The position numbers were made by a program, and so were the translations under genes. The notes under the pieces were generated by a model, which did not search any database, was not told the DNA's origin, and saw only the letters and a program-made list of their open reading frames with translations. From the NCBI GenBank assembly GCA_024998685.1, contig JACOEH010000029.1:1-59674 (forward strand): a DNA stretch of 59,674 bases, read 5' to 3'. This stretch comes from Nitrospira sp. (lineage in GTDB: Bacteria > Nitrospirota > Nitrospiria > Nitrospirales > Nitrospiraceae). This document shows positions 1 to 59,674 of the stretch, in pieces (within the stretch, counting starts at the first letter, position 1; each line of letters opens with the position of its first letter).

Positions 1-61
1 CAGAATGCGTCGGAGGGAAGATCTCACGATGGAGTCACGCCGGATTCAAGTTGAAACCTTC

Positions 62-775
62 TTATCCTCGGGCATCGAAGGCGGCTTGCATCTCGGCAAG
101 AATGGCGTTGACCGTTGCCGGCGGATCTGCTGCATCACGAATGGGTCGGCCGATCACGAGATAATCGGCACCAGATGCGATGGTCTGAGTGGGAGTGGTG
201 GCTCGTGCGTGGTCGTCCACTCCTTTACCGGCCGGCCGGACCCCCGGCGTGACGATCCCAAAGCGGGGACCGATTTTCTGCCGGATGGCGGCGGCTTCTT
301 CTCCTGACGCCACCACACCGTCACAGCCGACCTCTGAAGCCAGCAACGCCCTCGCCGTGACGAGGTCTTGCACCGTCCGCTGTATTCCCATTTCCCGAAG
401 ATCGTTGCTGTCGAAGTTCGTCAGCACGGTCACAGCCAGCAGCTTCAACGATGATCCCTCCCGCCCCTGCACCGCTGCCGTCAACGCCTTGCGGTTCGCA
501 TGAACAGTCAGAAAATCAACCCCCATGGCCGCAACCCGTGCCGTCGCACGACGGACCGTCTCTTCGATATCGAGAAACTTCAGATCGAGAAACACCCGCA
601 TGCCCCGCTCCACAATCCGCTGGACCATCGTCGGGCCTGCCGCGGTATAGAGCTCAAGGCCAACCTTTACGAAGGAGATGTGTCCTTGGAGTCGGTCCAA
701 GAGCCGATCTGCTTCTGCCGCTGAAGGCACGTCCAATGCAAAGATGAGTCGGTCGCGTGCCGCGTTCTTCACCAT
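62..775 (-). CDS. pyrF: Orotidine 5'-phosphate decarboxylase
   Basis: Decarboxylates OMP to UMP, the last step of de novo pyrimidine synthesis, in the cytosol. The 237-residue length fits the short bacterial family. The catalytic D-x-K-x-x-D motif is seen as DLKFLDI; many homologues have His where this one has Leu. The C-terminal phosphate-binding part is clear (VTPGVRP, then GADYLVIGRPI). The ATG start has an AAGGAG Shine-Dalgarno about 7 nt upstream. It is transcribed divergently from rpsT. Confidence 0.95.
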   Translation of the reverse strand: MVKNAARDRLIFALDVPSAAEADRLLDRLQGHISFVKVGLELYTAAGPTMVQRIVERGMRVFLDLKFLDIEETVRRATARVAAMGVDFLTVHANRKALTAAVQGREGSSLKLLAVTVLTNFDSNDLREMGIQRTVQDLVTARALLASEVGCDGVVASGEEAAAIRQKIGPRFGIVTPGVRPAGKGVDDHARATTPTQTIASGADYLVIGRPIRDAADPPATVNAILAEMQAAFDARG

Positions 776-802
776 ACCGTTGCTCCTTCTTCAGGCCGAT
801 CC

Positions 803-830
803 TTGACGACCGGCGACGCTCCATGATAAA
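803..830 (+). promoter_or_regulatory. Putative sigma70 promoter of rpsT
   Basis: TTGACG (803-808) is followed after 16 nt by GATAAA (825-830). The rpsT start lies 29 nt further on, behind an AGAGGAG ribosome binding site. Assigned by eye from the consensus only. Confidence 0.45.
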
Positions 831-859
831 AATCTACCTCTTTTTCAGAGGAGTCATCT

Positions 860-1138
860 ATGCCCCGTGTTCATAAATCGACGATTCGACGAGCCCGCCA
901 AGCAGACCGACGCCATGAGCGGAATCGGGCGACTCACAACACCGTGAAGACGCTCATCAAGAAGGTTCAGTCCGCCGTAGCAGGAAAGAAGACGGACGAG
1001 GCCAAGACCAGCTTGCTGGAAGCGACCTCGGTGATCGGAAAGGCCGTTTCGAAAGGCGTGCTCCATCGCAACACCGCGTCCCGCCGAATTTCGCGTTTGG
1101 CTCTTCGCGTCAATGCCCTGTCCGGTTCCGGCTCTTAA
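860..1138 (+). CDS. rpsT: 30S ribosomal protein S20
   Basis: Small basic protein (92 aa) that binds 16S rRNA in the 30S subunit. The typical bS20 pattern is visible: N-terminal K/R-rich helix (STIRRARQADRRHERN), then TVKTLIKKV, and a C-terminal helix with HRNTASRRISRLALRVN. AGAGGAG lies about 7 nt before the ATG. It is a single gene with its own promoter. Its last 29 bp overlap the 3' end of convergent holA. Confidence 0.97.
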   Translation: MPRVHKSTIRRARQADRRHERNRATHNTVKTLIKKVQSAVAGKKTDEAKTSLLEATSVIGKAVSKGVLHRNTASRRISRLALRVNALSGSGS

Positions 1139-2219
1139 TCGTTCGCACGTTCGATACGACCCGCGCAGGCACTCGCTTCGGTGAGGCCGGAGGAGGCGGC
1201 GGCTCGGCTCGCCGGCCTGCAGTGTCCTCACAGAGCTTCAGCAACAGACGCTCCAGCACGATCCGCGGACGATTTCCGCTTCCACCCTTCAGCTTCCCAT
1301 CAGTGTCGAGAAACAGACGCAGCGCCGCGTGAAGGTGCGGCTCAGAAAACCGATCGAGGAAAGAGGGGACCTTCCATGGGTCCATACGCAAGCTTCTGGC
1401 CACCTCCCCTTCACGACCGCCATTGGCCAGCGAGTCTTTGGCTTTCCAGAGACGGCGATACTGCCATGCGAGAGAACCAAGAATCCGAAGCGGGGCTTCC
1501 CCCGCCTCAAGGTTGCGCGCCAGAATGGAAAGGGCTCGTCCCCGGCCACCCTCCGCGATGGCGAGGGTCAAATCAAACACCGAGGCGCCGGGATCCATGC
1601 CGCGCAGCAAATGGACATCGGCGGCGGTGACGAAACGATCAGGCGGCACATACGAAGCCAACTTCTCCAATTCACGCCGCACGCCATAGAGTGATGCACC
1701 GCAGGACTCCTGCAGCACCTGGGCTGCCGCATCCTCCACGCGAAGCCCGATCCGTTCTGCTTCACGGGCGATCCAAGCAGGCAACTGCGCCTCGCGGAGA
1801 GGTGAACAATCGACCGTGATCGCCGCTCGTGTCAGGAGCTGGGAAAATTTTAATCGACCGTCCAACTTCGGGCTCACGAACACCAGCGTCGTAGATTCGA
1901 CAGGATTCTTTACACAGTCGAGCAGGAGGTCGCTTTCTCGCGCATTCAGTTTCTCTGTCGCCTTCACCACGACCAAACGGCGCTCCGCAAAGACCGGCAC
2001 ATCCATCACACTGTTCCGAATATCAGTTCCACGCGCGTCATCTCCATAGAACAGCTCGTAATTGAATTCGTCCCCTTCGCTGCCGATGCTCGCGCGCTTG
2101 ATGGCGGCGAGCACAGAATCCCGCAGAAGATCTTCTTCACCTACGACGAGATACAGAGACCTGGGTCTCTGCTGTTTCAAAGCCGACTCCAGCTGCACAT
2201 GACTCATGACCGATGCCAT
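1110..2219 (-). CDS. holA: DNA polymerase III subunit delta
   Basis: Clamp-loader delta subunit, which opens the beta sliding clamp as part of the gamma complex. At 369 aa it has the usual length. Features include the N-terminal LYLVVGEEDLLRD, the central AAA-like region (FVSPKLDGRLKF) and a C-terminal helical domain with ILGSLAWQYRRLWKAK. It is the last gene of leuS-lptE-holA, an order also known from Enterobacteria, and starts 18 bp after lptE. The 3' end overlaps rpsT tail to tail by 29 bp. Confidence 0.92.
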   Translation of the reverse strand: MASVMSHVQLESALKQQRPRSLYLVVGEEDLLRDSVLAAIKRASIGSEGDEFNYELFYGDDARGTDIRNSVMDVPVFAERRLVVVKATEKLNARESDLLLDCVKNPVESTTLVFVSPKLDGRLKFSQLLTRAAITVDCSPLREAQLPAWIAREAERIGLRVEDAAAQVLQESCGASLYGVRRELEKLASYVPPDRFVTAADVHLLRGMDPGASVFDLTLAIAEGGRGRALSILARNLEAGEAPLRILGSLAWQYRRLWKAKDSLANGGREGEVARSLRMDPWKVPSFLDRFSEPHLHAALRLFLDTDGKLKGGSGNRPRIVLERLLLKLCEDTAGRRAEPPPPPASPKRVPARVVSNVRTIKSRNRTGH

Positions 2220-2237
2220 TGGTCCAGACCTTCGATA

Positions 2238-2885
2238 CTAGTGAGAGACAGGATCCGGAGCGGACACTTGCTTCGTGAGTGTACCCGTCTCGAGCTGTAA
2301 TAGAAAACGGGCCGCCAGGTCGGCCGCCACAAAGCGGCCCGCCTGTTCGATCGCACGGTTCTGCAGCGCGCGATTAAACTGAAGATCGGACGTAATGAAG
2401 AACTCCGATGCCCCTTTGACGACTTGGCTCCAGACCACTTTTCTTAATCGGGCGTCTTCCACTCTCACCAAGACGACCACCTCGGTTCTGCTTTCCAACG
2501 TCGCCGTCCGAGAAAAGCTGAGTGTCGGCAGGATCACCGAAAGGATTTGCCCGGTCAGCACAAGATCCGCCGCTTCGGACTCCGGCACGACCTGCGCCCC
2601 GCTGCCGGTGGAAAATTCTTCACGGAGGTAGTTGGTGTATCGCGTTTCCAGATTCGGCTCAAAACTACCATTGATCAATGTCCGGATGATGAGACGTGGC
2701 GGAGGCTCTTGGGAAGAAGTCGCGGGGGCCCCTCCGATGGTCGGGCCGGCTCCCTCGACTCGAAACTGGTAGCCACAGGCGGTCAGCGCCGAAGCGATGA
2801 GTGCCGGGACGAGAGTGCTGAGAATAAAAAAGAATGACCCTCTTCCGTCGTGATTCCTGCTGACCGCAGACTCAGCACTCAGCAC
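2238..2885 (-). CDS. lptE: LPS-assembly lipoprotein LptE
   Basis: Outer-membrane lipoprotein that plugs and supports the LptD translocon for LPS insertion. The N-terminus has a hydrophobic stretch ending in a lipobox (SALTACGYQF), followed by the LptE-type beta domain (TRYTNYLREEF, LVLTGQILSV, SRTATLESRTEVVVLVRVED). At 215 aa it is family-sized. The start is GTG with AAGGAG 7 nt upstream. Position between leuS and holA supports the call, and it implies an LPS-containing outer membrane. Confidence 0.82.
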   Translation of the reverse strand: MLSAESAVSRNHDGRGSFFFILSTLVPALIASALTACGYQFRVEGAGPTIGGAPATSSQEPPPRLIIRTLINGSFEPNLETRYTNYLREEFSTGSGAQVVPESEAADLVLTGQILSVILPTLSFSRTATLESRTEVVVLVRVEDARLRKVVWSQVVKGASEFFITSDLQFNRALQNRAIEQAGRFVAADLAARFLLQLETGTLTKQVSAPDPVSH

Positions 2886-2896
2886 TCGACACTCCT

Positions 2897-5332
2897 TCAG
2901 ATCACAAAGTTGATTAACTTCCTATCGACGTAGATCACTTTTTTCGGCTCCTTATCTTGGATCCACTCCGCCGCCTCCGCGCGAGCCGACCGCTCGATCT
3001 CATCACGTGACGTGTCAATTGCGACATCGAGTTTGGTCCTGAGTCTCCCGTTGACCTGAACGGGAATGGTCATGCGCTCACTTACCGTCATTGCGGAATC
3101 GTAAATCGGCCAAGGCTGTTGCGACACACTGGACTGGTGTCCCACCAAGCTCCAGAGCTCTTCGGCGACATGCGGAGCGAACGGCGAAAGCAGCAGGATG
3201 AACGGCTCGATCACGGCCCGAGGCCGCTGTTGTGCCTTCGTCATCTCGTTGGTAAAAATCATCATCTGCGAGATGGCTGTATTGAATCGAAGAGCTTCGA
3301 TATCTTCCGTGACTTTTTTGATCGTGTGATGCAGTAGGCGCTGTTGGTCGAGGCTCGGTGCGGTCGGCACGATGGCGGTCGACAGTCGGCCTTGCTCATC
3401 GATCATCAACCGCCAGACTCGCTCCAAGAAACGGGTCACCCCTTCCACGCCCCTGGTGCTCCAAGGCTTCATCGCCTCGAGTGGTCCCATAAACATTTCA
3501 TAGAGCCGTACGGCGTCCGCGCCGAACTGATCGATCATCTCATCAGGATTGACGACGTTGCCGCGTGATTTCGACATCTTCTGATTGTCTTCTCCCAAGA
3601 CGATGCCCTGATGCACCAACTTCAGGAATGGCTCGGGAGTGCTCGTCACACCGATGTCGAACAGGACTTTATGCCAGAACCGAGCATACAGGAGATGCAG
3701 AACGGCATGCTCGCTGCCCCCGATATACAGGTCCACGGGCATCCAATAGCGTTCTTTGGCCGGATCGACGAGCTGTGTCGAGTTTTTGGGATCAATGAAT
3801 CTCAGGTAGTACCAGCAAGAGCCGGCCCACTGGGGCATCGTATTGGTTTCGCGCCGAGCCGGCTTACCGATGACAGGATCGATCGTCGTCAGCCACGAAT
3901 CCAAGTTGGCCAACGGACTTTCGCCCGTCCCGGACGGTTTAAAATTGCTCGTTTCCGGTAAGACGAGAGGCAACTGCTCCTCCGGAAGCGGACGTGCCTC
4001 TCCATCGACCCACACAACCGGGAACGGCTCGCCCCAATAGCGCTGGCGGGCGAAGAGCCAGTCGCGTAACTTGTAATTGATTGCTCGTAGCCCCTTTCCC
4101 TGTTTCGCAAGCCATTCAGTAATTTTGGGGATCGCTTCAGACGGAGCGAGACCATTGATCGAAAAGCTGCCGTCAGCGGTCGCAGAATTCACGACCGTCC
4201 CACGATCTATGTCCGTGAACGCCCCCTCGTGGATATTTCCGCCGGCGATCACTTCTCGAATAGTGAGTTGATATTGGCGCGCGAACGCCCAGTCTCGTTC
4301 GTCGTGCGCCGGCACGGCCATGATGGCGCCGGTCCCGTAACTCATCAGCACATAATCGGCGATCCAAATCGGCAGGCGTTCATGGTTCACCGGGTTGACG
4401 GCGTAGCCGCCGGTGAAGACTCCGGTCTTCTCCTTATCGAGCTCTTGTCGTTGCAGATCGCTTTTCTTCGCCGCGGTTTCACGATAGGCCTGGACGGCAG
4501 CTTTTTGCTCCTCACTCGCGACCACGTCGACAAGCGGGTGTTCAGGCGCTAAGACCACGTAGGTCGCGCCGAACAGCGTGTCCGGTCTGGTTGTGAACAC
4601 TCGAATCGCGCCTCTCCGATCGGCAAGCGAAAAATCAACCTCTGCGCCGATCGATCGCCCGATCCAGTTTTTTTGCATCTCCAGCGTACTGGGAGGCCAG
4701 TCGACGAGTTTCAAGTCCTCAAGCAATCGATCGGCGTAGGCGGTGATCTTGAGCACCCATTGCCGCATCGGCTTGCGAATCACGTCAAAACCGCCGACTT
4801 CGCTCTTGCCGTCGATGATTTCCTCGTTTGCCAGCACCGTGCCGAGCGCAGGACACCAGTTCACGGGAACTTCCGCCACGTAGGCCAATCCTCGTTCGAA
4901 AAGCTTCAAGAAAATCCATTGGGTCCACCGATAGTACTGCGGATCCGTGGTACTGAGCTCTCGCTCCCAATCATACGAGAGTCCGACTCGCTTCATCTGA
5001 CGCTTAAAGGTGGCGATGTTCTCGGCTGTCGTCAGGGCAGGATGAATGCCTGTTTTCACCGCGTACTGTTCCGCCGGCAGACCGAACGCGTCCCAGCCCA
5101 TCGGGTGCAGCACGTTGAACCCACGCATCCGTTTGTACCGTGAGACAATATCGGTGGCGGTGTATCCCTCAAGATGTCCGACATGGAGCCCGGAACCGGA
5201 GGGGTAAGGGAACATATCGAGGCAGTAAAATTTCGGCTTACCAGGATCTTCCGTGACGCGAAACGTCCGGTGCTGATCCCAGTACTGCTGCCATTTCGCT
5301 TCGATCGCGCGATGATCGTATCCTTTACTCAT
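2897..5332 (-). CDS. leuS: Leucyl-tRNA synthetase
   Basis: Class I aminoacyl-tRNA synthetase charging tRNA-Leu. The signature HIGH motif is HVGH at about residues 50-53 ([12 protein letters not shown]) and the KMSKS loop is KMSKSRGNV at about residue 577. The editing (CP1) domain lies between them, with [12 protein letters not shown] and [10 protein letters not shown]. The 811-residue length is normal for the bacterial form. First gene of the leuS-lptE-holA operon. No good Shine-Dalgarno is seen before the ATG. Confidence 0.97.
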
Positions 5333-5456
5333 AGTAAAAATTGCGTGTTGACGACTAAAGATTGAATGTCAATTGAACTGCGGAATCTAACATAGCCTCC
5401 GTGGGGTCACAAGTTCGAAACCGAGCGAATGAGGCTCTTGTTATACTACAAGCGCG

Positions 5457-6176
5457 ATGGGGTTCTACTGCGATCATATCTTCCCACGCCTCATGGAGTG
5501 GGTCATGGCCGGAGAAGAATTTCTTCGCTTGCGCAGCGAGCTACTCGCTTCAACCCATGGTGAAGTCCTAGAACTCGGGATAGGAACGGGTCTGAATCTG
5601 CCTCACTATCCGAAGACCGTCACAGAACTCCATGCGGTCGACCCAGCCCAGCTCCTCCCAAAAACAGTCGCAGCACGCAGCGCCTGTCTCTCGTTTCCAG
5701 TTCGCATTCAAAAAGGCACCGCCGAGACCCTTCCCCATGCCGATCAACGGTTTGATTATGTCGTCAGCACGTGGACGCTCTGCACGATTCCTGGTCCAGT
5801 GCTCGCGCTGCAAGAAGTCGGGCGTGTCCTCAAACCGGGAGGAAGGTTTCTCTTCTTGGAACATGGCCTGAGCGATGATCGAAAGATCGCTGGGTGGCAA
5901 GACCGGCTGAATCCAATTCAGAACGTGATCGGATGCGGATGTAACCTCAACCGGCAGATCGATCGGCTGATCACCCAATCCGGCCTCGAGATCGTTCACC
6001 TCGATCGATTCAGCATGCAGGGTATGCCAAGATTGGCAGGTGAGATGTACCGAGGCACGGCAACCAAAAACAATCAGGCTGGTGACCGGCCGTTGAGAAG
6101 CGGTGCAAATCCGGCAATGGAGAAAAACCGGGAGAGTGGAGACGGCGGTAATTGCGAACTCGACTTGGCGCTGTGA
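5457..6176 (+). CDS. Class I SAM-dependent methyltransferase
   Basis: Rossmann-fold methyltransferase (239 aa) with SAM motif I as VLELGIGTGLNLPHYP, an acidic ribose-binding position in HAVDPAQ, and motif post-II DYVVSTWTLCTIP. LKPGGRFLFLEHG and a late N-x-NR pattern resemble METTL7/phospholipid N-methyltransferase-like families. The substrate cannot be told. The ATG lies 9 nt after a TATACT box and no Shine-Dalgarno is visible, so the message may be leaderless. The 3' end overlaps the convergent HAD gene by 103 bp, so the true end of the fold is probably near residue 205. Confidence 0.8.
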   Translation: MGFYCDHIFPRLMEWVMAGEEFLRLRSELLASTHGEVLELGIGTGLNLPHYPKTVTELHAVDPAQLLPKTVAARSACLSFPVRIQKGTAETLPHADQRFDYVVSTWTLCTIPGPVLALQEVGRVLKPGGRFLFLEHGLSDDRKIAGWQDRLNPIQNVIGCGCNLNRQIDRLITQSGLEIVHLDRFSMQGMPRLAGEMYRGTATKNNQAGDRPLRSGANPAMEKNRESGDGGNCELDLAL

Positions 6177-6751
6177 ACCAAGTTGGCCACCCCGAATTCT
6201 TTCGCGGCCAGCAGACATCCTTCATCGTCATCCATGAACAGGGATCGCGACGGATCGAAACCCAACAAGCGCTGACAGTTCGGCCAATACTCCGGTCGCA
6301 TCTTGAGATAACCGACCTCAAAGGCATCCACGATCCGGTTGACGTAGCGATCTAGACCGGTCTTGGCGACTTTGACCGAGACACCCGTAGAATGAGCGTT
6401 CGTCACGATCGTCACCCGCTTCCCAAGCTGACGAAGATGGCGCAAGAATTCCTCGGCACCAGGGAGAAAGCCGATCATGTGATCGAGTTCCTTGTGCATC
6501 GCCACCACATCGATGCCGACCCGCTTCGTCCAGTAGTCCAGGTCCGTCCACGCTAATTCGCCTTCGACCGATCGATACATCGTCATCAAGCGATCGCGAG
6601 CTTCCTCAAACGGGAGTGCGTGGAGCGTGGCATACCGACGCGGCAGCTCCTCCTCGAAAAAGAAGTTATCGAAATGGCGGTCGAGCAACGTCCCGTCCAT
6701 ATCGAGCAGCACATCGTCGATTTGAAACCAGTCGGGGGGGTGCTGAGTCAT
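6074..6751 (-). CDS. HAD-family hydrolase, GMP/IMP nucleotidase-like
   Basis: HAD phosphatase of the YrfG type, which dephosphorylates purine nucleotides in E. coli. Motif I is DVLLDMDGTLLD near residue 20, motif II VTNAHS, and the late acidic motif SLFMDDDEGCL. The ATG of MTQHPPDW is preferred; it lies 7 nt behind TATACT (6759-6764), suggesting a short or absent leader. The last 103 bp overlap the convergent methyltransferase gene. Substrate is inferred from family resemblance only. Confidence 0.75.
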   Translation of the reverse strand: MTQHPPDWFQIDDVLLDMDGTLLDRHFDNFFFEEELPRRYATLHALPFEEARDRLMTMYRSVEGELAWTDLDYWTKRVGIDVVAMHKELDHMIGFLPGAEEFLRHLRQLGKRVTIVTNAHSTGVSVKVAKTGLDRYVNRIVDAFEVGYLKMRPEYWPNCQRLLGFDPSRSLFMDDDEGCLLAAKEFGVANLVHSAKSSSQLPPSPLSRFFSIAGFAPLLNGRSPA

Positions 6752-6834
6752 CGCGCAAAGTATAGCCGAACGGCACAAGAGAAGACGAGGCAGGTTGTCT
6801 TTGAGAAAAACCCTATGCTACGGTCCGACAAGTT

Positions 6835-8217
6835 ATGCCGCGTACGAAATCAGCTTCCAAACAAGAACCGACGCTGCCGTTGCCTTCAATGGAAAGCGGA
6901 TCACCTCCTCTCGTCGCCATCATCGGTCGGCCGAACGTGGGGAAGTCGACACTGTTTAACAAGATCTTAGGCGCGAAGATCGCCATTGTGGACGACGTAC
7001 CCGGCGTGACCCGTGACCGCAACTATGCCGACGCCTCGTACCGCAATCGAAGGTTTCGGCTGGTCGATACGGGGGGACTGGATCTGTCTACCTCCGACAG
7101 CATGTTGTCCCTGATTCGACGACAGTCGGAACTGGCGATTGCTGAAGCGGATATCCTCATCGTGCTCTTGGACGGTCGCTCAGGATTGACCCCGCCGGAT
7201 CACGAAGTCGTACGGCTGCTGCGTGGAGTCACGAAACCCCTGTTCTATGTGATCAACAAGATCGACACGCCGAAGTCCGAGCCCTTGCTGGCCGACTTCT
7301 ATCGCTTGGGCGCCGACCAGCTCTACCCTGTGTCCGCTGAACATGGCCTCGGTGTCGCTGAGCTGTTGGACGCCATGTACCCGCTCCTTCCGTCCGCTGA
7401 CGAGTCCGACGAGCTGCAACAACTCCCTCGCGTGGCCGTGGTAGGACGTCCGAACGTCGGCAAATCCACCCTCGTGAATGCGCTGCTTGGAGAGGACCGG
7501 GTCGTCGTCAGCGATGTCCCAGGAACGACACGTGATCCGATCGACTCACTGGTCATACACCAGAACGAACGCTACATCTTCACCGACACGGCAGGCATCA
7601 GGCGTCGCGGCAAGGTCGACCGCGGGGTGGAAGGCTACAGCGTACTCCGATCGCTTCGTGCCATCGGTCGGTCCGACATCGCGGTTCTCTTACTTGATGG
7701 TCTGGGAGGAGTCACGGAACAAGACACTAAGATCGCCGGGGCCATTCTGAAGCAAGGGCGCGCCTGCATTCTGTTGAGCAACAAGTGGGACTTACGGGCT
7801 GGAGATCCGAAAGCGCGACAAGAGTATGAACGCGAACTCCGTCGCCGGTTTCCCTTTCTGACCTGGGCTCCGGTCCTCTACGGATCGGCTCTCAAACCAG
7901 AATCCGTCCGCCGTCTCTTCCCCCTCCTCAAGGACGTACACACCATGTTCACCAAGCGTGTCCCCACCGGCGCGCTGAATACCTGGCTGCAGAAGATTCT
8001 GGTCAGCCATCCCTTGCCGGTTCGCAAGCACAAGCCATCAGCTGTGACGAAATCCGCCTATATCACGCAGGTGGCCACCAAACCGCCGGTCTTCGCCTTG
8101 TTCGTCGGACACCCGGAAGACCTCACACCTTCATATCTCCGATACTTGGAGAATCAACTGCGCGAGACATACCAATTCACCGGCACACCGCTGCGTCTCA
8201 TGGTGAGGAAAAAGTGA
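6835..8217 (+). CDS. der: Ribosome biogenesis GTPase Der (EngA)
   Basis: Essential tandem-GTPase for 50S subunit maturation. Two G domains are clear: GRPNVGKST at about residues 31-39 and again at about 203-211. Each has its DTGG/DTAG switch and an NKxD motif (NKID, NKWD). The KH-like C-terminal domain ends in TGTPLRLMVRKK. At 460 aa it is family-sized, with a slightly long N-terminus. It stands alone here. Confidence 0.96.
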   Translation: MPRTKSASKQEPTLPLPSMESGSPPLVAIIGRPNVGKSTLFNKILGAKIAIVDDVPGVTRDRNYADASYRNRRFRLVDTGGLDLSTSDSMLSLIRRQSELAIAEADILIVLLDGRSGLTPPDHEVVRLLRGVTKPLFYVINKIDTPKSEPLLADFYRLGADQLYPVSAEHGLGVAELLDAMYPLLPSADESDELQQLPRVAVVGRPNVGKSTLVNALLGEDRVVVSDVPGTTRDPIDSLVIHQNERYIFTDTAGIRRRGKVDRGVEGYSVLRSLRAIGRSDIAVLLLDGLGGVTEQDTKIAGAILKQGRACILLSNKWDLRAGDPKARQEYERELRRRFPFLTWAPVLYGSALKPESVRRLFPLLKDVHTMFTKRVPTGALNTWLQKILVSHPLPVRKHKPSAVTKSAYITQVATKPPVFALFVGHPEDLTPSYLRYLENQLRETYQFTGTPLRLMVRKK

Positions 8218-8317
8218 ATGTCCTACCCATTCGAAGGTCCGAATAACCAAGTCGAAAAACACGACTCTCGGCGCCGACTCCATCAATTTCGTCTCAGACA
8301 TCTGATTCCTCTCTGGC

Positions 8318-8346
8318 CACTGCTGGAACCTGGCATTTTGTGAGTC
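8318..8346. repeat. 29-bp direct repeat, left copy, flanking the PIN module
   Basis: This copy matches the one at 9156-9184 at 27 of 29 positions; the core is GAACCTGGCATTTTGTG. The two copies bracket the toxin-antitoxin pair. The rest of the stretch between der and the toxin gene (8218-8416) shows no gene. Confidence 0.8.
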
Positions 8347-8416
8347 GACCGCCGCCATGGGAACCAGCCGTGGCACCAGTATGCAGGAGGCATGGACAAT
8401 GCGCTGACAGGGCGCG

Positions 8417-8821
8417 CTAAGTGAAGAGGTTCAGGAACGTACGCGGCGACACAATGGTAATGCCGCGAAACTGCTTAAGGGGCTGCAGGTGCCGCTTGTC
8501 GCCGGTAATCAGATAGTCGACCCGTGCTGCCAAGGCGCACTCAAGAATTCGGTGATCGGCGTCATCCTGCACAATACCCGACAGACGCAATGCAGGCAGG
8601 ATGCGATGACTGACGGTGCGGAGCTCCGCAAGCGCATCTTGGACTTGGAGCTTGGTCCACTGAAATTTGTCGTGCAAGATGCGTTGCAATTCTCGCTCGA
8701 TGGCGGGGGAATGCGACAGCTCGATCAGTCCCGCTCGCGCCATACTCAAAATCGTTTCGGCAGGACCGCCAAAGAGCAACGCTGAGATGTAAATATTGGT
8801 ATCCGCGACGGCGGTAATCAC
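8417..8821 (-). CDS. PIN-domain toxin (putative VapC-like RNase)
   Basis: Likely ribonuclease toxin of the PIN family sometimes called 'putative toxin-antitoxin system toxin component'. The PIN acidic residues are seen in AVADTNIYIS (N-terminal Asp), ERELQRIL, DADHRILECALAARVDYLITGD and the final SPRTFL. I place the start at the GTG at 8821. It overlaps the antitoxin stop as GTGA, a tight translational coupling, and gives 134 aa. A longer reading would add about 33 residues unlike the family. Confidence 0.8.
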   Translation of the reverse strand: MITAVADTNIYISALLFGGPAETILSMARAGLIELSHSPAIERELQRILHDKFQWTKLQVQDALAELRTVSHRILPALRLSGIVQDDADHRILECALAARVDYLITGDKRHLQPLKQFRGITIVSPRTFLNLFT

Positions 8822-9075
8822 CGCCGCCGTCCGCGCGTGCGGGGGCGAGTACGCCGGAGGAATCGTTCCAGATCGGCCTCGGACTTCAACCCTAACCGTT
8901 TGGCCGTGTCGGCACCCCATTGGCGAAGCCGCTGCCAGCGGCGTGAGGTGAGATATTGGCGAAGCGCTAGTTCCACGAGTTTGGCCGGTGTAGTCGCCTC
9001 CACACTAGCGAGGCGCTGCGTCTCGCGCAGCAGGTCGGCTGGTAACGAAATGGTCATGGGTTTGGTCGCAGCCAT
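8818..9075 (-). CDS. Antitoxin, ribbon-helix-helix (CopG-like)
   Basis: 85-residue partner of the downstream PIN toxin. The N-terminus has a ribbon-helix-helix start (MTISLPADLLRETQRLASVE) expected to bind its own promoter. The C-terminus is very basic (RRTRPRTRGRRR) and probably wraps the toxin. The ATG at 9075 is chosen because the RHH fold begins just after it and GAGGA lies about 13 nt upstream. Stop and toxin start overlap by 4 bp. Confidence 0.75.
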   Translation of the reverse strand: MAATKPMTISLPADLLRETQRLASVEATTPAKLVELALRQYLTSRRWQRLRQWGADTAKRLGLKSEADLERFLRRTRPRTRGRRR

Positions 9076-9155
9076 GGGACGTGATGTTTCCTCTGCTGTC
9101 TTGCTCTGGTAGCATCGTTCAGCTGGGCAGGATCTGTCAAGCAATACCCTCAGAT

Positions 9156-9184
9156 CACTGCTCGAACCTGGCATTTTGTGGGTC
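9156..9184. repeat. 29-bp direct repeat, right copy, flanking the PIN module
   Basis: Second copy of the 8318-8346 sequence with two mismatches, in the same orientation, 838 bp further on. It sits just upstream of the antitoxin gene and could be a module boundary, or a duplicated regulatory site. Confidence 0.8.
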
Positions 9185-9289
9185 AATGACCCTATCGTGG
9201 TACCGTGCTCCTACATAGCCAAGGGAGACAAGACCGTCGGGCTGCTCTTGATGCATTTGCTGAGACTGTACTCGCCGATAGATGAAAAA

Positions 9290-9416
9290 GTGTCAGGAAC
9301 CAGTGCCTTGATGGACTTGGTGTACGCGTATGGGCCGTCCGCTTCCCGTCGCTCCCGGCGGGTTGGTGTACCACGTCTTGAATCGGGCGAATGGACGCGT
9401 GCTCACCGAGGCCTGT
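9290..9416 (+). pseudogene. REP-associated tyrosine transposase (RAYT), N-terminal remnant
   Basis: Behind the tag GTGTCAGGAACC (9290-9301), an ATG at 9330 opens MGRPLPVAPGGLVYHVLNRA, which is the typical start of Y1/RAYT transposases. About 25 codons later the similarity is lost and no HUH or catalytic Tyr region follows. Only the 5' end survives. A second, more decayed copy lies at 11245. The region 9187-9507 holds nothing else recognisable. Confidence 0.7.
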
Positions 9417-9507
9417 GAGCGAGTGTCGATGAGGCTACATACACAGTTCGCGTCCCTACTTCCGGCGTCGTCATGCGCTGAGCCGGGTACAGGTCCGAAA
9501 TTGCTTG

Positions 9508-9708
9508 TCAGTGTCTCGCATCAGCAACAGGGGTATAGTCTCTATCGGCTTTATGTTTACGCTCGAGTTCTAGGCACGACGATTGTAGACCTTCTTGGCA
9601 TTCTCTCTCTAACTGGTTCCGGTACTGATATTCCGCGTACATGGCAACAGGCACAGCCAAACATCCTGATAGAGTAAGTGAGAACACCAGTAGGAAGACG
9701 AGTTTCAT
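9508..9708 (-). CDS. Small lipoprotein of unknown function
   Basis: 66-residue protein with a signal peptide (MKLVFLLVFSLTLSGC) whose lipobox LSGC predicts lipidation. The mature part is short and charged (ERECQEGLQSSCLELERKHK) with two further Cys. The start at 9708 is supported by AAAGGAG 6 nt upstream. The function is not recognised. It lies between two RAYT remnants with two other lipoprotein genes. Confidence 0.65.
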   Translation of the reverse strand: MKLVFLLVFSLTLSGCLAVPVAMYAEYQYRNQLERECQEGLQSSCLELERKHKADRDYTPVADARH

Positions 9709-9967
9709 GATCGCTCCTTTCATGACACCAGCCCACGCTGAAATAGCTTACCTTCCTGGCTGTACGACTTCTTCCCCATGTGGCAGCGCCTTCATAAAGC
9801 GCCAGTCTTCCGGCCACCAAGTAACACTCGTCTTCAGTTACTGATCCGACCATGAAAGAGTGCGCAATTTGTCAGTAAGAACATCCCGAAAAGCGGCTGT
9901 TTATGCGCTTTTCAAGAAATTAAGGTACGCACTATTTAGCGTTCGCCTCAGTAACCAGAGAACTTGA

Positions 9968-10489
9968 TTAGTTCACTGCGCTGTGTCGTATGGCGCTGTC
10001 CTTTAATAGATTTGATGGTGACGCAATCCCCTTGGTCAGTTGTTTCTGTCTTTCTTCCAGCACTGCCTCCTCAGCAGCACACTCCGACGGCTTCATTGTG
10101 TGGGCCTGCTCTTGAGGGCCCGGGAACAGTGCATGCACGCGATTGGGGGAAAGGTCGTACAACGCATCGTTACTGAAATCAACAACCACCCCGATCAAGC
10201 CGCCAAAGACCAGATTGCCCCAGACCCATGGACTCACCACTGGAACGACACTGATTTCGTAGGGAGGGGAGCCGTGTTGCTCAACCCTCACCACATACAC
10301 ATGCCCTCGGTGGAGCGATGCGATGACGGGTGTCGCGCCATACGACTGTCCGTTGATGGAGACGCATAAGGCCTCTGGTTGACTCGTTACGGCAAGTTCT
10401 TGGTGTTGCCCATTCACGATTGTCGCGCAGCTTGTAAGCGTCAGCCCCACGATTACGATTCCGACCAGTGTCCGCCATTGACCTATCAT
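9968..10489 (-). CDS. Lipoprotein with PEGA-like domain
   Basis: 173-aa exported protein. The signal peptide ends in LTLTSCATI, a lipobox. The mature part begins with a PEGA-like beta unit (TSQPEALCVSINGQSYGATP), followed by a hydrophobic stretch WGNLVFGGLIGVVVD that could re-enter a membrane, then DLSPNRVHALF. GGAGG 5 nt before the ATG at 10489 fixes the start. A close paralogue lies directly upstream (10556-11053). The role is unknown; such proteins are often envelope-associated. Confidence 0.7.
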   Translation of the reverse strand: MIGQWRTLVGIVIVGLTLTSCATIVNGQHQELAVTSQPEALCVSINGQSYGATPVIASLHRGHVYVVRVEQHGSPPYEISVVPVVSPWVWGNLVFGGLIGVVVDFSNDALYDLSPNRVHALFPGPQEQAHTMKPSECAAEEAVLEERQKQLTKGIASPSNLLKDSAIRHSAVN

Positions 10490-10555
10490 GTGTCCTCCCA
10501 CCGGACTACCGATACCATTTGCTTTCCGGCCCTCGGAGTTACAGCGCTGCATTGG

Positions 10556-11053
10556 TCAATGTTTCCTAGGCTCGTCATACGGAGTGAGTCCCGACTGCAC
10601 GAACCGTGCTTGTTCTGCCTCCTTACGTCGTGCCGCTACGACAACCACGGACTCGGGGCATTCGTCTCGTTTGTGCACCTGTCCGACCGGCACGGCGAAG
10701 AAGGCATGCACCCGACTCAGCGAATGTTCATAGATGGCATTCGTCGCTCCATCCACCGCCATCCCGACAATTCCACCGAGGAATAGATTCCCCCACGTCA
10801 TTGAATTCATCACCGGAACGACCGTCATCTCGTGCGGGAGATAGTTCTCCTTGCGCACCTGCACCACATAGTTCTTGCCTCTCGGAAGCGAGGCAACCAC
10901 CGGGGTTGCCCCATACGATTCGCCGTTGATTGTCACGCACAGGGACTCCGGCTGACTGGTGATCGTGAGATCTTGGTTCGGCCCATGAACGAGGCTTGCG
11001 CATCCCGTGAGCAATACGCTTGCGATTCCAATGAGTGCCTACCAGTGCCTCAT
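10556..11053 (-). pseudogene. PEGA-like lipoprotein paralogue with nonsense codon in its signal peptide
   Basis: Paralogue of the 9968-10489 protein: TSQPESLCVTINGESYGATP and WGNLFLGGIVGMAVDGATN align along its length. Reading from the ATG at 11053, which has a good GGAGGAG site, gives M-R-H-W-stop, then ALIGIASVLLTGCASL in the same frame. The TAG at 11039-11041 therefore cuts the signal peptide where the paralogue has Arg. Translation could restart only at TTG 11014, which lacks a signal sequence. Recent pseudogene or sequence error. Confidence 0.75.
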
Positions 11054-11244
11054 AGTCTCCTCCTGTGTTCCTGCTCGCAGAAGGGTGCACCAATACGAAT
11101 CAACTTGGTACTCCCCGTTTGTGGGGCATCGTCATTGGATAGTAGGTGGAGCGTAGCTTTGTGATGTGTGGAACCCTAACCAGGAAGAGAGTCAAAACAA
11201 CTTAGGGGGGCCATCATGTATAGATCAGATGCAAGAAGAGAAAG

Positions 11245-11318
11245 GTGTCAGGAACCATTGCCTTGATGGACGAGATGCACGCGTAGGGCTGCCTCGCGTT
11301 TCTCCCGGCGGTTCATAA
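11245..11318 (+). pseudogene. Second RAYT-type remnant
   Basis: Same tag GTGTCAGGAACC and following GCCTTGATGGAC as at 9290, then ACGCGTA and a decayed N-terminal coding stretch (GLPRVSPGGS then stop). The ATG is lost. It is directly oriented with the first remnant and about 1.95 kb away. The rest of 11054-11360 holds no gene. Confidence 0.6.
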
Positions 11319-11360
11319 CTTGGTGTCCACGAAATCCGGGCCAGCTCATGAACAGCAATG

Positions 11361-12088
11361 TCATTCCTCTTCATTCTCTTCGTCGTACCACTTTTCGCGA
11401 TAGATCGGGCAGAGGCCTTTCGAGCGAAGAAAGCCGGTCACGTCCTTGATCATGCCGCCGTTTCCGCAGAGGTACACGGCGAGGTTGTCCACCGTCTTGA
11501 CACGCTCCTGCACCAGAGCGGTGACGCGACCGGTTGGACCGGTCCATCCCGGATCCGGACGAGACAATGTGATGGTACTGTGAAACATGGGATGCCGGGC
11601 CGCCACCAGTTCATGCAGCCCTTCCTGATAGTACAGATCCCGCTGGGCTCGGAGACCCCATAGCAAGGACACGACCTGCGGGGTTGCTTTGGACAATAGA
11701 GTCTGGAGCATAGACCGGATCGGGGCAATCCCCGTGCCGGTCGAGACAAACAGGAGATTGCGTGGCACATCGTCGCGCAGACGAAAACTTCCCGCCAGCC
11801 CTTTGAAATGGACCTGATCGCCGGGTTTGAGACCAAAGAGCAATGTCGACCCTGGTCCGTGGTCCACGCGGTTGAAGACCAATGTCAGGATGCTCCGTTG
11901 ACTGGGCGGTGAGGCAATCGAATAGGCACGTGTCATCGGATGCGGTCTCCCTATGACGGGAATCTCAAAAGAAATGAATTGCCCGGCTGGAAATCCAGTG
12001 TCGCAGGCGAGATCACTCGCAAGTCAAACTCACGGACATCGTGTGTGAGATCATGCACTCGGACAACCTCGGCGGCATTCGTCTGCAT
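11361..12088 (-). pseudogene. FAD/NAD(P)-binding ferredoxin-reductase-like oxidoreductase, frameshifted
   Basis: From the ATG at 12088 (AGGAGG about 7 nt upstream) the frame gives an FNR-type FAD domain up to LDFQPG. It then runs to a stop at TAG. Inserting one base near 11979-11985 restores QFISFEIP and continues into the FAD motif RAYSIAS, the NADP motif STGTGIAPIRSML and the C-terminal CGNGGMIKDV. The corrected length is about 242 aa, normal for this family. The downstream part can still be read alone from 11936 (191 aa) but lacks the flavin domain start. Confidence 0.75.
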
Positions 12089-12241
12089 CCTTGAGTCCTC
12101 CTGTCCATTCGACATAGCCGAATAAGGCCTACCGCTCTAATCGGCAACCTGCTTTGGAGTTGACTCCGATTCTGACCCCATGTTATTCGCATGGATGGTC
12201 AGTGTTTGATCGCAGCCGCGATAATTCACAACTCAGAGGGG

Positions 12242-12264
12242 TTTTCGTTTAGCCGGAACGAAAA
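12242..12264. repeat. 8-bp inverted repeat in the promoter region of the 12300 gene
   Basis: TTTTCGTT (12242-12249) and AACGAAAA (12257-12264) form a perfect palindrome with a 7-nt spacer. It overlaps the putative -35 element and could be an operator. Confidence 0.5.
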
Positions 12265-12280
12265 ATTCACCACTTCTATA
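12255..12280 (+). promoter_or_regulatory. Possible ECF-type promoter
   Basis: GGAAC (12255-12259), a typical ECF -35 core, is followed after 15 nt by TCTATA (12275-12280). The next gene starts 20 nt later and an ECF sigma gene lies 1.3 kb downstream. Suggestive only. Confidence 0.3.
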
Positions 12281-12299
12281 CTGAACACATTCGCCTCTT

Positions 12300-13574
12300 A
12301 TGGATCGGTTTTCATACACCAGACGGTTCTTGCACGCATTGCTTCTCCTCGGAACAGTCAATGCCGGCTGCGCCACAGCAAGTCTCGCGGACGGAGAGAA
12401 GGCTCAGACACCGCCCGCCGATCCCACTCCCTTGGAAGCTCAGCTCGATACCTCTACAGCTTCTCAACCCCAGACTGATCAAGCAGCATCCGGGCAATCC
12501 TCGGAATCTTTGGTCAATGCCCCTGCACCGACTCAATCCCAGGCTGAAGATACAGCACCGACTCAATCCGAGGCCGATGAGGCTGCACCTGCTCGCCCCC
12601 AGGATGAAATCCCCACAGCTGTCCAGCCGCAGGACAGCGAGACTCCACCTGCTCAGGCTCCCGAGACGTTTCCGTCCGCTCAGCCACAAGGGGACAGCCC
12701 TCCGATGGCTCAACAGGAAATTGCCCCTACGGCGGTCGTTCCTACTGAGGCGAACCCTTCCATCATGCTGACAGGCCGGGTTTGGCGGGCCAAGCCTGGG
12801 ATCGTCTTCCTGAAAACGCCGGTGGGGCTCATGTCGCTCAGTTCAAAAACCACGCTCAAAACTCTCCCCGCCTCGCAAGAAGTGGTCTTTTTGATCCACG
12901 AAGACCACGTCGTGGTGGATATTGTCAAGCGAACCGATGGGTCACTCGTCCACCGCTATTTGACCGGTCCGTTCAAACGAGACAATGAGGACGGCACACA
13001 GTTGATAGGTTGGACGCCGGAAGGTGAGAAGGCCTTCCACATGGGCGCATATGAGCGGACGCTCGCTTCCCGCAAGGAGGGCGAGTCGGTGACGGTCGAA
13101 GTTGACGGGAGGGACACCGTCATCGGCGTGCACGACCTGCAGTTCGACCTTCAGATCAGTCAGGTGGCCCTTAATGGGTCCAAGGCGCACGTGTTGCTGA
13201 CCGGAACTATTTCAAAACTGAAGTCCAATTTCATTTTCTTTCGGACTCCCATCGGCATCATCAATGTCAATGCCAAGATCGGAATCAAAAATGCCAAGGT
13301 TGGACAGATCCTGACCGTGCGCATGCATGACCATCACCTCGTGGCGGATCTCTCTGCGTCCATCGATTCTGCTCCTATTCGACGTTTCGTCACGGGTCCT
13401 CTGGAATTTGCCACGCCGGATCGAGCCAACGTCAGGCTCTGGACCCCGGACGGGGAACAGATCTACCCGGCAGATTTAGGTAAATCCTCGCTGAACGGGG
13501 CAAGAGAAGGGACCCTTATTACGGTGGAGCTCGATGGGCAAGGTGACGTCGTCGAATTCCATCGGATGAAGTGA
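12300..13574 (+). CDS. Exported protein with two copies of an unrecognised beta-rich domain
   Basis: 424 aa. An N-terminal signal peptide (LHALLLLGTVNAGCATASLA) is followed by about 110 residues of Pro/Gln/Ala/Glu-rich linker with APTQS and AQPQ-like repeats. Then two homologous units follow, at about residues 158-285 and 292-424. Both show LTGx(I/V) ... (F/L)x(K/R)TP(I/V)G ... HxVxD ... (Y/F)(L/V)TGP ... WTPxGE ... (V/I)T-VE-DG. I do not know the family. The position in front of an ECF sigma/anti-sigma pair suggests an envelope-stress link, as inference. Confidence 0.7.
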   Translation: MDRFSYTRRFLHALLLLGTVNAGCATASLADGEKAQTPPADPTPLEAQLDTSTASQPQTDQAASGQSSESLVNAPAPTQSQAEDTAPTQSEADEAAPARPQDEIPTAVQPQDSETPPAQAPETFPSAQPQGDSPPMAQQEIAPTAVVPTEANPSIMLTGRVWRAKPGIVFLKTPVGLMSLSSKTTLKTLPASQEVVFLIHEDHVVVDIVKRTDGSLVHRYLTGPFKRDNEDGTQLIGWTPEGEKAFHMGAYERTLASRKEGESVTVEVDGRDTVIGVHDLQFDLQISQVALNGSKAHVLLTGTISKLKSNFIFFRTPIGIINVNAKIGIKNAKVGQILTVRMHDHHLVADLSASIDSAPIRRFVTGPLEFATPDRANVRLWTPDGEQIYPADLGKSSLNGAREGTLITVELDGQGDVVEFHRMK

Positions 13575-13640
13575 TTTCACGACGTCCTGCTTTTGTCCGT
13601 CTTGACTCTCTTTTCAATCCCCTCATAGACTGCGCTAGGC

Positions 13641-14264
13641 ATGGGCACCACATCTACCATTCGCCGCTCACCGGCCTCGTCCTCGAGTAATCCCCAATCC
13701 GCTAAAAATTTTGATACTCTGTACAAGGATCACGTGGAGCTCATGTATCGCTTCGCTTATCGATTGTGCGGCGAACCGGAAGCTGCAAAGGATTTGGTAC
13801 AGGAGACTTTTTTGAATGCGTATCGAGGCCTCGCCAGGTTTCGGGGCGACGCTCAAATTTCGACGTGGCTCTATACCATCGCTTCGCGGGCGTGCCTGCG
13901 CATGCGGCGGAGACGGAAAGGAGCCCCGGAACGAGAGCTGTCGCTCGAGGAATTCATTCCCACATCCGACGGTGAATTCCATTTGCAGATTCCGATCGAT
14001 GGACTCAGTCCCGAGGCCGCCCTCCAGAATAAACAATTGCGGGAAGCACTCGATACCGCGATCAACCAATTACCGAAGAAGTACAAAATGGTCTTGGTGC
14101 TTCGTGACATGGAAGGATTAAGCGCCAAAGAGGTTGGAGCCATCATGGGCTTGAACGAACGAGCGGTGAAATCACGCTTACATCGGGCTCGACTGTTTGT
14201 GCGCCGTGAACTCAGTGCGAGAGGCCTCGGCAAATCGTCCATCCACCACGACTCACTCGGCTAG
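13641..14264 (+). CDS. RNA polymerase sigma factor, ECF (RpoE-like)
   Basis: 207 aa with region 2 (DTLYKDHVELMYRFAYRL, then DLVQETFLNAYRGLARF and STWLYTIASRACL) and region 4 (LPKKYKMVLVLRDMEGLSAK, then AVKSRLHRARLFVRREL). Regions 1 and 3 are missing, as in ECF sigmas. It is followed 17 bp later by a zinc-finger anti-sigma gene. It probably controls envelope genes nearby, including possibly the gene before it. Confidence 0.92.
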   Translation: MGTTSTIRRSPASSSSNPQSAKNFDTLYKDHVELMYRFAYRLCGEPEAAKDLVQETFLNAYRGLARFRGDAQISTWLYTIASRACLRMRRRRKGAPERELSLEEFIPTSDGEFHLQIPIDGLSPEAALQNKQLREALDTAINQLPKKYKMVLVLRDMEGLSAKEVGAIMGLNERAVKSRLHRARLFVRRELSARGLGKSSIHHDSLG

Positions 14265-14281
14265 CGGAGGGACTCATCCAC

Positions 14282-14572
14282 ATGATAAAACTTTCTAAGC
14301 GGCGACGGCGTTTTTCAATGACCCGGCACCGACATGCTCATGGGAACGGCCGGTGCCTGCGCATCCTTCGCCGGTTGTCCGCTTATATTGATGACGAACT
14401 TTCCGCGAGTATTTGCCGGCAAATTCGTCGACATCTGGGCGCTTGTCCGAATTGTGAAATCTTCATGACGTCATTGCGCCAAACCGTATCGCTCTGTCGC
14501 CACAACCCGGCGCCGGCTTTATCGACAACCGACCGTGCGTTGATGCGTGCGAAGATACTGAAAACCGCCTAA
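14282..14572 (+). CDS. Zinc-finger anti-sigma factor (ZAS type)
   Basis: 96-aa partner of the preceding sigma factor. The ZAS zinc motif H-x3-C-x2-C is visible as HLGACPNC, preceded by LSAYIDDELS, the usual start of this fold. No membrane segment is found, so it should be a soluble, possibly redox-sensing, anti-sigma. GGAGGG lies 9-10 nt before the ATG. The N-terminus is strongly basic (KLSKRRRRF). Confidence 0.82.
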   Translation: MIKLSKRRRRFSMTRHRHAHGNGRCLRILRRLSAYIDDELSASICRQIRRHLGACPNCEIFMTSLRQTVSLCRHNPAPALSTTDRALMRAKILKTA

Positions 14573-14606
14573 TCTGGGTAACCGACACCAGTGAGTCATT
14601 TTCATC

Positions 14607-16292
14607 ATGAATAAGAACCTATTGCTTGGAATTCTACTTCTCTCCGGACTGCTGATGGCCTTTGAGGTCACCTTACCCGACCTTGTGACTGCGGCCTCCA
14701 AGGCACCTCAGAAGGCGACAGGAAATAAGGCCGCCATCGACACGGCCCTTCGATATGCCCAAGCCATCGCCAAAGGCGACAAGATCATGGCTGGGCAGCT
14801 GGACTTCGCGTGCCAATACAAACACCTGACCATGCTGCCGGTTAAGCCTCAGGCAATCGACGCTTCGTATGAGGATTGTTGGCAAGAACTGACTGCCGGC
14901 CATGCTCCGCTCTTGAAGCGATCGGATATTGGGATGAACATTCTCTGGCCCAGCACAGGGTTCCTGGTATTTTATGGAGATGATCTCGCTCGGACTCAGG
15001 CCTCAGCCTTTGTCATGGATGTCCTCGGATTGTCGCCCCCCGGAACCGGCCTTCATCTCACGGTGGCGAACAGCCGCTCGATTTCGAATGGATCATTCCG
15101 ATTAAATCGGAAGGAGAAAATCATCGGTGTCCCGACCACGCTGGTTGAATTGGCCGTCCATTATCATGATCCCCTCACATCGCCGGTGGCGTACGGACCC
15201 GGCACCGTCCGATGGACAAATACGATCACGCGAGAGCGGCGCGCCATAAAATCCATCACCACTCAATGGATTGTCTTCACCGGGCTCAAAAAATACGGCT
15301 TTCCTCGAGACTCGGCCGTCTTTCATCTGCCCGTGAGAACCACCCCTGAAGCGCCGGGTATGGTAGCGGACAGAATTCCGTTCACGACTGAAACGAGCCG
15401 AGCACTTCCTGACTCGCTTGTCTGGTGGGGTCCCGACGATCAACCTGGAACCTTGACGGCGGCAGCAGCACAGGCTTCTGCGTTTCCTGAATTACGCGAT
15501 CGCGTCGCCATGCTCAATCGTATCTTGATCATCGACCCGCATCAAATTGACGCGCTCACGATCCTGACCAGAAATCTCCATGCCGTCTTACTTCGGGAAG
15601 CCGCTCAGAATCATCAATTGCTCGTTAAAGATCCGGCGCTATCCGTGACCGTCAATGAGTTTTATTGGAACACCTCCGCAGCCTCCACTCGCCTGGACCT
15701 GTCGAATGCGATGGAGATGGGTGGATTTCCGCAACCGACACCGGCAGACTTCTTGTACCGACTGCTGCCTGCACTAGAAACCCTTGCTAGCATTCGACCT
15801 GAACAACTGGACTGCCGATTTCAGCTCGGCATGGCCTATCGATGGAACAATGACCAGGTTCCGATGATCGAGACGTTCGACGCATTGGTCAAAGACATTC
15901 CGAACGAACGAAAGACGCCAAAAGCCGAGGCGCTGGTGCAGCTGGCCTGGTCACGCATCAACAAGGTGGCGTGGAATCGAATCTTGCACGATCCGGACAG
16001 TGTCCGAGCGTACGAGGACGCTTACGCCTCATCGGTCATCGCCGAGCTGCCGCTCGACAAGTTTCTCGCGGAATACACCATGGCCTATAGCATGATTTTC
16101 ATGCCTGACTATGGGGATAAAAACCGGATGCTACAACACCTCACCGCGGCCAAACGCTGGTTTGATGGAATACCAGGAAAAGATGATGAGGTCTGGCGCT
16201 ATTTTCTTCACAGCGAGCGTCTAATGGCTGTGCTTAAAGCTGATCCGATGTTTCAACCCATTCTGGCCTCGGCGGAACAGCCTAAAGGATGA
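14607..16292 (+). CDS. Exported protein of unknown function with helical-repeat C-terminus
   Basis: 561 aa. A signal peptide (MNKNLLLGILLLSGLLMAF) precedes a mature region of no recognised family. Residues from about 390 to the end look like helical repeats of TPR style (ALETLASIRPEQLDCRFQLG, then EALVQLAWSRINKVAW). It follows the sigma/anti-sigma pair by 34 bp and is probably in the same unit. A periplasmic role is likely from the signal peptide. Confidence 0.65.
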   Translation: MNKNLLLGILLLSGLLMAFEVTLPDLVTAASKAPQKATGNKAAIDTALRYAQAIAKGDKIMAGQLDFACQYKHLTMLPVKPQAIDASYEDCWQELTAGHAPLLKRSDIGMNILWPSTGFLVFYGDDLARTQASAFVMDVLGLSPPGTGLHLTVANSRSISNGSFRLNRKEKIIGVPTTLVELAVHYHDPLTSPVAYGPGTVRWTNTITRERRAIKSITTQWIVFTGLKKYGFPRDSAVFHLPVRTTPEAPGMVADRIPFTTETSRALPDSLVWWGPDDQPGTLTAAAAQASAFPELRDRVAMLNRILIIDPHQIDALTILTRNLHAVLLREAAQNHQLLVKDPALSVTVNEFYWNTSAASTRLDLSNAMEMGGFPQPTPADFLYRLLPALETLASIRPEQLDCRFQLGMAYRWNNDQVPMIETFDALVKDIPNERKTPKAEALVQLAWSRINKVAWNRILHDPDSVRAYEDAYASSVIAELPLDKFLAEYTMAYSMIFMPDYGDKNRMLQHLTAAKRWFDGIPGKDDEVWRYFLHSERLMAVLKADPMFQPILASAEQPKG

Positions 16293-16355
16293 TGACCGAG
16301 CTCCGGCTCATCCCGCCGTAATCGTTTTGCACCGCTTCACATATCGTACAGAGCG

Positions 16356-17045
16356 ATGTTTCGTTTGAATCGGCACGATCTTCATTTTCCCCCGGTTGAT
16401 CGGGCATCCCCTGAAGGCCTCCTCGCGGTAGGAGGCGATCTCTGTCCGGAGCGGTTACTCGAAGCCTATCGACAGGGCATTTTCCCCTGGTATAACGACA
16501 AGCAACCCATTCTCTGGTGGTCGCCGGATCCTCGCGCCGTGCTGTTCCCTAGCAAACTCCATGTCTCGCGCAGCCTCAAGCGACGCCTTCGCCCTGATGT
16601 GTTCACCGTCACGCTCGATACGAGCTTTCGAAGTATCATGGAAGGGTGCGCAGAGGCTCGCCCACAGTATCCCGAAGGAGGAACCTGGATCACAGATGCA
16701 ATGCTGAACGCCTATACATGCTTGCATGAACTCGGCTACGCCCATTCCATCGAGACATGGCAAAACGGTCGCTTGGTCGGCGGACTGTACGGCGTGGCGA
16801 TAGGAGGGGCCTTCTTTGCCGAGTCGATGTTTACGCGAGTCGATGATGCATCCAAAGTGGCGCTCGTGAGACTTGTCAAGCAACTTCAGACCTGGAACTT
16901 CCGCCTCATCGATTGCCAACAATTCTCGCCCCATGTCAGCCGGTTCGGCGCGGAAGAAATTCCACGGGCAGACTTCATCAAACATCTCGACCAGGCGCTC
17001 ACCCCTCCCGACCGACGGGGACGATGGGAATTCGATACAGTATGA
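16356..17045 (+). CDS. aat: Leucyl/phenylalanyl-tRNA--protein transferase
   Basis: Adds Leu or Phe from charged tRNA to N-terminal Lys/Arg of proteins, marking them for ClpAP (N-end rule). The 229-aa protein has the family blocks FPPVDRASPEGLLAVGGDL, GIFPWYNDKQPILWWSPDPR and LVGGLYGVAIGGAFFAESMF, and the late LIDCQQFSPHVSRFGAEEIP. No clp or ate gene is in the window. Confidence 0.96.
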   Translation: MFRLNRHDLHFPPVDRASPEGLLAVGGDLCPERLLEAYRQGIFPWYNDKQPILWWSPDPRAVLFPSKLHVSRSLKRRLRPDVFTVTLDTSFRSIMEGCAEARPQYPEGGTWITDAMLNAYTCLHELGYAHSIETWQNGRLVGGLYGVAIGGAFFAESMFTRVDDASKVALVRLVKQLQTWNFRLIDCQQFSPHVSRFGAEEIPRADFIKHLDQALTPPDRRGRWEFDTV

Positions 17046-17145
17046 GCCATGGAGGGAGGCTGCGTCTCCCCTGCATGGTGAACCGCATTGACAGCCTTTT
17101 CATCGGTCGCTTATGATTCCGTCCTGGTCATGAGGAGAATATGAC

Positions 17146-17466
17146 ATGAGCTTTGCCATTACACCAAAAGAACTGAAGGCACGACTCGATAAAGGGGACA
17201 AATTGGTGATTCTGGATGTGCGGGAGCCTTGGGAAAACCAACTCGCCAAGCTGGACAACTCTATTCTCATTCCACTCGGCACGCTGCCCGATTCCCTTTC
17301 CAAATTGGATAGAAATGCCGAGATCATTGCCTACTGCCATCATGGAATGCGAAGCGGAGACGCGACAGGATTCTTGTTACAGCAGGGATTTTCAAACGTG
17401 AAGAACCTGATCGGCGGGATCGATGCATGGTCTATCCAAGTAGATGGGAGTGTCGCTCGATACTGA
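17146..17466 (+). CDS. Rhodanese-like sulfurtransferase domain protein
   Basis: Single rhodanese domain, 106 aa, no signal peptide. LDVREPWE opens the fold and the active-site Cys sits in YCHHGMRS; GGIDAWS closes it. This resembles GlpE/YgaP-like persulfide carriers. GAGGAG lies about 8 nt before the ATG. The acceptor of the sulfur is unknown. Confidence 0.9.
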   Translation: MSFAITPKELKARLDKGDKLVILDVREPWENQLAKLDNSILIPLGTLPDSLSKLDRNAEIIAYCHHGMRSGDATGFLLQQGFSNVKNLIGGIDAWSIQVDGSVARY

Positions 17467-17558
17467 TCCGATGGGACACCGACAGTCGTAAGTCGGCAGG
17501 TTCGTCTGAGATCGTAAGCGTCGGTGCAAGGTTCGATTCCCTCGGTCGGGCCGGTGAG

Positions 17559-18482
17559 CTATCGGCTCTTCCCTTGGAAGAATTCCACTGTCTGCTTCAG
17601 TCCTTCGGCGAGGTCCGCCTTGACCTCCCACCCAAGGTCTTGTTTGATTCTGGATGGATCAACCACGCTGCGAATCTGCTCGCCGGCCTTGGCCGGGCCA
17701 TGAATTTCCTTGGCGCTCGAAGCGGTTAGACCGGCGAGCATGCGGAACAACTCATTGACGGATGTCTCGGTACCTGTTCCGACGTTGTACACTCCGTGCG
17801 CATTCTGCCCCATGGCGGCTAGATTCGCTTCCGCCACGTCGTCGACGAATACGAAATCACGTGTTTGGCGGCCGTTTCCGTTAATAATGGGCTGCTCGTT
17901 GTTCAACATCTTTTGGATGAAAATGGCAACGACCCCGGCTTCTCCCTCCGGATCCTGTCTCGGTCCATACACGTTGGCGTACCGTAGGCTGACTACCGGA
18001 ATCCCGCTTGTCCGTTGGAAGTAGGACAAGTAATGTTCACCGCACAGCTTACTGATGCCATAGGGTGAGAGTGGGTTAGTGGCGTGTGATTCGGCGGCCG
18101 GAAATGTTTCCTGTTCACCGTAGATTGCCCCACCGGATGAGGAGAATACGACCTTTCGACAACCATACCGAACAGCCTGTTGCAACACGTTCATGGTTCC
18201 CAAGACGTTGACCTGCGCATCGAACACCGGATCCTCTACCGAACGACGGACACTGATCTGCGCCGCCAGGTGGAGGACAATGTTGGGCCGTTCATTGCGA
18301 AAGACCCGTTCGAGACGCCAGCTGGTAATGTCGGTTTTGTAAAGACTCGCCGCACGGTTGACGTTTTTGCGCTTTCCAGTGGCCAGATTGTCGACGATGA
18401 CGACTTGATGCCCCTCTTCAACGAGTCGGTCCACCACATGAGACCCGATAAATCCTGCGCCGCCGGTCACGAGTACTTTCAT
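17559..18482 (-). CDS. NAD-dependent epimerase/dehydratase (extended SDR)
   Basis: Nucleotide-sugar epimerase of the GalE-like group, 307 aa. The NAD-binding GxxGxxG is VTGGAGFIGSHV, with DNLATGKRKN. The catalytic S and Y-x-x-x-K are seen as SSSGGAIYG and YGISKLCGE. The start ATG at 18482 has GGAGGG upstream and puts the Rossmann motif at residue 6. It lies 40 bp behind tlyA. Likely supplies a sugar for LPS or exopolysaccharide; the exact substrate is not decided. Confidence 0.87.
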   Translation of the reverse strand: MKVLVTGGAGFIGSHVVDRLVEEGHQVVIVDNLATGKRKNVNRAASLYKTDITSWRLERVFRNERPNIVLHLAAQISVRRSVEDPVFDAQVNVLGTMNVLQQAVRYGCRKVVFSSSGGAIYGEQETFPAAESHATNPLSPYGISKLCGEHYLSYFQRTSGIPVVSLRYANVYGPRQDPEGEAGVVAIFIQKMLNNEQPIINGNGRQTRDFVFVDDVAEANLAAMGQNAHGVYNVGTGTETSVNELFRMLAGLTASSAKEIHGPAKAGEQIRSVVDPSRIKQDLGWEVKADLAEGLKQTVEFFQGKSR

Positions 18483-18522
18483 TGGCCCTCCCGAATGAAC
18501 TCTCAACAGTTATGATACCCCC

Positions 18523-19293
18523 TTACATACCATGAAACGGGGTGTTGTACTCAAAGATTGCTAATATTTCCTGATTGCCCTTTTTCCCTTTGATCGGAGA
18601 GACAATGATCTTCATTGTCTGCAGCCCCATTTGTGCCGCGAACCGTACAACTCTCTGGGCCGCCTCCGCTCGCTGTGCGTCGTCCCGCACGATGCCCCCC
18701 CGACCCACTTGCCCCTTTCCCACTTCAAACTGTGGTTTGATCAAGACAATGACATGGGCTGGAGAACGAAGAAATTGCGTGACGGGCGGAAGCACCTTCG
18801 TCAATGAGATAAACGAGACATCGATGACGACCAGATCAACCGGCTCCGGGATGGTGGAAGGAGCCATATAGCGAATGTTGGTCCGTTCGATCAGCACGAC
18901 GCGTGGGTCTTGCCGAAGCCGCCAATCGAACTGACCATATCCCACATCAACCGCGTAGACCCTCGCAACCCCCCTTTGGAGCAAACAGTCTGTGAACCCT
19001 CCGGTCGAGCACCCGACATCGAGACAGACCATTCCTTGAGGTGCGATCGAATAGGCGTCCAAGGCGGCCGCCAGTTTTTCTCCTCCCCGGCTGACGAACG
19101 GCTTGCTCTCTCCGATGATCTCGATGACTGCGTCGGTGGGAATCACCCTGGACGGCTTGTCGACGATCGCCCCGTTGCTCTTGACTTTACCCGCGAGAAT
19201 CATCCGAACGGCAACATCTCGGCTCTGCGCCAATCCCCGAGCCGTCAGCACATGGTCACAGCGATCTCTATCGCGCCGTTTGTTCGTGCCCAT
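18523..19293 (-). CDS. tlyA: TlyA-family rRNA methyltransferase
   Basis: About 256 aa, with an N-terminal S4 RNA-binding domain (VLTARGLAQSRDVAVRMILAG) and a C-terminal RrmJ-like methyltransferase (CLDVGCSTGGFTDCLLQRGV, YAVDVGYGQFDW, VVIDVSFISLTKVLP, LIKPQFEVGKG). Mycobacterial TlyA 2'-O-methylates 16S and 23S rRNA; the old name 'hemolysin' is misleading. The exact start is uncertain (ATG at 19293 or TTG at 19302). Confidence 0.9.
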   Translation of the reverse strand: MGTNKRRDRDRCDHVLTARGLAQSRDVAVRMILAGKVKSNGAIVDKPSRVIPTDAVIEIIGESKPFVSRGGEKLAAALDAYSIAPQGMVCLDVGCSTGGFTDCLLQRGVARVYAVDVGYGQFDWRLRQDPRVVLIERTNIRYMAPSTIPEPVDLVVIDVSFISLTKVLPPVTQFLRSPAHVIVLIKPQFEVGKGQVGRGGIVRDDAQRAEAAQRVVRFAAQMGLQTMKIIVSPIKGKKGNQEILAIFEYNTPFHGM

Positions 19294-19346
19294 GAGAATC
19301 AAAAGGAGGGAGTTCAGAAAAGAACGATGGTCAGAAGGATGACCTG

Positions 19347-19604
19347 TTATGAGTCTTCCGCGGATTCCGGTACGTCAATGTCATCGGACGTGAAGGCGCG
19401 TAACTGTTTCTTCCCATTCTTGTCCTGAACCAGAACTTCTACTTTCCGTTCGGCCTCTTCCAATACTCTTAAACAGTTCTTTGACAACCGGATACCTTCC
19501 TCAAAAATCTTTAGCGATTCATCGAGCGGCAGATCTCCCTTCTCTAATTCACCCACGATAGCTTCTAGTCTAGCCATCGCCTGTTCAAACTTCACTCCAG
19601 CCAC
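19347..19604 (-). CDS. xseB: Exodeoxyribonuclease VII small subunit
   Basis: 85-aa helical subunit of ExoVII. Family core FEQAMARLEAIVGELEKGDLPLDESLKIFEEG is clear, of which I read the start and end blocks directly. It ends in an acidic tail (DDIDVPESAEDS). It lies 57 bp downstream of xseA. Confidence 0.93.
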   Translation of the reverse strand: MAGVKFEQAMARLEAIVGELEKGDLPLDESLKIFEEGIRLSKNCLRVLEEAERKVEVLVQDKNGKKQLRAFTSDDIDVPESAEDS

Positions 19605-19661
19605 AACAATCTCCTTTTAAGCCGATACGCAGCTCATTATAACGAAGTCTCAGCCGGGCTT

Positions 19662-21077
19662 TTAATCCGATGGATCCAACTTGACTTCCTCCACGGTACA
19701 TCGAATCTGACCCCTGGCAAGACGTGCCAGAATCTCTTCCCCGACGGAGACCTGCCCGGCATCCCGAATGGTCTGGCGCCCAGGCATCGTCTCGAGAATC
19801 CCATAACCACGATCCAGAATGGCGAGCGGGCTCAGTCCGTTGAATCGGCCGAGATAGGCATGGGTATGCTCTGCCTTTCGTTTGAGGCCATGGTTCACGG
19901 CTGCGACCAAACGCGACCGCAACTGTGGAACGATCACCAGATCGCGACGCACCTGAAACACCGGACTCCTCGACATCAGTGCTTGCGTCCATGTTTGCGC
20001 ATTCACGATCGCTTGTCTCAGCCGTGCGCGGACGGCTTCTCGCATGCCTGTCACAGCGCCATCCACTTGCTGAGCTTCTTTGAGAACTCTAAACCGGATG
20101 CGTCCCATATGGGCAAGCAGAAGATCACGTCGCTGATGCTGTTCCCTGCATCGCGAGGTCATAGCTTGCCGACAGCGGGCGGTAAGCATACCCAGCCGCT
20201 CAGCCGTCTCTGTCAACACTGGGGCAACCATTTCTGCGGCAGCCGACGGTGTGGGAGCCCGTACGTCTGCCGCAAAGTCGGCCAGGGTCACGTCCGTCTC
20301 ATGTCCAACAGCCGAGACGATGGGAACCTGTGACGCGGCGATGGCTCGTACGACGGCTTCTTCGTTGAAGCTCCACAGATCTTCCAACGAACCACCGCCC
20401 CGTCCAATGATCATGACATCAACGACGCCCAGCCTGTTCAATGCCTGAATGGCGGCTGTGATCTGCTCAGCCGATCCAGGCCCCTGCACCTGTACAGGCG
20501 CGATGATGATGTTCAAGATGGGACAGCGACGGTGCAACACGGTGATCAAATCACGAACCGCCGCCCCGGTCGGCGAGGTTACGATTCCGACGGTCCTGGG
20601 GAACGTCGGTAATGATTGTTTGCCCTCCCTATCGAAAAGCCCTTCGGCCTCCAGACGACGCTTCAACTGCTCAAACGCCAACTGAAGGGCACCCCGCCCT
20701 TTGGGTTCAAGATGGTCGAGAATGACCTGATACTCTCCACGCGGCTCATACACAGAGAGTCGCCCTCGCACGACGACATGCAGCCCCTCCTCCAGGCCGA
20801 ACCTCAAACGAACGGCCGCCGAACGGAAGATCACCGCCCGGACCTGGCTCGCCTGGTCCTTGAGTGTACAGTAGAGATGCCCGGACACTGGCGCGCGCAG
20901 GTTCGAAATCTCCCCTTCAAGCCATATCTCGGCAAAGTCGGTTTCGAGTGAAAGCCGAACCATGGCTGTCAGTTCCGAGACGGTGAGGACTCGTCTCAAG
21001 ATCAACTCCGAAGGAGAAAGAGACGGGCGAGAGTACGTAGCCGTGCGACCTTTCCTTGAAGCTCGCAAGATACCCAT
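19662..21077 (-). CDS. xseA: Exodeoxyribonuclease VII large subunit
   Basis: Catalytic subunit that degrades single-stranded DNA to oligonucleotides. 471 aa: N-terminal OB fold (AEIWLEGEISNLRAPVSGH, YCTLKD), then the catalytic domain (VGIVTSPTGAAVRDLITVL, IIGRGGGSLEDLWSFNEE, SAVGHETDVTLADFAAD) and a helical C-terminus. The first 25 residues are not typical, so the true start may be downstream. Member of the rny-ymdB-xseAB set. Confidence 0.95.
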   Translation of the reverse strand: MGILRASRKGRTATYSRPSLSPSELILRRVLTVSELTAMVRLSLETDFAEIWLEGEISNLRAPVSGHLYCTLKDQASQVRAVIFRSAAVRLRFGLEEGLHVVVRGRLSVYEPRGEYQVILDHLEPKGRGALQLAFEQLKRRLEAEGLFDREGKQSLPTFPRTVGIVTSPTGAAVRDLITVLHRRCPILNIIIAPVQVQGPGSAEQITAAIQALNRLGVVDVMIIGRGGGSLEDLWSFNEEAVVRAIAASQVPIVSAVGHETDVTLADFAADVRAPTPSAAAEMVAPVLTETAERLGMLTARCRQAMTSRCREQHQRRDLLLAHMGRIRFRVLKEAQQVDGAVTGMREAVRARLRQAIVNAQTWTQALMSRSPVFQVRRDLVIVPQLRSRLVAAVNHGLKRKAEHTHAYLGRFNGLSPLAILDRGYGILETMPGRQTIRDAGQVSVGEEILARLARGQIRCTVEEVKLDPSD

Positions 21078-21131
21078 CGATCGCTGCGAGTTGATGGGGC
21101 CAGGGCTCGCAGACTATTGCAGCGTCTCCAC

Positions 21132-21911
21132 CTAATCGATGAGGCGAATTCGTTCAAATGAAATCGCCTTGCCCAAGCGAGGATCGAGTTCGAGCAGAAC
21201 CGCGCAAAAGACGGACGGTCCTGAAGCGACTTCAAATCTCCGCGGCATTGCGGTCAAAAACTTTTCAATCGCCAATTCTTTTTTGACGCCGATCACCGAA
21301 TGGAGAGGTCCCGTCATGCCGATATCCGTGATGTACGCAGTGCCCTTCGGGAGGAGTTGTTCATCGGCGGTTTGGACATGCGTATGCGTCCCGACGACAG
21401 CGATCACTTCCCCGTCCAGGAAATGCCCCATGGCCATCTTTTCAGATGTGGCCTCCGCATGCATGTCGACGACGATCGCGGAGGTCTCGCGCTTCAACCG
21501 TGACAACTCGCGTTTAGCCGTCTGAAACGGGCAATCGATCGTCGGCATATACACTCGACCCATCAGCTGCAGAACTGCCAGCCTCTCCCCGCCTGCAGTC
21601 TCAATGACGACACTCCCGTTTCCCGGGACTCCCGCCGGATAGTTCGCCGGCCGCAACAAACGAGGTTCTCGGGAAAAGTAATCGACCGCCTCTTTCTTGT
21701 CCCAGGCATGATTTCCGGTCGTGATAACCGATATGCCTGTTTCGAACAGTTCCTCGGCCAACTCAGGCGTGATCCCGAAGCCTCCGGCCAAGTTTTCACC
21801 GTTGGCAACGACCGCATCGATACGGTGCTGTACGATCAGCCGAGGCACCGCCCGAGCGACAGCCCGGCGGCCCGGCTCTCCCATGATGTCCCCGATGCAT
21901 AGCACCTTCAT
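21132..21911 (-). CDS. YmdB-type metallophosphoesterase
   Basis: 259-aa phosphodiesterase of the TIGR00282/YmdB family, active on 2',3'-cyclic nucleotides in Bacillus. Metal-binding motifs: CIGDIMGEPGR, VVANGENLAGGFG, TTGNHAWD and GTHTHVQTADE. The start overlaps the rny stop as ATGA, so the two are translationally coupled; rny-ymdB adjacency is common in bacteria. Confidence 0.9.
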   Translation of the reverse strand: MKVLCIGDIMGEPGRRAVARAVPRLIVQHRIDAVVANGENLAGGFGITPELAEELFETGISVITTGNHAWDKKEAVDYFSREPRLLRPANYPAGVPGNGSVVIETAGGERLAVLQLMGRVYMPTIDCPFQTAKRELSRLKRETSAIVVDMHAEATSEKMAMGHFLDGEVIAVVGTHTHVQTADEQLLPKGTAYITDIGMTGPLHSVIGVKKELAIEKFLTAMPRRFEVASGPSVFCAVLLELDPRLGKAISFERIRLID

Positions 21912-23488
21912 TTGGCGTATTCCACGTATCGGCTTTCTCGAATGACCGTAACCTTGATCTGTCCCGGATAGGTCAACTCCTGCTCGATTTTCTTAGCAAG
22001 TTCACGAGAAAGTTGGAAAGACTCGGCATCGGTAATGTCTTCTTGCCGCACAATGACGCGAATTTCACGCCCGGCTTGGATGGCGTACGCTTTCTGCACT
22101 CCCTTGTGACCGGTTGCCAGCGATTCCAGCTTTTCCAACCGCTTCACATAGGACTCAAGAGCTTCCCGCCGTGCGCCAGGCCGTGCCGCCGACAGCGCCT
22201 CAGCAGCCGCCACCAAGACACTCTCCGGACAGATCGGCTCCACCTGCTCATGGTGCGCGGCGATCGCATTGACAATTTGGGGAGATTCTCCGTATTTCTT
22301 GGCAATTTCGGCCCCCAGCATGGCATGCGGCCCCTCTTCTTCATGGCTGACCGCCTTGCCGATGTCATGAAGCAAGGCTCCTCGCCGAGCCAGTCTGACA
22401 TCGAGACCCAGCTCCGACGCCATGATGCCGCAAATATACGATGCTTCGCGGGCATGATAGAGGTTATTTTGCCCGTAGCTCGTTCGATACTTGAGACGTC
22501 CCAACACTTTGATCAATTCAGGGTGAAAATCTGAAAGTCCCAGCTCAAAAATAATTTTTTCCGCCTCTTCATACATCAGCTTATCGATGTCGACCTTGAC
22601 CTTTTCGACAATTTCCTCGATGCGCGTGGGATGGATGCGCCCATCGTGCATCAGCCGTTCCAGCGACACTTTGGCAATCTCGCGCCGCAACGGATCGAAC
22701 CCGGAAATAATCACAGCTTCTGGGGTTTCATCGATGATCAGATCAATGCCCGTCGCCGCTTCGAGCGCACGGATATTCCGTCCCTCCCGGCCGATGATTC
22801 GTCCTTTCATGGCGTCGTTTGGAATGGGAACCACCGAGATCGTGGATTCCGATACGTAGTCGCGAACGACGCGTTGAATCGAAGTGGTAATGATCTCTCG
22901 AGCTTCTCGTTCGGCATTCTCACGGGCTTCTTCGATCGTTCGTTTGGCTATACCTACGGCATCAAGTTTCGCCTGCGATTCCATTTCGAGGATTAATTGT
23001 TTTTTGGCTTCATCAGCCGTCATCCCGGCCACCCGCTCCAGCGCGTCGCGATGTTCGCGCTCAGCCTTGGCGCAGGCAGACTCTTTGACCGTCAGACCTT
23101 CTTCTCGTTTCGCGAAATCCGCCTCGCGCTTGCGGGACTCATTGTCCCGCTTTTCCAGAGCGGCAAGCTTTCCGTCGAGCCCCCCTTCTCGTTGGATAAG
23201 ACGTTTCTCCATCACCGAGAGTTCACCAAGCTTGGCTTTCTGCTCTTCTTCGAATCCAGACTTTGCTTTGAATACCAAGTCCTTGGCTTCGAACCTCGCT
23301 TCCTTGAGAATATTATCTGCTTCTCGTTGTGCATTCTGTACAACTTGCTTGGCCAAATCTTCAGCCGCGGCCTGTTTGGCGTCGGTCATCCGCCTTCGCA
23401 CGCGCTCAAACACCCCTGCACCAATCACGGCGCCGAAGATCACCGAAAGAATAATGTAAACGACAGTTGCAGTAGAAATGAGACTCAC
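21908..23488 (-). CDS. rny: Ribonuclease Y
   Basis: Membrane-anchored endoribonuclease that starts mRNA decay. 526 aa: N-terminal membrane helix (VVYIILSVIFGAVIGAGVF), a long charged coiled coil to about residue 200, a KH domain (GRIIGREGRNIRALEAATG) and an HD domain (LLHDIGKAVSHEEEGPHA, then AIAAHHEQVEP). The start is GTG. It lies downstream of zapB-zapA after a gene-free stretch of about 550 bp. Confidence 0.96.
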   Translation of the reverse strand: MSLISTATVVYIILSVIFGAVIGAGVFERVRRRMTDAKQAAAEDLAKQVVQNAQREADNILKEARFEAKDLVFKAKSGFEEEQKAKLGELSVMEKRLIQREGGLDGKLAALEKRDNESRKREADFAKREEGLTVKESACAKAEREHRDALERVAGMTADEAKKQLILEMESQAKLDAVGIAKRTIEEARENAEREAREIITTSIQRVVRDYVSESTISVVPIPNDAMKGRIIGREGRNIRALEAATGIDLIIDETPEAVIISGFDPLRREIAKVSLERLMHDGRIHPTRIEEIVEKVKVDIDKLMYEEAEKIIFELGLSDFHPELIKVLGRLKYRTSYGQNNLYHAREASYICGIMASELGLDVRLARRGALLHDIGKAVSHEEEGPHAMLGAEIAKKYGESPQIVNAIAAHHEQVEPICPESVLVAAAEALSAARPGARREALESYVKRLEKLESLATGHKGVQKAYAIQAGREIRVIVRQEDITDAESFQLSRELAKKIEQELTYPGQIKVTVIRESRYVEYAK

Positions 23489-23589
23489 CCCCTTGCTTGA
23501 AAACAGTCAGATCAGATGAGCTTACCCCGGCACTCGCACCCTGCCCCAGATTGACTGGGATGGGCACGAATCACGATGTGAGGTGAAGA

Positions 23590-23760
23590 ATGGAGAAGCC
23601 TTAGGAGACCGTGAGTCGTCTTACCTGGAAACGCAGGAGATCGTCCGGGTACGATACCACACCGGTTAAGTTTCTCTGTTTGCCCCTCCTCGGCTGTCGG
23701 TTTCCAGGCACTTGCCATTGGAGAGGGGCAGCTATCGAAACAGGTATGGAAAGTAGATAC
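23590..23760 (-). ncRNA. Candidate structured RNA between zapA and rny (6S-like by position)
   Basis: The 552-bp interval 23489-24040 has no convincing gene. Within it, CCTGGAAAC at 23624-23632 is matched by its perfect complement at 23700-23708. TGCCCCTC at 23681-23688 is matched by GAGGGGCA at 23723-23730. The two pairings interleave, so they exclude each other or form a pseudoknot. A 6-bp hairpin (CGGCAG/CTGCCG) lies just upstream near 23770-23786. 6S RNA lies next to zapA in many Gram-negatives, which is the reason for the suggestion. Ends and strand are not certain. Confidence 0.35.
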
Positions 23761-24040
23761 TCGTGCAGCCCGGCAGGTATCTGCCGACTCGCGTCAATTT
23801 CAGAAACTGGCCGTCGCATGGCCGATTGGAGTTCCCGCCCAAGCACGACCCCTACCATGAGTATCCACCAAATCAATACTTCGTATCCCATCAAATAAAC
23901 GTCTTCTGTGGTGCTCAACACTCGTTTCCAGTAAATCAACAATTGACGATATCACCCTTCTTCTTCATCTCTTCTTCATCTACACACTCACTTATCTACA
24001 TGATAACAAAGGAACTCTTCGAAAGCAAAGCGAATTACCG

Positions 24041-24337
24041 CTACCGAAAGAGCGATGTCGGCATCTGTTCGTCGATCGATTCCATCAGCGTCACCATTCG
24101 CCGTTCGACATCGGCCTCCCCTTGGATTCGTTTTTTCTCGGACTCAAACAGCTGATGGGCAAGGTTGATCGCCGTCAACACCGCCAACTTCGAGGGCGTC
24201 GTCGTCTTCATCCCTTCCGCCAGATGTTTCATATGATCGTCGACGAAATGGGCCAGCCGCCGGATATAGGCATCATCGCCGTCTCCTGTGATCGCGTACC
24301 GTTGACCATAAATTTCGACATCAATGGTCTTAGTCAA
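24041..24337 (-). CDS. zapA: Cell division protein ZapA
   Basis: 98-aa FtsZ-ring stabiliser. ZapA fold: VEIYGQRYAI near the start, then YIRRLAHFVDDHM, LAVLTAINLAHQLFE and a C-terminal coiled coil. The TTG at 24337 is chosen: AAGGAGG lies 7 nt before it and the IDVEIYG strand begins right after. It overlaps the end of the zapB-like gene by 8 bp. Confidence 0.87.
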   Translation of the reverse strand: MTKTIDVEIYGQRYAITGDGDDAYIRRLAHFVDDHMKHLAEGMKTTTPSKLAVLTAINLAHQLFESEKKRIQGEADVERRMVTLMESIDEQMPTSLFR

Positions 24338-24584
24338 TGGCCACCTCCTTAGGATCGTCGACACATTCGAGGAGCTCCATTTCACTCATGACTTTTTCGA
24401 TTCGCGCCTTGATGTCCATCCGTTCCTTTTCCCATTTTCGACTCATATCATCCTGCGCAGCCAACCGCTGGCGAGCTGTCTGGAGCTCCTCCTCCAATAA
24501 TGCATTCTTTCGTTTGAGTTCTTGGACGAGCTTCACCAAGTCACGAATTCGAGTTTCCAATGCATCAAGTCGATCCAACTCCAT
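24330..24584 (-). CDS. zapB: ZapB-like coiled-coil division protein
   Basis: 84-aa protein that is almost all coiled coil (heptads in LETRIRDLVKLVQELKRKN, then LEEELQTARQRLA). ZapB proteins of this length crosslink ZapA at the Z-ring; the gene directly precedes zapA and overlaps it, which supports the call, since the sequence itself is low complexity. ATG at 24584 with AAAGG upstream. Confidence 0.7.
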   Translation of the reverse strand: MELDRLDALETRIRDLVKLVQELKRKNALLEEELQTARQRLAAQDDMSRKWEKERMDIKARIEKVMSEMELLECVDDPKEVAID

Positions 24585-24625
24585 AATCAACCTTTCTTCG
24601 TTATTGCCCCTACGGATTGTGGCGC

Positions 24626-24654
24626 ACTATAAAAACTTCACAAGACCTTGTCAA
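24626..24654 (-). promoter_or_regulatory. Near-consensus sigma70 promoter of the zapB-zapA-rny unit
   Basis: On the minus strand TTGACA (24654-24649), a 17-nt spacer, then TATAGT (24631-24626). It sits 42 nt before the zapB start and its -35 overlaps the stop codon of the upstream slt gene. Confidence 0.75.
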
Positions 24655-26966
24655 GAAACGGTCTTTTGAACTCCTGCCAGACGCAGGTATTCCTTGTAGC
24701 TACGCAGGACGCGTTTGACGTATTGCCTGGTCTCCTGGTACTGGATCAACTCGACGAATTCGTCCTCGCTCCGTCCCTGATAGGTCGCCGCCCAGGTTCC
24801 CACAACGTTTGGGCCGGCATTGTACGCCGCGATCGTCTGCACCATATTGCCTGCAAACTGCGTAAACAGTTGCTCAACATACCGGGCCCCGATTCTGATA
24901 TTGATCTCTTGATCGAATAAATCTTCTCGGGATAGGTTTGGCAGGCGGTGTTGTTGAGCCACGGCGTTGGCGGTGGCAGGCATAACCTGCATCAATCCAA
25001 TCGCCCCGACGCGCGAGACCGCTCTCCAATCATATTGACTTTCTTCCCGAATGATCGCTGCAACAAGAAAAGGATCAACCCCCTTGGCTCCCGACATTTT
25101 AATCGTAGGGATCAATCCTGTGGGATAGGCCACATTCCAAAGTCCATCTGCAACCGCTCCGCCGGTTCGCTCCAGCTTCTCACGGAATCGGGACCGTACC
25201 AGGCGCAGGGCATGATGATAGGCGCCGACCTCGTTCAACATCATTGATAAGGCCGCCAACACCTCGGGATCACGGCTATACTGATCCGTCAACGCGCCGA
25301 GCTCTCTGGCGGCATCGCGCTCGAGGCCGAGTGTCCTGAGTTCCACCGCCCGCCGGTACGCCGGCTGTAGCTCGATCTGCATACGACTGCTGGTCGGGTT
25401 GTCCTGAACCGACAGCTGAGTTACCTCGGGGATAGACTGAGTGGACGAGGCAGCGACAACGGGGCCTTCCTGTTTCGCCTGCCCGGAAACCGACTGGTCC
25501 GTCTGTTCGTGCGCCAGCTGGCAGTAGTAGGTATACGGAAACCGTTGACAGAGGAGGGCAAACAGTTCTTTTGACTTCACACCATCCACATAGCCGTAGG
25601 AACGAGCAGTCCAGTAGAGCGCCTGGGGTTCAAAATCGTTGTCCTTCTGATCGACGAGCTGGCTCCACGCGGTGATCGCCTCCCGATAACGAGCCGTTCG
25701 GTAAAGCACCCACCCTTCCCGCCATTGTCCTTCCGCTCGTTGAGAAGCCGGTTCTCCGAACTTGGCCACCTGTCGATATCTTGCGATCGCCTCATCGAAT
25801 CGCGCCTCATCTTCCAACCAAATCCCGGCAAATAAATTGATCTGCCCTTTTTGTTCGGGAGTCATCGTTCGCTTCGGGACCGTCCGGCAGAGATCCAATA
25901 ACTTTTCCCCGAGTCCTTGTCTGAGATAAACCCTCCCCAGCCATACGCTCGCTTCATCCGATCGAGGTCCTTGTTCTGTGGTCAGTGCATGGAAGGTGTC
26001 GCGTGCCTGATCGTAAAGCTTCAGCCGGACTTGGGCGACCCCTAATTTAAACTTGGCATCCAAGCGCTGTGGAGACGATGAATCTTGCGCCAAGAACTTT
26101 TTCAACTCCTCGATTGCTTCCGCGTGGAGCGACTGGCCGAGAAAAGCCTGGGCGCGCTCGTAATGTACGTCGGGCGCCGCTATCCACGGTCCTCCTCCAA
26201 TGCTTCCGAGCAGAGTCTCGGCTTCCTTGCCTTCTTTTGTCTGCGGAAATTTCGTCCAAAGCTGCTTCAGCGTTTCTCGTGCTTCCGTCAATTGATTCTC
26301 TCGAAGATAACAAGACGCCAGCCGCAACCAAGCCTGAGAAATCTGCGGGTCTTTATCATTGACATTGACGGCCTTGACGAACCAGGACACGGCCTCGGGA
26401 CAGCTGGACGCCTGATACCATGCTTCCCCGGCACGGAGCGCCACCTGATTGAGAAGATTGGAATCAGGAACCGCTTGCGGCACTCCTTCAAACATGGCGG
26501 CCGCTTCTCTTCCATCCCCTAAGCGCAGCAACGCCTCTCCCATCCAAAATCGGATATAATCATCGAGCACGAGAAAGTCCCGCTGGGCTGCTCGAAGGTA
26601 TGGTAGAGCGCCTCCGGGATTCCGATCGATCAAGATCACCCCGGACAGTAATCCGGCACGTTTGGCCCACAGGGTGGTGGGAAATTCCTCCATGACCTTT
26701 CGGAGACGTTCCAGCTTGAGCGCCACTACTTGATCTTTCGTCAGAGCACGACCCAGCCGCTCCTTCGGCCAGGTCGCCGCCGTAAAGCAATCCTCCGCCG
26801 TCATACAACCATTGGTCGCCGATTGTTCGGACGTCTCAACTTGCGCCGTATATCCGATGCCGGAGAGAAAACATCCGAATGCGAGCGCCAGGCCGGATAC
26901 AACCGCCGGCCTGCAGCCACCGATCGGACGATACGTATTAGGGATCTTCATAACGGCCTGCGACAT
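24651..26966 (-). CDS. Soluble lytic murein transglycosylase (Slt70-like)
   Basis: 771-aa periplasmic enzyme cleaving peptidoglycan glycan strands to 1,6-anhydro products. N-terminal signal segment (AVVSGLALAFGCFLSGIG), a long helical TPR-like superhelix, and a C-terminal SLT domain. The catalytic Glu lies in AAIIREESQYDWRAVS, followed by GAIGLMQVMPATA and the late AAYNAGPNVV. A TATAAT box lies 12 nt before the start and no Shine-Dalgarno is seen. Divergent from rlmN. Confidence 0.9.
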   Translation of the reverse strand: MSQAVMKIPNTYRPIGGCRPAVVSGLALAFGCFLSGIGYTAQVETSEQSATNGCMTAEDCFTAATWPKERLGRALTKDQVVALKLERLRKVMEEFPTTLWAKRAGLLSGVILIDRNPGGALPYLRAAQRDFLVLDDYIRFWMGEALLRLGDGREAAAMFEGVPQAVPDSNLLNQVALRAGEAWYQASSCPEAVSWFVKAVNVNDKDPQISQAWLRLASCYLRENQLTEARETLKQLWTKFPQTKEGKEAETLLGSIGGGPWIAAPDVHYERAQAFLGQSLHAEAIEELKKFLAQDSSSPQRLDAKFKLGVAQVRLKLYDQARDTFHALTTEQGPRSDEASVWLGRVYLRQGLGEKLLDLCRTVPKRTMTPEQKGQINLFAGIWLEDEARFDEAIARYRQVAKFGEPASQRAEGQWREGWVLYRTARYREAITAWSQLVDQKDNDFEPQALYWTARSYGYVDGVKSKELFALLCQRFPYTYYCQLAHEQTDQSVSGQAKQEGPVVAASSTQSIPEVTQLSVQDNPTSSRMQIELQPAYRRAVELRTLGLERDAARELGALTDQYSRDPEVLAALSMMLNEVGAYHHALRLVRSRFREKLERTGGAVADGLWNVAYPTGLIPTIKMSGAKGVDPFLVAAIIREESQYDWRAVSRVGAIGLMQVMPATANAVAQQHRLPNLSREDLFDQEINIRIGARYVEQLFTQFAGNMVQTIAAYNAGPNVVGTWAATYQGRSEDEFVELIQYQETRQYVKRVLRSYKEYLRLAGVQKTVS

Positions 26967-27100
26967 TCGCCCGCGTTCATTATATACGGAGCCGTCAGCA
27001 ATGGAAGAAGTTTCAGGACCCCATGATGAACATGACCGTATGCGGTATGACTTCCGCTATGGTAGGCTTCTGCTTTTGAAATGAGTTTGCGGACTTGCCA

Positions 27101-28183
27101 ATGACTCTTCCCGTGACGACGCTCTTGAGCCTCACCGAACCACAGATGGTGAAGTTTGTCCGCACGCATCGCTGGCCTGACTATCGTGCAAAGCAAATCT
27201 TACGCTGGATCCATCAGCGACGACTTCGAACCATCACCGATATGACCGATCTCCCTATGCACGATCGCATAGCGATGTCTCAATCGGCCACGATCGGACG
27301 CTCGCCCGATGTCGCGGTTCTGTCGTCCCGGGACGGGACGCGTAAATTGCTGTTGACCCTCAACGACGGCATGTCGATTGAAGCCGTACTGATCCCGGAT
27401 GAGGATCGGCTGACGCTCTGCGTGTCAACTCAGGTCGGTTGTATGTTGGATTGCGGGTTTTGCCTGACCGGACGAATGGGACTTAAACGCAACCTCAAGC
27501 TTCATGAAATCATCGATCAGGTCCTCACCGCGCAAGATTTGCTGAGCTCCGATGAGCGTATGACGAACCTCGTGTTCATGGGGATGGGAGAGCCTCTGGC
27601 CAATTTGGACGGTCTCAAGGCTGCCGTGACCGCGTTGACCAACAAGGCGTGGGGCCTTGGGTGGTCGCGTAGACGCGTGACGGTGTCGACGGCGGGGCTG
27701 GCATCCCGTCTCCCGGACGTCGCGGCGCTGGGTGTAAATCTCGCCATCTCGCTCAATGCCACCACGGAAGAACAGCGGCGGGAGCTGATGCCTGCCGCGA
27801 GCGAAATCGCTTCACTGAGTGCTCTTCTGGCTGCCTGTCGCCGCTATCCGCTCGCCTCTCACCAACGACTGACCTTCGAATATGTATTGCTCGCCGGTGT
27901 CAACGATCATGCGACTGATGCCCGCCGACTCGTCCAATTGCTGAGAGGCATGCGGTGCAAAGTCAATTTGATTCCGTTCAATGAATTTCCAGCCAGCCCT
28001 TTCCATCGTCCGTCCGAACAAGCGATTCGTCGTTTTCAATCCATCCTCCGCGATGCCTGCCTCGATGCATTTGTTCGAAAGAGCCGTGGTCGGGACGTTT
28101 TGGGCGCCTGCGGACAACTTGGAGAACTCTCCGGCAACCGCTCCTCCTCCCTTACCTTGACACCTATTGAAACTCGTTGTTAG
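27101..28183 (+). CDS. rlmN: 23S rRNA (adenine-2503-C2)-methyltransferase RlmN
   Basis: Radical SAM enzyme methylating A2503 of 23S rRNA and A37 of some tRNAs. CxxxCxxC cluster motif is CMLDCGFC at about residues 114-121; GRMGLKRNL, VFMGMGEPLAN and SLNATTEEQR follow. The second methyl-carrying Cys is in GACGQL near the C-terminus. 360 aa, family-sized. ATG at 27101 chosen over an upstream TTG. Confidence 0.95.
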   Translation: MTLPVTTLLSLTEPQMVKFVRTHRWPDYRAKQILRWIHQRRLRTITDMTDLPMHDRIAMSQSATIGRSPDVAVLSSRDGTRKLLLTLNDGMSIEAVLIPDEDRLTLCVSTQVGCMLDCGFCLTGRMGLKRNLKLHEIIDQVLTAQDLLSSDERMTNLVFMGMGEPLANLDGLKAAVTALTNKAWGLGWSRRRVTVSTAGLASRLPDVAALGVNLAISLNATTEEQRRELMPAASEIASLSALLAACRRYPLASHQRLTFEYVLLAGVNDHATDARRLVQLLRGMRCKVNLIPFNEFPASPFHRPSEQAIRRFQSILRDACLDAFVRKSRGRDVLGACGQLGELSGNRSSSLTLTPIETRC

Positions 28184-28184
28184 C

Positions 28185-29585
28185 ATGACGAGTTCGGCCT
28201 TCATCATGAGCATGCGGACTATTCAGTACCATTGGCGCATCCACTTCTTAGCGGCGTTGCTCGTCTTCGGCTCGACCTCGATTTCTCTTTCAGCAGAACC
28301 GAGCGAGTACACCCTCGCAAACGGCATGAAAGTACTGCTGGTCGAGGTGCCCAAGGCTCCGGTGGCCACGGTGCAAGTGTGGTACAAAGTCGGTTCGCGA
28401 AACGAGGTCATGGGACGGGCAGGACTTTCACACATGCTCGAGCACATGATGTTCAAGGGCACGGCAAGATATCCGAAAGGCTCGTTTTCCCGAATCGTCA
28501 GAAAAAACGGTGGGATTGACAACGCATTTACCAGCCAAGACTTTACCGCCTACTTTGAGAACGTGGCGGCTGATCGTGTCGGACTGGCACTCGAACTGGA
28601 GGCCGACCGGATGCAAGGCCTCATTCTGGATAACAGCGAGTTCCAGACCGAGCGAGAGGTCGTAAAAGAAGAACGCCGGCTCAGATCCGAGGATGACCCG
28701 CAAGGTGCGCTGGTTGAAGCGCTGTTTGCCCAGGCCTTTCTCAGCCATCCCTACCATTGGCCCGTCATCGGATGGTTCGCCGATCTCGATGCGATGTCTC
28801 TCGAAGACTTGCAACGACACTACGACACCTTTTACTCTCCCAACAATGCAACCCTGGTGGTTGTGGGCGATATCAAGGCCGAATCTCTACTTCCGACGAT
28901 CAAACATCTGTTTGAGCCGATCCCCAGAGGTCCCTCTCCCAAGCAAACCCTGCCGCCGGAACCGGAACAGCGCGGCGAGCGCCGTTTTTTCTTGAAGCGC
29001 GAAGCGCAGGTCCCGTTCGTCATGATGGGGTTTCGTGTGCCCAACTATTCGAGCGACGACTCGTATGCTCTCGACATCCTCGAATCGATCCTGTCTCACG
29101 GGAAAAGCTCCCGGCTCTACCAGAGCTTGGTCTATGACCAGAAGAGTTCGTTGGCTGTCGGAGCCGAGTACAGTGTGCTGCAAACGGATCCAGGCCTATT
29201 TTATTTCTACTCATTGGTGAATCCCGGCGCGAAGGTCGAAGGGGTCGAAGAAGCCATCCAACGTGAGATCGTGCGGCTGCAGAATGAACCGCCGTCCGAG
29301 CAGGAGCTTCAGCGGGCCAAAAACCAAGTTGAGGCAGCGCGCGTCTTCGAACAAGATTCTAATTTTCGCCATGCCATGTTGATGGGGCAGGCGGAATCCG
29401 TCGGCGCCGGCTGGCGGCGGATCGATCAATTCGCTGAACATATCCACGCGGTTACGGCAAAGGATATCCAGCGTGTTGCGAAGCAATATCTCACTCCGGA
29501 CAATCGAACCGTCGGAATTCTCATTCCTTTGCCCTCTCGCCCCACAGACGCAGCACCCACGGCTGTGCATGACGGGAAGTCATAA
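28185..29585 (+). CDS. M16 zinc peptidase, catalytic partner
   Basis: 466-aa exported insulinase-family (pitrilysin) protease. Signal peptide ends near STSISLSA. The inverted zinc motif HxxEH is HMLEH at residues 83-87, with the distal Glu in the REVVKEERR block. It overlaps no gene but begins 2 bp after rlmN. A second M16 protein without the zinc motif follows after 13 bp, so the two probably form an active/inactive heterodimer in the periplasm. Confidence 0.88.
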   Translation: MTSSAFIMSMRTIQYHWRIHFLAALLVFGSTSISLSAEPSEYTLANGMKVLLVEVPKAPVATVQVWYKVGSRNEVMGRAGLSHMLEHMMFKGTARYPKGSFSRIVRKNGGIDNAFTSQDFTAYFENVAADRVGLALELEADRMQGLILDNSEFQTEREVVKEERRLRSEDDPQGALVEALFAQAFLSHPYHWPVIGWFADLDAMSLEDLQRHYDTFYSPNNATLVVVGDIKAESLLPTIKHLFEPIPRGPSPKQTLPPEPEQRGERRFFLKREAQVPFVMMGFRVPNYSSDDSYALDILESILSHGKSSRLYQSLVYDQKSSLAVGAEYSVLQTDPGLFYFYSLVNPGAKVEGVEEAIQREIVRLQNEPPSEQELQRAKNQVEAARVFEQDSNFRHAMLMGQAESVGAGWRRIDQFAEHIHAVTAKDIQRVAKQYLTPDNRTVGILIPLPSRPTDAAPTAVHDGKS

Positions 29586-29598
29586 GAACCATAGAACC

Positions 29599-30987
29599 AT
29601 GACCACGAAGCCGAAAGAGCAGAAGCGCCATTCTCCTGCCCCTCGATCCGTCCGACGGTGGTCGGTCGCGTGCCTGGTGACGCTGGTCCTGAGTTGGGTG
29701 TGCGTCACGAGTCCGGGTGATGCCGCGGACATTTCACCCATGAGATTCACCACTCCAAATGGGATGACCGTTCTTGTGCTGGAACAACATTTCCTCCCCA
29801 TCATTGAAATCCATGCCCTCATCAAGGTCGGCTCAGCACAGGATCCTCCGGAAAAGGCCGGTCTGGCGAATTTAGTCGCCGGTCTCCTCGATGAAGGCAC
29901 CACAACCAGATCCTCCAAACAGCTGGCCGAACAGATCGATTTCGTCGGTGGTTCATTGGGAGCCCAGGCGGACGAAGATTTCACGACTGCGTCGGCGCGC
30001 ACACTGAAGAAAGACGTCGACCTCGGGTTCACTCTCCTCGCCGATATCATCCAGCGCCCCGCTTTCCCCAAACTGGAGTTCGAACGAGTCCGAGCGCAGA
30101 TCCTCGGAGAAATTACCAGCGATAAGGACGACCCCGGGCATGTCGCCATGAAGACCTTCAATCAGTTGGTCTTTCAAAACCATCCCTATCGTTGGCCGGT
30201 CAACGGGACGGAGGATACGTTAGGCAAGATCACCTTGGCGGATGTGCAGACCTTCTACGCCAAAGAGTATCTTCCCAATCAAGTCATCCTCACCATCGTC
30301 GGTGATGTCACGGTGGAACAAGCGACGACGCTCGTCCAGACTCATTTCGGATCCTGGAAAAAAGGGGTAGTGCAACCCAGAACGGTTAAGAAGCCGGCTG
30401 TCATCGACAAAAAAATCGTACAGCTCATCGAAAAGGATCTCACGCAATCGACTATTGTGATAGGTCACCATGGAATCAGTCGGACCAACCCTGATTTTTA
30501 TGCCGTCACCGTCATGAACCATGTGTTAGGGGCAGGCGGGTTTTCCTCACGACTCATGGATAGCATTCGAGACAAGCAGGGGCTTGCCTATGGCATTACC
30601 AGTCATTACGATGCCCGATCGATGCCGGGCTCTTTCTGGATCAACCTCCAAACTCGCACTGAAACCACCAATCAGGCCATTAACAGCGTCTTGGCTGAAA
30701 TGAAGGCGATCCGAGAGGCTCCGGTGAGCGATCAAGAATTGGCCGATGCCAAAGCATTTTTGATGGGCAGCTTCCCGTTACGGCTGGATTCTACGGCGAA
30801 ACTAGCGAAAGTCTTAGCACAAGTTGAGTTTTTTGGATTGGGGTTCGACTATTTCAGTCAGTACCCGAAATGGATTGAACGAGTGACAAAAGAGGATGTG
30901 CTGCGAGTGGCAAGACAGTACCTGGACCCTCAGCGCTATGCGCTCGTCGTAGTCGGCAATATTGCGAAAGCGAAAGTTCGCAACTAG
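29599..30987 (+). CDS. M16 family peptidase-like protein, zinc motif missing
   Basis: 462 aa with a basic N-terminus and signal segment (ACLVTLVLSWVCVTSPGDAA). The fold matches M16 (TTPNGMTVLVLEQHFLPIIE, then GLAYGITSHYD), but the HxxEH position reads NLVAGLLDEG. It should therefore be catalytically dead and serve as the partner of the preceding HMLEH protein. ATG at 29599; an upstream reading frame extends into the previous gene and is ignored. Confidence 0.85.
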   Translation: MTTKPKEQKRHSPAPRSVRRWSVACLVTLVLSWVCVTSPGDAADISPMRFTTPNGMTVLVLEQHFLPIIEIHALIKVGSAQDPPEKAGLANLVAGLLDEGTTTRSSKQLAEQIDFVGGSLGAQADEDFTTASARTLKKDVDLGFTLLADIIQRPAFPKLEFERVRAQILGEITSDKDDPGHVAMKTFNQLVFQNHPYRWPVNGTEDTLGKITLADVQTFYAKEYLPNQVILTIVGDVTVEQATTLVQTHFGSWKKGVVQPRTVKKPAVIDKKIVQLIEKDLTQSTIVIGHHGISRTNPDFYAVTVMNHVLGAGGFSSRLMDSIRDKQGLAYGITSHYDARSMPGSFWINLQTRTETTNQAINSVLAEMKAIREAPVSDQELADAKAFLMGSFPLRLDSTAKLAKVLAQVEFFGLGFDYFSQYPKWIERVTKEDVLRVARQYLDPQRYALVVVGNIAKAKVRN

Positions 30988-31006
30988 GCTCGCGGAAGCT
31001 CATATT

Positions 31007-31816
31007 ATGCAAACGGCCCTTCTCCAACAGAAGCTCCACCGGCTTAGAACTCTCCTGATGGAAATGGGCTCGGCCGTGGTGGCCTATTCCGGTGGAATCG
31101 ACAGCACCTTCGTGCTTAAAGTTGCCCACGACCAACTCCATGAGAAGGTAATCGGCATCACGGCCATCTCACCGACGTTTCCATCCATCGAGTTGGAAGC
31201 CGCCGAGCGGGTCGCTCTGGAGATCGGCGCCCGCCATGAAACCGTACAGACGGATCAGTTGATCATTGATGACTTCGTGAAAAATGACGCAACTCGCTGT
31301 TTTCATTGCAAGACCGATCTGTACCGACTCCTTGGGAATGTGCGGCAATCCAAAGCTGCTGCCTATGTCGTCGATGGAACCAATCTGGACGACCTAGGGG
31401 ATGATCGCCCCGGCATCAAAGCCGCACGGGAATGGAGAGTGCGCAGCCCGCTCGTGGAGGCCGAACTATCAAAGGCCGACATCCGTATGCTTGCCAAAGA
31501 GCTGGGGCTTTCGAATTGGGACAAGCCGGCCGCTGCCTGTCTTTCATCAAGAATCCCGCGTGGAATCATGATTACCAGCGAACAACTACGCCGCGTCGAA
31601 GGAGCGGAAGCCGTGCTCCATCGCGAGGGATTCCGTCATTTTCGAGTGCGAAACCATGGTGAGATCGCGCGGATTGAATTGGCACCGGACGAACTCCCTC
31701 GGTTGATGGAATCAGATCGGTGCGCAGAAATCAGTGCAAAGCTGAAAACGCTGGGGTTCAAATTCGTGACGGTGGATTTGGAAGGCTATCGGCCTGGTGG
31801 CGTCGCTCTGAGTTGA
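31007..31816 (+). CDS. larE: ATP-dependent sacrificial sulfur transferase LarE-like
   Basis: PP-loop ATPase (269 aa). The ATP motif SGGIDST is at residues 28-34. Cysteines lie in TRCFHCKTDLY and AAACLSSRIPRG, the latter at the position of the sacrificial Cys in known LarE. LarE thiolates the pyridinium carboxylate precursor of the nickel-pincer cofactor of lactate racemase. No larA, larB or larC is in the window, so another acceptor is possible. Confidence 0.82.
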   Translation: MQTALLQQKLHRLRTLLMEMGSAVVAYSGGIDSTFVLKVAHDQLHEKVIGITAISPTFPSIELEAAERVALEIGARHETVQTDQLIIDDFVKNDATRCFHCKTDLYRLLGNVRQSKAAAYVVDGTNLDDLGDDRPGIKAAREWRVRSPLVEAELSKADIRMLAKELGLSNWDKPAAACLSSRIPRGIMITSEQLRRVEGAEAVLHREGFRHFRVRNHGEIARIELAPDELPRLMESDRCAEISAKLKTLGFKFVTVDLEGYRPGGVALS

Positions 31817-31840
31817 CCCCGCCCTGCAAATGAGGACACA

Positions 31841-32347
31841 TTATTGTCGGTAAGACTTGGAAAGCGCTGAGAGCGCTTCGTCCGCGAATTTTCGCTGATC
31901 GGCTTCCGTCAAACTCCGCTGCACTACTTTTTCGGCCACCATAAGCGCGAGTTCCGTCGTCTGGGTTCGAATGTCTTGCAGCGCTTTACGGCGCTCTTGT
32001 TCGATCTCGCGCGTCGCATCACCCTTGATACGCTCCGCTTCCGCGGTCAACCGTTGTTCGTTTTCATCGAGCAACCGTTGAGCGCGTTCTTTTGCCGCGG
32101 CGAGAATGGCCTCGGCTTCTTTCCCTGCCGCATTGAGTTTGGCTTCATACTCTTTGAGTCGTCGCTCCGCCTCGGACCGGTGTTGCTCCGCCTGATCGAG
32201 GCTGTCTTTAATTTTCTTTTCGCGCTCTTCCAAGGCGCTCAAGATGCCGGGGAATGCGTACTTATAGAGCACGAACAAGAGAATACCGAACGAGATGACC
32301 TCCCAAAAAATCAACGAAGAAAAAAAGTCAGATTCAAACTGTGGCAT
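31841..32347 (-). CDS. atpF: F0F1 ATP synthase subunit b
   Basis: 168-aa peripheral stalk subunit. One N-terminal membrane helix (LIFWEVISFGILLFVLYKYA) then a long charged coiled coil (LEEREKKIKDSLDQAEQHRS). Last gene of atpI/Z-B-E-F; no delta, alpha, gamma, beta or epsilon genes follow. Convergent to larE at 25 bp. Confidence 0.93.
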   Translation of the reverse strand: MPQFESDFFSSLIFWEVISFGILLFVLYKYAFPGILSALEEREKKIKDSLDQAEQHRSEAERRLKEYEAKLNAAGKEAEAILAAAKERAQRLLDENEQRLTAEAERIKGDATREIEQERRKALQDIRTQTTELALMVAEKVVQRSLTEADQRKFADEALSALSKSYRQ

Positions 32348-32362
32348 ATGCGTTTCGCGAAA

Positions 32363-32427
32363 CGTTAAACGTGAATCGTTAAACGAGAATGACCTCTCGA
32401 TGAACGGTTAACGAATAACGATTAACG
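32363..32427. repeat. 7/14-bp-periodic repeats in the atpE-atpF spacer
   Basis: CGTTAAACGTGAAT (32363-32376) is followed by CGTTAAACGAGAAT (32377-32390). Further on, TTAAC, ATAAC and TTAAC recur at 7-bp steps (32408, 32415, 32422). A short satellite-like intergenic element inside the operon. Confidence 0.7.
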
Positions 32428-32431
32428 CTCC

Positions 32432-32662
32432 TTATTTTCGGAAGCCCATGATGATGAAGGCGATGACCAAGCCGTACAGCGCAATGGCTTCTACCAGCGC
32501 GAACCCGATCCACATGTACTTCGTGACGCGGGCTTCTGCCTCAGGCTGGCGTGCCACCACTTCAATCATTTTCCCGAAGATGTAGCCGATCCCAACGCCG
32601 GCCCCGGCAAATCCTGCCGCGGCACATCCCATACCGATCAATCCTGCTGCTGCTGAATCCAT
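32432..32662 (-). CDS. atpE: F0F1 ATP synthase subunit c
   Basis: 76-aa hairpin of two membrane helices forming the rotor ring. Gly/Ala-rich helix 1 (GCAAAGFAGAGVGIGYIFGK), polar loop ARQPEAEARV, and helix 2 with the ion-binding Glu in FALVEAIALYG. The pattern is of the proton type; no full Na+ signature is evident. Confidence 0.95.
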   Translation of the reverse strand: MDSAAAGLIGMGCAAAGFAGAGVGIGYIFGKMIEVVARQPEAEARVTKYMWIGFALVEAIALYGLVIAFIIMGFRK

Positions 32663-32700
32663 TATGTCTTACTCCTCCCTTTTGGCTAAACCCGCATGCG

Positions 32701-33450
32701 CTAATGCGCGTGCTCCTCATGCCCATGCAAATGAAACGCGTCTCCCAAGTAGACACAGGTCAAGATGGTAAAAATATAGGCTTGGATGAATGCGATACCA
32801 AACTCCAGTCCGTAGATCGCCACCGTAAACACAAAGGGTAACCACCCGATCAATAGTCCCCCACCAACCGTGAGGCTGAACAGCACCGCGAGCATCACAT
32901 GGCCTGCCGTCATATTCGCAAAGAGCCGAACAGCCAGTGAAATAGGCCGCGCCAACTGACTGATGATCTCGATCGGAATCATCAACGGCACCAGCCATCC
33001 GGGAGTGCCAGGCGGAACGAGAATGCCCAAAAACTTTATCCCATGTAACCAGAATCCAATAACCAGGCTAATCCCGTACACCAAGAAAGAGAACGCAGCC
33101 GTCACAATAATCTGACTCGTCACTGTGTAGGTACCGGGAATCAGCCCAATATAATTAGAGAAAAGAATAAACAAGAAGAGAGTGGCGACAAAAGGAAAAA
33201 ACCGCATTCCACCCTTCCCCATCGTATCGAGGATCATGTTGCGGATGAAATCCACCATCATCTCCGCCAGACTTTGCAACTTGCCGGGCACGAGCTGGCG
33301 CGACGATCCTGCCTTCACCATGATCACCGACGCGAGGGCGATAACAATCCACATGAAAACGACGGCTTTATTGATGGAAATATCCAATCCGCCGAACGAG
33401 ATCGGGATCCAGTTATGAAGTTCGAACTGATGAAGGGGACTTTCTTCCAT
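32701..33450 (-). CDS. atpB: F0F1 ATP synthase subunit a
   Basis: 249-aa integral membrane stator with about five to six helices. The essential Arg is in the conserved LARPISLAVRLFANMTAGH, and the last helix holds the conserved AFIQAYIFTILTCVYL. His-rich C-terminus. Starts 2 bp after atpI/Z. Confidence 0.96.
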   Translation of the reverse strand: MEESPLHQFELHNWIPISFGGLDISINKAVVFMWIVIALASVIMVKAGSSRQLVPGKLQSLAEMMVDFIRNMILDTMGKGGMRFFPFVATLFLFILFSNYIGLIPGTYTVTSQIIVTAAFSFLVYGISLVIGFWLHGIKFLGILVPPGTPGWLVPLMIPIEIISQLARPISLAVRLFANMTAGHVMLAVLFSLTVGGGLLIGWLPFVFTVAIYGLEFGIAFIQAYIFTILTCVYLGDAFHLHGHEEHAH

Positions 33451-33452
33451 GA

Positions 33453-33698
33453 CTATTCCTGCTTATCCGCGTTGTCCGACGGGCCTTGCCACCGCTGTGC
33501 AGATCGATACGCGTTCCTCATACCTGCAGCCAAACCGAAGACCAACCCCATAACGAGTCCCCACGGAGTTGTCCCGAGGAGATATGTATCGACAATCCAT
33601 CCAAGCCCACCTCCGACGATTAGCGCAGCCAGCAGTTCCGTTCCCATTCGAACGGCCTGACCGAGCCCCGCATATAAGGGATCTTGCGGAGGGGGCAT
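33453..33698 (-). CDS. AtpI/AtpZ-like ATP synthase accessory protein
   Basis: 81-aa membrane protein with two helices (MGTELLAALIVGGGLGWIVD and WGLVMGLVFGLAAGM) and an arginine-rich end; the usual first gene of atp operons. The start at 33698 is preferred because a promoter at 33758-33787 would place the transcript start downstream of the longer 33773 reading. Confidence 0.75.
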   Translation of the reverse strand: MPPPQDPLYAGLGQAVRMGTELLAALIVGGGLGWIVDTYLLGTTPWGLVMGLVFGLAAGMRNAYRSAQRWQGPSDNADKQE

Positions 33699-33757
33699 CC
33701 CAAACCCACGGAAGGCGAGAGCACGTGAGCAGAACCCTGCCCCTGATGGGGTTCGCA

Positions 33758-33787
33758 ATTTAAGCAAAACCATGCTTGGAATGTCAA
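33758..33787 (-). promoter_or_regulatory. Putative promoter of the atpI/Z-B-E-F operon
   Basis: Minus-strand TTGACA (33787-33782), 18-nt spacer, TTAAAT (33763-33758). Confidence 0.5.
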
Positions 33788-33860
33788 GCGGTTAGAGGTC
33801 TATGCCCACAGAAACCGCTGCGGTATAGTGATCTTGCTTTCGTGCTGGAACGTGCCGACT

Positions 33861-35339
33861 ATGCCCAAAACCTTACCCTCATCCATTCCATTTTTGCATG
33901 GTTCTCCTTCGCCTCTCATCCTGACACGGCTCTCTCCCTGTGCGAGTCCGTTTGAACTGTACGCGAAGATCGCCTCAGCTCGACATCCCTCATTTCTCTT
34001 TGAGAGCGGTAATGGCCAGGGCGCCATGGGGCGGTATTCCTATTTTGGCGTCGATCCCTATCAAACGTTGTATGGGAAGGGTGATACGTTTGTGTGCCGA
34101 TCGATTGAAGGCCGCATGAACTCAGGCACATCTCCGTTTCAACATTTGGCTCACCTTCTGAACCGCCAGCGGATTGTTCGTCCTTCCGATGTTCCACCGT
34201 TTTTCGGCGGCGCGGTCGGCTACTTGAGTTATGATCTCGCCCGCAAGTTCGAGAAGTTGCCGTCCTTGGCCTTCGATGATCTTGCCGGGCCTGATTTGGA
34301 ATTCGCATTTTTCGATCTCGTCGCGGCAATCGATCACGAGTTGAACCGTCTGGTGCTCATGTTCTGTCCACCGCTTGAACGATTTTTGGGCGAACCTCGG
34401 GAAAAGCTGTTTCGCGAGGGAAGAGATCGACTGGCCGAATTCGAAGCCAGATTGACAAGGCCTGACAAGATCGACACGCATTGGAACAATCTCGGTCGCC
34501 TGACGTTTACACCGGAACAGGAACACGCGGTTTATAGTCAGAACGTGAGCCGTTGCCAGGAATACATTGCAGCCGGTGATATCTATCAAGCCAACCTCTC
34601 TCACCGTTTTCACGTGACCTGTGAAGCGTTCTCTTCTCTAGGGAACCTTCAAACCGATCTGTCTGCCTATAGTCGTTTGCGCACATTAAATCCTTCCCCC
34701 TTCTCAGGAGTACTCCGGTTCGACGCAGTCCGCCTCATCAGTTCCTCACCCGAACGGCTGGTTCGGCTGGAAGGGCGTCGAGCCGACACGAGGCCGATCG
34801 CGGGAACCAGACCTCGCGGGGGAAGCGCTTTCGATGATCGACGGCTGATCGAGGAATTACTCACGAATGAAAAGGAACGCGCCGAACATGTCATGTTGGT
34901 CGACCTTGAGCGGAACGACCTCGGTCGAGTCTGCCGTTTCGGAAGCGTCCATGTGGATGAATTGATGACCGTTGAGCAATATTCTCATGTCAATCATCTG
35001 GTCTCGCATGTGGCCGGCTCCCTCACGGATCACGCGACTGGTTTCGACCTTCTGGAAGCCATGTTCCCTGGTGGAACGATTACCGGCGTACCCAAGATCC
35101 GCTGCATGGAGATTATCGAGGAGTTGGAGCCCGTACGCCGCGGTCCATACACCGGCTCGATGGGCTATCTCAGCTGGAGCGGAGATCTCGACTTCAATAT
35201 TCTGATACGCACGTTGGTTATGAGGAACGCCGCTGGCTACCTTCAGGTCGGAGCAGGAATTGTGGCCGATTCAGACCCGGCGCGCGAATATGAGGAAACG
35301 ATCCATAAGGCCCAAGCTTTCTTCAGCGCCTTTTCATAG
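33861..35339 (+). CDS. pabB: Aminodeoxychorismate/anthranilate synthase component I
   Basis: 492-aa chorismate-binding enzyme. The catalytic block GTITGVPKIRCMEIIEELE and YTGSMGYLSWSGDLDFNI is clear. The PIAGTRPRG motif has Ala where E. coli PabB has the covalent Lys, and HPSFLFES resembles the TrpE LLES region, so sequence alone allows TrpE. The next gene, 3 bp away, is a class IV aminotransferase of PabC type, which favours a folate role. ATG at 33861 follows the family N-terminus best. Confidence 0.8.
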   Translation: MPKTLPSSIPFLHGSPSPLILTRLSPCASPFELYAKIASARHPSFLFESGNGQGAMGRYSYFGVDPYQTLYGKGDTFVCRSIEGRMNSGTSPFQHLAHLLNRQRIVRPSDVPPFFGGAVGYLSYDLARKFEKLPSLAFDDLAGPDLEFAFFDLVAAIDHELNRLVLMFCPPLERFLGEPREKLFREGRDRLAEFEARLTRPDKIDTHWNNLGRLTFTPEQEHAVYSQNVSRCQEYIAAGDIYQANLSHRFHVTCEAFSSLGNLQTDLSAYSRLRTLNPSPFSGVLRFDAVRLISSSPERLVRLEGRRADTRPIAGTRPRGGSAFDDRRLIEELLTNEKERAEHVMLVDLERNDLGRVCRFGSVHVDELMTVEQYSHVNHLVSHVAGSLTDHATGFDLLEAMFPGGTITGVPKIRCMEIIEELEPVRRGPYTGSMGYLSWSGDLDFNILIRTLVMRNAAGYLQVGAGIVADSDPAREYEETIHKAQAFFSAFS

Positions 35340-35342
35340 CCC

Positions 35343-36209
35343 ATGTGGATATACCTGAATAATAAGTTCGTCACGGACAAAGAGGCGGTGGTCTCCGTCT
35401 TCGACCATGGATTTCTCTATGGCGATGGAGTTTATGAAACGATTCGCTCGTACGGTCCCCGCATCTTCATGCAAGACGAACATATATCGCGGCTGTTCCA
35501 TTCCGCGGAGGAAATCGGACTTACGATCCCGATTCCGATGAAAAACTGGGGAGACATTCTGCTTGAGGCGATGATACGCAACGACGTTGGGACTGATCTA
35601 CGGGATGCCTATCTCAGGATCACGGTTTCCCGAGGAGCGGGAGATATCGGACTGGACCCGGCACTCTGTTCTTCGCCCACCGTCGTCGTGATGGCCAAAC
35701 CTCTCGTGCCTCCGGCATCCCATCTCTATGGAACGGGCGTCAACGTGATCGTGGCTTCCACGAAGCGGAATTTACCGAGCGCCTTATCACCACAGATCAA
35801 GACCACAAACTTCTTGAACAATATTCAGGCTAAACGCGAAGCGATTGCAGCAGGCGCATTCGACAGTATTCTGCTCAATTGGGAACAGCATCTGACCGAA
35901 TGCACCATCAGCAATGTATTCTTTGTGATGGACGGCAAGCTGCGAACGCCTGCTCTGGAATGCGGCTTACTGGACGGCATCACCAGAAGCCTCGTGATTC
36001 GGTTGGCCGGGGAGCTCAACATGCACATCGAAGAAGGCCGCTATACCGTCGACCGGTTGTACCGGGCCGACGAATGTTTTCTGACGAACACCAGCATGGA
36101 AATCATGCCGGTGACTTCCGTTGATCGTAGACCGGTCGGCGATGGAAAACCGGGTCCATTTACCCTGAAGCTAAAAGAGCAATTCGTAGCGATGCGAGGC
36201 CGATTTTAG
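35343..36209 (+). CDS. pabC: Class IV PLP aminotransferase (4-amino-4-deoxychorismate lyase-like)
   Basis: 288 aa. FDHGFLYGDGVYETIR opens the fold; the PLP Lys is in QIKTTNFLNN; LTECTISNVF and LLDGITRS match the family phosphate-binding parts. PabC releases pyruvate to give p-aminobenzoate; D-amino acid or branched-chain aminotransferases share this fold. Coupling to pabB decides my choice. Confidence 0.72.
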   Translation: MWIYLNNKFVTDKEAVVSVFDHGFLYGDGVYETIRSYGPRIFMQDEHISRLFHSAEEIGLTIPIPMKNWGDILLEAMIRNDVGTDLRDAYLRITVSRGAGDIGLDPALCSSPTVVVMAKPLVPPASHLYGTGVNVIVASTKRNLPSALSPQIKTTNFLNNIQAKREAIAAGAFDSILLNWEQHLTECTISNVFFVMDGKLRTPALECGLLDGITRSLVIRLAGELNMHIEEGRYTVDRLYRADECFLTNTSMEIMPVTSVDRRPVGDGKPGPFTLKLKEQFVAMRGRF

Positions 36210-36296
36210 GACAGTCTTCCGCGTCGATAAATTTCATCTTCCTGTTTTCCTTCAATCTCTACAGATCTCTCCCCAAGGCACAGGAACTGCATTTCC

Positions 36297-36324
36297 TTGA
36301 CAGACAGCGCCAGACTGCTATCGT
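36297..36324 (+). promoter_or_regulatory. Putative sigma70 promoter directly abutting a start codon
   Basis: TTGACA (36297-36302), 16 nt, TATCGT (36319-36324). The ATG of the transglycosylase gene is only 6 nt further, so a transcript would be leaderless or nearly so. Confidence 0.45.
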
Positions 36325-36330
36325 TTGACC

Positions 36331-37029
36331 ATGCCGAAACTGAATAAATTGCATCGCTCAATCAGCCGGCCCGGCATGGCCATCCTCGTCGCATTGAGCG
36401 GCAGCATCCTGCTGACTGTTCCAAGCGACAGTCAGGCAGAGATGTACCAATATATCGATGCCAAAGGGACGATATCGCTCACCAACGTTCCCTCTGACAC
36501 GCGGTACCGTCGGATTGACCTCCACCCGAATCGGCTGCATCCCGTTCTCTCGGAAGAAGAGTTGGAACCGGTGATCCGTCGATTCTCACGGCAGCATCAA
36601 CTCCACCCTGCGCTTATCCGCGCCATCATCAAGGCCGAATCGGATTTTGATCCTCGTGCGGTATCACGAGCCGGAGCCATCGGATTGATGCAATTGATGC
36701 CGCAAACCGCAGTGAAATTGGACGTCCGAGACCTCTACGATCCCGAGGATAATATCGGAGGAGGAACGAAGTACTTACGCCAGTTGCTCGACCGATTCCG
36801 GGGCAACCTTCCGCTGGCACTCGCTGCCTATAACGCTGGGGAGCGTGTCATCGATCGCTACCGAACTCTTCCGCCGATCGACGAAACCCGCCAATATGTC
36901 CGCAAGGTCTTACGGTATTATCGACTGTTTCTCGCTCGTGATCTTGCCGTAACCGGTCACGTCATCCCGTCCTCTGAGTCCGTAATGCCACGACCTGCTT
37001 CGGTGTCTTCGATTCAACCCGCCCAGTAG
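36331..37029 (+). CDS. Lytic transglycosylase with N-terminal DUF4124-like domain
   Basis: 232 aa. Signal segment (MAILVALSGSILLTVPSDSQA), then a DUF4124-type motif (MYQYIDAKGTISLTNVPSD), then an SLT domain with the catalytic Glu in AIIKAESDFDPRAVS and GAIGLMQLMPQTA, closing with LAAYNAGERVIDRY. Expected in the periplasm. The last 68 bp overlap nadB tail to tail. Confidence 0.88.
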   Translation: MPKLNKLHRSISRPGMAILVALSGSILLTVPSDSQAEMYQYIDAKGTISLTNVPSDTRYRRIDLHPNRLHPVLSEEELEPVIRRFSRQHQLHPALIRAIIKAESDFDPRAVSRAGAIGLMQLMPQTAVKLDVRDLYDPEDNIGGGTKYLRQLLDRFRGNLPLALAAYNAGERVIDRYRTLPPIDETRQYVRKVLRYYRLFLARDLAVTGHVIPSSESVMPRPASVSSIQPAQ

Positions 37030-38596
37030 CTCGGACTCCCGAACACACTCGACTATGCTGTTTCCAACCCGGCCGTTTGGATCCTGGGAAATCGGATCTG
37101 TAATGGGCGCCGACACTGTTTTCTCTCCAGAGCGCAGCTTCCGCCACGCAATGAGCCACTTGCACCATGTTTTTGACCTCTAGGTCGGCTCTCCCCGCAA
37201 AGGATTCCGACACCATCCGTTCCCATCGAGCAAGCTGAGCGGTGGCGCGAACGAGCGATTCCCGAGAACGGACGAGCCCCACTTGTCCCCACATGGTCCG
37301 TCGAAGGGAGCTGCGTACCTTTTCGGCATCTTCCAATCGATCTAACCGACGGTGCGCCAAGCGCTCCGCTTGGTGAGTCAAATCGGGCATCGAACGACGA
37401 GAGGCCCACGCGACAGCGGCAACCCCGGCCCGCATCCCAAATACCAATCCTTCCAGCAATGAATTGCTGGCCAGCCGGTTGGCGCCGTGCACGCCGCTGC
37501 AAGCCACCTCGCCCGCCGCAAAAAGACCCGGCAATGTCGTGGCCCCGTTGATGTCGGTCGCCACCCCTCCCATCATGTAATGGGCGCTCGGGGAGACCGG
37601 GATCCATTCTTCCGTGATATCGATATCATGGCGTAGACAGGTCGCATAGATGGTCGGAAACCGCCGTTTGACAAAACTCGATCCCAAGTGCGTCACATCA
37701 AGATAGACATGCCGCGCACGCGTCGTCGCCATTTCCGCCCAGATGGCCCGCGCAACGATATCCCGTGGAGCCAAGGCGCCGAGGGGATGATATCGTTGCA
37801 TGAACGTCTCTCCCCTGTTGTTGCGCAGTTGACCTCCTTCTCCCCGCATGGCTTCCGACAACAAAAAAGGCGGGCTCGACGGCAGATACAGCGACGTCGG
37901 GTGAAACTGGACGAATTCCATGTCCTGGAGTTCAGCCCCTGCACGAAACGCCATGGCCATGCCGTCGCCGGTCGCATTGGGCGGATTGGTGGTGCGAGCA
38001 AAAATCTGTCCTGCTCCCCCTGTCGATAGGACGACGGCCTTTGCGGGTATGATGAAATGTTCTCCTGAACGCTCATCGAGCACCACCGCTCCGCAACATC
38101 GGCCTTCCTCAATCACAAGATCGACGGTGAAGTGGTAATCCAGCCTGACTATCCGCTTTTGTCGGGCGGCCTGCGCCATCAAGACCCTCACCATTTCGTT
38201 TCCTGTCGCATCGCCTCTTGCACGAAGGATTCGGCTGCGGCTGTGAGCCGCTTCACGAGCGAAGACGAACTTCCCGCCGGCCTTGTCGAACTTCGCGCCC
38301 CAGCGGATGAGCTCTTGAATGCGATCCGGTCCTTCCTCGACCAACACACGCACCGCTTCACGACGACACAGACCGTGTCCGGCCTTGAGGGTATCCGTCA
38401 AATGGATGGCGACATCATCTTCCTCGCTCAAGGCCACGGCGACCCCTCCTTGTGCGAAAATAGAATTGCTTTGTAAGGGATGGCCCTTGGTGAGAATGAT
38501 CACCCGACCCACTCGGCACAGTTCCAAGGCGGCTCGTAGCCCGGCGACTCCGCTACCGATGACAAGAAAGTCTGATCCCTGCATATTCCGCGGCAT
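36962..38596 (-). CDS. nadB: L-aspartate oxidase
   Basis: FAD enzyme oxidising aspartate to iminoaspartate for NAD synthesis. 544 aa: FAD motif VIGSGVAGLRAALEL, SNSIFAQGGVAVAL, the catalytic region FHPTSLYLPSSPPFLLSEAM, and SPSAHYMMGGVATD, ending with a helical domain. The last 40 residues are basic and not conserved. No nadA or nadC nearby. Confidence 0.93.
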   Translation of the reverse strand: MPRNMQGSDFLVIGSGVAGLRAALELCRVGRVIILTKGHPLQSNSIFAQGGVAVALSEEDDVAIHLTDTLKAGHGLCRREAVRVLVEEGPDRIQELIRWGAKFDKAGGKFVFAREAAHSRSRILRARGDATGNEMVRVLMAQAARQKRIVRLDYHFTVDLVIEEGRCCGAVVLDERSGEHFIIPAKAVVLSTGGAGQIFARTTNPPNATGDGMAMAFRAGAELQDMEFVQFHPTSLYLPSSPPFLLSEAMRGEGGQLRNNRGETFMQRYHPLGALAPRDIVARAIWAEMATTRARHVYLDVTHLGSSFVKRRFPTIYATCLRHDIDITEEWIPVSPSAHYMMGGVATDINGATTLPGLFAAGEVACSGVHGANRLASNSLLEGLVFGMRAGVAAVAWASRRSMPDLTHQAERLAHRRLDRLEDAEKVRSSLRRTMWGQVGLVRSRESLVRATAQLARWERMVSESFAGRADLEVKNMVQVAHCVAEAALWRENSVGAHYRSDFPGSKRPGWKQHSRVCSGVRATGRVESKTPKQVVALRTQRTG

Positions 38597-38598
38597 CG

Positions 38599-39114
38599 TT
38601 ATCGTGGTTGGAGCGGCGGTGAAGACGGTTCCGACAACATCTGTTTCGTTTTCATTCCGAAGGGTAAATCTCCCTGCGCGCTATGCAAGAGAATCGACTG
38701 CGTACCGACCCATTGCAACCGTGCGTGGCCACGCTGCCGAATACCCATGTCATGATCATCTCTTTTCCACGTCCCTTGCCAATGGATGAAGACGTCGATA
38801 TCGTCTTTTTCGATCACGACCCGTTCAATCTGGAATTCAAGGGAGATGGTGGAAAAGGCTTCGAAGTCCATGTCGACCTGCCGTTTCAGTTCGTCCAGCT
38901 GGTCCAGCGGCAACAGCATGGCGTGGAACCCGGACCGATCCTTTCGCTCATACGCGCTCCGCAAGGATTCCAATACCTGATCGATGCGAAGGAGTCGCTC
39001 GTGCTCGGCCGGATATCGGATGGTCTTCGACGGACACCCACCTGCCACCAAGGCGAGCACGATGATCCACACGATGGATGAGGGTTGCGAAAAACCAATC
39101 CTCCGGAAGAGCAT
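38599..39114 (-). CDS. Putative exported protein, unknown function
   Basis: About 171 aa. Hydrophobic N-terminus (SIVWIIVLALVAGGCPS) may be a lipoprotein signal, although the lipobox is poor. The rest (SLRSAYERKDRSGFHAMLLP, then a beta-rich part VFIHWQGTWK) is reminiscent of small NTF2-like folds, but I cannot assign it. Directly downstream of the nadB start, in the same direction (nadB follows it by 2 bp). Confidence 0.6.
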   Translation of the reverse strand: MLFRRIGFSQPSSIVWIIVLALVAGGCPSKTIRYPAEHERLLRIDQVLESLRSAYERKDRSGFHAMLLPLDQLDELKRQVDMDFEAFSTISLEFQIERVVIEKDDIDVFIHWQGTWKRDDHDMGIRQRGHARLQWVGTQSILLHSAQGDLPFGMKTKQMLSEPSSPPLQPR

Positions 39115-39207
39115 GGCGGTGCAGTATAGCATAAGGGGAAAAGGCGCCGTGAGCTTGCATTTTCAGCGGAAAGCCTCTAGACTCGGGCCTCCTTGGAGAT
39201 ACAGCAC

Positions 39208-39303
39208 ATGTCAAGCGTCCTGAAGAAACGACGAAAGAAAATGCGCAAGCACAAGTACAAGAAGCTGCGTCAACGCCAGAAATTTCTTCGCCGAAAAAGT
39301 TAA
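39208..39303 (+). CDS. Tiny basic ribosomal protein, bS22/COX24 (AURKAIP1 domain) type
   Basis: 31 residues, 17 of them Lys or Arg: MSSVLKKRRKKMRKHKYKKL, then RQRQKFLRRKS. This matches the short COX24/mS38-like motif (S-V-L-K-x-R-x-x-K-M-x-K-H-K) found in the mycobacterial 30S protein bS22 and in small proteins of many phyla. GGAG lies 10-13 nt before the ATG. A small unknown gene follows after 30 bp. Confidence 0.8.
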   Translation: MSSVLKKRRKKMRKHKYKKLRQRQKFLRRKS

Positions 39304-39333
39304 GCTCAACCGGCGTGGCGGGAGGAGGGAGCC

Positions 39334-39552
39334 GTGGCCGAAGGAAAGAAAGCCCGCATCCGCGTACGGACGGTCAATTGTACCTACGTGGGAGACTTCC
39401 TGGTCCCTCCGATGCGGAATCGTGTCTCCGATGCGATCAACGAAGACGCACGTCTCTTCATCAGCCTGACCGACGTCGTGATCGACGACAAGGACCGGTC
39501 GGATTTCGTTGCAATCAATAAGAATCTGATCGAGTCGATCGCTCAACTCTAG
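39334..39552 (+). CDS. Conserved-looking small protein, unknown function
   Basis: 72 aa, GTG start behind GGGAGGAGGGAG. No signal or membrane segment. The sequence (ARIRVRTVNCTYVGDFLVPP, then RVSDAINEDARLFISLTDVV) looks like a small all-beta domain. It follows the bS22-like gene closely and may be co-transcribed. Family not recognised. Confidence 0.65.
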   Translation: MAEGKKARIRVRTVNCTYVGDFLVPPMRNRVSDAINEDARLFISLTDVVIDDKDRSDFVAINKNLIESIAQL

Positions 39553-39641
39553 TCTTTCGTCTCCACCTCGTCAGCGTATTCTTTTCAGCGTCAACGTAAA
39601 CCGGAACACGATTCTGTGTCCAATCACACCACCCAACCACC

Positions 39642-41372
39642 ATGTTGATCTTCAAACGATTCCTCCCGTTCGTCCGCCCGTATCTGACGCGTTTGATGTT
39701 GGCTGGACTCTTGGTGAGCGCGGTTGCGCTCATTAATCTGGCCTTAGTTCGACTGGCCGGCACCCTCTGGGATATCGTCACTATTCAACGCGACGCCGAC
39801 CAGATGACTCGGTCGATCGGCCTGTTCCTTGGCCTGGTGATCTTGCAGGGTTTGTGTTCAATGGGCCATAGCTACCTGACTGCGTGGGTTTCTCAGCACA
39901 TTGTCGCCGACTTCCGCAAACATCTCTTCGCCCATCTGCAGACATTGACGGTCAGTTTTTTCGCCCGGCGACGAACCGGGGAGTTGCTATCGCGAGTGAT
40001 GAACGACGTCACGGTCATTCAATCCATTGTCACAGAAACCCCCATCGACAGTGTCAAACAACTCGTGACCTTCATTGGAGGCATCACCTTTCTCCTCACG
40101 ATGAATTGGCGCCTCTGTCTGCTGATCCTGATCCTGCTTCCGTTGCTCGTGTTTGTGGCCAAACTCTTCGGCCGCAGGCTGAAATCGCTGTCCACCTCGA
40201 TTCAGGACCACACCGCCACACTCAGCACACTCGTCGAGGAAGTGATTTCCGGCATTCGCATCGTCAAATCCTTCGTGCAAACGCAACGGGAAGAAACCCG
40301 CTTCGCCGCCCAGGTGAACGACACCCTTCGTCTCACCCTGCATCGGGCAGGCATCATGGCGGTGTTCATTCCGGTGATCAGCCTGGTCACGTTCTCCGCA
40401 GCAGCAGCGGTGCTGTGGTACGGCGGTCGGCAGGTCATCGAAGGGAGCGTCACGCCGGGGGAGCTTTTCGCTTTTGTCCTCTTTGCCGGCATCCTTATCG
40501 GTCCATTCAGCTCAGGAGCTCGCATCTTTACGCAGCTCAAAGAAGCGCAAGGTGTCATGCAACGCGTCTTTGAGATTCTTGATGCACAGCCGGAAATTGC
40601 GGATCAACCCAAGGCACAGAGTCTCTCCATAGTTGAAGGCCATGTCCGGGTCGAGGGAATCGGCTTCGGCTACGACCCTCGACACCCGGTGTTATTGAAT
40701 CTCTCATTTGAAGCTAAGGCCGGCGAACTCGTCGCCTTGGTTGGACCTACCGGTGCGGGCAAGACCACCGTGATCAACCTGCTTCACCGCTTCTACGACC
40801 CAACGGAAGGTCGCATCACGATCGACGGCAAAGACTTGCGCGATGTGACCGTTGAGAGCTGGTACCGACAGATTGCTCTCGTCCCGCAAGAAACGATCCT
40901 TTTTGGGGGTACCATCCTCGACAACATTCGCTACGGTAATATGGCAGCGAATGAAGCCAAGGTATTGGAAGCAAGCAAAGCTGCTCATGCTCATGACTTC
41001 ATCACGAGCTTGCCGGGCGGATATCAAACCCTGGTGGGCGAGAAGGGAGTCAATCTCTCAGGTGGACAACGCCAACGAATCGCGATCGCTCGGGCGATCT
41101 TGAAGAATCCTCGCATTTTGTTACTGGATGAAGCGACCTCGTCGCTGGATACCGAATCGGAACGGCTGGTTCAGGAAGCCCTTCAACGCCTCATGGAAGG
41201 TCGCACGACCTTCGTCGTCGCGCACCGACTGTCGACCATTCAACGTGCCGACCGAATTCTGGTCTTAGACAAAGGCAAACTGGTGGAAGAAGGCAACCAT
41301 GCCCAGTTAATGGCCCGCAATGGGCTGTACCACTATCTGTATACCATCCGCTTGAACGAACCGACGACGTAA
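39642..41372 (+). CDS. ABC transporter ATP-binding/permease, MsbA-like
   Basis: 576-aa half-transporter: six membrane helices to about residue 310, then an ATPase domain with Walker A GPTGAGKTT, signature LSGGQRQR, Walker B ILLLDEATSSLD and H-loop VAHRLST. Probably a homodimeric exporter of lipid A-type lipid or a hydrophobic substrate. The position gives no further clue. Confidence 0.9.
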   Translation: MLIFKRFLPFVRPYLTRLMLAGLLVSAVALINLALVRLAGTLWDIVTIQRDADQMTRSIGLFLGLVILQGLCSMGHSYLTAWVSQHIVADFRKHLFAHLQTLTVSFFARRRTGELLSRVMNDVTVIQSIVTETPIDSVKQLVTFIGGITFLLTMNWRLCLLILILLPLLVFVAKLFGRRLKSLSTSIQDHTATLSTLVEEVISGIRIVKSFVQTQREETRFAAQVNDTLRLTLHRAGIMAVFIPVISLVTFSAAAAVLWYGGRQVIEGSVTPGELFAFVLFAGILIGPFSSGARIFTQLKEAQGVMQRVFEILDAQPEIADQPKAQSLSIVEGHVRVEGIGFGYDPRHPVLLNLSFEAKAGELVALVGPTGAGKTTVINLLHRFYDPTEGRITIDGKDLRDVTVESWYRQIALVPQETILFGGTILDNIRYGNMAANEAKVLEASKAAHAHDFITSLPGGYQTLVGEKGVNLSGGQRQRIAIARAILKNPRILLLDEATSSLDTESERLVQEALQRLMEGRTTFVVAHRLSTIQRADRILVLDKGKLVEEGNHAQLMARNGLYHYLYTIRLNEPTT

Positions 41373-41414
41373 GCCCAGCACCAAATAGATAGACAAGTTC
41401 CTTACGTTCAATTG

Positions 41415-41441
41415 TTCCTAGACATTTAACGAATCTGTAAC
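41415..41441 (+). promoter_or_regulatory. 11-bp tandem repeat site A (Pho-box-like), before the response regulator
   Basis: Pentamers TTCCT, TTAAC, GTAAC start at 41415, 41426, 41437, exactly 11 bp apart. AATCTGTAAC resembles half of a PhoB box. 59 bp before the regulator ATG, so autoregulation is possible. Confidence 0.5.
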
Positions 41442-41500
41442 ACAGCGCGCGTATGGTTATCGTCACAAATCCAGTCGGCAACGACTGGATGAAGGCCATG

Positions 41501-42208
41501 ACCTCACAACGCCCTAAGAAAATTCTCATCGTCGAAGACGAACAGGATATTGCGCAGTTGGTCAAACACTATCTTGAAAAGGAAGGATTTCATTCAAACA
41601 TTGCCAAAACCGGTCTTGAAGCACTCAAGCTCGCGGTATCTGAGCATCCTGATTTAATTATTCTTGATCTCATGTTGCCTGAGGTGGACGGATTGGAGGT
41701 GTGTAAAGCCCTCCGCCACAAGCCTGAGACGGCGCTGTCGCCCATTATCATGCTGACGGCAAAAAAAGAGGAGTCCGATACCGTTGTCGGACTTGAGCTC
41801 GGAGCCGATGATTACGTGACCAAACCCTTCAGTCCCAAGACATTGGTCGCTCGGGTTAAATCCCTTTTCCGTCGGCTAGCACGGACAAACAATCAAAACC
41901 CAACGACCTTGGCGTACGGTCTACTACAAATGGACCTGACGCGACATGAAGTAACGGTAAGAGGTGACGAAGTGCTGCTCACGGCCAAAGAGTTCGGGCT
42001 GCTGGAGCATCTATTACGTCACCCTGGCCGGGTACTGACACGGGAGGTGCTCCTCAATGAGGTTTGGGGTTACGACTATTTGGGGACGACGCGAACCGTC
42101 GACGTCCATGTTCGGCGGCTGAAACTGAAAGTGCCGCTTCTCAATGAATCAATTGTGTCAATCAAAACGCTTGGGTATAAATTATTGGACAAGCCTCTGA
42201 CGCAGTAG
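41501..42208 (+). CDS. Response regulator, OmpR/PhoB family
   Basis: 235 aa. Receiver domain: ILIVEDEQD, phospho-acceptor Asp near residue 55 in LIILDLMLPEVDG, Lys in DDYVTKPF. C-terminal winged helix (LLTAKEFGLLEHLLRHPGRV, WGYDYLGTTRTVDVHVRRL) is closest to PhoB/PhoP. No histidine kinase is adjacent, so it is an orphan in this window. The start at 41501 removes an untypical 16-residue extension. Confidence 0.9.
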   Translation, partial: TSQRPKKILIVEDEQDIAQLVKHYLEKEGFHSNIAKTGLEALKLAVSEHPDLIILDLMLPEVDGLEVCKALRHKPETALSPIIMLTAKKEESDTVVGLELGADDYVTKPFSPKTLVARVKSLFRRLARTNNQNPTTLAYGLLQMDLTRHEVTVRGDEVLLTAKEFGLLEHLLRHPGRVLTREVLLNEVWGYDYLGTTRTVDVHVRRLKLKVPLLNESIVSIKTLGYKLLDKPLTQ

Positions 42209-42255
42209 CCCTTCTTCGCAAACCCGTCGATTGCTCTCGATATCACATCGAAACT

Positions 42256-42282
42256 TTTACACAGACGTAAGCTCTCCGTAAC
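42256..42282 (+). promoter_or_regulatory. 11-bp tandem repeat site B, before the DksA/TraR-like gene
   Basis: TTTAC, GTAAG, GTAAC start at 42256, 42267, 42278. The next start codon is about 125 bp downstream. The interval 42209-42406 holds nothing else. Confidence 0.55.
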
Positions 42283-42406
42283 TATTTGTTGCCATTCATG
42301 CTGTATCACTGATTGCAAGAGGCCAGAGGTATGGCAACGACTACACAAGCAATATCAGTGGCATGAGCCGATCAACAGACCACTACACTTGCTGTGAGTG
42401 CGTCAT

Positions 42407-42745
42407 ATGACCAAGCGCGTACGATTGAGAAAGGAACTCAGCCGGCAACGAGCCGCGCTGCTGACCAGCTGGAACCTCTCGCTTGCTCCGCTGTCCGAGC
42501 GAGCACTCTATGCTGACCCCGCTGATCAGGCCTCGAGCGATTTCGGGCATGACCTGGCCATCCAGGTAAGAACGAGAGTGATCGTCAGGCTCAAGCGGAT
42601 CGAGCACGCTTTGCGGTTGGTGCAGACCAAGCACTATGGAAGGTGCCGACGCTGTCGCAAGGCGATTCCTTATGCTCGACTGGCCGTTCAACCTGATACG
42701 CGCTTTTGCATTTCTTGTCTTCAATTCATGGAGAGCGAACGGTAG
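42407..42745 (+). CDS. TraR/DksA-type C4 zinc-finger protein
   Basis: 112 aa. The C-terminal zinc ribbon has CxxC twice (RCRRCRKAIPYARLAV and FCISCLQFME), as in DksA/TraR proteins that bind the RNA polymerase secondary channel. The N-terminal helix hairpin is basic (RLRKELSRQRAALLTS) and the usual DxxDxA tip is not clear (ADPADQASSD may be it). A Pho-box-like array precedes it. Confidence 0.75.
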   Translation: MTKRVRLRKELSRQRAALLTSWNLSLAPLSERALYADPADQASSDFGHDLAIQVRTRVIVRLKRIEHALRLVQTKHYGRCRRCRKAIPYARLAVQPDTRFCISCLQFMESER

Positions 42746-42815
42746 CCAAATTATGACGGATCGCGCCAGTCCCTAGGGATCCACCTACCTACCTCCCACC
42801 CAGCCCCTGGCTTCC

Positions 42816-42853
42816 CGCGCTTGCCCTTTCTTTCAGGAGAAAGGGCAAGCGCG
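42816..42853. terminator. Strong hairpin between convergent genes
   Basis: Perfect 15-bp stem (CGCGCTTGCCCTTTC at 42816-42830 and its complement at 42839-42853) with an 8-nt loop. T-run is poor on both sides, but it lies exactly between convergent genes, as a bidirectional terminator would. Confidence 0.6.
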
Positions 42854-42878
42854 ATTTACCGAAGTTCTACCTTAGATT

Positions 42879-43109
42879 TTAGAGTAAGGAGGCGCCATAC
42901 CATTGCTTCCGTTGGGTATCGTAATAGAGATCCGAGAAGTACCCGATCCGACCGTTGTTGGCGTCCGTGCGGCCGCTACAGTCCAGAAGGGAACCGTCTA
43001 ACGCGAGGCCATTCACGAATTCTGACGCTGCCGGCACGGCAGAGGCCGTTGCCGCGCAGATCAGGCTCATTGCCATAGCCATCGTCACATGACGCAGAGA
43101 TCTCCTCAT
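42879..43109 (-). pseudogene. Esterase-like phytase, N-terminal relic
   Basis: Signal peptide then EFVNGLALDGSLLDCSGRTD and NGRIGYFSDLYYD align with residues 28-70 of the intact protein at 55360. After QRKQWYG the match stops and ASLL-stop follows. About 400 residues are gone. GGAGGTG precedes the ATG, so the short peptide could still be made. Confidence 0.8.
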
Positions 43110-43527
43110 CACCTCCGATGGTTGAGTGCCAGTGGAGCTTGTATCGAATCGCGGCTTGTGCCTGGGGGCATGTTCAGGGACACTACATTCTCCCTCCCGG
43201 CTCAACATTGAGGCTTCGTGCGCACTGTCAATGGTTCTTCACGAAGTCGTTGCGGGCCACGATGCCGCGATCGGTCTGATCGGTGGTCTGGATCCAGACC
43301 AATTAATACCGCAGAGTGACACCACCGCGACGGTCGCGAGACTACCGGTCAAAAGGCGACGCCGGGACAGACGCACCTTCCAGATGTCTTGGAGTGGTGG
43401 TTGCCGGAAGAATTGCTCGTGCCCTCATCGTCGATGATCGACATGGAAATCTCCTTCTGAAGAAACTGTGTCTTGTGACGCCGGCCTAGCGATGCATTCC
43501 CAAGGGTGGTCATTTTCACAGAGGATC

Positions 43528-43565
43528 GTTACATATCGATCAACACTTGGTAACGACCCCGTTAA
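43528..43565 (+). promoter_or_regulatory. 11-bp tandem repeat site C, before the RMD1-like gene
   Basis: GTTAC, ATCAA, GTAAC, GTTAA start at 43528, 43539, 43550, 43561. The ATG lies 111 bp on. Apart from this site I see no gene in 43110-43676. Confidence 0.55.
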
Positions 43566-43676
43566 AAGTTATCGCTCCAATAATAATAGAAGGGTGCGCC
43601 GGCCTCTCGTGGTCAGGCATACCTGTCAATGTGCAAAGGTGTAACTGTTAAAATGATGGCTTGTGAGGAGGATGTC

Positions 43677-44780
43677 ATGCCGGAACCTGTCACCATCACC
43701 AAAGGAACCTGCTTCGCTCTTTTCGCCTACGATATCGGGCAGTCCATCAACCTGACCGATGCGGAGCGGCGAATCCTCGCCGGAACCGAACGAGGGCGGC
43801 TGCGCCACAAGACCAGAGCCCCGCAGTACTTCGAGTATCGGCCGGCTCCACTGCGGCACGTGCAGGAAGAAAGAGTCTTCGACATTCATCAGTATCAGGT
43901 GAGCTCCACGGTTGAAGTCATGGTGTATGACTTCGGAGCGGTGACGATCACCTATCGCTTCCCCCTCGACGGACCATTCAACCGTCTGCTGGAACTCAGC
44001 GAGGCGCTCTACGAAAATGAACGACTGCTGACGGAGTCGCGCACTCGCGTCGAACAGTTGATTCAAATATTGGGTCCTGCAATCGAACGACCGTCCATTG
44101 CAGGAGAGGTGGAGGATTACATTATTTTTTCGATTGAGTCCTGTGTGCCGGAGAAGCCTCCATTGTGGACAAGCAACGAGACCGACTTGGCTCAGATTCT
44201 GCGTGCTGAACGGACTCCCTTCTCTGAGCAGGAAGTGGCCGACGCCGTGTCATGCCGAATCTCGTTTGGACAGGACGACGCAGCCGTCATCGACTGGCAT
44301 TCGGCCGTCCTGTTCGGGAAGGAGATGGACGACGTCCGTGCGGTCCTAGAATTCGCCAACGTCGAGTTGCTGGAGATGCGAATACTCGACGAACAGCTCG
44401 ATCGCGCACTGGACGAGGGGTACGAAGCCTTGTCTCGAAAACCGCGCCTCCTGTCGCTGCCGGGCTCTTATGAAAAAGACATGACGCACATTGCACAGCT
44501 GCAGGTCGACAGCGCCTTGCTCTTCGAGCGCGTCACCAACACCTTGAAGCTGCTGGGCGATCAGTATCTTGCGCGTGTCTATCGGCTGGTCTCGCAGCGC
44601 TTTCATTTGGAGGCGTGGGATGCCAGCATCCTTCGCAAGTTGCAGACGCTGGAAAGCATCTACGGCAAGATGTCCGACCGGGCCGGGACCAGACGGATGG
44701 AGGTGCTGGAGTGGATTATCATCATTTTAATCACGCTCTCCATCGCCATCTCGTTTCTCCCGATAGGGACAGGCCACTAA
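43677..44780 (+). CDS. RMD1/DUF155-like membrane-anchored protein
   Basis: 367 aa. The late core DWHSAVLFGKEMDDVRAVLE, FANVELLEMRILDEQLD and the final membrane helix (LEWIIIILITLSIAISFLPI) resemble the RMD1/DUF155 family (YagE-like, yeast Rmd1), whose biochemical role is poorly known. ATG at 43677 has GAGGAGG 5-6 nt upstream. Soluble body expected on the cytoplasmic side. Confidence 0.72.
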   Translation: MPEPVTITKGTCFALFAYDIGQSINLTDAERRILAGTERGRLRHKTRAPQYFEYRPAPLRHVQEERVFDIHQYQVSSTVEVMVYDFGAVTITYRFPLDGPFNRLLELSEALYENERLLTESRTRVEQLIQILGPAIERPSIAGEVEDYIIFSIESCVPEKPPLWTSNETDLAQILRAERTPFSEQEVADAVSCRISFGQDDAAVIDWHSAVLFGKEMDDVRAVLEFANVELLEMRILDEQLDRALDEGYEALSRKPRLLSLPGSYEKDMTHIAQLQVDSALLFERVTNTLKLLGDQYLARVYRLVSQRFHLEAWDASILRKLQTLESIYGKMSDRAGTRRMEVLEWIIIILITLSIAISFLPIGTGH

Positions 44781-44844
44781 GTGCTTTAGGCCGCTCATTC
44801 AGTAGGGAGAACTCAGGCACCGATACGCATCAATTCTGAGGAAT

Positions 44845-45495
44845 ATGAACGCGACTGAGCCCTTTCACTCTTTCGCCCGGTTCTGCTGCACGACCTACCT
44901 TCCTATGGCGTTGATCGTTTCACCGGTCGTCGCTACGGCAAACCCTCAAACTGAAGTCGCGTTATGGTTTGAATCGGGTATGGCCGTCGCGACCAGTCAA
45001 CTGAGCGGACGAAGGGAATTCCCGCTGGGTGCGCAGGAGGTCGTGATCAGTTCCGGCTCAAGTGGGATCAACGGCATCGTGGTGACGTCCCGTCGGCTCT
45101 TAGGGTTTTCAAGCCGTGCGTTGACCTGGAGCAAGAAAGAACTGGACGTGAATGAAAAGGTCCTCGAACGGGAAATCCTCCCCACCTTCAGCCTCATCAG
45201 GACCGATCGGCATCTGTATGGATTTCGAGGCGTCAACGGTCTGTGGCTCGAAGAAGCGTTAGGTGTGCGAGAACAGGTGAATCGTTTCCACAGCAACGAC
45301 TATGGAGCGGTCTTCATCACCAATGAGCGATTGGTCGGATTCACACCACTCCTCGGCGGGTTCGCATCGAAGCTCTTAGATGTCCACGAGCGAGTCTTGG
45401 GCGTGGATAACGACAGCGGCCTCATCGTCGTTTCCACGACCAGACGCACGCTGGTCTTCGGCAGCCGTTTGAACGGATGGGAGGAATTCGAATGA
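44845..45495 (+). CDS. Exported beta-rich protein, unknown function
   Basis: 216 aa with a signal segment (TYLPMALIVSPVVATA). The mature part has repeated short units such as SRRLLGFSSRALTW, RHLYGFRGVNGLWLEE and NERLVGFTPLLGGF, which suggests an incomplete beta-propeller. Family unknown. A 69-bp stretch of this gene is duplicated at 49018-49086. Confidence 0.65.
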   Translation: MNATEPFHSFARFCCTTYLPMALIVSPVVATANPQTEVALWFESGMAVATSQLSGRREFPLGAQEVVISSGSSGINGIVVTSRRLLGFSSRALTWSKKELDVNEKVLEREILPTFSLIRTDRHLYGFRGVNGLWLEEALGVREQVNRFHSNDYGAVFITNERLVGFTPLLGGFASKLLDVHERVLGVDNDSGLIVVSTTRRTLVFGSRLNGWEEFE

Positions 45496-45523
45496 AAGCA
45501 ATGGAGTTTTACCCGCAGGAGAT

Positions 45524-45550
45524 TTTACCAAAATTTAACGTACCCGTTCA
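45524..45550 (+). promoter_or_regulatory. 11-bp tandem repeat site D, before the pyruvate kinase-like gene
   Basis: TTTAC, TTAAC, GTTCA start at 45524, 45535, 45546; the start codon is 181 bp downstream. Confidence 0.5.
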
Positions 45551-45731
45551 TCAAGCAGGATCGGTGTCCGGGTATTGTACTGATCTGCTCGTTTCACTCT
45601 CTATCTTGGAGATGCCCATGTAGGTCGTCCTCTCTTATTCATGGTAGGATTCCTGGTTCACTCGACATGAACGAACAAAGATTTCTTCTCCTGGGTGGCT
45701 AACAGGGCCCCCTCTCACAATCGGCGACATC

Positions 45732-47618
45732 ATGCGGAATGCTCCCCTTCGTGGCTTCAATATAGAAGCGATCCTCACGGACCTCATGGCGATAAGATCC
45801 GAGATGGTTGCCGAGCCGATCATGGCAAGCACACGGCTGAATTCGATTCATCCAAACTACAGCGTAAGCGCGAGAAATCTCCTGCATTACCTGATTCTCC
45901 GTCGGCGCGATTTGCGGCCGCTGCAGCATCGCTTGGCAAAAGTGGGGCTCTCCTCCCTTGGTCGAGCTGAATCCCATGTCCTAGCCGCCGTTGACGCGGT
46001 TCTGGAAATTCTGCATCGTCTGGCACAGCGATCCTGGCAACCACAGCCGACAGAAGCGAGGGTTCCTGATTTTTCGAGTGGGCCACGGCTGCTTGCCGAA
46101 CACACTGAAGCGTTGTTCGGTCCCACACCTCACAGACGTGCGGCCAGGATCATGGTCACCATGCCGAGGGAGGCGGCGGACGATTACATGTTGGTTCATG
46201 ACTTGCTGCAGGAAGGCATGGATTGCATGCGCATCAATTGCGCCCATGATGATGCGCCGGCCTGGTTACGGATGATTGAGCATCTGAAACGAGCCAAGCA
46301 GATCTTAGGCCGACCCTGTACGATCATCATGGACTTAGCCGGGCCGAAACTACGCACCGGTCCGCTCGAGCGGGGCCCGGAAGTGGTTCGGATTCACCCC
46401 TACCGCGACGGCTATGGGCGAGTCATCGCCCATGCCCGCGTGTGGTTGACTTCGGCGACTACTCCCTGCCCGCCTCCTTCGCCGGCGCAGGCTTGTCTTC
46501 CCGTTGCTGCGGCCTGGCTGGCCCGACTTCGAGTTGGAGAACGAGTCACCCTCACCGACGCCCGGGAAGCGAAACGGACCATCGCAATCGTGGATGTGAC
46601 GGAGCAGGGCTGCTGGGCGGAAGCCACGAAGACAACTTACGTCATCCCTGGCACAGTCCTGCGCCGCCAGGCCACGACGACGGATCGGGTCAGCCACGAA
46701 ACAGTCGTCGGCAAGCTACCTTCATTCGAAAACCCCGTCATCCTCCGGCAAGGAGACATACTCATCTTGAAGCGAGACGGCAAACCAGGACGGCCCGCAA
46801 CCTATGACAGTGCCGGACAAGTACTGAATCCTGCCTCGATCAGCTGCACAATACCGGAAGTGTTCGATGACATTCGGTCCGGGGAAGCAATTTGGTTTGA
46901 CGATGGCAAGATCGGTGGCGTAGTTGAAAAGATAGAGCCTAACGGAGCTTTCATTAGGATCACCCACGCACGGGCGGCCGGCGAAAAGCTCCGGAGCAAC
47001 AAGGGCATCAATCTGCCGGAAAGCAACCTTCGTCTGGCGGCATTGACACCTCCGGATTTAGAGAACCTCGCCTTTGTCGCCGAGCATGCCGATATCGTCG
47101 GATTATCATTTGCGAATAGTGCCCGCGATGTGGAGTCACTGCAACAGCACTTGGCTCTAGTCGGACATCGACAACCCTCCATTGTCCTCAAGATCGAAAC
47201 GCGGCATGGCTTCGAGAACCTGCCGGAGATGCTGCTGACGGCCATGCGGTGGCCGTCCTGTGGCGTGATGATCGCCCGAGGGGACTTAGCAGTCGAATGT
47301 GGTTTTGAGCGTCTAGCTGAAGTCCAAGAAGAAATCCTCTGGATCGCAGAAGCCGCCCATGTCCCGGTGATCTGGGCTACGCAAGTCCTGGAGACTCTTG
47401 CTAAGAAGGGAATGGCATCCCGGGCCGAAATTACAGATGCCGCGATGGGGCAACGTGCTGAGTGCGTGATGCTGAACAAGGGCCCCCATGTGCTGAGCGC
47501 TGTACGCGTTCTTGGCGATATTCTACAGAGAATGCAGGCGCACAAAACGAAAAGGCGATCTCTGCTTCGAAAATTAAGACTGGCCAAGGCGAGGCCGACG
47601 GATCTAAGGAACGTCTGA
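45732..47618 (+). CDS. Atypical pyruvate kinase-like protein
   Basis: 628 aa. A helical N-terminal extension of about 130 residues precedes a pyruvate kinase barrel: CMRINCAHD, DLAGPKLRTG, the catalytic Lys in IVLKIETRHGFENL, MIARGDLAVE, VIWATQVLETLA and RAEITDAAMG. The B-domain region (about residues 210-410) is enlarged. The usual MLSGETA reads MLNKGPH and the C-terminal regulatory domain is absent. It may be a phosphoenolpyruvate/ATP enzyme with changed specificity or regulation. Confidence 0.8.
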   Translation: MRNAPLRGFNIEAILTDLMAIRSEMVAEPIMASTRLNSIHPNYSVSARNLLHYLILRRRDLRPLQHRLAKVGLSSLGRAESHVLAAVDAVLEILHRLAQRSWQPQPTEARVPDFSSGPRLLAEHTEALFGPTPHRRAARIMVTMPREAADDYMLVHDLLQEGMDCMRINCAHDDAPAWLRMIEHLKRAKQILGRPCTIIMDLAGPKLRTGPLERGPEVVRIHPYRDGYGRVIAHARVWLTSATTPCPPPSPAQACLPVAAAWLARLRVGERVTLTDAREAKRTIAIVDVTEQGCWAEATKTTYVIPGTVLRRQATTTDRVSHETVVGKLPSFENPVILRQGDILILKRDGKPGRPATYDSAGQVLNPASISCTIPEVFDDIRSGEAIWFDDGKIGGVVEKIEPNGAFIRITHARAAGEKLRSNKGINLPESNLRLAALTPPDLENLAFVAEHADIVGLSFANSARDVESLQQHLALVGHRQPSIVLKIETRHGFENLPEMLLTAMRWPSCGVMIARGDLAVECGFERLAEVQEEILWIAEAAHVPVIWATQVLETLAKKGMASRAEITDAAMGQRAECVMLNKGPHVLSAVRVLGDILQRMQAHKTKRRSLLRKLRLAKARPTDLRNV

Positions 47619-47842
47619 CCAATGAGCGACGCCGAGGAACAGCGTCGTGGAGCAACCACCGGATCAGCCAAGGTCCGTTCGTATCTTTTTCACCGACAAC
47701 CGCTGCTTTCTTCCGGTGCACTTGCCGATCCCGCCCTCCAACCCGCATAGAACGCTTCTTGGTACGACACGCCGGTTCATGACTGAAAGTTACCACGGGT
47801 CTTAGCTCGCGGCTCTCAAAGAACGCACGCCATTCACGAAAA

Positions 47843-47869
47843 TTTACCGTTCTGAAACTTCACCGTAAC
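47843..47869 (+). promoter_or_regulatory. 11-bp tandem repeat site E
   Basis: TTTAC, GAAAC, GTAAC start at 47843, 47854, 47865. The interval 47619-48009 otherwise shows no gene; the first candidate downstream starts at 48010. Confidence 0.5.
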
Positions 47870-48009
47870 CAAGCCAGCGTATAAGGAATTCGTGAGAGAT
47901 GGATTTGTGAGTATCGGCAATCACAATCCGAAATCTCGACGCGAGAAACCATCACGCCGACCTGCTGCGCACTGCGCAGGTCGTCATGTTTTGAAGTTGG
48001 AGAAGCACT

Positions 48010-48288
48010 ATGTATGCATCGTATCCATCATGGTGGATGAAGGTGTCGCCCAGACGAAGAAGATCCATTGGTAAAAGGAAATTCCGCTGGGAGATGCTGG
48101 GCCTACAAGATCCGGCGGAAAGTTCGTCCACACCGTCGATCGAGGATGTTCGCCGCCAAATCGTCTCAGCTTCACACCATGGCCTGAGCCCCAATACTCT
48201 GGCTCGCTCTCACAAGGAGCAGAAGCGTACCAAGTCGAGATTGAAGGCGTCTAGGGATACGCGCAAGCGTGGTGTCGCTTCACAGTAG
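48010..48288 (+). CDS. Hypothetical small basic protein
   Basis: 92 aa, very rich in Arg, Lys and Ser (KVSPRRRRSIGKRKFRW, then KEQKRTKSRLKASRDTRKRG). No family recognised. Support is contextual: GGAGAAG 7 nt before the ATG and a Pho-box-like array 141 bp upstream. May be spurious. Confidence 0.4.
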   Translation: MYASYPSWWMKVSPRRRRSIGKRKFRWEMLGLQDPAESSSTPSIEDVRRQIVSASHHGLSPNTLARSHKEQKRTKSRLKASRDTRKRGVASQ

Positions 48289-48382
48289 GCGTCCCATACG
48301 GATGTCGCGCTTGAAAAGAGAGCAACAATCTTTTCTTATTGATCGGACACATTTCCATCGTAATCCGCGTCTGGAGGTGCTG

Positions 48383-48633
48383 ATGACATCGTTACGTACT
48401 GCGGCTCTCGCCATGAGTATACGTCTTCTCGGCGCAATCATGGCTCCTCCCGTGCCGGCCTCCCCTGAGTTTGTGAATGGGCTTGCCCTTGACGGCGCGT
48501 GCTCCCTCCCCGCTCTTCTTGACGCTACAAGGTAGCGGCGGCCGATTTAGGCAACTTTGTTCGTCCCGGCGATCATGGCAAGAAAGACCGGGATGACGAG
48601 GACAATTACGATGATGAGCAGTCTGAAAACTAA
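48383..48633 (+). pseudogene. Esterase-like phytase, relic with internal deletion
   Basis: Opens like the intact gene: GGAGG, then MTSLRTAALAMS and PEFVNGLALDGA. After about 30 bp of unrelated sequence the C-terminal end of the family follows in another frame from about 48523 (RYKVAAADLGNFVRPGDHGK, then an acidic tail DDEDNYDDE to the stop at 48633). The middle of roughly 400 residues has been lost. Confidence 0.8.
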
Positions 48634-48675
48634 GAGCGAGTGTCGTGTTCTTCATCATTCATGAGGCTTACTCCT

Positions 48676-48861
48676 ATGGAAACTCACAAAATCATCTTCA
48701 GAAAAGAGATTGCCAGCTTTATTTCAGCGAGTGAACGACTCCAGAGCATGCTGGCACAGGGCGAACACCTGTCCAGTGACGAGGCGGGAGTAGTGCGGTT
48801 CTGCGCGGTTGAGTTGCTCGACAAGATACCTCAAGTGTTCTTTGCCGAGCATCATTCTTAA
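48676..48861 (+). CDS. Hypothetical small protein
   Basis: 61 aa (METHKIIFRKEIASFISASE, then LSSDEAGVVRFCAVELLDKI). Amphipathic helices, no signal peptide, weak ribosome binding site. No family recognised. Confidence 0.4.
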   Translation: METHKIIFRKEIASFISASERLQSMLAQGEHLSSDEAGVVRFCAVELLDKIPQVFFAEHHS

Positions 48862-49017
48862 CGAATGCGGTAATCGCATCTGAGACCCATCGCTTCTAGT
48901 CGGAAGAGGTGCCGAGTGGAAGGTGATGTCATACCCCATCTGCAGACCGATCTCGGTCGAACATCTCCAGATGAGTGGGTCGCTGGTGACCCATGTATAT
49001 CCATAGCCGTTTTGCCG

Positions 49018-49086
49018 GGATCGGCATCTGTATGGATTTCGCGGCGTCAACGATCCGTGGCTCGAAGAAGCGTTCGGTGTGCATGA
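49018..49086 (+). pseudogene. Duplicated fragment of the 44845-45495 gene
   Basis: About 69 bp matching the RHLYGFRGVN...WLEEA coding stretch of that gene (near 45204-45272) with about six mismatches. Nothing of the gene continues on either side. Confidence 0.75.
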
Positions 49087-49101
49087 AATCGCTTCCTTTC
49101 C

Positions 49102-49128
49102 TTCACACAGAATTAGCACGATCGTAAT
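49102..49128 (+). promoter_or_regulatory. 11-bp tandem repeat site F, before the tiny ORFs
   Basis: TTCAC, TTAGC, GTAAT start at 49102, 49113, 49124; 103 bp before the first tiny ORF. Confidence 0.4.
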
Positions 49129-49231
49129 GAGCGAGAAACAGCCCCCCGATAGGCTTGCATCGTGTTCATCAGAGGTGAAACCGAGATGAACTCCCATGTC
49201 GCTTTCCCAACATGAAAGGGGGTGAGGAACT

Positions 49232-49324
49232 ATGATGACGTCATCGCTCTTGATCGTAGGAACGCTCGTGATCGGTACCGTTTTGGGTGTGCTGTTTAAG
49301 CTGCCGTATGCCGATCGCAAGTAA
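49232..49324 (+). CDS. Tiny single-span membrane protein 1
   Basis: 30 residues: MMTSSLLIVGTLVIGTVLGV, then LFKLPYADRK. One hydrophobic helix followed by a short polar tail. GGGGTGAGG precedes the ATG by 5-6 nt. The layout resembles accessory micropeptides such as KdpF or CydX, but no such complex is adjacent. Confidence 0.6.
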   Translation: MMTSSLLIVGTLVIGTVLGVLFKLPYADRK

Positions 49325-49355
49325 ACCTTGACAACTGGAAAGGAGGTGACAAGCC

Positions 49356-49439
49356 ATGACGACGTGGACCATCGAAGCGTTTCTGCTCAGCGCCATTATG
49401 GGGCTGACGTATACGGTGAGATCTCTGGATCGCGAGTAG
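49356..49439 (+). CDS. Tiny single-span membrane protein 2
   Basis: 27 residues: MTTWTIEAFLLSAIMGLTYT, then VRSLDRE. An ideal AAGGAGGTGA lies 6 nt before the ATG, stronger than for most genes here. It shares layout and the D-R-K/E end with the ORF 31 bp upstream, so the two may be paralogous. Confidence 0.65.
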   Translation: MTTWTIEAFLLSAIMGLTYTVRSLDRE

Positions 49440-49494
49440 GTGAAACGCTTCGTGAGAAAAGGAGACTTGGCCGTGACGTGAATAGAGATCATCA

Positions 49495-49538
49495 GACGAG
49501 AGCCGCAACGGAGTGTTCCTGTTCCAGCGGCTCTCGTC
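49495..49538. terminator. 12-bp perfect hairpin downstream of the tiny ORFs
   Basis: GACGAGAGCCGC (49495-49506) and its complement (49527-49538) with a 20-nt loop. No T-run follows on the plus strand, so intrinsic termination is uncertain. Confidence 0.45.
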
Positions 49539-49676
49539 GAGAAGGAAAAGTTGTCAGCCATCCGGCGAGATTGGGTTCCATCACCGCGCCCTCTGCTCTA
49601 TCGTCACTAAACACATCTTCTGCCTCGCACACCATCACTTCCTTACCGACACCGTCCTTCTTCATTCCCCTCAAAT

Positions 49677-49703
49677 TTTACCGGCCTGTAATGTCCACCT
49701 AAC
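49677..49703 (+). promoter_or_regulatory. 11-bp tandem repeat site G, before the CBS-CHAD-corA-ppk genes
   Basis: TTTAC, GTAAT, CTAAC start at 49677, 49688, 49699; 84 bp before the CBS gene. Confidence 0.55.
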
Positions 49704-49734
49704 GCCGACGCAACGGCACACTGGTAGCCTGGAG

Positions 49735-49774
49735 CCAATACATAAACAATCAAACCAATACATAAACAATCAAA
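49735..49774. repeat. Perfect 20-bp tandem duplication in a 5' leader
   Basis: CCAATACATAAACAATCAAA occurs twice back to back, ending just before the AAGGAGGAG ribosome binding site of the CBS gene. Confidence 0.9.
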
Positions 49775-49787
49775 AAGGAGGAGCAGC

Positions 49788-50171
49788 ATGGTCACAGTCG
49801 GCACCTTAATGCAGAAGGAACCAGTGACGGTGGACGCAGGCACGTCGGTCATCGAGGCGGCGAAACTGATGAAAGCCTGCAACGTCGAAAGTGTGCTCGT
49901 CGCCCGCCAAGCGAAGATCATCGGCATCCTCACGGAATCGGACGTCGTCAAGAAGTTCGTGGGGGCTGAGAAAGTGTCCTACTTCGTGCCGGTGGAAGAC
50001 ATCATGAGCAGTCCGGTTCCCGGCATCGAAGAGCGGCGGCCATTGACGGAAGCCGCCGATCTCATGGATAAGCATCGTACGCTTCATCTTGGTGTGACGA
50101 AGGGTGGTTCACTCATCGGCCTGGTGTCGGTGCGAGACTTTCTCCGACCGGTGTCCATCGACGACTTTTAA
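49788..50171 (+). CDS. CBS-domain-pair protein
   Basis: 127 aa made of two CBS motifs (TLMQKEPVTVDAGTSVIEAA, GILTESDVVKKFV; then DIMSSPVPGIEERRPLTEAA, GLVSVRDFLRP). Such stand-alone pairs bind adenine nucleotides and regulate partners. AAGGAGGAG 5 nt before the ATG. It leads a set with CYTH-CHAD, corA and ppk. Confidence 0.9.
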   Translation: MVTVGTLMQKEPVTVDAGTSVIEAAKLMKACNVESVLVARQAKIIGILTESDVVKKFVGAEKVSYFVPVEDIMSSPVPGIEERRPLTEAADLMDKHRTLHLGVTKGGSLIGLVSVRDFLRPVSIDDF

Positions 50172-50342
50172 CGACTCCGCCTTTCTTGAGCCCGCTGCCG
50201 ACTCGGCAGTCCATCCCTGCTCGCCCGTGTCGCCAGTCACATGGCGACCCTCCCTGGTCTTCCCTCATGTCCCCCTGAGTTGCATTTTCCCCTCCTCTGC
50301 GTTGACACTGAAGGGGATGTGCCCTGCGGTGAGAAGTTCACG

Positions 50343-51827
50343 ATGATCCGATTGGATAGACAGCTCCCTCGTTGCGGCCCCCCTTCCCCGATCTCTTCAC
50401 AACCAGAACGTGAACGGAAGCTGGCCGTTGCTCCAGATTTCCACCTCCCTCGGCTTCCCGGCACACCGCTCCCCCGTCGGCAACTGATCTCCACCTACTA
50501 CGACACCACCGCCTACGACTTGGCCCATGCGAAGATGACTCTTCGCTATCGAATCGAACGGGGAAAGAAATCATGGCAGCTGAAAATTCCGCTGGGAGAC
50601 GATCGGCAGGAGATAGAAGTGAGCGGCGACCAGGTCGATCCACCGGCCTCTCTGCGCGGATTACTGACTCTCCATCTTGATCATCGGAAGCTGGTACCAG
50701 TGGTCACGCTATGCGTCTGGCGAACCGCCTTTCTGGTATGCCATGGCCGCGTGCCCATTGCCGAGATCGCCCTCGACACAGTGTCGGTAGTCAAAGGCGG
50801 CCGTACAATTCAGCGATTCCGCGAGCTCGAAATCGAACAACGGCAGGGCGACGAGGCCTCACTGCGTGCCCTCGAACAGCAGTTGCGAGAAGCGGGGGCG
50901 TCTGATCACGATGGAAGGCCGAAGCTCTTTCGCGCCCTCTCCCTTTCAGCCCCCACCTCCCCTGTTCCCCCTGAACCGGAGGCGCCGGTGGTCGAACACC
51001 TCAAGTGGGCGCTTGCACGGCACGTCGGATGGCTCCTCGCCTATGATCCCGGCACGAGGCTCGGCACAGAGCCTGAGAGTCTGCATCAACTGAGGGTCGC
51101 GACGAGACGCTTGCGCGCCGTGTTCCGCACAGCTCGCCCGATTCTGCTGCCCGCATGGTTGACGTCGCTGGAACAGGAGCTTGAGTGGCTCAGCGAGCTG
51201 CTGGGACCGGCGCGCGATCTGGATGTCCAGATCGCCTATTTTGCGGATGAATCTGCCGAACTGAATGCGCGAGATCGCAAGTTGTTGGCACCATTTATCG
51301 CCCATCTGCGCACGCAACGAGAGGCTGTTCAGCAGCTGGTGCGCAGCGAACTCACGAGCGCTCGCTACTTCGAACTCATCCGGCGGCTGCAACAGGCCGC
51401 GCATGATCCGTCGGTGGTGGAGTCTCCCCTGTGCATACGCGACCTCGCCAGGCGGGAATTCAAGAAGCTACGCAGGGCAATCTGCCGGTTAGGTCCTTCG
51501 CCGTCAGACACGCGACTTCACAAGGTCCGCATCAAGGCCAAACGCGCTCGCTACGCGGCGGACCTCGCCCGCAGCTCGGTAGGCCAACCCGCCACCCGGT
51601 TTCTCAAGTCCGCGCGTAGGGTCCAAGATCTCTTAGGGATCCATCAAGATGCGCTCCAGGCGGAACGTCATATTCGACAGTTCCTCAAATACTCGACCAG
51701 CGTCCGCGCCGGATTCGTCGCGGGACGCATGGTGGAGCGTCAGCGTCAACGGCGCCAATTCGTCCGCAAGGACATGAAACCGCTGTTCCGGACGTTGTTG
51801 AAGCGGGGTAAAAAGGCGTGGAAATGA
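50343..51827 (+). CDS. CYTH-CHAD domain protein
   Basis: About 494 aa. N-terminal CYTH (triphosphate tunnel) domain with the ExExK motif as ERERK at residues 22-26, then STYYDTTAYDLAHAKMTLRY and LKIPL. C-terminal CHAD helical domain with conserved His/Arg (LHQLRVATRRLRAVFR, LHKVRIKAKRARYAAD). CHAD binds polyphosphate and CYTH handles triphosphate, which fits ppk nearby. ATG at 50241 is a possible longer start. Confidence 0.85.
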   Translation: MIRLDRQLPRCGPPSPISSQPERERKLAVAPDFHLPRLPGTPLPRRQLISTYYDTTAYDLAHAKMTLRYRIERGKKSWQLKIPLGDDRQEIEVSGDQVDPPASLRGLLTLHLDHRKLVPVVTLCVWRTAFLVCHGRVPIAEIALDTVSVVKGGRTIQRFRELEIEQRQGDEASLRALEQQLREAGASDHDGRPKLFRALSLSAPTSPVPPEPEAPVVEHLKWALARHVGWLLAYDPGTRLGTEPESLHQLRVATRRLRAVFRTARPILLPAWLTSLEQELEWLSELLGPARDLDVQIAYFADESAELNARDRKLLAPFIAHLRTQREAVQQLVRSELTSARYFELIRRLQQAAHDPSVVESPLCIRDLARREFKKLRRAICRLGPSPSDTRLHKVRIKAKRARYAADLARSSVGQPATRFLKSARRVQDLLGIHQDALQAERHIRQFLKYSTSVRAGFVAGRMVERQRQRRQFVRKDMKPLFRTLLKRGKKAWK

Positions 51828-51941
51828 ACATGAAGCAAAATGCCCGGGACAGACCCTGCGATGTATCCGGCGACAGCCTGAATTCTATAATGATGCAAAC
51901 AGTTCAACCCCGATGTCACATGGGATGATTGGGAGTGGCTT

Positions 51942-52907
51942 GTGCTCAGCGCGTTTGTATTGACCGACGGGAAGCTCATGCAGGTCCAGGTCGGCGTCGC
52001 AGGGGATCTGTCCCGGAAGGAGACCATCTGGATTGATCTGGCCTATCCGACGGAAGAAGAACGGGAGTTGGTGCAGTCGGTCTTTCGACTGGAGCTGCCG
52101 GAAGACGAAGAATTGCAGGACTTGCAGGCGAGCGCGCGTTACTACCAGGACGAACACGGGGTCCATATTCGCTCGACCTTCATTCAGAACAGCGATGAGG
52201 CTCCTTCAAATATTACGATGTCGTTCACGCTGCATGAAGGCCGACTCCTTACGGTGCATGACGATGATCTCTCCATCCTGCGTCTGTTCCGAATGAGAGC
52301 ACGTGCGGGGCCTGGGATGGTGGGTGATGCAGTGGACATCCTCCTCGGTTGTTACGAGCTTGCCGTGGAGCAGGATGCCGATGTGTTGGAAGAAATGTAC
52401 ATGACGCTGGACCAAGTCGCTGGCCTTGTCCTGAACCGGAACAAGGAGATTGCCGGTCCTGTCATGCGCGACAACATAGAACGGATTGCCGCCCAGGAGG
52501 ACCTCAATGGGAAAGTCCGCTTGGATTTGATGGACAATCGGCGCGCCCTCTCATTCTTGTTGAGGAGCCGCGTCCTCTCACGCGAACATACGCAAGAGGT
52601 CAAGGGTATCCTGCGTGATATTGAATCGCTGAACGGCCATACGGGCTTCATTGCCGATAAGATTAATTTTCTCATGGATGCCTTACTCGGAATGATTAGT
52701 CTGGAACAAAACAAAGTCATCAAGATCTTTTCGATTGCAGCAGTCGTGTTTCTTCCGCCGACCCTTGTCGCCAGCATTTACGGCATGAATTTCGACATCA
52801 TGCCGGAGCTTCGATGGCCGTGGGGCTACCCGCTGGCGCTCCTACTGATGATTGTGGCCGGTGCCGCGCCGTACCTCTATTTCAGACGCAAAGGATGGCT
52901 GGATTAA
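51942..52907 (+). CDS. corA: CorA-family divalent cation transporter
   Basis: 321 aa. Large acidic cytoplasmic domain, long stalk helix, and two C-terminal membrane helices. The YGMNF signature lies near residue 280. GTG start with GGGAG upstream. The stop codon abuts the ATG of ppk, so the two are co-translated; Mg2+ is the counter-ion of polyphosphate, a plausible functional link. Confidence 0.93.
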   Translation: MLSAFVLTDGKLMQVQVGVAGDLSRKETIWIDLAYPTEEERELVQSVFRLELPEDEELQDLQASARYYQDEHGVHIRSTFIQNSDEAPSNITMSFTLHEGRLLTVHDDDLSILRLFRMRARAGPGMVGDAVDILLGCYELAVEQDADVLEEMYMTLDQVAGLVLNRNKEIAGPVMRDNIERIAAQEDLNGKVRLDLMDNRRALSFLLRSRVLSREHTQEVKGILRDIESLNGHTGFIADKINFLMDALLGMISLEQNKVIKIFSIAAVVFLPPTLVASIYGMNFDIMPELRWPWGYPLALLLMIVAGAAPYLYFRRKGWLD

Positions 52908-55058
52908 ATGGCGTCGATCGAGCCTTCTACCGAGAATTCGCATCGGGTCACGGAATCACCAGCGGACCTCGAGAAACCCGGCCTGTTCTTGAACCGTGAG
53001 CTTAGTTGGCTGCAATTCAACCTACGGGTCTTGGAGGAAGCGGAAGATGTGCGACATCCGCTGTTGGAACGCGTGAAGTTTCTGGCGATCTTCGCCACCA
53101 ACCTCGATGAATTCTTCATGATCAGAGTCTCAGGCCTGCGACGCCAGGTTGCCGGCGGAGCGGGAGAAACCCCACCCGATGCCATGACACCATCCGAACA
53201 AATGCTGGCGATATGCCGGGAAGTGATGGTCCATCTCGAGCGGCATCGGACTTGTTGGCAGCAGGATCTGTTGCCAAAACTGCGTGAGGCCGGCATTTAT
53301 GCGCTCTCGTATGGTGACCTGGAGCAGGCCGAACGGGACGGTCTTCGTCAGTACTTCCAGCGTGAGGTTTTCCCCACGCTCACCCCATTGGCCATTGATC
53401 CGACTCATCCATTTCCACATATTTCAAATCTGAGCTTCAACCTGGCCGTGGTGGTCAAGGATCCTGAGCGGGGTGACTGCTTCGCGCGCGTCAAGTTGCC
53501 CGATTCCTTTCGGCGTTTGGTTCCGGTTCCCGCTCAAGAAGGATCCACCCCGCAGGAGAAAGACCTCGGAGGAATCGGGAAAGTTCAACGGTTTGCTTGG
53601 TTGGAAGAGGTCGTGGCGGATAATCTGGATCTCCTGTTTCCCGGCTTGGAGATTGTCGCGTCCTATCCATTCCGCGTGACGCGAGACGCCGATGTGACGA
53701 TCGAGGCCGATGAAGCACCCGATCTGATTACGGCGGTGGAAGAGCAGCTCGAGTTGAGGGATTTCAATTCCGTGGTGCGTTTGGAACTGGCTGGGACCAC
53801 GCCGGACCATATTGCAGATATTTTGATCCGCAATCTACAGATCCCGTCATATCTCGTGTACACGGAACATGATCCGATCGGCATGGCGGGGCTTATGGAA
53901 CTCACCGCGCTCGAACGTCCCGATCTCAAAGATGCGCCTTTTCAGCCCGTCATGCCCGCGCTATTGAGTAAACCGGGTGGTGTGTTGGACGCTATCAGGC
54001 AAGATGATCTTTTGCTGTACCATCCTTACGATAGTTTTACGCCGGTCGTCGAGTTTGTCCGTGAAGCGGCCAACGATCCGAATGTCCTGGCGATCAAACA
54101 GACGTTGTATCGCGTGAACCCAAAATCCCCGATTATCGATGCGTTGATGGAAGCTCGGGTCAATGGGAAGCAGGTGGCCGTGCTGGTAGAGCTCAAGGCT
54201 CGTTTCGATGAAGAAAATAATATCGAATGGGCCCGAAAGCTCGAAGATGAAGGAGTACATGTCGTCTACGGGGTGCGCGGGCTCAAAACCCATGCGAAAG
54301 TGTGTCTCGTCGTCCGGCGCGAACCGGAGGGGATCCGACGGTACGTCCATCTCGGAACCGGCAACTATAATGTGCTGTCGAGTCGTATCTACACGGATCT
54401 GAGCTACTTCACGTGTGATCCCGCCATCGGCAGTGACGTGTCCGATCTGTTTAACGCGCTGACCGGGTACTCCAGGAAGGATGGCTACGCCAAATTGCTG
54501 GTCGCGCCGGCGGCGTTGCGGCGGGAGCTGCTCGATCGGATCGATCGCGAGATTCACTGTCACCTGAAAAACGGCGATGGGCATCTTGCATTCAAGATGA
54601 ATGCATTGGTGGATAAGGCATGCATTCAGGCGCTGTACCGTGCCGCACAGGCCGGTGTGAAGATTGAATTACAAGTGCGCGGCATCTGTTGTTTACGGCC
54701 AGGTATCCCCGGCATGAGCGAGGGGATTACGGTGACGTCCGTTGTCGGCCGTTTTCTCGAACATGCCCGGATTTATTATTTTCATAACGGGGGACAGGAT
54801 GAAGTGTTTCTTGGAAGCGCTGATCTCATGCCGCGCAATCTGGATCGCCGTGTGGAAATCCTCTTTCCGGTGCTTCATTCCCGCTGGCGGGAGGTCATCG
54901 TGCATGACATTCTCGACGTCAGTCTTCGCGATAATGTCCAAGCCAGACGGTTGCGTTCAGACGGGACCTACGAGCGTCTTACGCCTTTGGAAGGGGAACC
55001 AAGCGTCAATTCGCAGGACTGGTTTCTCAATCGCTGGAAAGCCAGATCCATGAGCTGA
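52908..55058 (+). CDS. ppk: Polyphosphate kinase 1
   Basis: Polymerises the gamma phosphate of ATP into polyphosphate, reversibly. 716 aa with the four PPK1 domains: FLNRELSWLQFNLRVLEEAE, DPTHPFPHISNLSFN, and the two phospholipase-D-like catalytic halves. The autophosphorylated His is in LKTHAKVCL at about residue 462 and the second His in FLEHARIYYFHNG at about 618. It begins directly after the corA stop. Confidence 0.96.
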   Translation: MASIEPSTENSHRVTESPADLEKPGLFLNRELSWLQFNLRVLEEAEDVRHPLLERVKFLAIFATNLDEFFMIRVSGLRRQVAGGAGETPPDAMTPSEQMLAICREVMVHLERHRTCWQQDLLPKLREAGIYALSYGDLEQAERDGLRQYFQREVFPTLTPLAIDPTHPFPHISNLSFNLAVVVKDPERGDCFARVKLPDSFRRLVPVPAQEGSTPQEKDLGGIGKVQRFAWLEEVVADNLDLLFPGLEIVASYPFRVTRDADVTIEADEAPDLITAVEEQLELRDFNSVVRLELAGTTPDHIADILIRNLQIPSYLVYTEHDPIGMAGLMELTALERPDLKDAPFQPVMPALLSKPGGVLDAIRQDDLLLYHPYDSFTPVVEFVREAANDPNVLAIKQTLYRVNPKSPIIDALMEARVNGKQVAVLVELKARFDEENNIEWARKLEDEGVHVVYGVRGLKTHAKVCLVVRREPEGIRRYVHLGTGNYNVLSSRIYTDLSYFTCDPAIGSDVSDLFNALTGYSRKDGYAKLLVAPAALRRELLDRIDREIHCHLKNGDGHLAFKMNALVDKACIQALYRAAQAGVKIELQVRGICCLRPGIPGMSEGITVTSVVGRFLEHARIYYFHNGGQDEVFLGSADLMPRNLDRRVEILFPVLHSRWREVIVHDILDVSLRDNVQARRLRSDGTYERLTPLEGEPSVNSQDWFLNRWKARSMS

Positions 55059-55232
55059 AGGTCCTTAAGCGCTTGTTGGGGATGTCGGAATGATCTTGTA
55101 ACGGGGGGTGCTCCAGATTGGATACAAATTGACGAAGCATCTCTGCCTCCCTCCGCTTTCGTTCATGTCACGTCAATATTCATGATCGTGTTGTCGTCCA
55201 TACAAAGACAGTTGCCGCAGCCTATCGATTCC

Positions 55233-55259
55233 TCAAACGATTGTTAACTGTTTCTTCAT
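55233..55259 (+). promoter_or_regulatory. 11-bp tandem repeat site H (weak), before the phytase gene
   Basis: TCAAA, TTAAC, TTCAT start at 55233, 55244, 55255, 100 bp before the ATG. Less regular than the other sites. No other feature found in 55059-55359. Confidence 0.35.
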
Positions 55260-55359
55260 GCCGGGCTAATGCAGTGGTAAACGTCCTGCCTTATGTTCCC
55301 CGCTGCGGATCATTGCTGCTTGAGACGACTTCACCCGTCATGCACACTTGGAGGGGATC

Positions 55360-56802
55360 ATGACATCGTTTCGTACACTGACTCTGGCTGTCAGTTTCAG
55401 TCTTATGGGCACCGTCACGGACCCAGCTGCACAGGCTGCGCCCGAATTCGTCAACGGCATGGCTCTCGATGGCGGGGCACTGGATCGTAGCGGCGGCATG
55501 GATGCCAATACGGGTCGAGTCGGTTATTTCTCAGATATGTACTACGACCATCAACGTAATCAATGGTGGGGCCTTTCTGACCGCGGACCCGGCGGTGGCC
55601 TTCTCAGTTATGAGACCCGCGTTCAGCGGTTTCGTTTGAAAGTCGACAAGAAAACAGGAGCAATCAGCGGCTTCAAGATCCTCAAGACCATCATTTTTAA
55701 GGATGAGAACGGCAACCCGATGAACGGGCTGGCTCCTAGCCCGTCCAACGTCCTGGGCAATGCTTTCGACCCGGAAGGGTTCGTCATCAACCCGCATAAT
55801 CACAGTTTTTATGTGTCGGACGAGTACGGCCCTTCTCTCTATGAGTTCAACGACAAAGGAATCCGAGTGAGAACCTTTGCCACCCCGACCAACTTGGTTC
55901 CTCGCGACAATGCCGGAATGCCCAACTTTGCCGGTGATACCGGAAACACCAGGGGCAAGCGGACCAACCGAGGGTTTGAAGGTCTCGCGATCAGCCCCGA
56001 TGGGACCTATGTGTATGCCATGCTGCAAAGTGCTATGCTGGACGAAGGTGGGGGGAACGGCCTATGCAACCGCATCGTCAAATTCAGCACCGTGACCGGC
56101 ACGGCAGTCGCCCAGTATGCCTACCAGATGGAAGGCTCCAGCCAGGGCCGCGGCATCTCCGCGCTTTTCGCGATCAACGATCACGAGTTTCTGGTATTGG
56201 AGCGTAATAACCGTGGACTCGAGGTAGGAGCTGAGCTCTCGCCCCCCAACAAAAAGCTCTACCGCATCGACATCACCGGGGCGACCGATTTCAGTCCTCC
56301 CGCTGCCCCATTCGCGGCCGCCAATTGTCCGGCCGGCAAGGTCACCAAGAACCCTGTTCCGTTCCTGGACCTCGCTGCCGATCCCCTGCCTGAGTTTGGG
56401 AACAAGGTGCCTGAGAAATGGGAAGGATTGGCCGTTGGCCCACGCTTGAAAGACGGCAGCTACGTGATGGTGGTCGGCACCGACAACGATTACAGCGTGA
56501 CCCAGAACGCCGTCGGCCAGCAGTTCGACGTCTACTTCCGTGTCGCTGACACTGATCCGTTCGTCAGTTCGATCCAGTGTCCGCTCGGCTTGATCACCGG
56601 CTGTTTTACGACAGCCGATATCGCGGCCGATGGCGACATCGACGTGATGTTCGACCTACCCAATGACGGGAGCGACAAGTTACTCCCTGGAGTGCTGCAC
56701 GCCTACAAAGTCTCGGCCGCCGACCTCGACAACTTTGTCCAACCTAGTGGCCAGGACAAGAAAGAGGGGGGTGACGATCACGAAAAAGATGATGACGAAT
56801 GA
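55360..56802 (+). CDS. Esterase-like phytase family protein, intact copy
   Basis: 480 aa, secreted (signal peptide to AQA/AP). The phytase-like beta-propeller shows NTGRVGYFSDMYYDHQ, NAFDPEGFVINPHNHSFYVS, RGFEGLAISPDGTYVYAM and KWEGLAVGP, with many acidic calcium-type loops. Ends in an acidic tail (GGDDHEKDDDE). Expected to release phosphate from organic esters outside the inner membrane; activity is inferred. GGAGGGG before the ATG. Two relics of the same gene lie at 42879 and 48383. Confidence 0.85.
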   Translation: MTSFRTLTLAVSFSLMGTVTDPAAQAAPEFVNGMALDGGALDRSGGMDANTGRVGYFSDMYYDHQRNQWWGLSDRGPGGGLLSYETRVQRFRLKVDKKTGAISGFKILKTIIFKDENGNPMNGLAPSPSNVLGNAFDPEGFVINPHNHSFYVSDEYGPSLYEFNDKGIRVRTFATPTNLVPRDNAGMPNFAGDTGNTRGKRTNRGFEGLAISPDGTYVYAMLQSAMLDEGGGNGLCNRIVKFSTVTGTAVAQYAYQMEGSSQGRGISALFAINDHEFLVLERNNRGLEVGAELSPPNKKLYRIDITGATDFSPPAAPFAAANCPAGKVTKNPVPFLDLAADPLPEFGNKVPEKWEGLAVGPRLKDGSYVMVVGTDNDYSVTQNAVGQQFDVYFRVADTDPFVSSIQCPLGLITGCFTTADIAADGDIDVMFDLPNDGSDKLLPGVLHAYKVSAADLDNFVQPSGQDKKEGGDDHEKDDDE

Positions 56803-56963
56803 GTAAGTCGTCGAGACGAGCTAAAGAGGTCTGACCGATATGACCCTGAACCGATAGCGATGCTGCGTGCACCGGTGGGTGACGGTAAACCAACTCGTTA
56901 CACGTTGGTCAGGGATTGGTTTTGGGTCTGTGGGACCCCAGTGCCACTCTCATTATTGTCTCG

Positions 56964-58389
56964 TTACCTTCGCATGTTTTGTAGGAGTCGTTCGCAACCC
57001 CGCCAGAAGGATTCGAATCGAGTAACTTGTTCATCTTCTATTTGTCCAAAATCCTGGTCTTCGTCCTGCAAGCGGGCAAGACGAGCCGACACATCTCGGT
57101 ACTTGTGCTGTCTCCGGTCCAATACCACATAGACCTCCCGAGCTTCACCATACAGTCCTTGGGATTCAAGGGTTCGAGCCAATAAATACTGCACCGTTAC
57201 GCTTTCGTCCTGGGTGGCCGGTCGGCGCTTGGAAGCTGCTCGTATCGCCGTTAATGCGTCGTCGTGCTGCCCCATCGCCTTGAGACAAAGTCCCTTCTGT
57301 GCCAGTGCTCGAACCGCCCAGGAGGAGTCCTCCTTGGACAACCTATCGAACAACCGGATCGCTTTCGTGTATCCCCCTGATTCCTTCAGCGTCATTCCTT
57401 CGCGATACATCGATAACGGATCCGGCATGCAGACGATCTCGCCCTGTTGCAGCTGCTCAGAATGCCGCGTCTGCCCATCTACTTGAACGTGTCTACCTAC
57501 CAACGAATCAATCTCGCCTCGCTCTGCGCTCAGTTCAGGTTCAGGCAAATCGACATCTTCCGGTAAAACCACGAACGGAAGCACGCCATGCTTGGCCCGG
57601 ACGACCGCAGCTGCCAGGAGAACACGGGCGGTAATCGTGCCGGCCTGTTCCGCGTATCCGTAGACGAGGGCATGATCGCAGAGTTGGTTGATGAGCCGAG
57701 GAATCCCCCCCGGTCAGACGGAACGCGATTCGGCCGGCGAGTGTCGTAAACAGCTGCGAGGACCGACCCGCCACCTGAAGACGGTGATCGATGTAGGCGA
57801 CTGTCTCATTCTCCGAGAGTCCATCCAATACGTATTCCACACCGATCCGCTGAGCGAACTGCACCATCTCGAACCCCTTGAGGAGATCCTGAAGACCTCG
57901 TTGTCCGGATAACAGAATCTGCAACGATCGGCGTCGCCCATCGTTGAGATTCGAGAGCAGCCGGAGCTCTTCCAAGACTCCGGCTCCGACATTTTGCGCC
58001 TCATCGAGAATCAAGAGGACCCGTCGCCCGATGCTATGCTCATGCTCAAGAAATCTCGCAAACTCATGAAAAATATCGACCTCGCTCTTCCCGTTGGTCG
58101 GTAGGCCGAAAGAGGCCGCGATCCAGGGCATGAGCCCTCCCAGCCCGCTGTGGACGTTCGATAAAATACCGATGACCCAGGGATGGTGGGACTGGTCCAG
58201 CAACCGGTTCAACAAGGTCGTTTTCCCCGTGCCGGGATGCCCCGTGATGACAATGAATGCAGACCCGTCTGCCAACCCGTACTCCAACAGGCTCAACGCC
58301 ATCTTGTGCTTGGCTCCCAAGTAGAGAAACTCGGGATCCGGCAACAAGGTAAAGGGCTTTGTTTTCAGTTGGTAGTAGGTTTCGTACAT
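56964..58389 (-). pseudogene. ExeA/GspA-like AAA ATPase with TPR tail, frameshifted
   Basis: MYETYYQLKTKPFTLLPDPE is the family start; Walker A GHPGTGKTT at about 50-58; Walker B VLLILDEAQN. At 57706-57712 a run of seven G (minus strand) throws the frame into a long tail. With six G the protein goes on as RLTGGIPRLINQLCDHALVY and into a TPR-like part (EGMTLKESGGYTKAIRLFDR). Corrected length about 474 aa. An IS5-type element lies 10 bp before the ATG. Homopolymer error or true inactivation. Confidence 0.75.
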
Positions 58390-58398
58390 CTGAACTAG

Positions 58399-59227
58399 GC
58401 TCTGTCGACATTTAGCGAACATTGCGCGAGAATCTCCCCACCGAGGAGGTTCTCGAGGTTCTCATGGACTATACGAAGCACCTACGCGAGGATCAGTGGG
58501 AACGGATTAAAGATTCGCTTCCTGGCAAAGCTGGCGACGTGGGCCGCACGGGCGATAATCGGCGCTTTATCGAGGCGGTGATGTGGATGGGACGCACCGG
58601 TGCCCCCTGGCGCTCGTTGCCTCGCGTGTATGGACCGTGGTCTGGGGTTCACCAACGGTTCCGACGGTGGGCAAAAGCAGGGATCTGGCAAATGGTGTGC
58701 AATACCTTGGCAGTCGATGCCGACACGGAATGGCTGATGATCGATGCCACTATCATTCGCGCCCATCAACACGCAGCGGGCGCAAAAGGGGGCAGCAGAC
58801 GCAGGCAGTAGGGCGTTGCCGGGGCGGGTTTACCACGAAACTGCATGCCGTGTGCGATGCGTTGGGCAACCCGCTCCGGTTCATCGTGACGGGAGGCGAA
58901 CGGTATGACAGTACACAAGCCAGGCCCTGTTGGAAGGGTTCCATGCCCACGCCGTGCTGGCCGACAAGGGCTATGATGCGGATGAGCTGGTCAAATCGAT
59001 TCAACAGACTGGGGCCTTGGTGGTAATCCCCTCGAGATCGAATCGGACGGTCCTCCGCAACTACGACAAAGCGCTGTACAAGGAGCGCAATCTGGTGGAA
59101 CGGATGTTTGGGTACCTCACGCATTTCCGTCGGGTGGCGACGCGGTACGACAAGACCGCGCTCTCCTTCCTGTCGTTCGTCCAGCTTGCGGCCAGCTACT
59201 TATGGCTCAAGTAAATGTCGACAGAAC
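58399..59227 (+). mobile_element. IS5-family insertion sequence (IS427-like)
   Basis: 829 bp with terminal inverted repeats GCTCTGTCGACATTTA and TAAATGTCGACAGAAC (15 of 16 match). It is flanked by the 4-bp repeat CTAG (58395-58398 and 59228-59231), which fits the YTAR target of IS5 elements. Confidence 0.88.
58464..59214 (+). pseudogene. IS5-family transposase, two frame changes
   Basis: Part 1 (58464-58811) has LREDQWERIKDSLPGK and the first catalytic Asp in LMIDATIIRAHQH. A -1 change at AAAAGGGGG near 58785 leads to GRCRGGFTTKLHAVCDALGN; this may be the normal programmed shift of the group. A second change near 58920 is needed to reach LADKGYDAD (second Asp) and ERNLVERMFGYL (Glu). The second shift looks like damage. 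Confidence 0.8.
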
Positions 59228-59231
59228 CTAG

Positions 59232-59490
59232 CCTATTCTTCCGGCTGCTGGTCAGACGCTACGAGCGCAGCAGTTTGATCGTGACCAGCAATAAAGGCTT
59301 CGCCGACTGGGGCGAAGTCTTCAACGACCAGGTCTTGGCTACCGCAATCCTGGATCGGCTGCTGCATCATGCGACGACGCTCAACATCAAGGGCGAGAGC
59401 TACCGGCTGCGCGAGAAGAAGAAGGCCGGGCTCTTGGGCCGCCGAGTAGTGCCGGTGGCAGAGGAGGTCCCCACCGATGCCTCAGTCTAG
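59232..59490 (+). pseudogene. IS21 IstB helper ATPase, C-terminal fragment
   Basis: LFFRLLVRRYERSSLIVTSN, then DWGEVFNDQVLATAILDRLL and SYRLREKKKAGLL are the IstB C-terminus. The front with the Walker A site is missing; the fragment begins at the target site of the IS5-type element. Confidence 0.85.
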
Positions 59491-59500
59491 CCACAACAAC

Positions 59501-59565
59501 TGGACAATCTCATCGGTAAAAAGTGGACATCTCACATCGGTGATTTGTGGACAACCAACTTCGGT
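59501..59565. repeat. Three tandem IS21-type terminal repeats
   Basis: TGGACA...TCGGT units start at 59501, 59524 and 59548 (17-18 bp each, 23-24 bp apart), as found at the ends of IS21 elements. Confidence 0.65.
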
Positions 59566-59575
59566 CTTGACACTG

Positions 59576-59674
59576 ATGTTACGCCATCCCACACTCGCCG
59601 CCCTGGAGCCCCTGAAACTCACCGGCATGGCCACCGCCTTGGCGGAACAACTGGAGATGCCGGATATCCAGCGG
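59576..59674 (+). CDS. IstB-like protein, N-terminal part (runs off the window)
   Basis: MLRHPTLAALEPLKLTGMAT, then ALAEQLEMPDIQR, the usual start of IstB proteins. The gene continues beyond the window. No istA precedes it here. Confidence 0.7.
   Translation, partial: MLRHPTLAALEPLKLTGMATALAEQLEMPDIQR

Follow-up and report, generated by a model that had tools for sequence, protein, structure and literature searches.

A genus-restricted family of predicted membrane micropeptides behind a Pho-box-type promoter in Nitrospira

The window, by which we mean the whole stretch of 59,674 nucleotides of Nitrospira sp. DNA that was analysed, carries two tandem open reading frames, sORF1 and sORF2, which are 30 and 27 codons long and lie 31 nt apart, exactly as had been claimed from the sequence alone. 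The features of the locus referred to below are as follows.

41453..42208, + strand: response regulator of the PhoB/OmpR type (best NCBIfam match PhoB TIGR02154, E 3e-69, below the family cut-off)
49102..49140, + strand: Pho box with half-sites TTCAC, TTAGC, GTAAT and GAAAC at 49102, 49113, 49124 and 49135 (11-bp spacing)
49150..49155, + strand: −10 element TAGGCT (TAN3T), 9-10 bp past the last half-site
49215..49225, + strand: Shine-Dalgarno sequence of ORF1, AAAGGGGGTGA, with one G.U wobble
49232..49324, + strand: sORF1 (ORF1), predicted single-helix membrane micropeptide of 30 aa, MMTSSLLIVGTLVIGTVLGVLFKLPYADRK
49339..49349, + strand: Shine-Dalgarno sequence of ORF2, AAAGGAGGTGA, kept in most homologues
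49356..49439, + strand: sORF2 (ORF2), predicted single-helix membrane micropeptide of 27 aa, MTTWTIEAFLLSAIMGLTYTVRSLDRE
49495..49538, + strand: 3' hairpin with a 12-bp stem, GACGAGAGCCGC/GCGGCTCTCGTC, and without a U tract
49788..50171, + strand: CBS-domain protein (Pfam PF00571), syntenic in relatives
50241..51827, + strand: CYTH-CHAD protein (Pfam), at most 3 kb from the Pho-box cassette in 21 genomes
52908..55058, + strand: polyphosphate kinase (Pfam), syntenic in relatives

Each ORF had been credited with a near-ideal Shine-Dalgarno sequence, and this was borne out by the computed duplex energies, −16.9 kcal/mol for ORF1 and −17.6 kcal/mol for ORF2 with the canonical anti-Shine-Dalgarno sequence, which may not equal the 16S tail of the host. 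The genome, 4.83 Mb in size, has six matches to the pattern AAAGGRGGTGA-N4-8-ATG, of which two belong to sORF1 and sORF2; of the other four sites, two precede peptide-precursor-like ORFs, one precedes a 147-aa membrane protein, and one has no real ORF behind it. The two precursor-like ORFs, which resemble precursors of modified peptides, are at G000:C62:2699 (67 aa, CGCGCGC-G10) and at G000:C78:2792 (51 aa, lasso-like). Small hydrophobic ORFs led by a Shine-Dalgarno sequence number six in the real window, compared with 0-4 per 60 kb in first-order Markov versions of it, and between them sORF1 and sORF2 provide the highest hydrophobicity and the strongest Shine-Dalgarno sequence among the six. 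The suggestion of one hydrophobic helix per ORF agreed with hydropathy and, for sORF1, with an AlphaFold2 model in which residues 2-29 form one helix (mean pLDDT 86), and on these grounds each peptide likely forms a single membrane helix. Compared with its relatives, the window's sORF2 peptide shows lower hydrophobicity, and it has an unusual Thr5 and Arg22. The tails ending in D-R-K and D-R-E described by the sequence-only reading are literally present in the window, but the D is not conserved and most relatives end in G-R-E.

The search of related genomes that had been proposed as a check detected sORF2 homologues in many Nitrospira species across the genus, with E-values as low as 3e-8; for sORF1, it yielded homologues in a few species only (G012, G027 and G037) and a remnant in G044. 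The named relatives with the same peptide are Nitrospira MAGs. With a profile, family members were found in 50 of the 79 genomes of the genus, some of them through shorter related peptides; outside Nitrospira, the sORF2 profile had no match in the 94 other genera covered by the 198 genomes of the phylum, so that one genus of 95 was positive. Scans of Pfam and NCBIfam returned no family covering either peptide, an Rfam scan of the locus gave no match, and neither did blastn against plasmid and phage collections. By these searches, the peptides represent a previously unnamed family restricted to the genus Nitrospira.

Homologues keep their length and their Shine-Dalgarno sequence across the genus. 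The consensus of the sORF2 family is MxxWIIEAFLLSAIxGLTYTVxSxGRE; all 26 members have Glu7, a small residue at position 12 (S, A or G) and G, T, S or A at position 16, and Tyr19 is retained in 24. The earlier proposal was to fall if relatives did not keep the frames; they do keep them, those of the sORF2 type genus-wide. The synonymous-rate bias that it had suggested looking for was also evident: among 19 loci, comprising the Pho-locus copies and two pstS-side paralogues, differences at the three codon positions stood at 1221:616:2116, with the third position most variable, and a codon model gave an omega of 0.21 (lnL −842.7 versus −884.0 at omega 1; 2ΔlnL = 83). The signal is large, albeit drawn from non-independent sequences on a long tree. 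The codon comparison thus indicates that sORF2-type peptides are under purifying selection throughout the genus, and conservation together with the codon evidence indicates that sORF1 and sORF2 are real genes.

The two ORFs had been taken for paralogues. Comparison of their protein profiles was weak (probability 21%); however, the first unit, consisting of leader, Shine-Dalgarno sequence and ORF1, aligned with the second better than 300 of 300 shuffles in each of three genomes, and the paralogy was settled by this comparison at the DNA level. G012 has sORF1 without sORF2, at the place that sORF2 takes in other species and with an alignable leader ahead of it. The pair is best read as the product of a tandem duplication after which the first copy diverged. 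Only four species are known to carry sORF1, intact or as a remnant, at the Pho locus (the window, L055, L057 and L059), and within these four the pN/pS of sORF2 was near 1 in most comparisons and that of sORF1 was scattered between 0.4 and 1.4. Selection on both frames in this clade may be relaxed, or it may be directed at a new role. The Pho box is lost in G027, whose upstream region differs, and in G044, where the 5' half of sORF1 is missing too, and decayed ORFs are present in G033, in G099 and in one copy of G006; the losses and decayed copies suggest that the cassette is dispensable in some lineages. At about position 300 of G044:C262 (L057) we noted an apparent deletion between ATCG repeats that takes out the Pho box and the beginning of sORF1 but leaves sORF2 intact, or alternatively an assembly fault near the contig end. 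The genomes G057 and G115 each hold 12-13 family copies, many of them without a Pho box. Some family copies in these two genomes stand directly behind another small membrane ORF (MMRAKSPLAQQTLAGITLFLVFGVLAMIWPV...).

The Pho-box-like site that had been noticed ahead of the ORFs proved to be a true Pho-box-type promoter, unique in the window and conserved at the sORF loci of relatives. Seventeen aligned upstream blocks share TTCAC, TTNGC, GTAA and GAAACA at 11-bp spacing followed by TAnnnT, and the −10 columns T49, A50 and T54 are invariant in this alignment. The pattern of four 11-bp units plus −10 element has a single zero-mismatch match in the window, where none is expected even at three mismatches. 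When a position weight matrix of the block was run over both strands of about 30 loci, 23 matches exceeded 8 bits and shuffled sequence gave 0. Of these matches, 20 were promoters of sORFs; two others were located 75-86 nt ahead of pstS, and the last was 58 nt ahead of a PsiE-cluster gene. The pstS upstream regions beat at least 99 of 100 shuffles in 22 of 29 cases. A typical pstS site reads TTAAC-N6-TTAAC-N6-TTGAT-N6-GAAAT plus a −10 element, from which the sORF-site consensus TTCAC/TTGGC/GTAAC/GAAAC differs in detail. A profile of the full promoter matched 27 genomes across the genus at E ≤1.4e-6, with sORF cassettes behind the box in about 25. Nearly all of these matches were 120-135 nt ahead of a family peptide, the exceptions being the decayed ORFs in G033 and G099 and a box in G001 that lies 600 nt from a different family member.

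A scan of the locus for consensus promoters and terminators found neither element, because the promoter lacks the usual −35 element and the hairpin, whose loop is long, has no U tract. A Pho box as described in the literature consists of direct repeats of 11 nt that end about 10 bp ahead of a −10 element of the form TAN3T, with repeat units of the TTAAC type in cyanobacteria and GTTCACC in Streptomyces (PMC4415409, PMC1906773), and the Nitrospira sORF promoter matches this architecture closely. The 11-bp direct repeats upstream of a −10 element, and the same element before pstS genes and one psiE of the genus, argue that the cassette is likely to be under phosphate-starvation control. The gene for the PhoB-type response regulator is 7 kb upstream of the cassette, and its product is a candidate activator.

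The 3' hairpin folds with a z of −3.1 and has a near-constant position, about 51 nt past the sORF2 stop in most relatives. Six of its pairs show compensatory changes among 14 loci, and the sole significant match of its covariance model in the window's genome is the sORF locus. It is probably the end of the mini-transcript or a stabiliser; since there is no U tract, the word terminator would be an interpretation. Farther downstream, the window encodes the CBS protein, the CYTH-CHAD protein, CorA, polyphosphate kinase and a phytase-like protein (Pfam), to which the neighbourhoods of relatives add PhoX, a PstS-like protein and PsiE.

The coding sequence, the family, the duplication, the Pho-box-type promoter, the hairpin and the synteny are all supported by computation. 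We propose, with a probability of roughly 55%, that the locus is a PhoB-activated mini-operon whose one-helix peptides assist or regulate a membrane protein involved in phosphate or polyphosphate metabolism. Upon phosphate shortage, active PhoB would bind the tandem array of four half-sites (49102-49140) and thereby launch, near 49160, a transcript about 380 nt long that would probably end at, or be protected by, the hairpin at 49495-49538. Owing to the very strong ribosome sites, both duplicated peptides would be translated at a high level and would insert in the inner membrane, probably with the N terminus out and the C terminus in. Docking on a larger membrane protein would involve the small face S12xxxG16 and the buried Glu7, and GxxxG in sORF1; the conservation of the small face and of the buried Glu suggests helix packing against a partner. 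During starvation, the docked peptides would then tune or stabilise this partner, which would take part in phosphate uptake, in phosphate signalling or in the metabolism of polyphosphate. The expansion of the family in G057 and G115 is not typical of a dedicated regulator and counts against this explanation. So do the small number of species with sORF1 at the locus and the pN/pS near 1 of the paired peptides there, the lost Pho boxes and decayed ORFs, and the differences in detail between sORF and pstS sites.

Several known small proteins resemble what we propose. YoaI of E. coli is a tiny membrane protein of 34 aa that is transcribed under PhoR-PhoB and acts on EnvZ (PMC11853020); it differs in being a single gene for which neither tandem copies nor a conserved 3' hairpin are reported there, and the likeness drawn here is one of size, membrane location and control. 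MgrB, which acts on PhoQ, and DUF1127 proteins, for which binding to PhoR is hypothesised (PMC12501420), are likewise small proteins whose targets are sensor kinases in ion or phosphate signalling, but MgrB has 47 aa and conserved residues of its own, and DUF1127 proteins are positively charged, their hypothesised target being the charged region of PhoR; the Pfam scan gave no similarity of the sORF peptides to either. KdpF is a single-helix peptide of about 30 aa that belongs with a transporter and whose induction depends on a two-component system. Unlike KdpF, which is co-transcribed with kdpABC, the Nitrospira mini-operon stands alone; its neighbours are phosphate genes instead of kdpABC, and neither Pfam nor NCBIfam gave a match to the KdpF family.

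Related tiny membrane ORFs appear, by sequence comparison, at at least two other conserved loci. A second tandem cassette, found with the hairpin model in G007 and G054 (L199 = G007:C17 and L200 = G054:C2), is located downstream of a sigma-54 activator gene and carries the same kind of 3' hairpin. Its second peptide (MMMMLMLLNIGVLVIGAVFLMYGALGPDRK) has 43-45% identity to sORF1 and was detected with profile A6 in about nine genomes, and G001 has a sORF2-like peptide in the matching slot. Distant relatives of sORF1 ending in GPDRK occur at other loci. Up to three one-helix ORFs led by Shine-Dalgarno sequences make up a third locus, which is flanked by smpB and a two-component system and present in 11 genomes, including the window's own. 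One could tentatively envisage genus-specific, interchangeable micropeptide cassettes, each made of a promoter, one or two one-helix peptides, extreme ribosome sites and, at some loci, a conserved 3' hairpin, which would be placed under different sensory inputs (PhoB here, the neighbourhood of a sigma-54 activator gene elsewhere, and the smpB/two-component locus), with the helices as plug-in adaptors coupling nutrient stress to membrane machinery; we consider this broader reading possible but rather doubtful. In the window's genome, the smpB locus (G000:C80:15700-16600; L140, about 7.7-8.6 kb) has three ORFs of this kind, MMATFLFILTMSFVGLILWGSREIGS, MVSFIEVFLLAAIFGVLYAMLQLARR and MTTIFFALLALTAVFGFMYKAAFLDGE, and two of the three recur in most of the 11 genomes.

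The main rival to a mini-operon of accessory peptides is a type I-like membrane toxin of the DinQ or TisB kind, which would be restrained by an antisense or processing RNA and, once phosphate runs short, would depress the membrane potential and make growth slower. DinQ is a 27-aa single-helix peptide under SOS control (PMC3567139), and the sORF peptides share with DinQ and TisB a length of 27-30 aa, one predicted helix and a transcript that is probably stress-controlled; the tandem copies, the multi-copy loci of G057 and G115 and the decayed copies would also fit a toxin. However, control is probably by phosphate and not SOS, and a hallmark of type I toxins, blocking of the Shine-Dalgarno sequence in the full-length leader, was not conserved: the sites are strong and open, and their accessibility was not consistently below that of shuffled flanks. 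In addition, a consensus scan, which is a weak test, found no sigma-70-type antisense promoter, Rfam gave no match, and both the conservation of polar positions and the stable linkage to phosphate genes point to a specific partner. We regard a toxin as unlikely. A regulatory or dual-function RNA, in which the leader and the 3' hairpin are functional and the ORFs are accessory or only set the translation of the transcript, would account for the compensatory changes in a hairpin found almost nowhere else in the genome; yet selection acts at the codon level on the peptide genus-wide, the leader folds no better than shuffles, and a terminator or stabiliser would yield such a hairpin, so that we give this reading even less weight. 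Slightly less probable again is that the ORFs are leader peptides or upstream ORFs controlling the CBS and CYTH-CHAD genes, which do lie downstream in the same orientation, both here and in many relatives, but are separated from the sORFs by about 350 nt and a strong hairpin; no CYTH-CHAD gene is immediately downstream in G004 or in the pstS-side paralogues, and what is conserved is the amino-acid sequence and not the codon type. An accessory one-helix subunit of a respiratory complex resembling PetG is very improbable, since the top three PDB profile matches (all to cytochrome b6f PetG), the 3 of 26 members matching Pfam PetG (PF02529; best E 0.008, short of the family cut-off) and the shared N-terminal motif I-E-x-[FL]-L rest on about 14 aligned residues with E-values that are non-significant once tests are counted, and length, C-terminus, genetic setting, Pho control and location all differ or point elsewhere.

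Nitrospira bacteria play a major part in nitrite oxidation and in complete ammonia oxidation, and they are difficult to manipulate. To our knowledge, their control of phosphate has been little studied, and the open literature searched yielded no paper on a Pho regulon in Nitrospira. What is new here is a testable Pho-box consensus for Nitrospira and a gene family undescribed in sequence libraries; as judged from sequence, this genus-restricted, PhoB-linked membrane micropeptide family is solid as a set of genes and a Pho-promoter module, with its function a proposal. An unnamed genus-only family behind a probable phosphate-starvation promoter, in a polyphosphate cluster, suggests that nitrifying bacteria have a layer of phosphate control that has so far gone unrecognised. 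If the peptides do tune phosphate uptake or polyphosphate storage, this would bear on nitrifiers in phosphate-poor water and on wastewater treatment.

Two minor observations concern the surroundings of the cassette. Several relatives (L017, L023, L024, L026, L028 and L031-L033) have a conserved 37-aa membrane ORF led by a Shine-Dalgarno sequence (like MNTRLQAVLSFMKSLMTRLAIIVLSVCGLFIRLRPAP) on the opposite strand, a few hundred nucleotides downstream of sORF2, which is absent from the window. Within the window, inspection by eye and clustering showed 48383-48535 and 42879-43208 to be truncated copies of the N terminus of the phytase-like protein (55348-56802), with the shared motif EFVNGxALDG.
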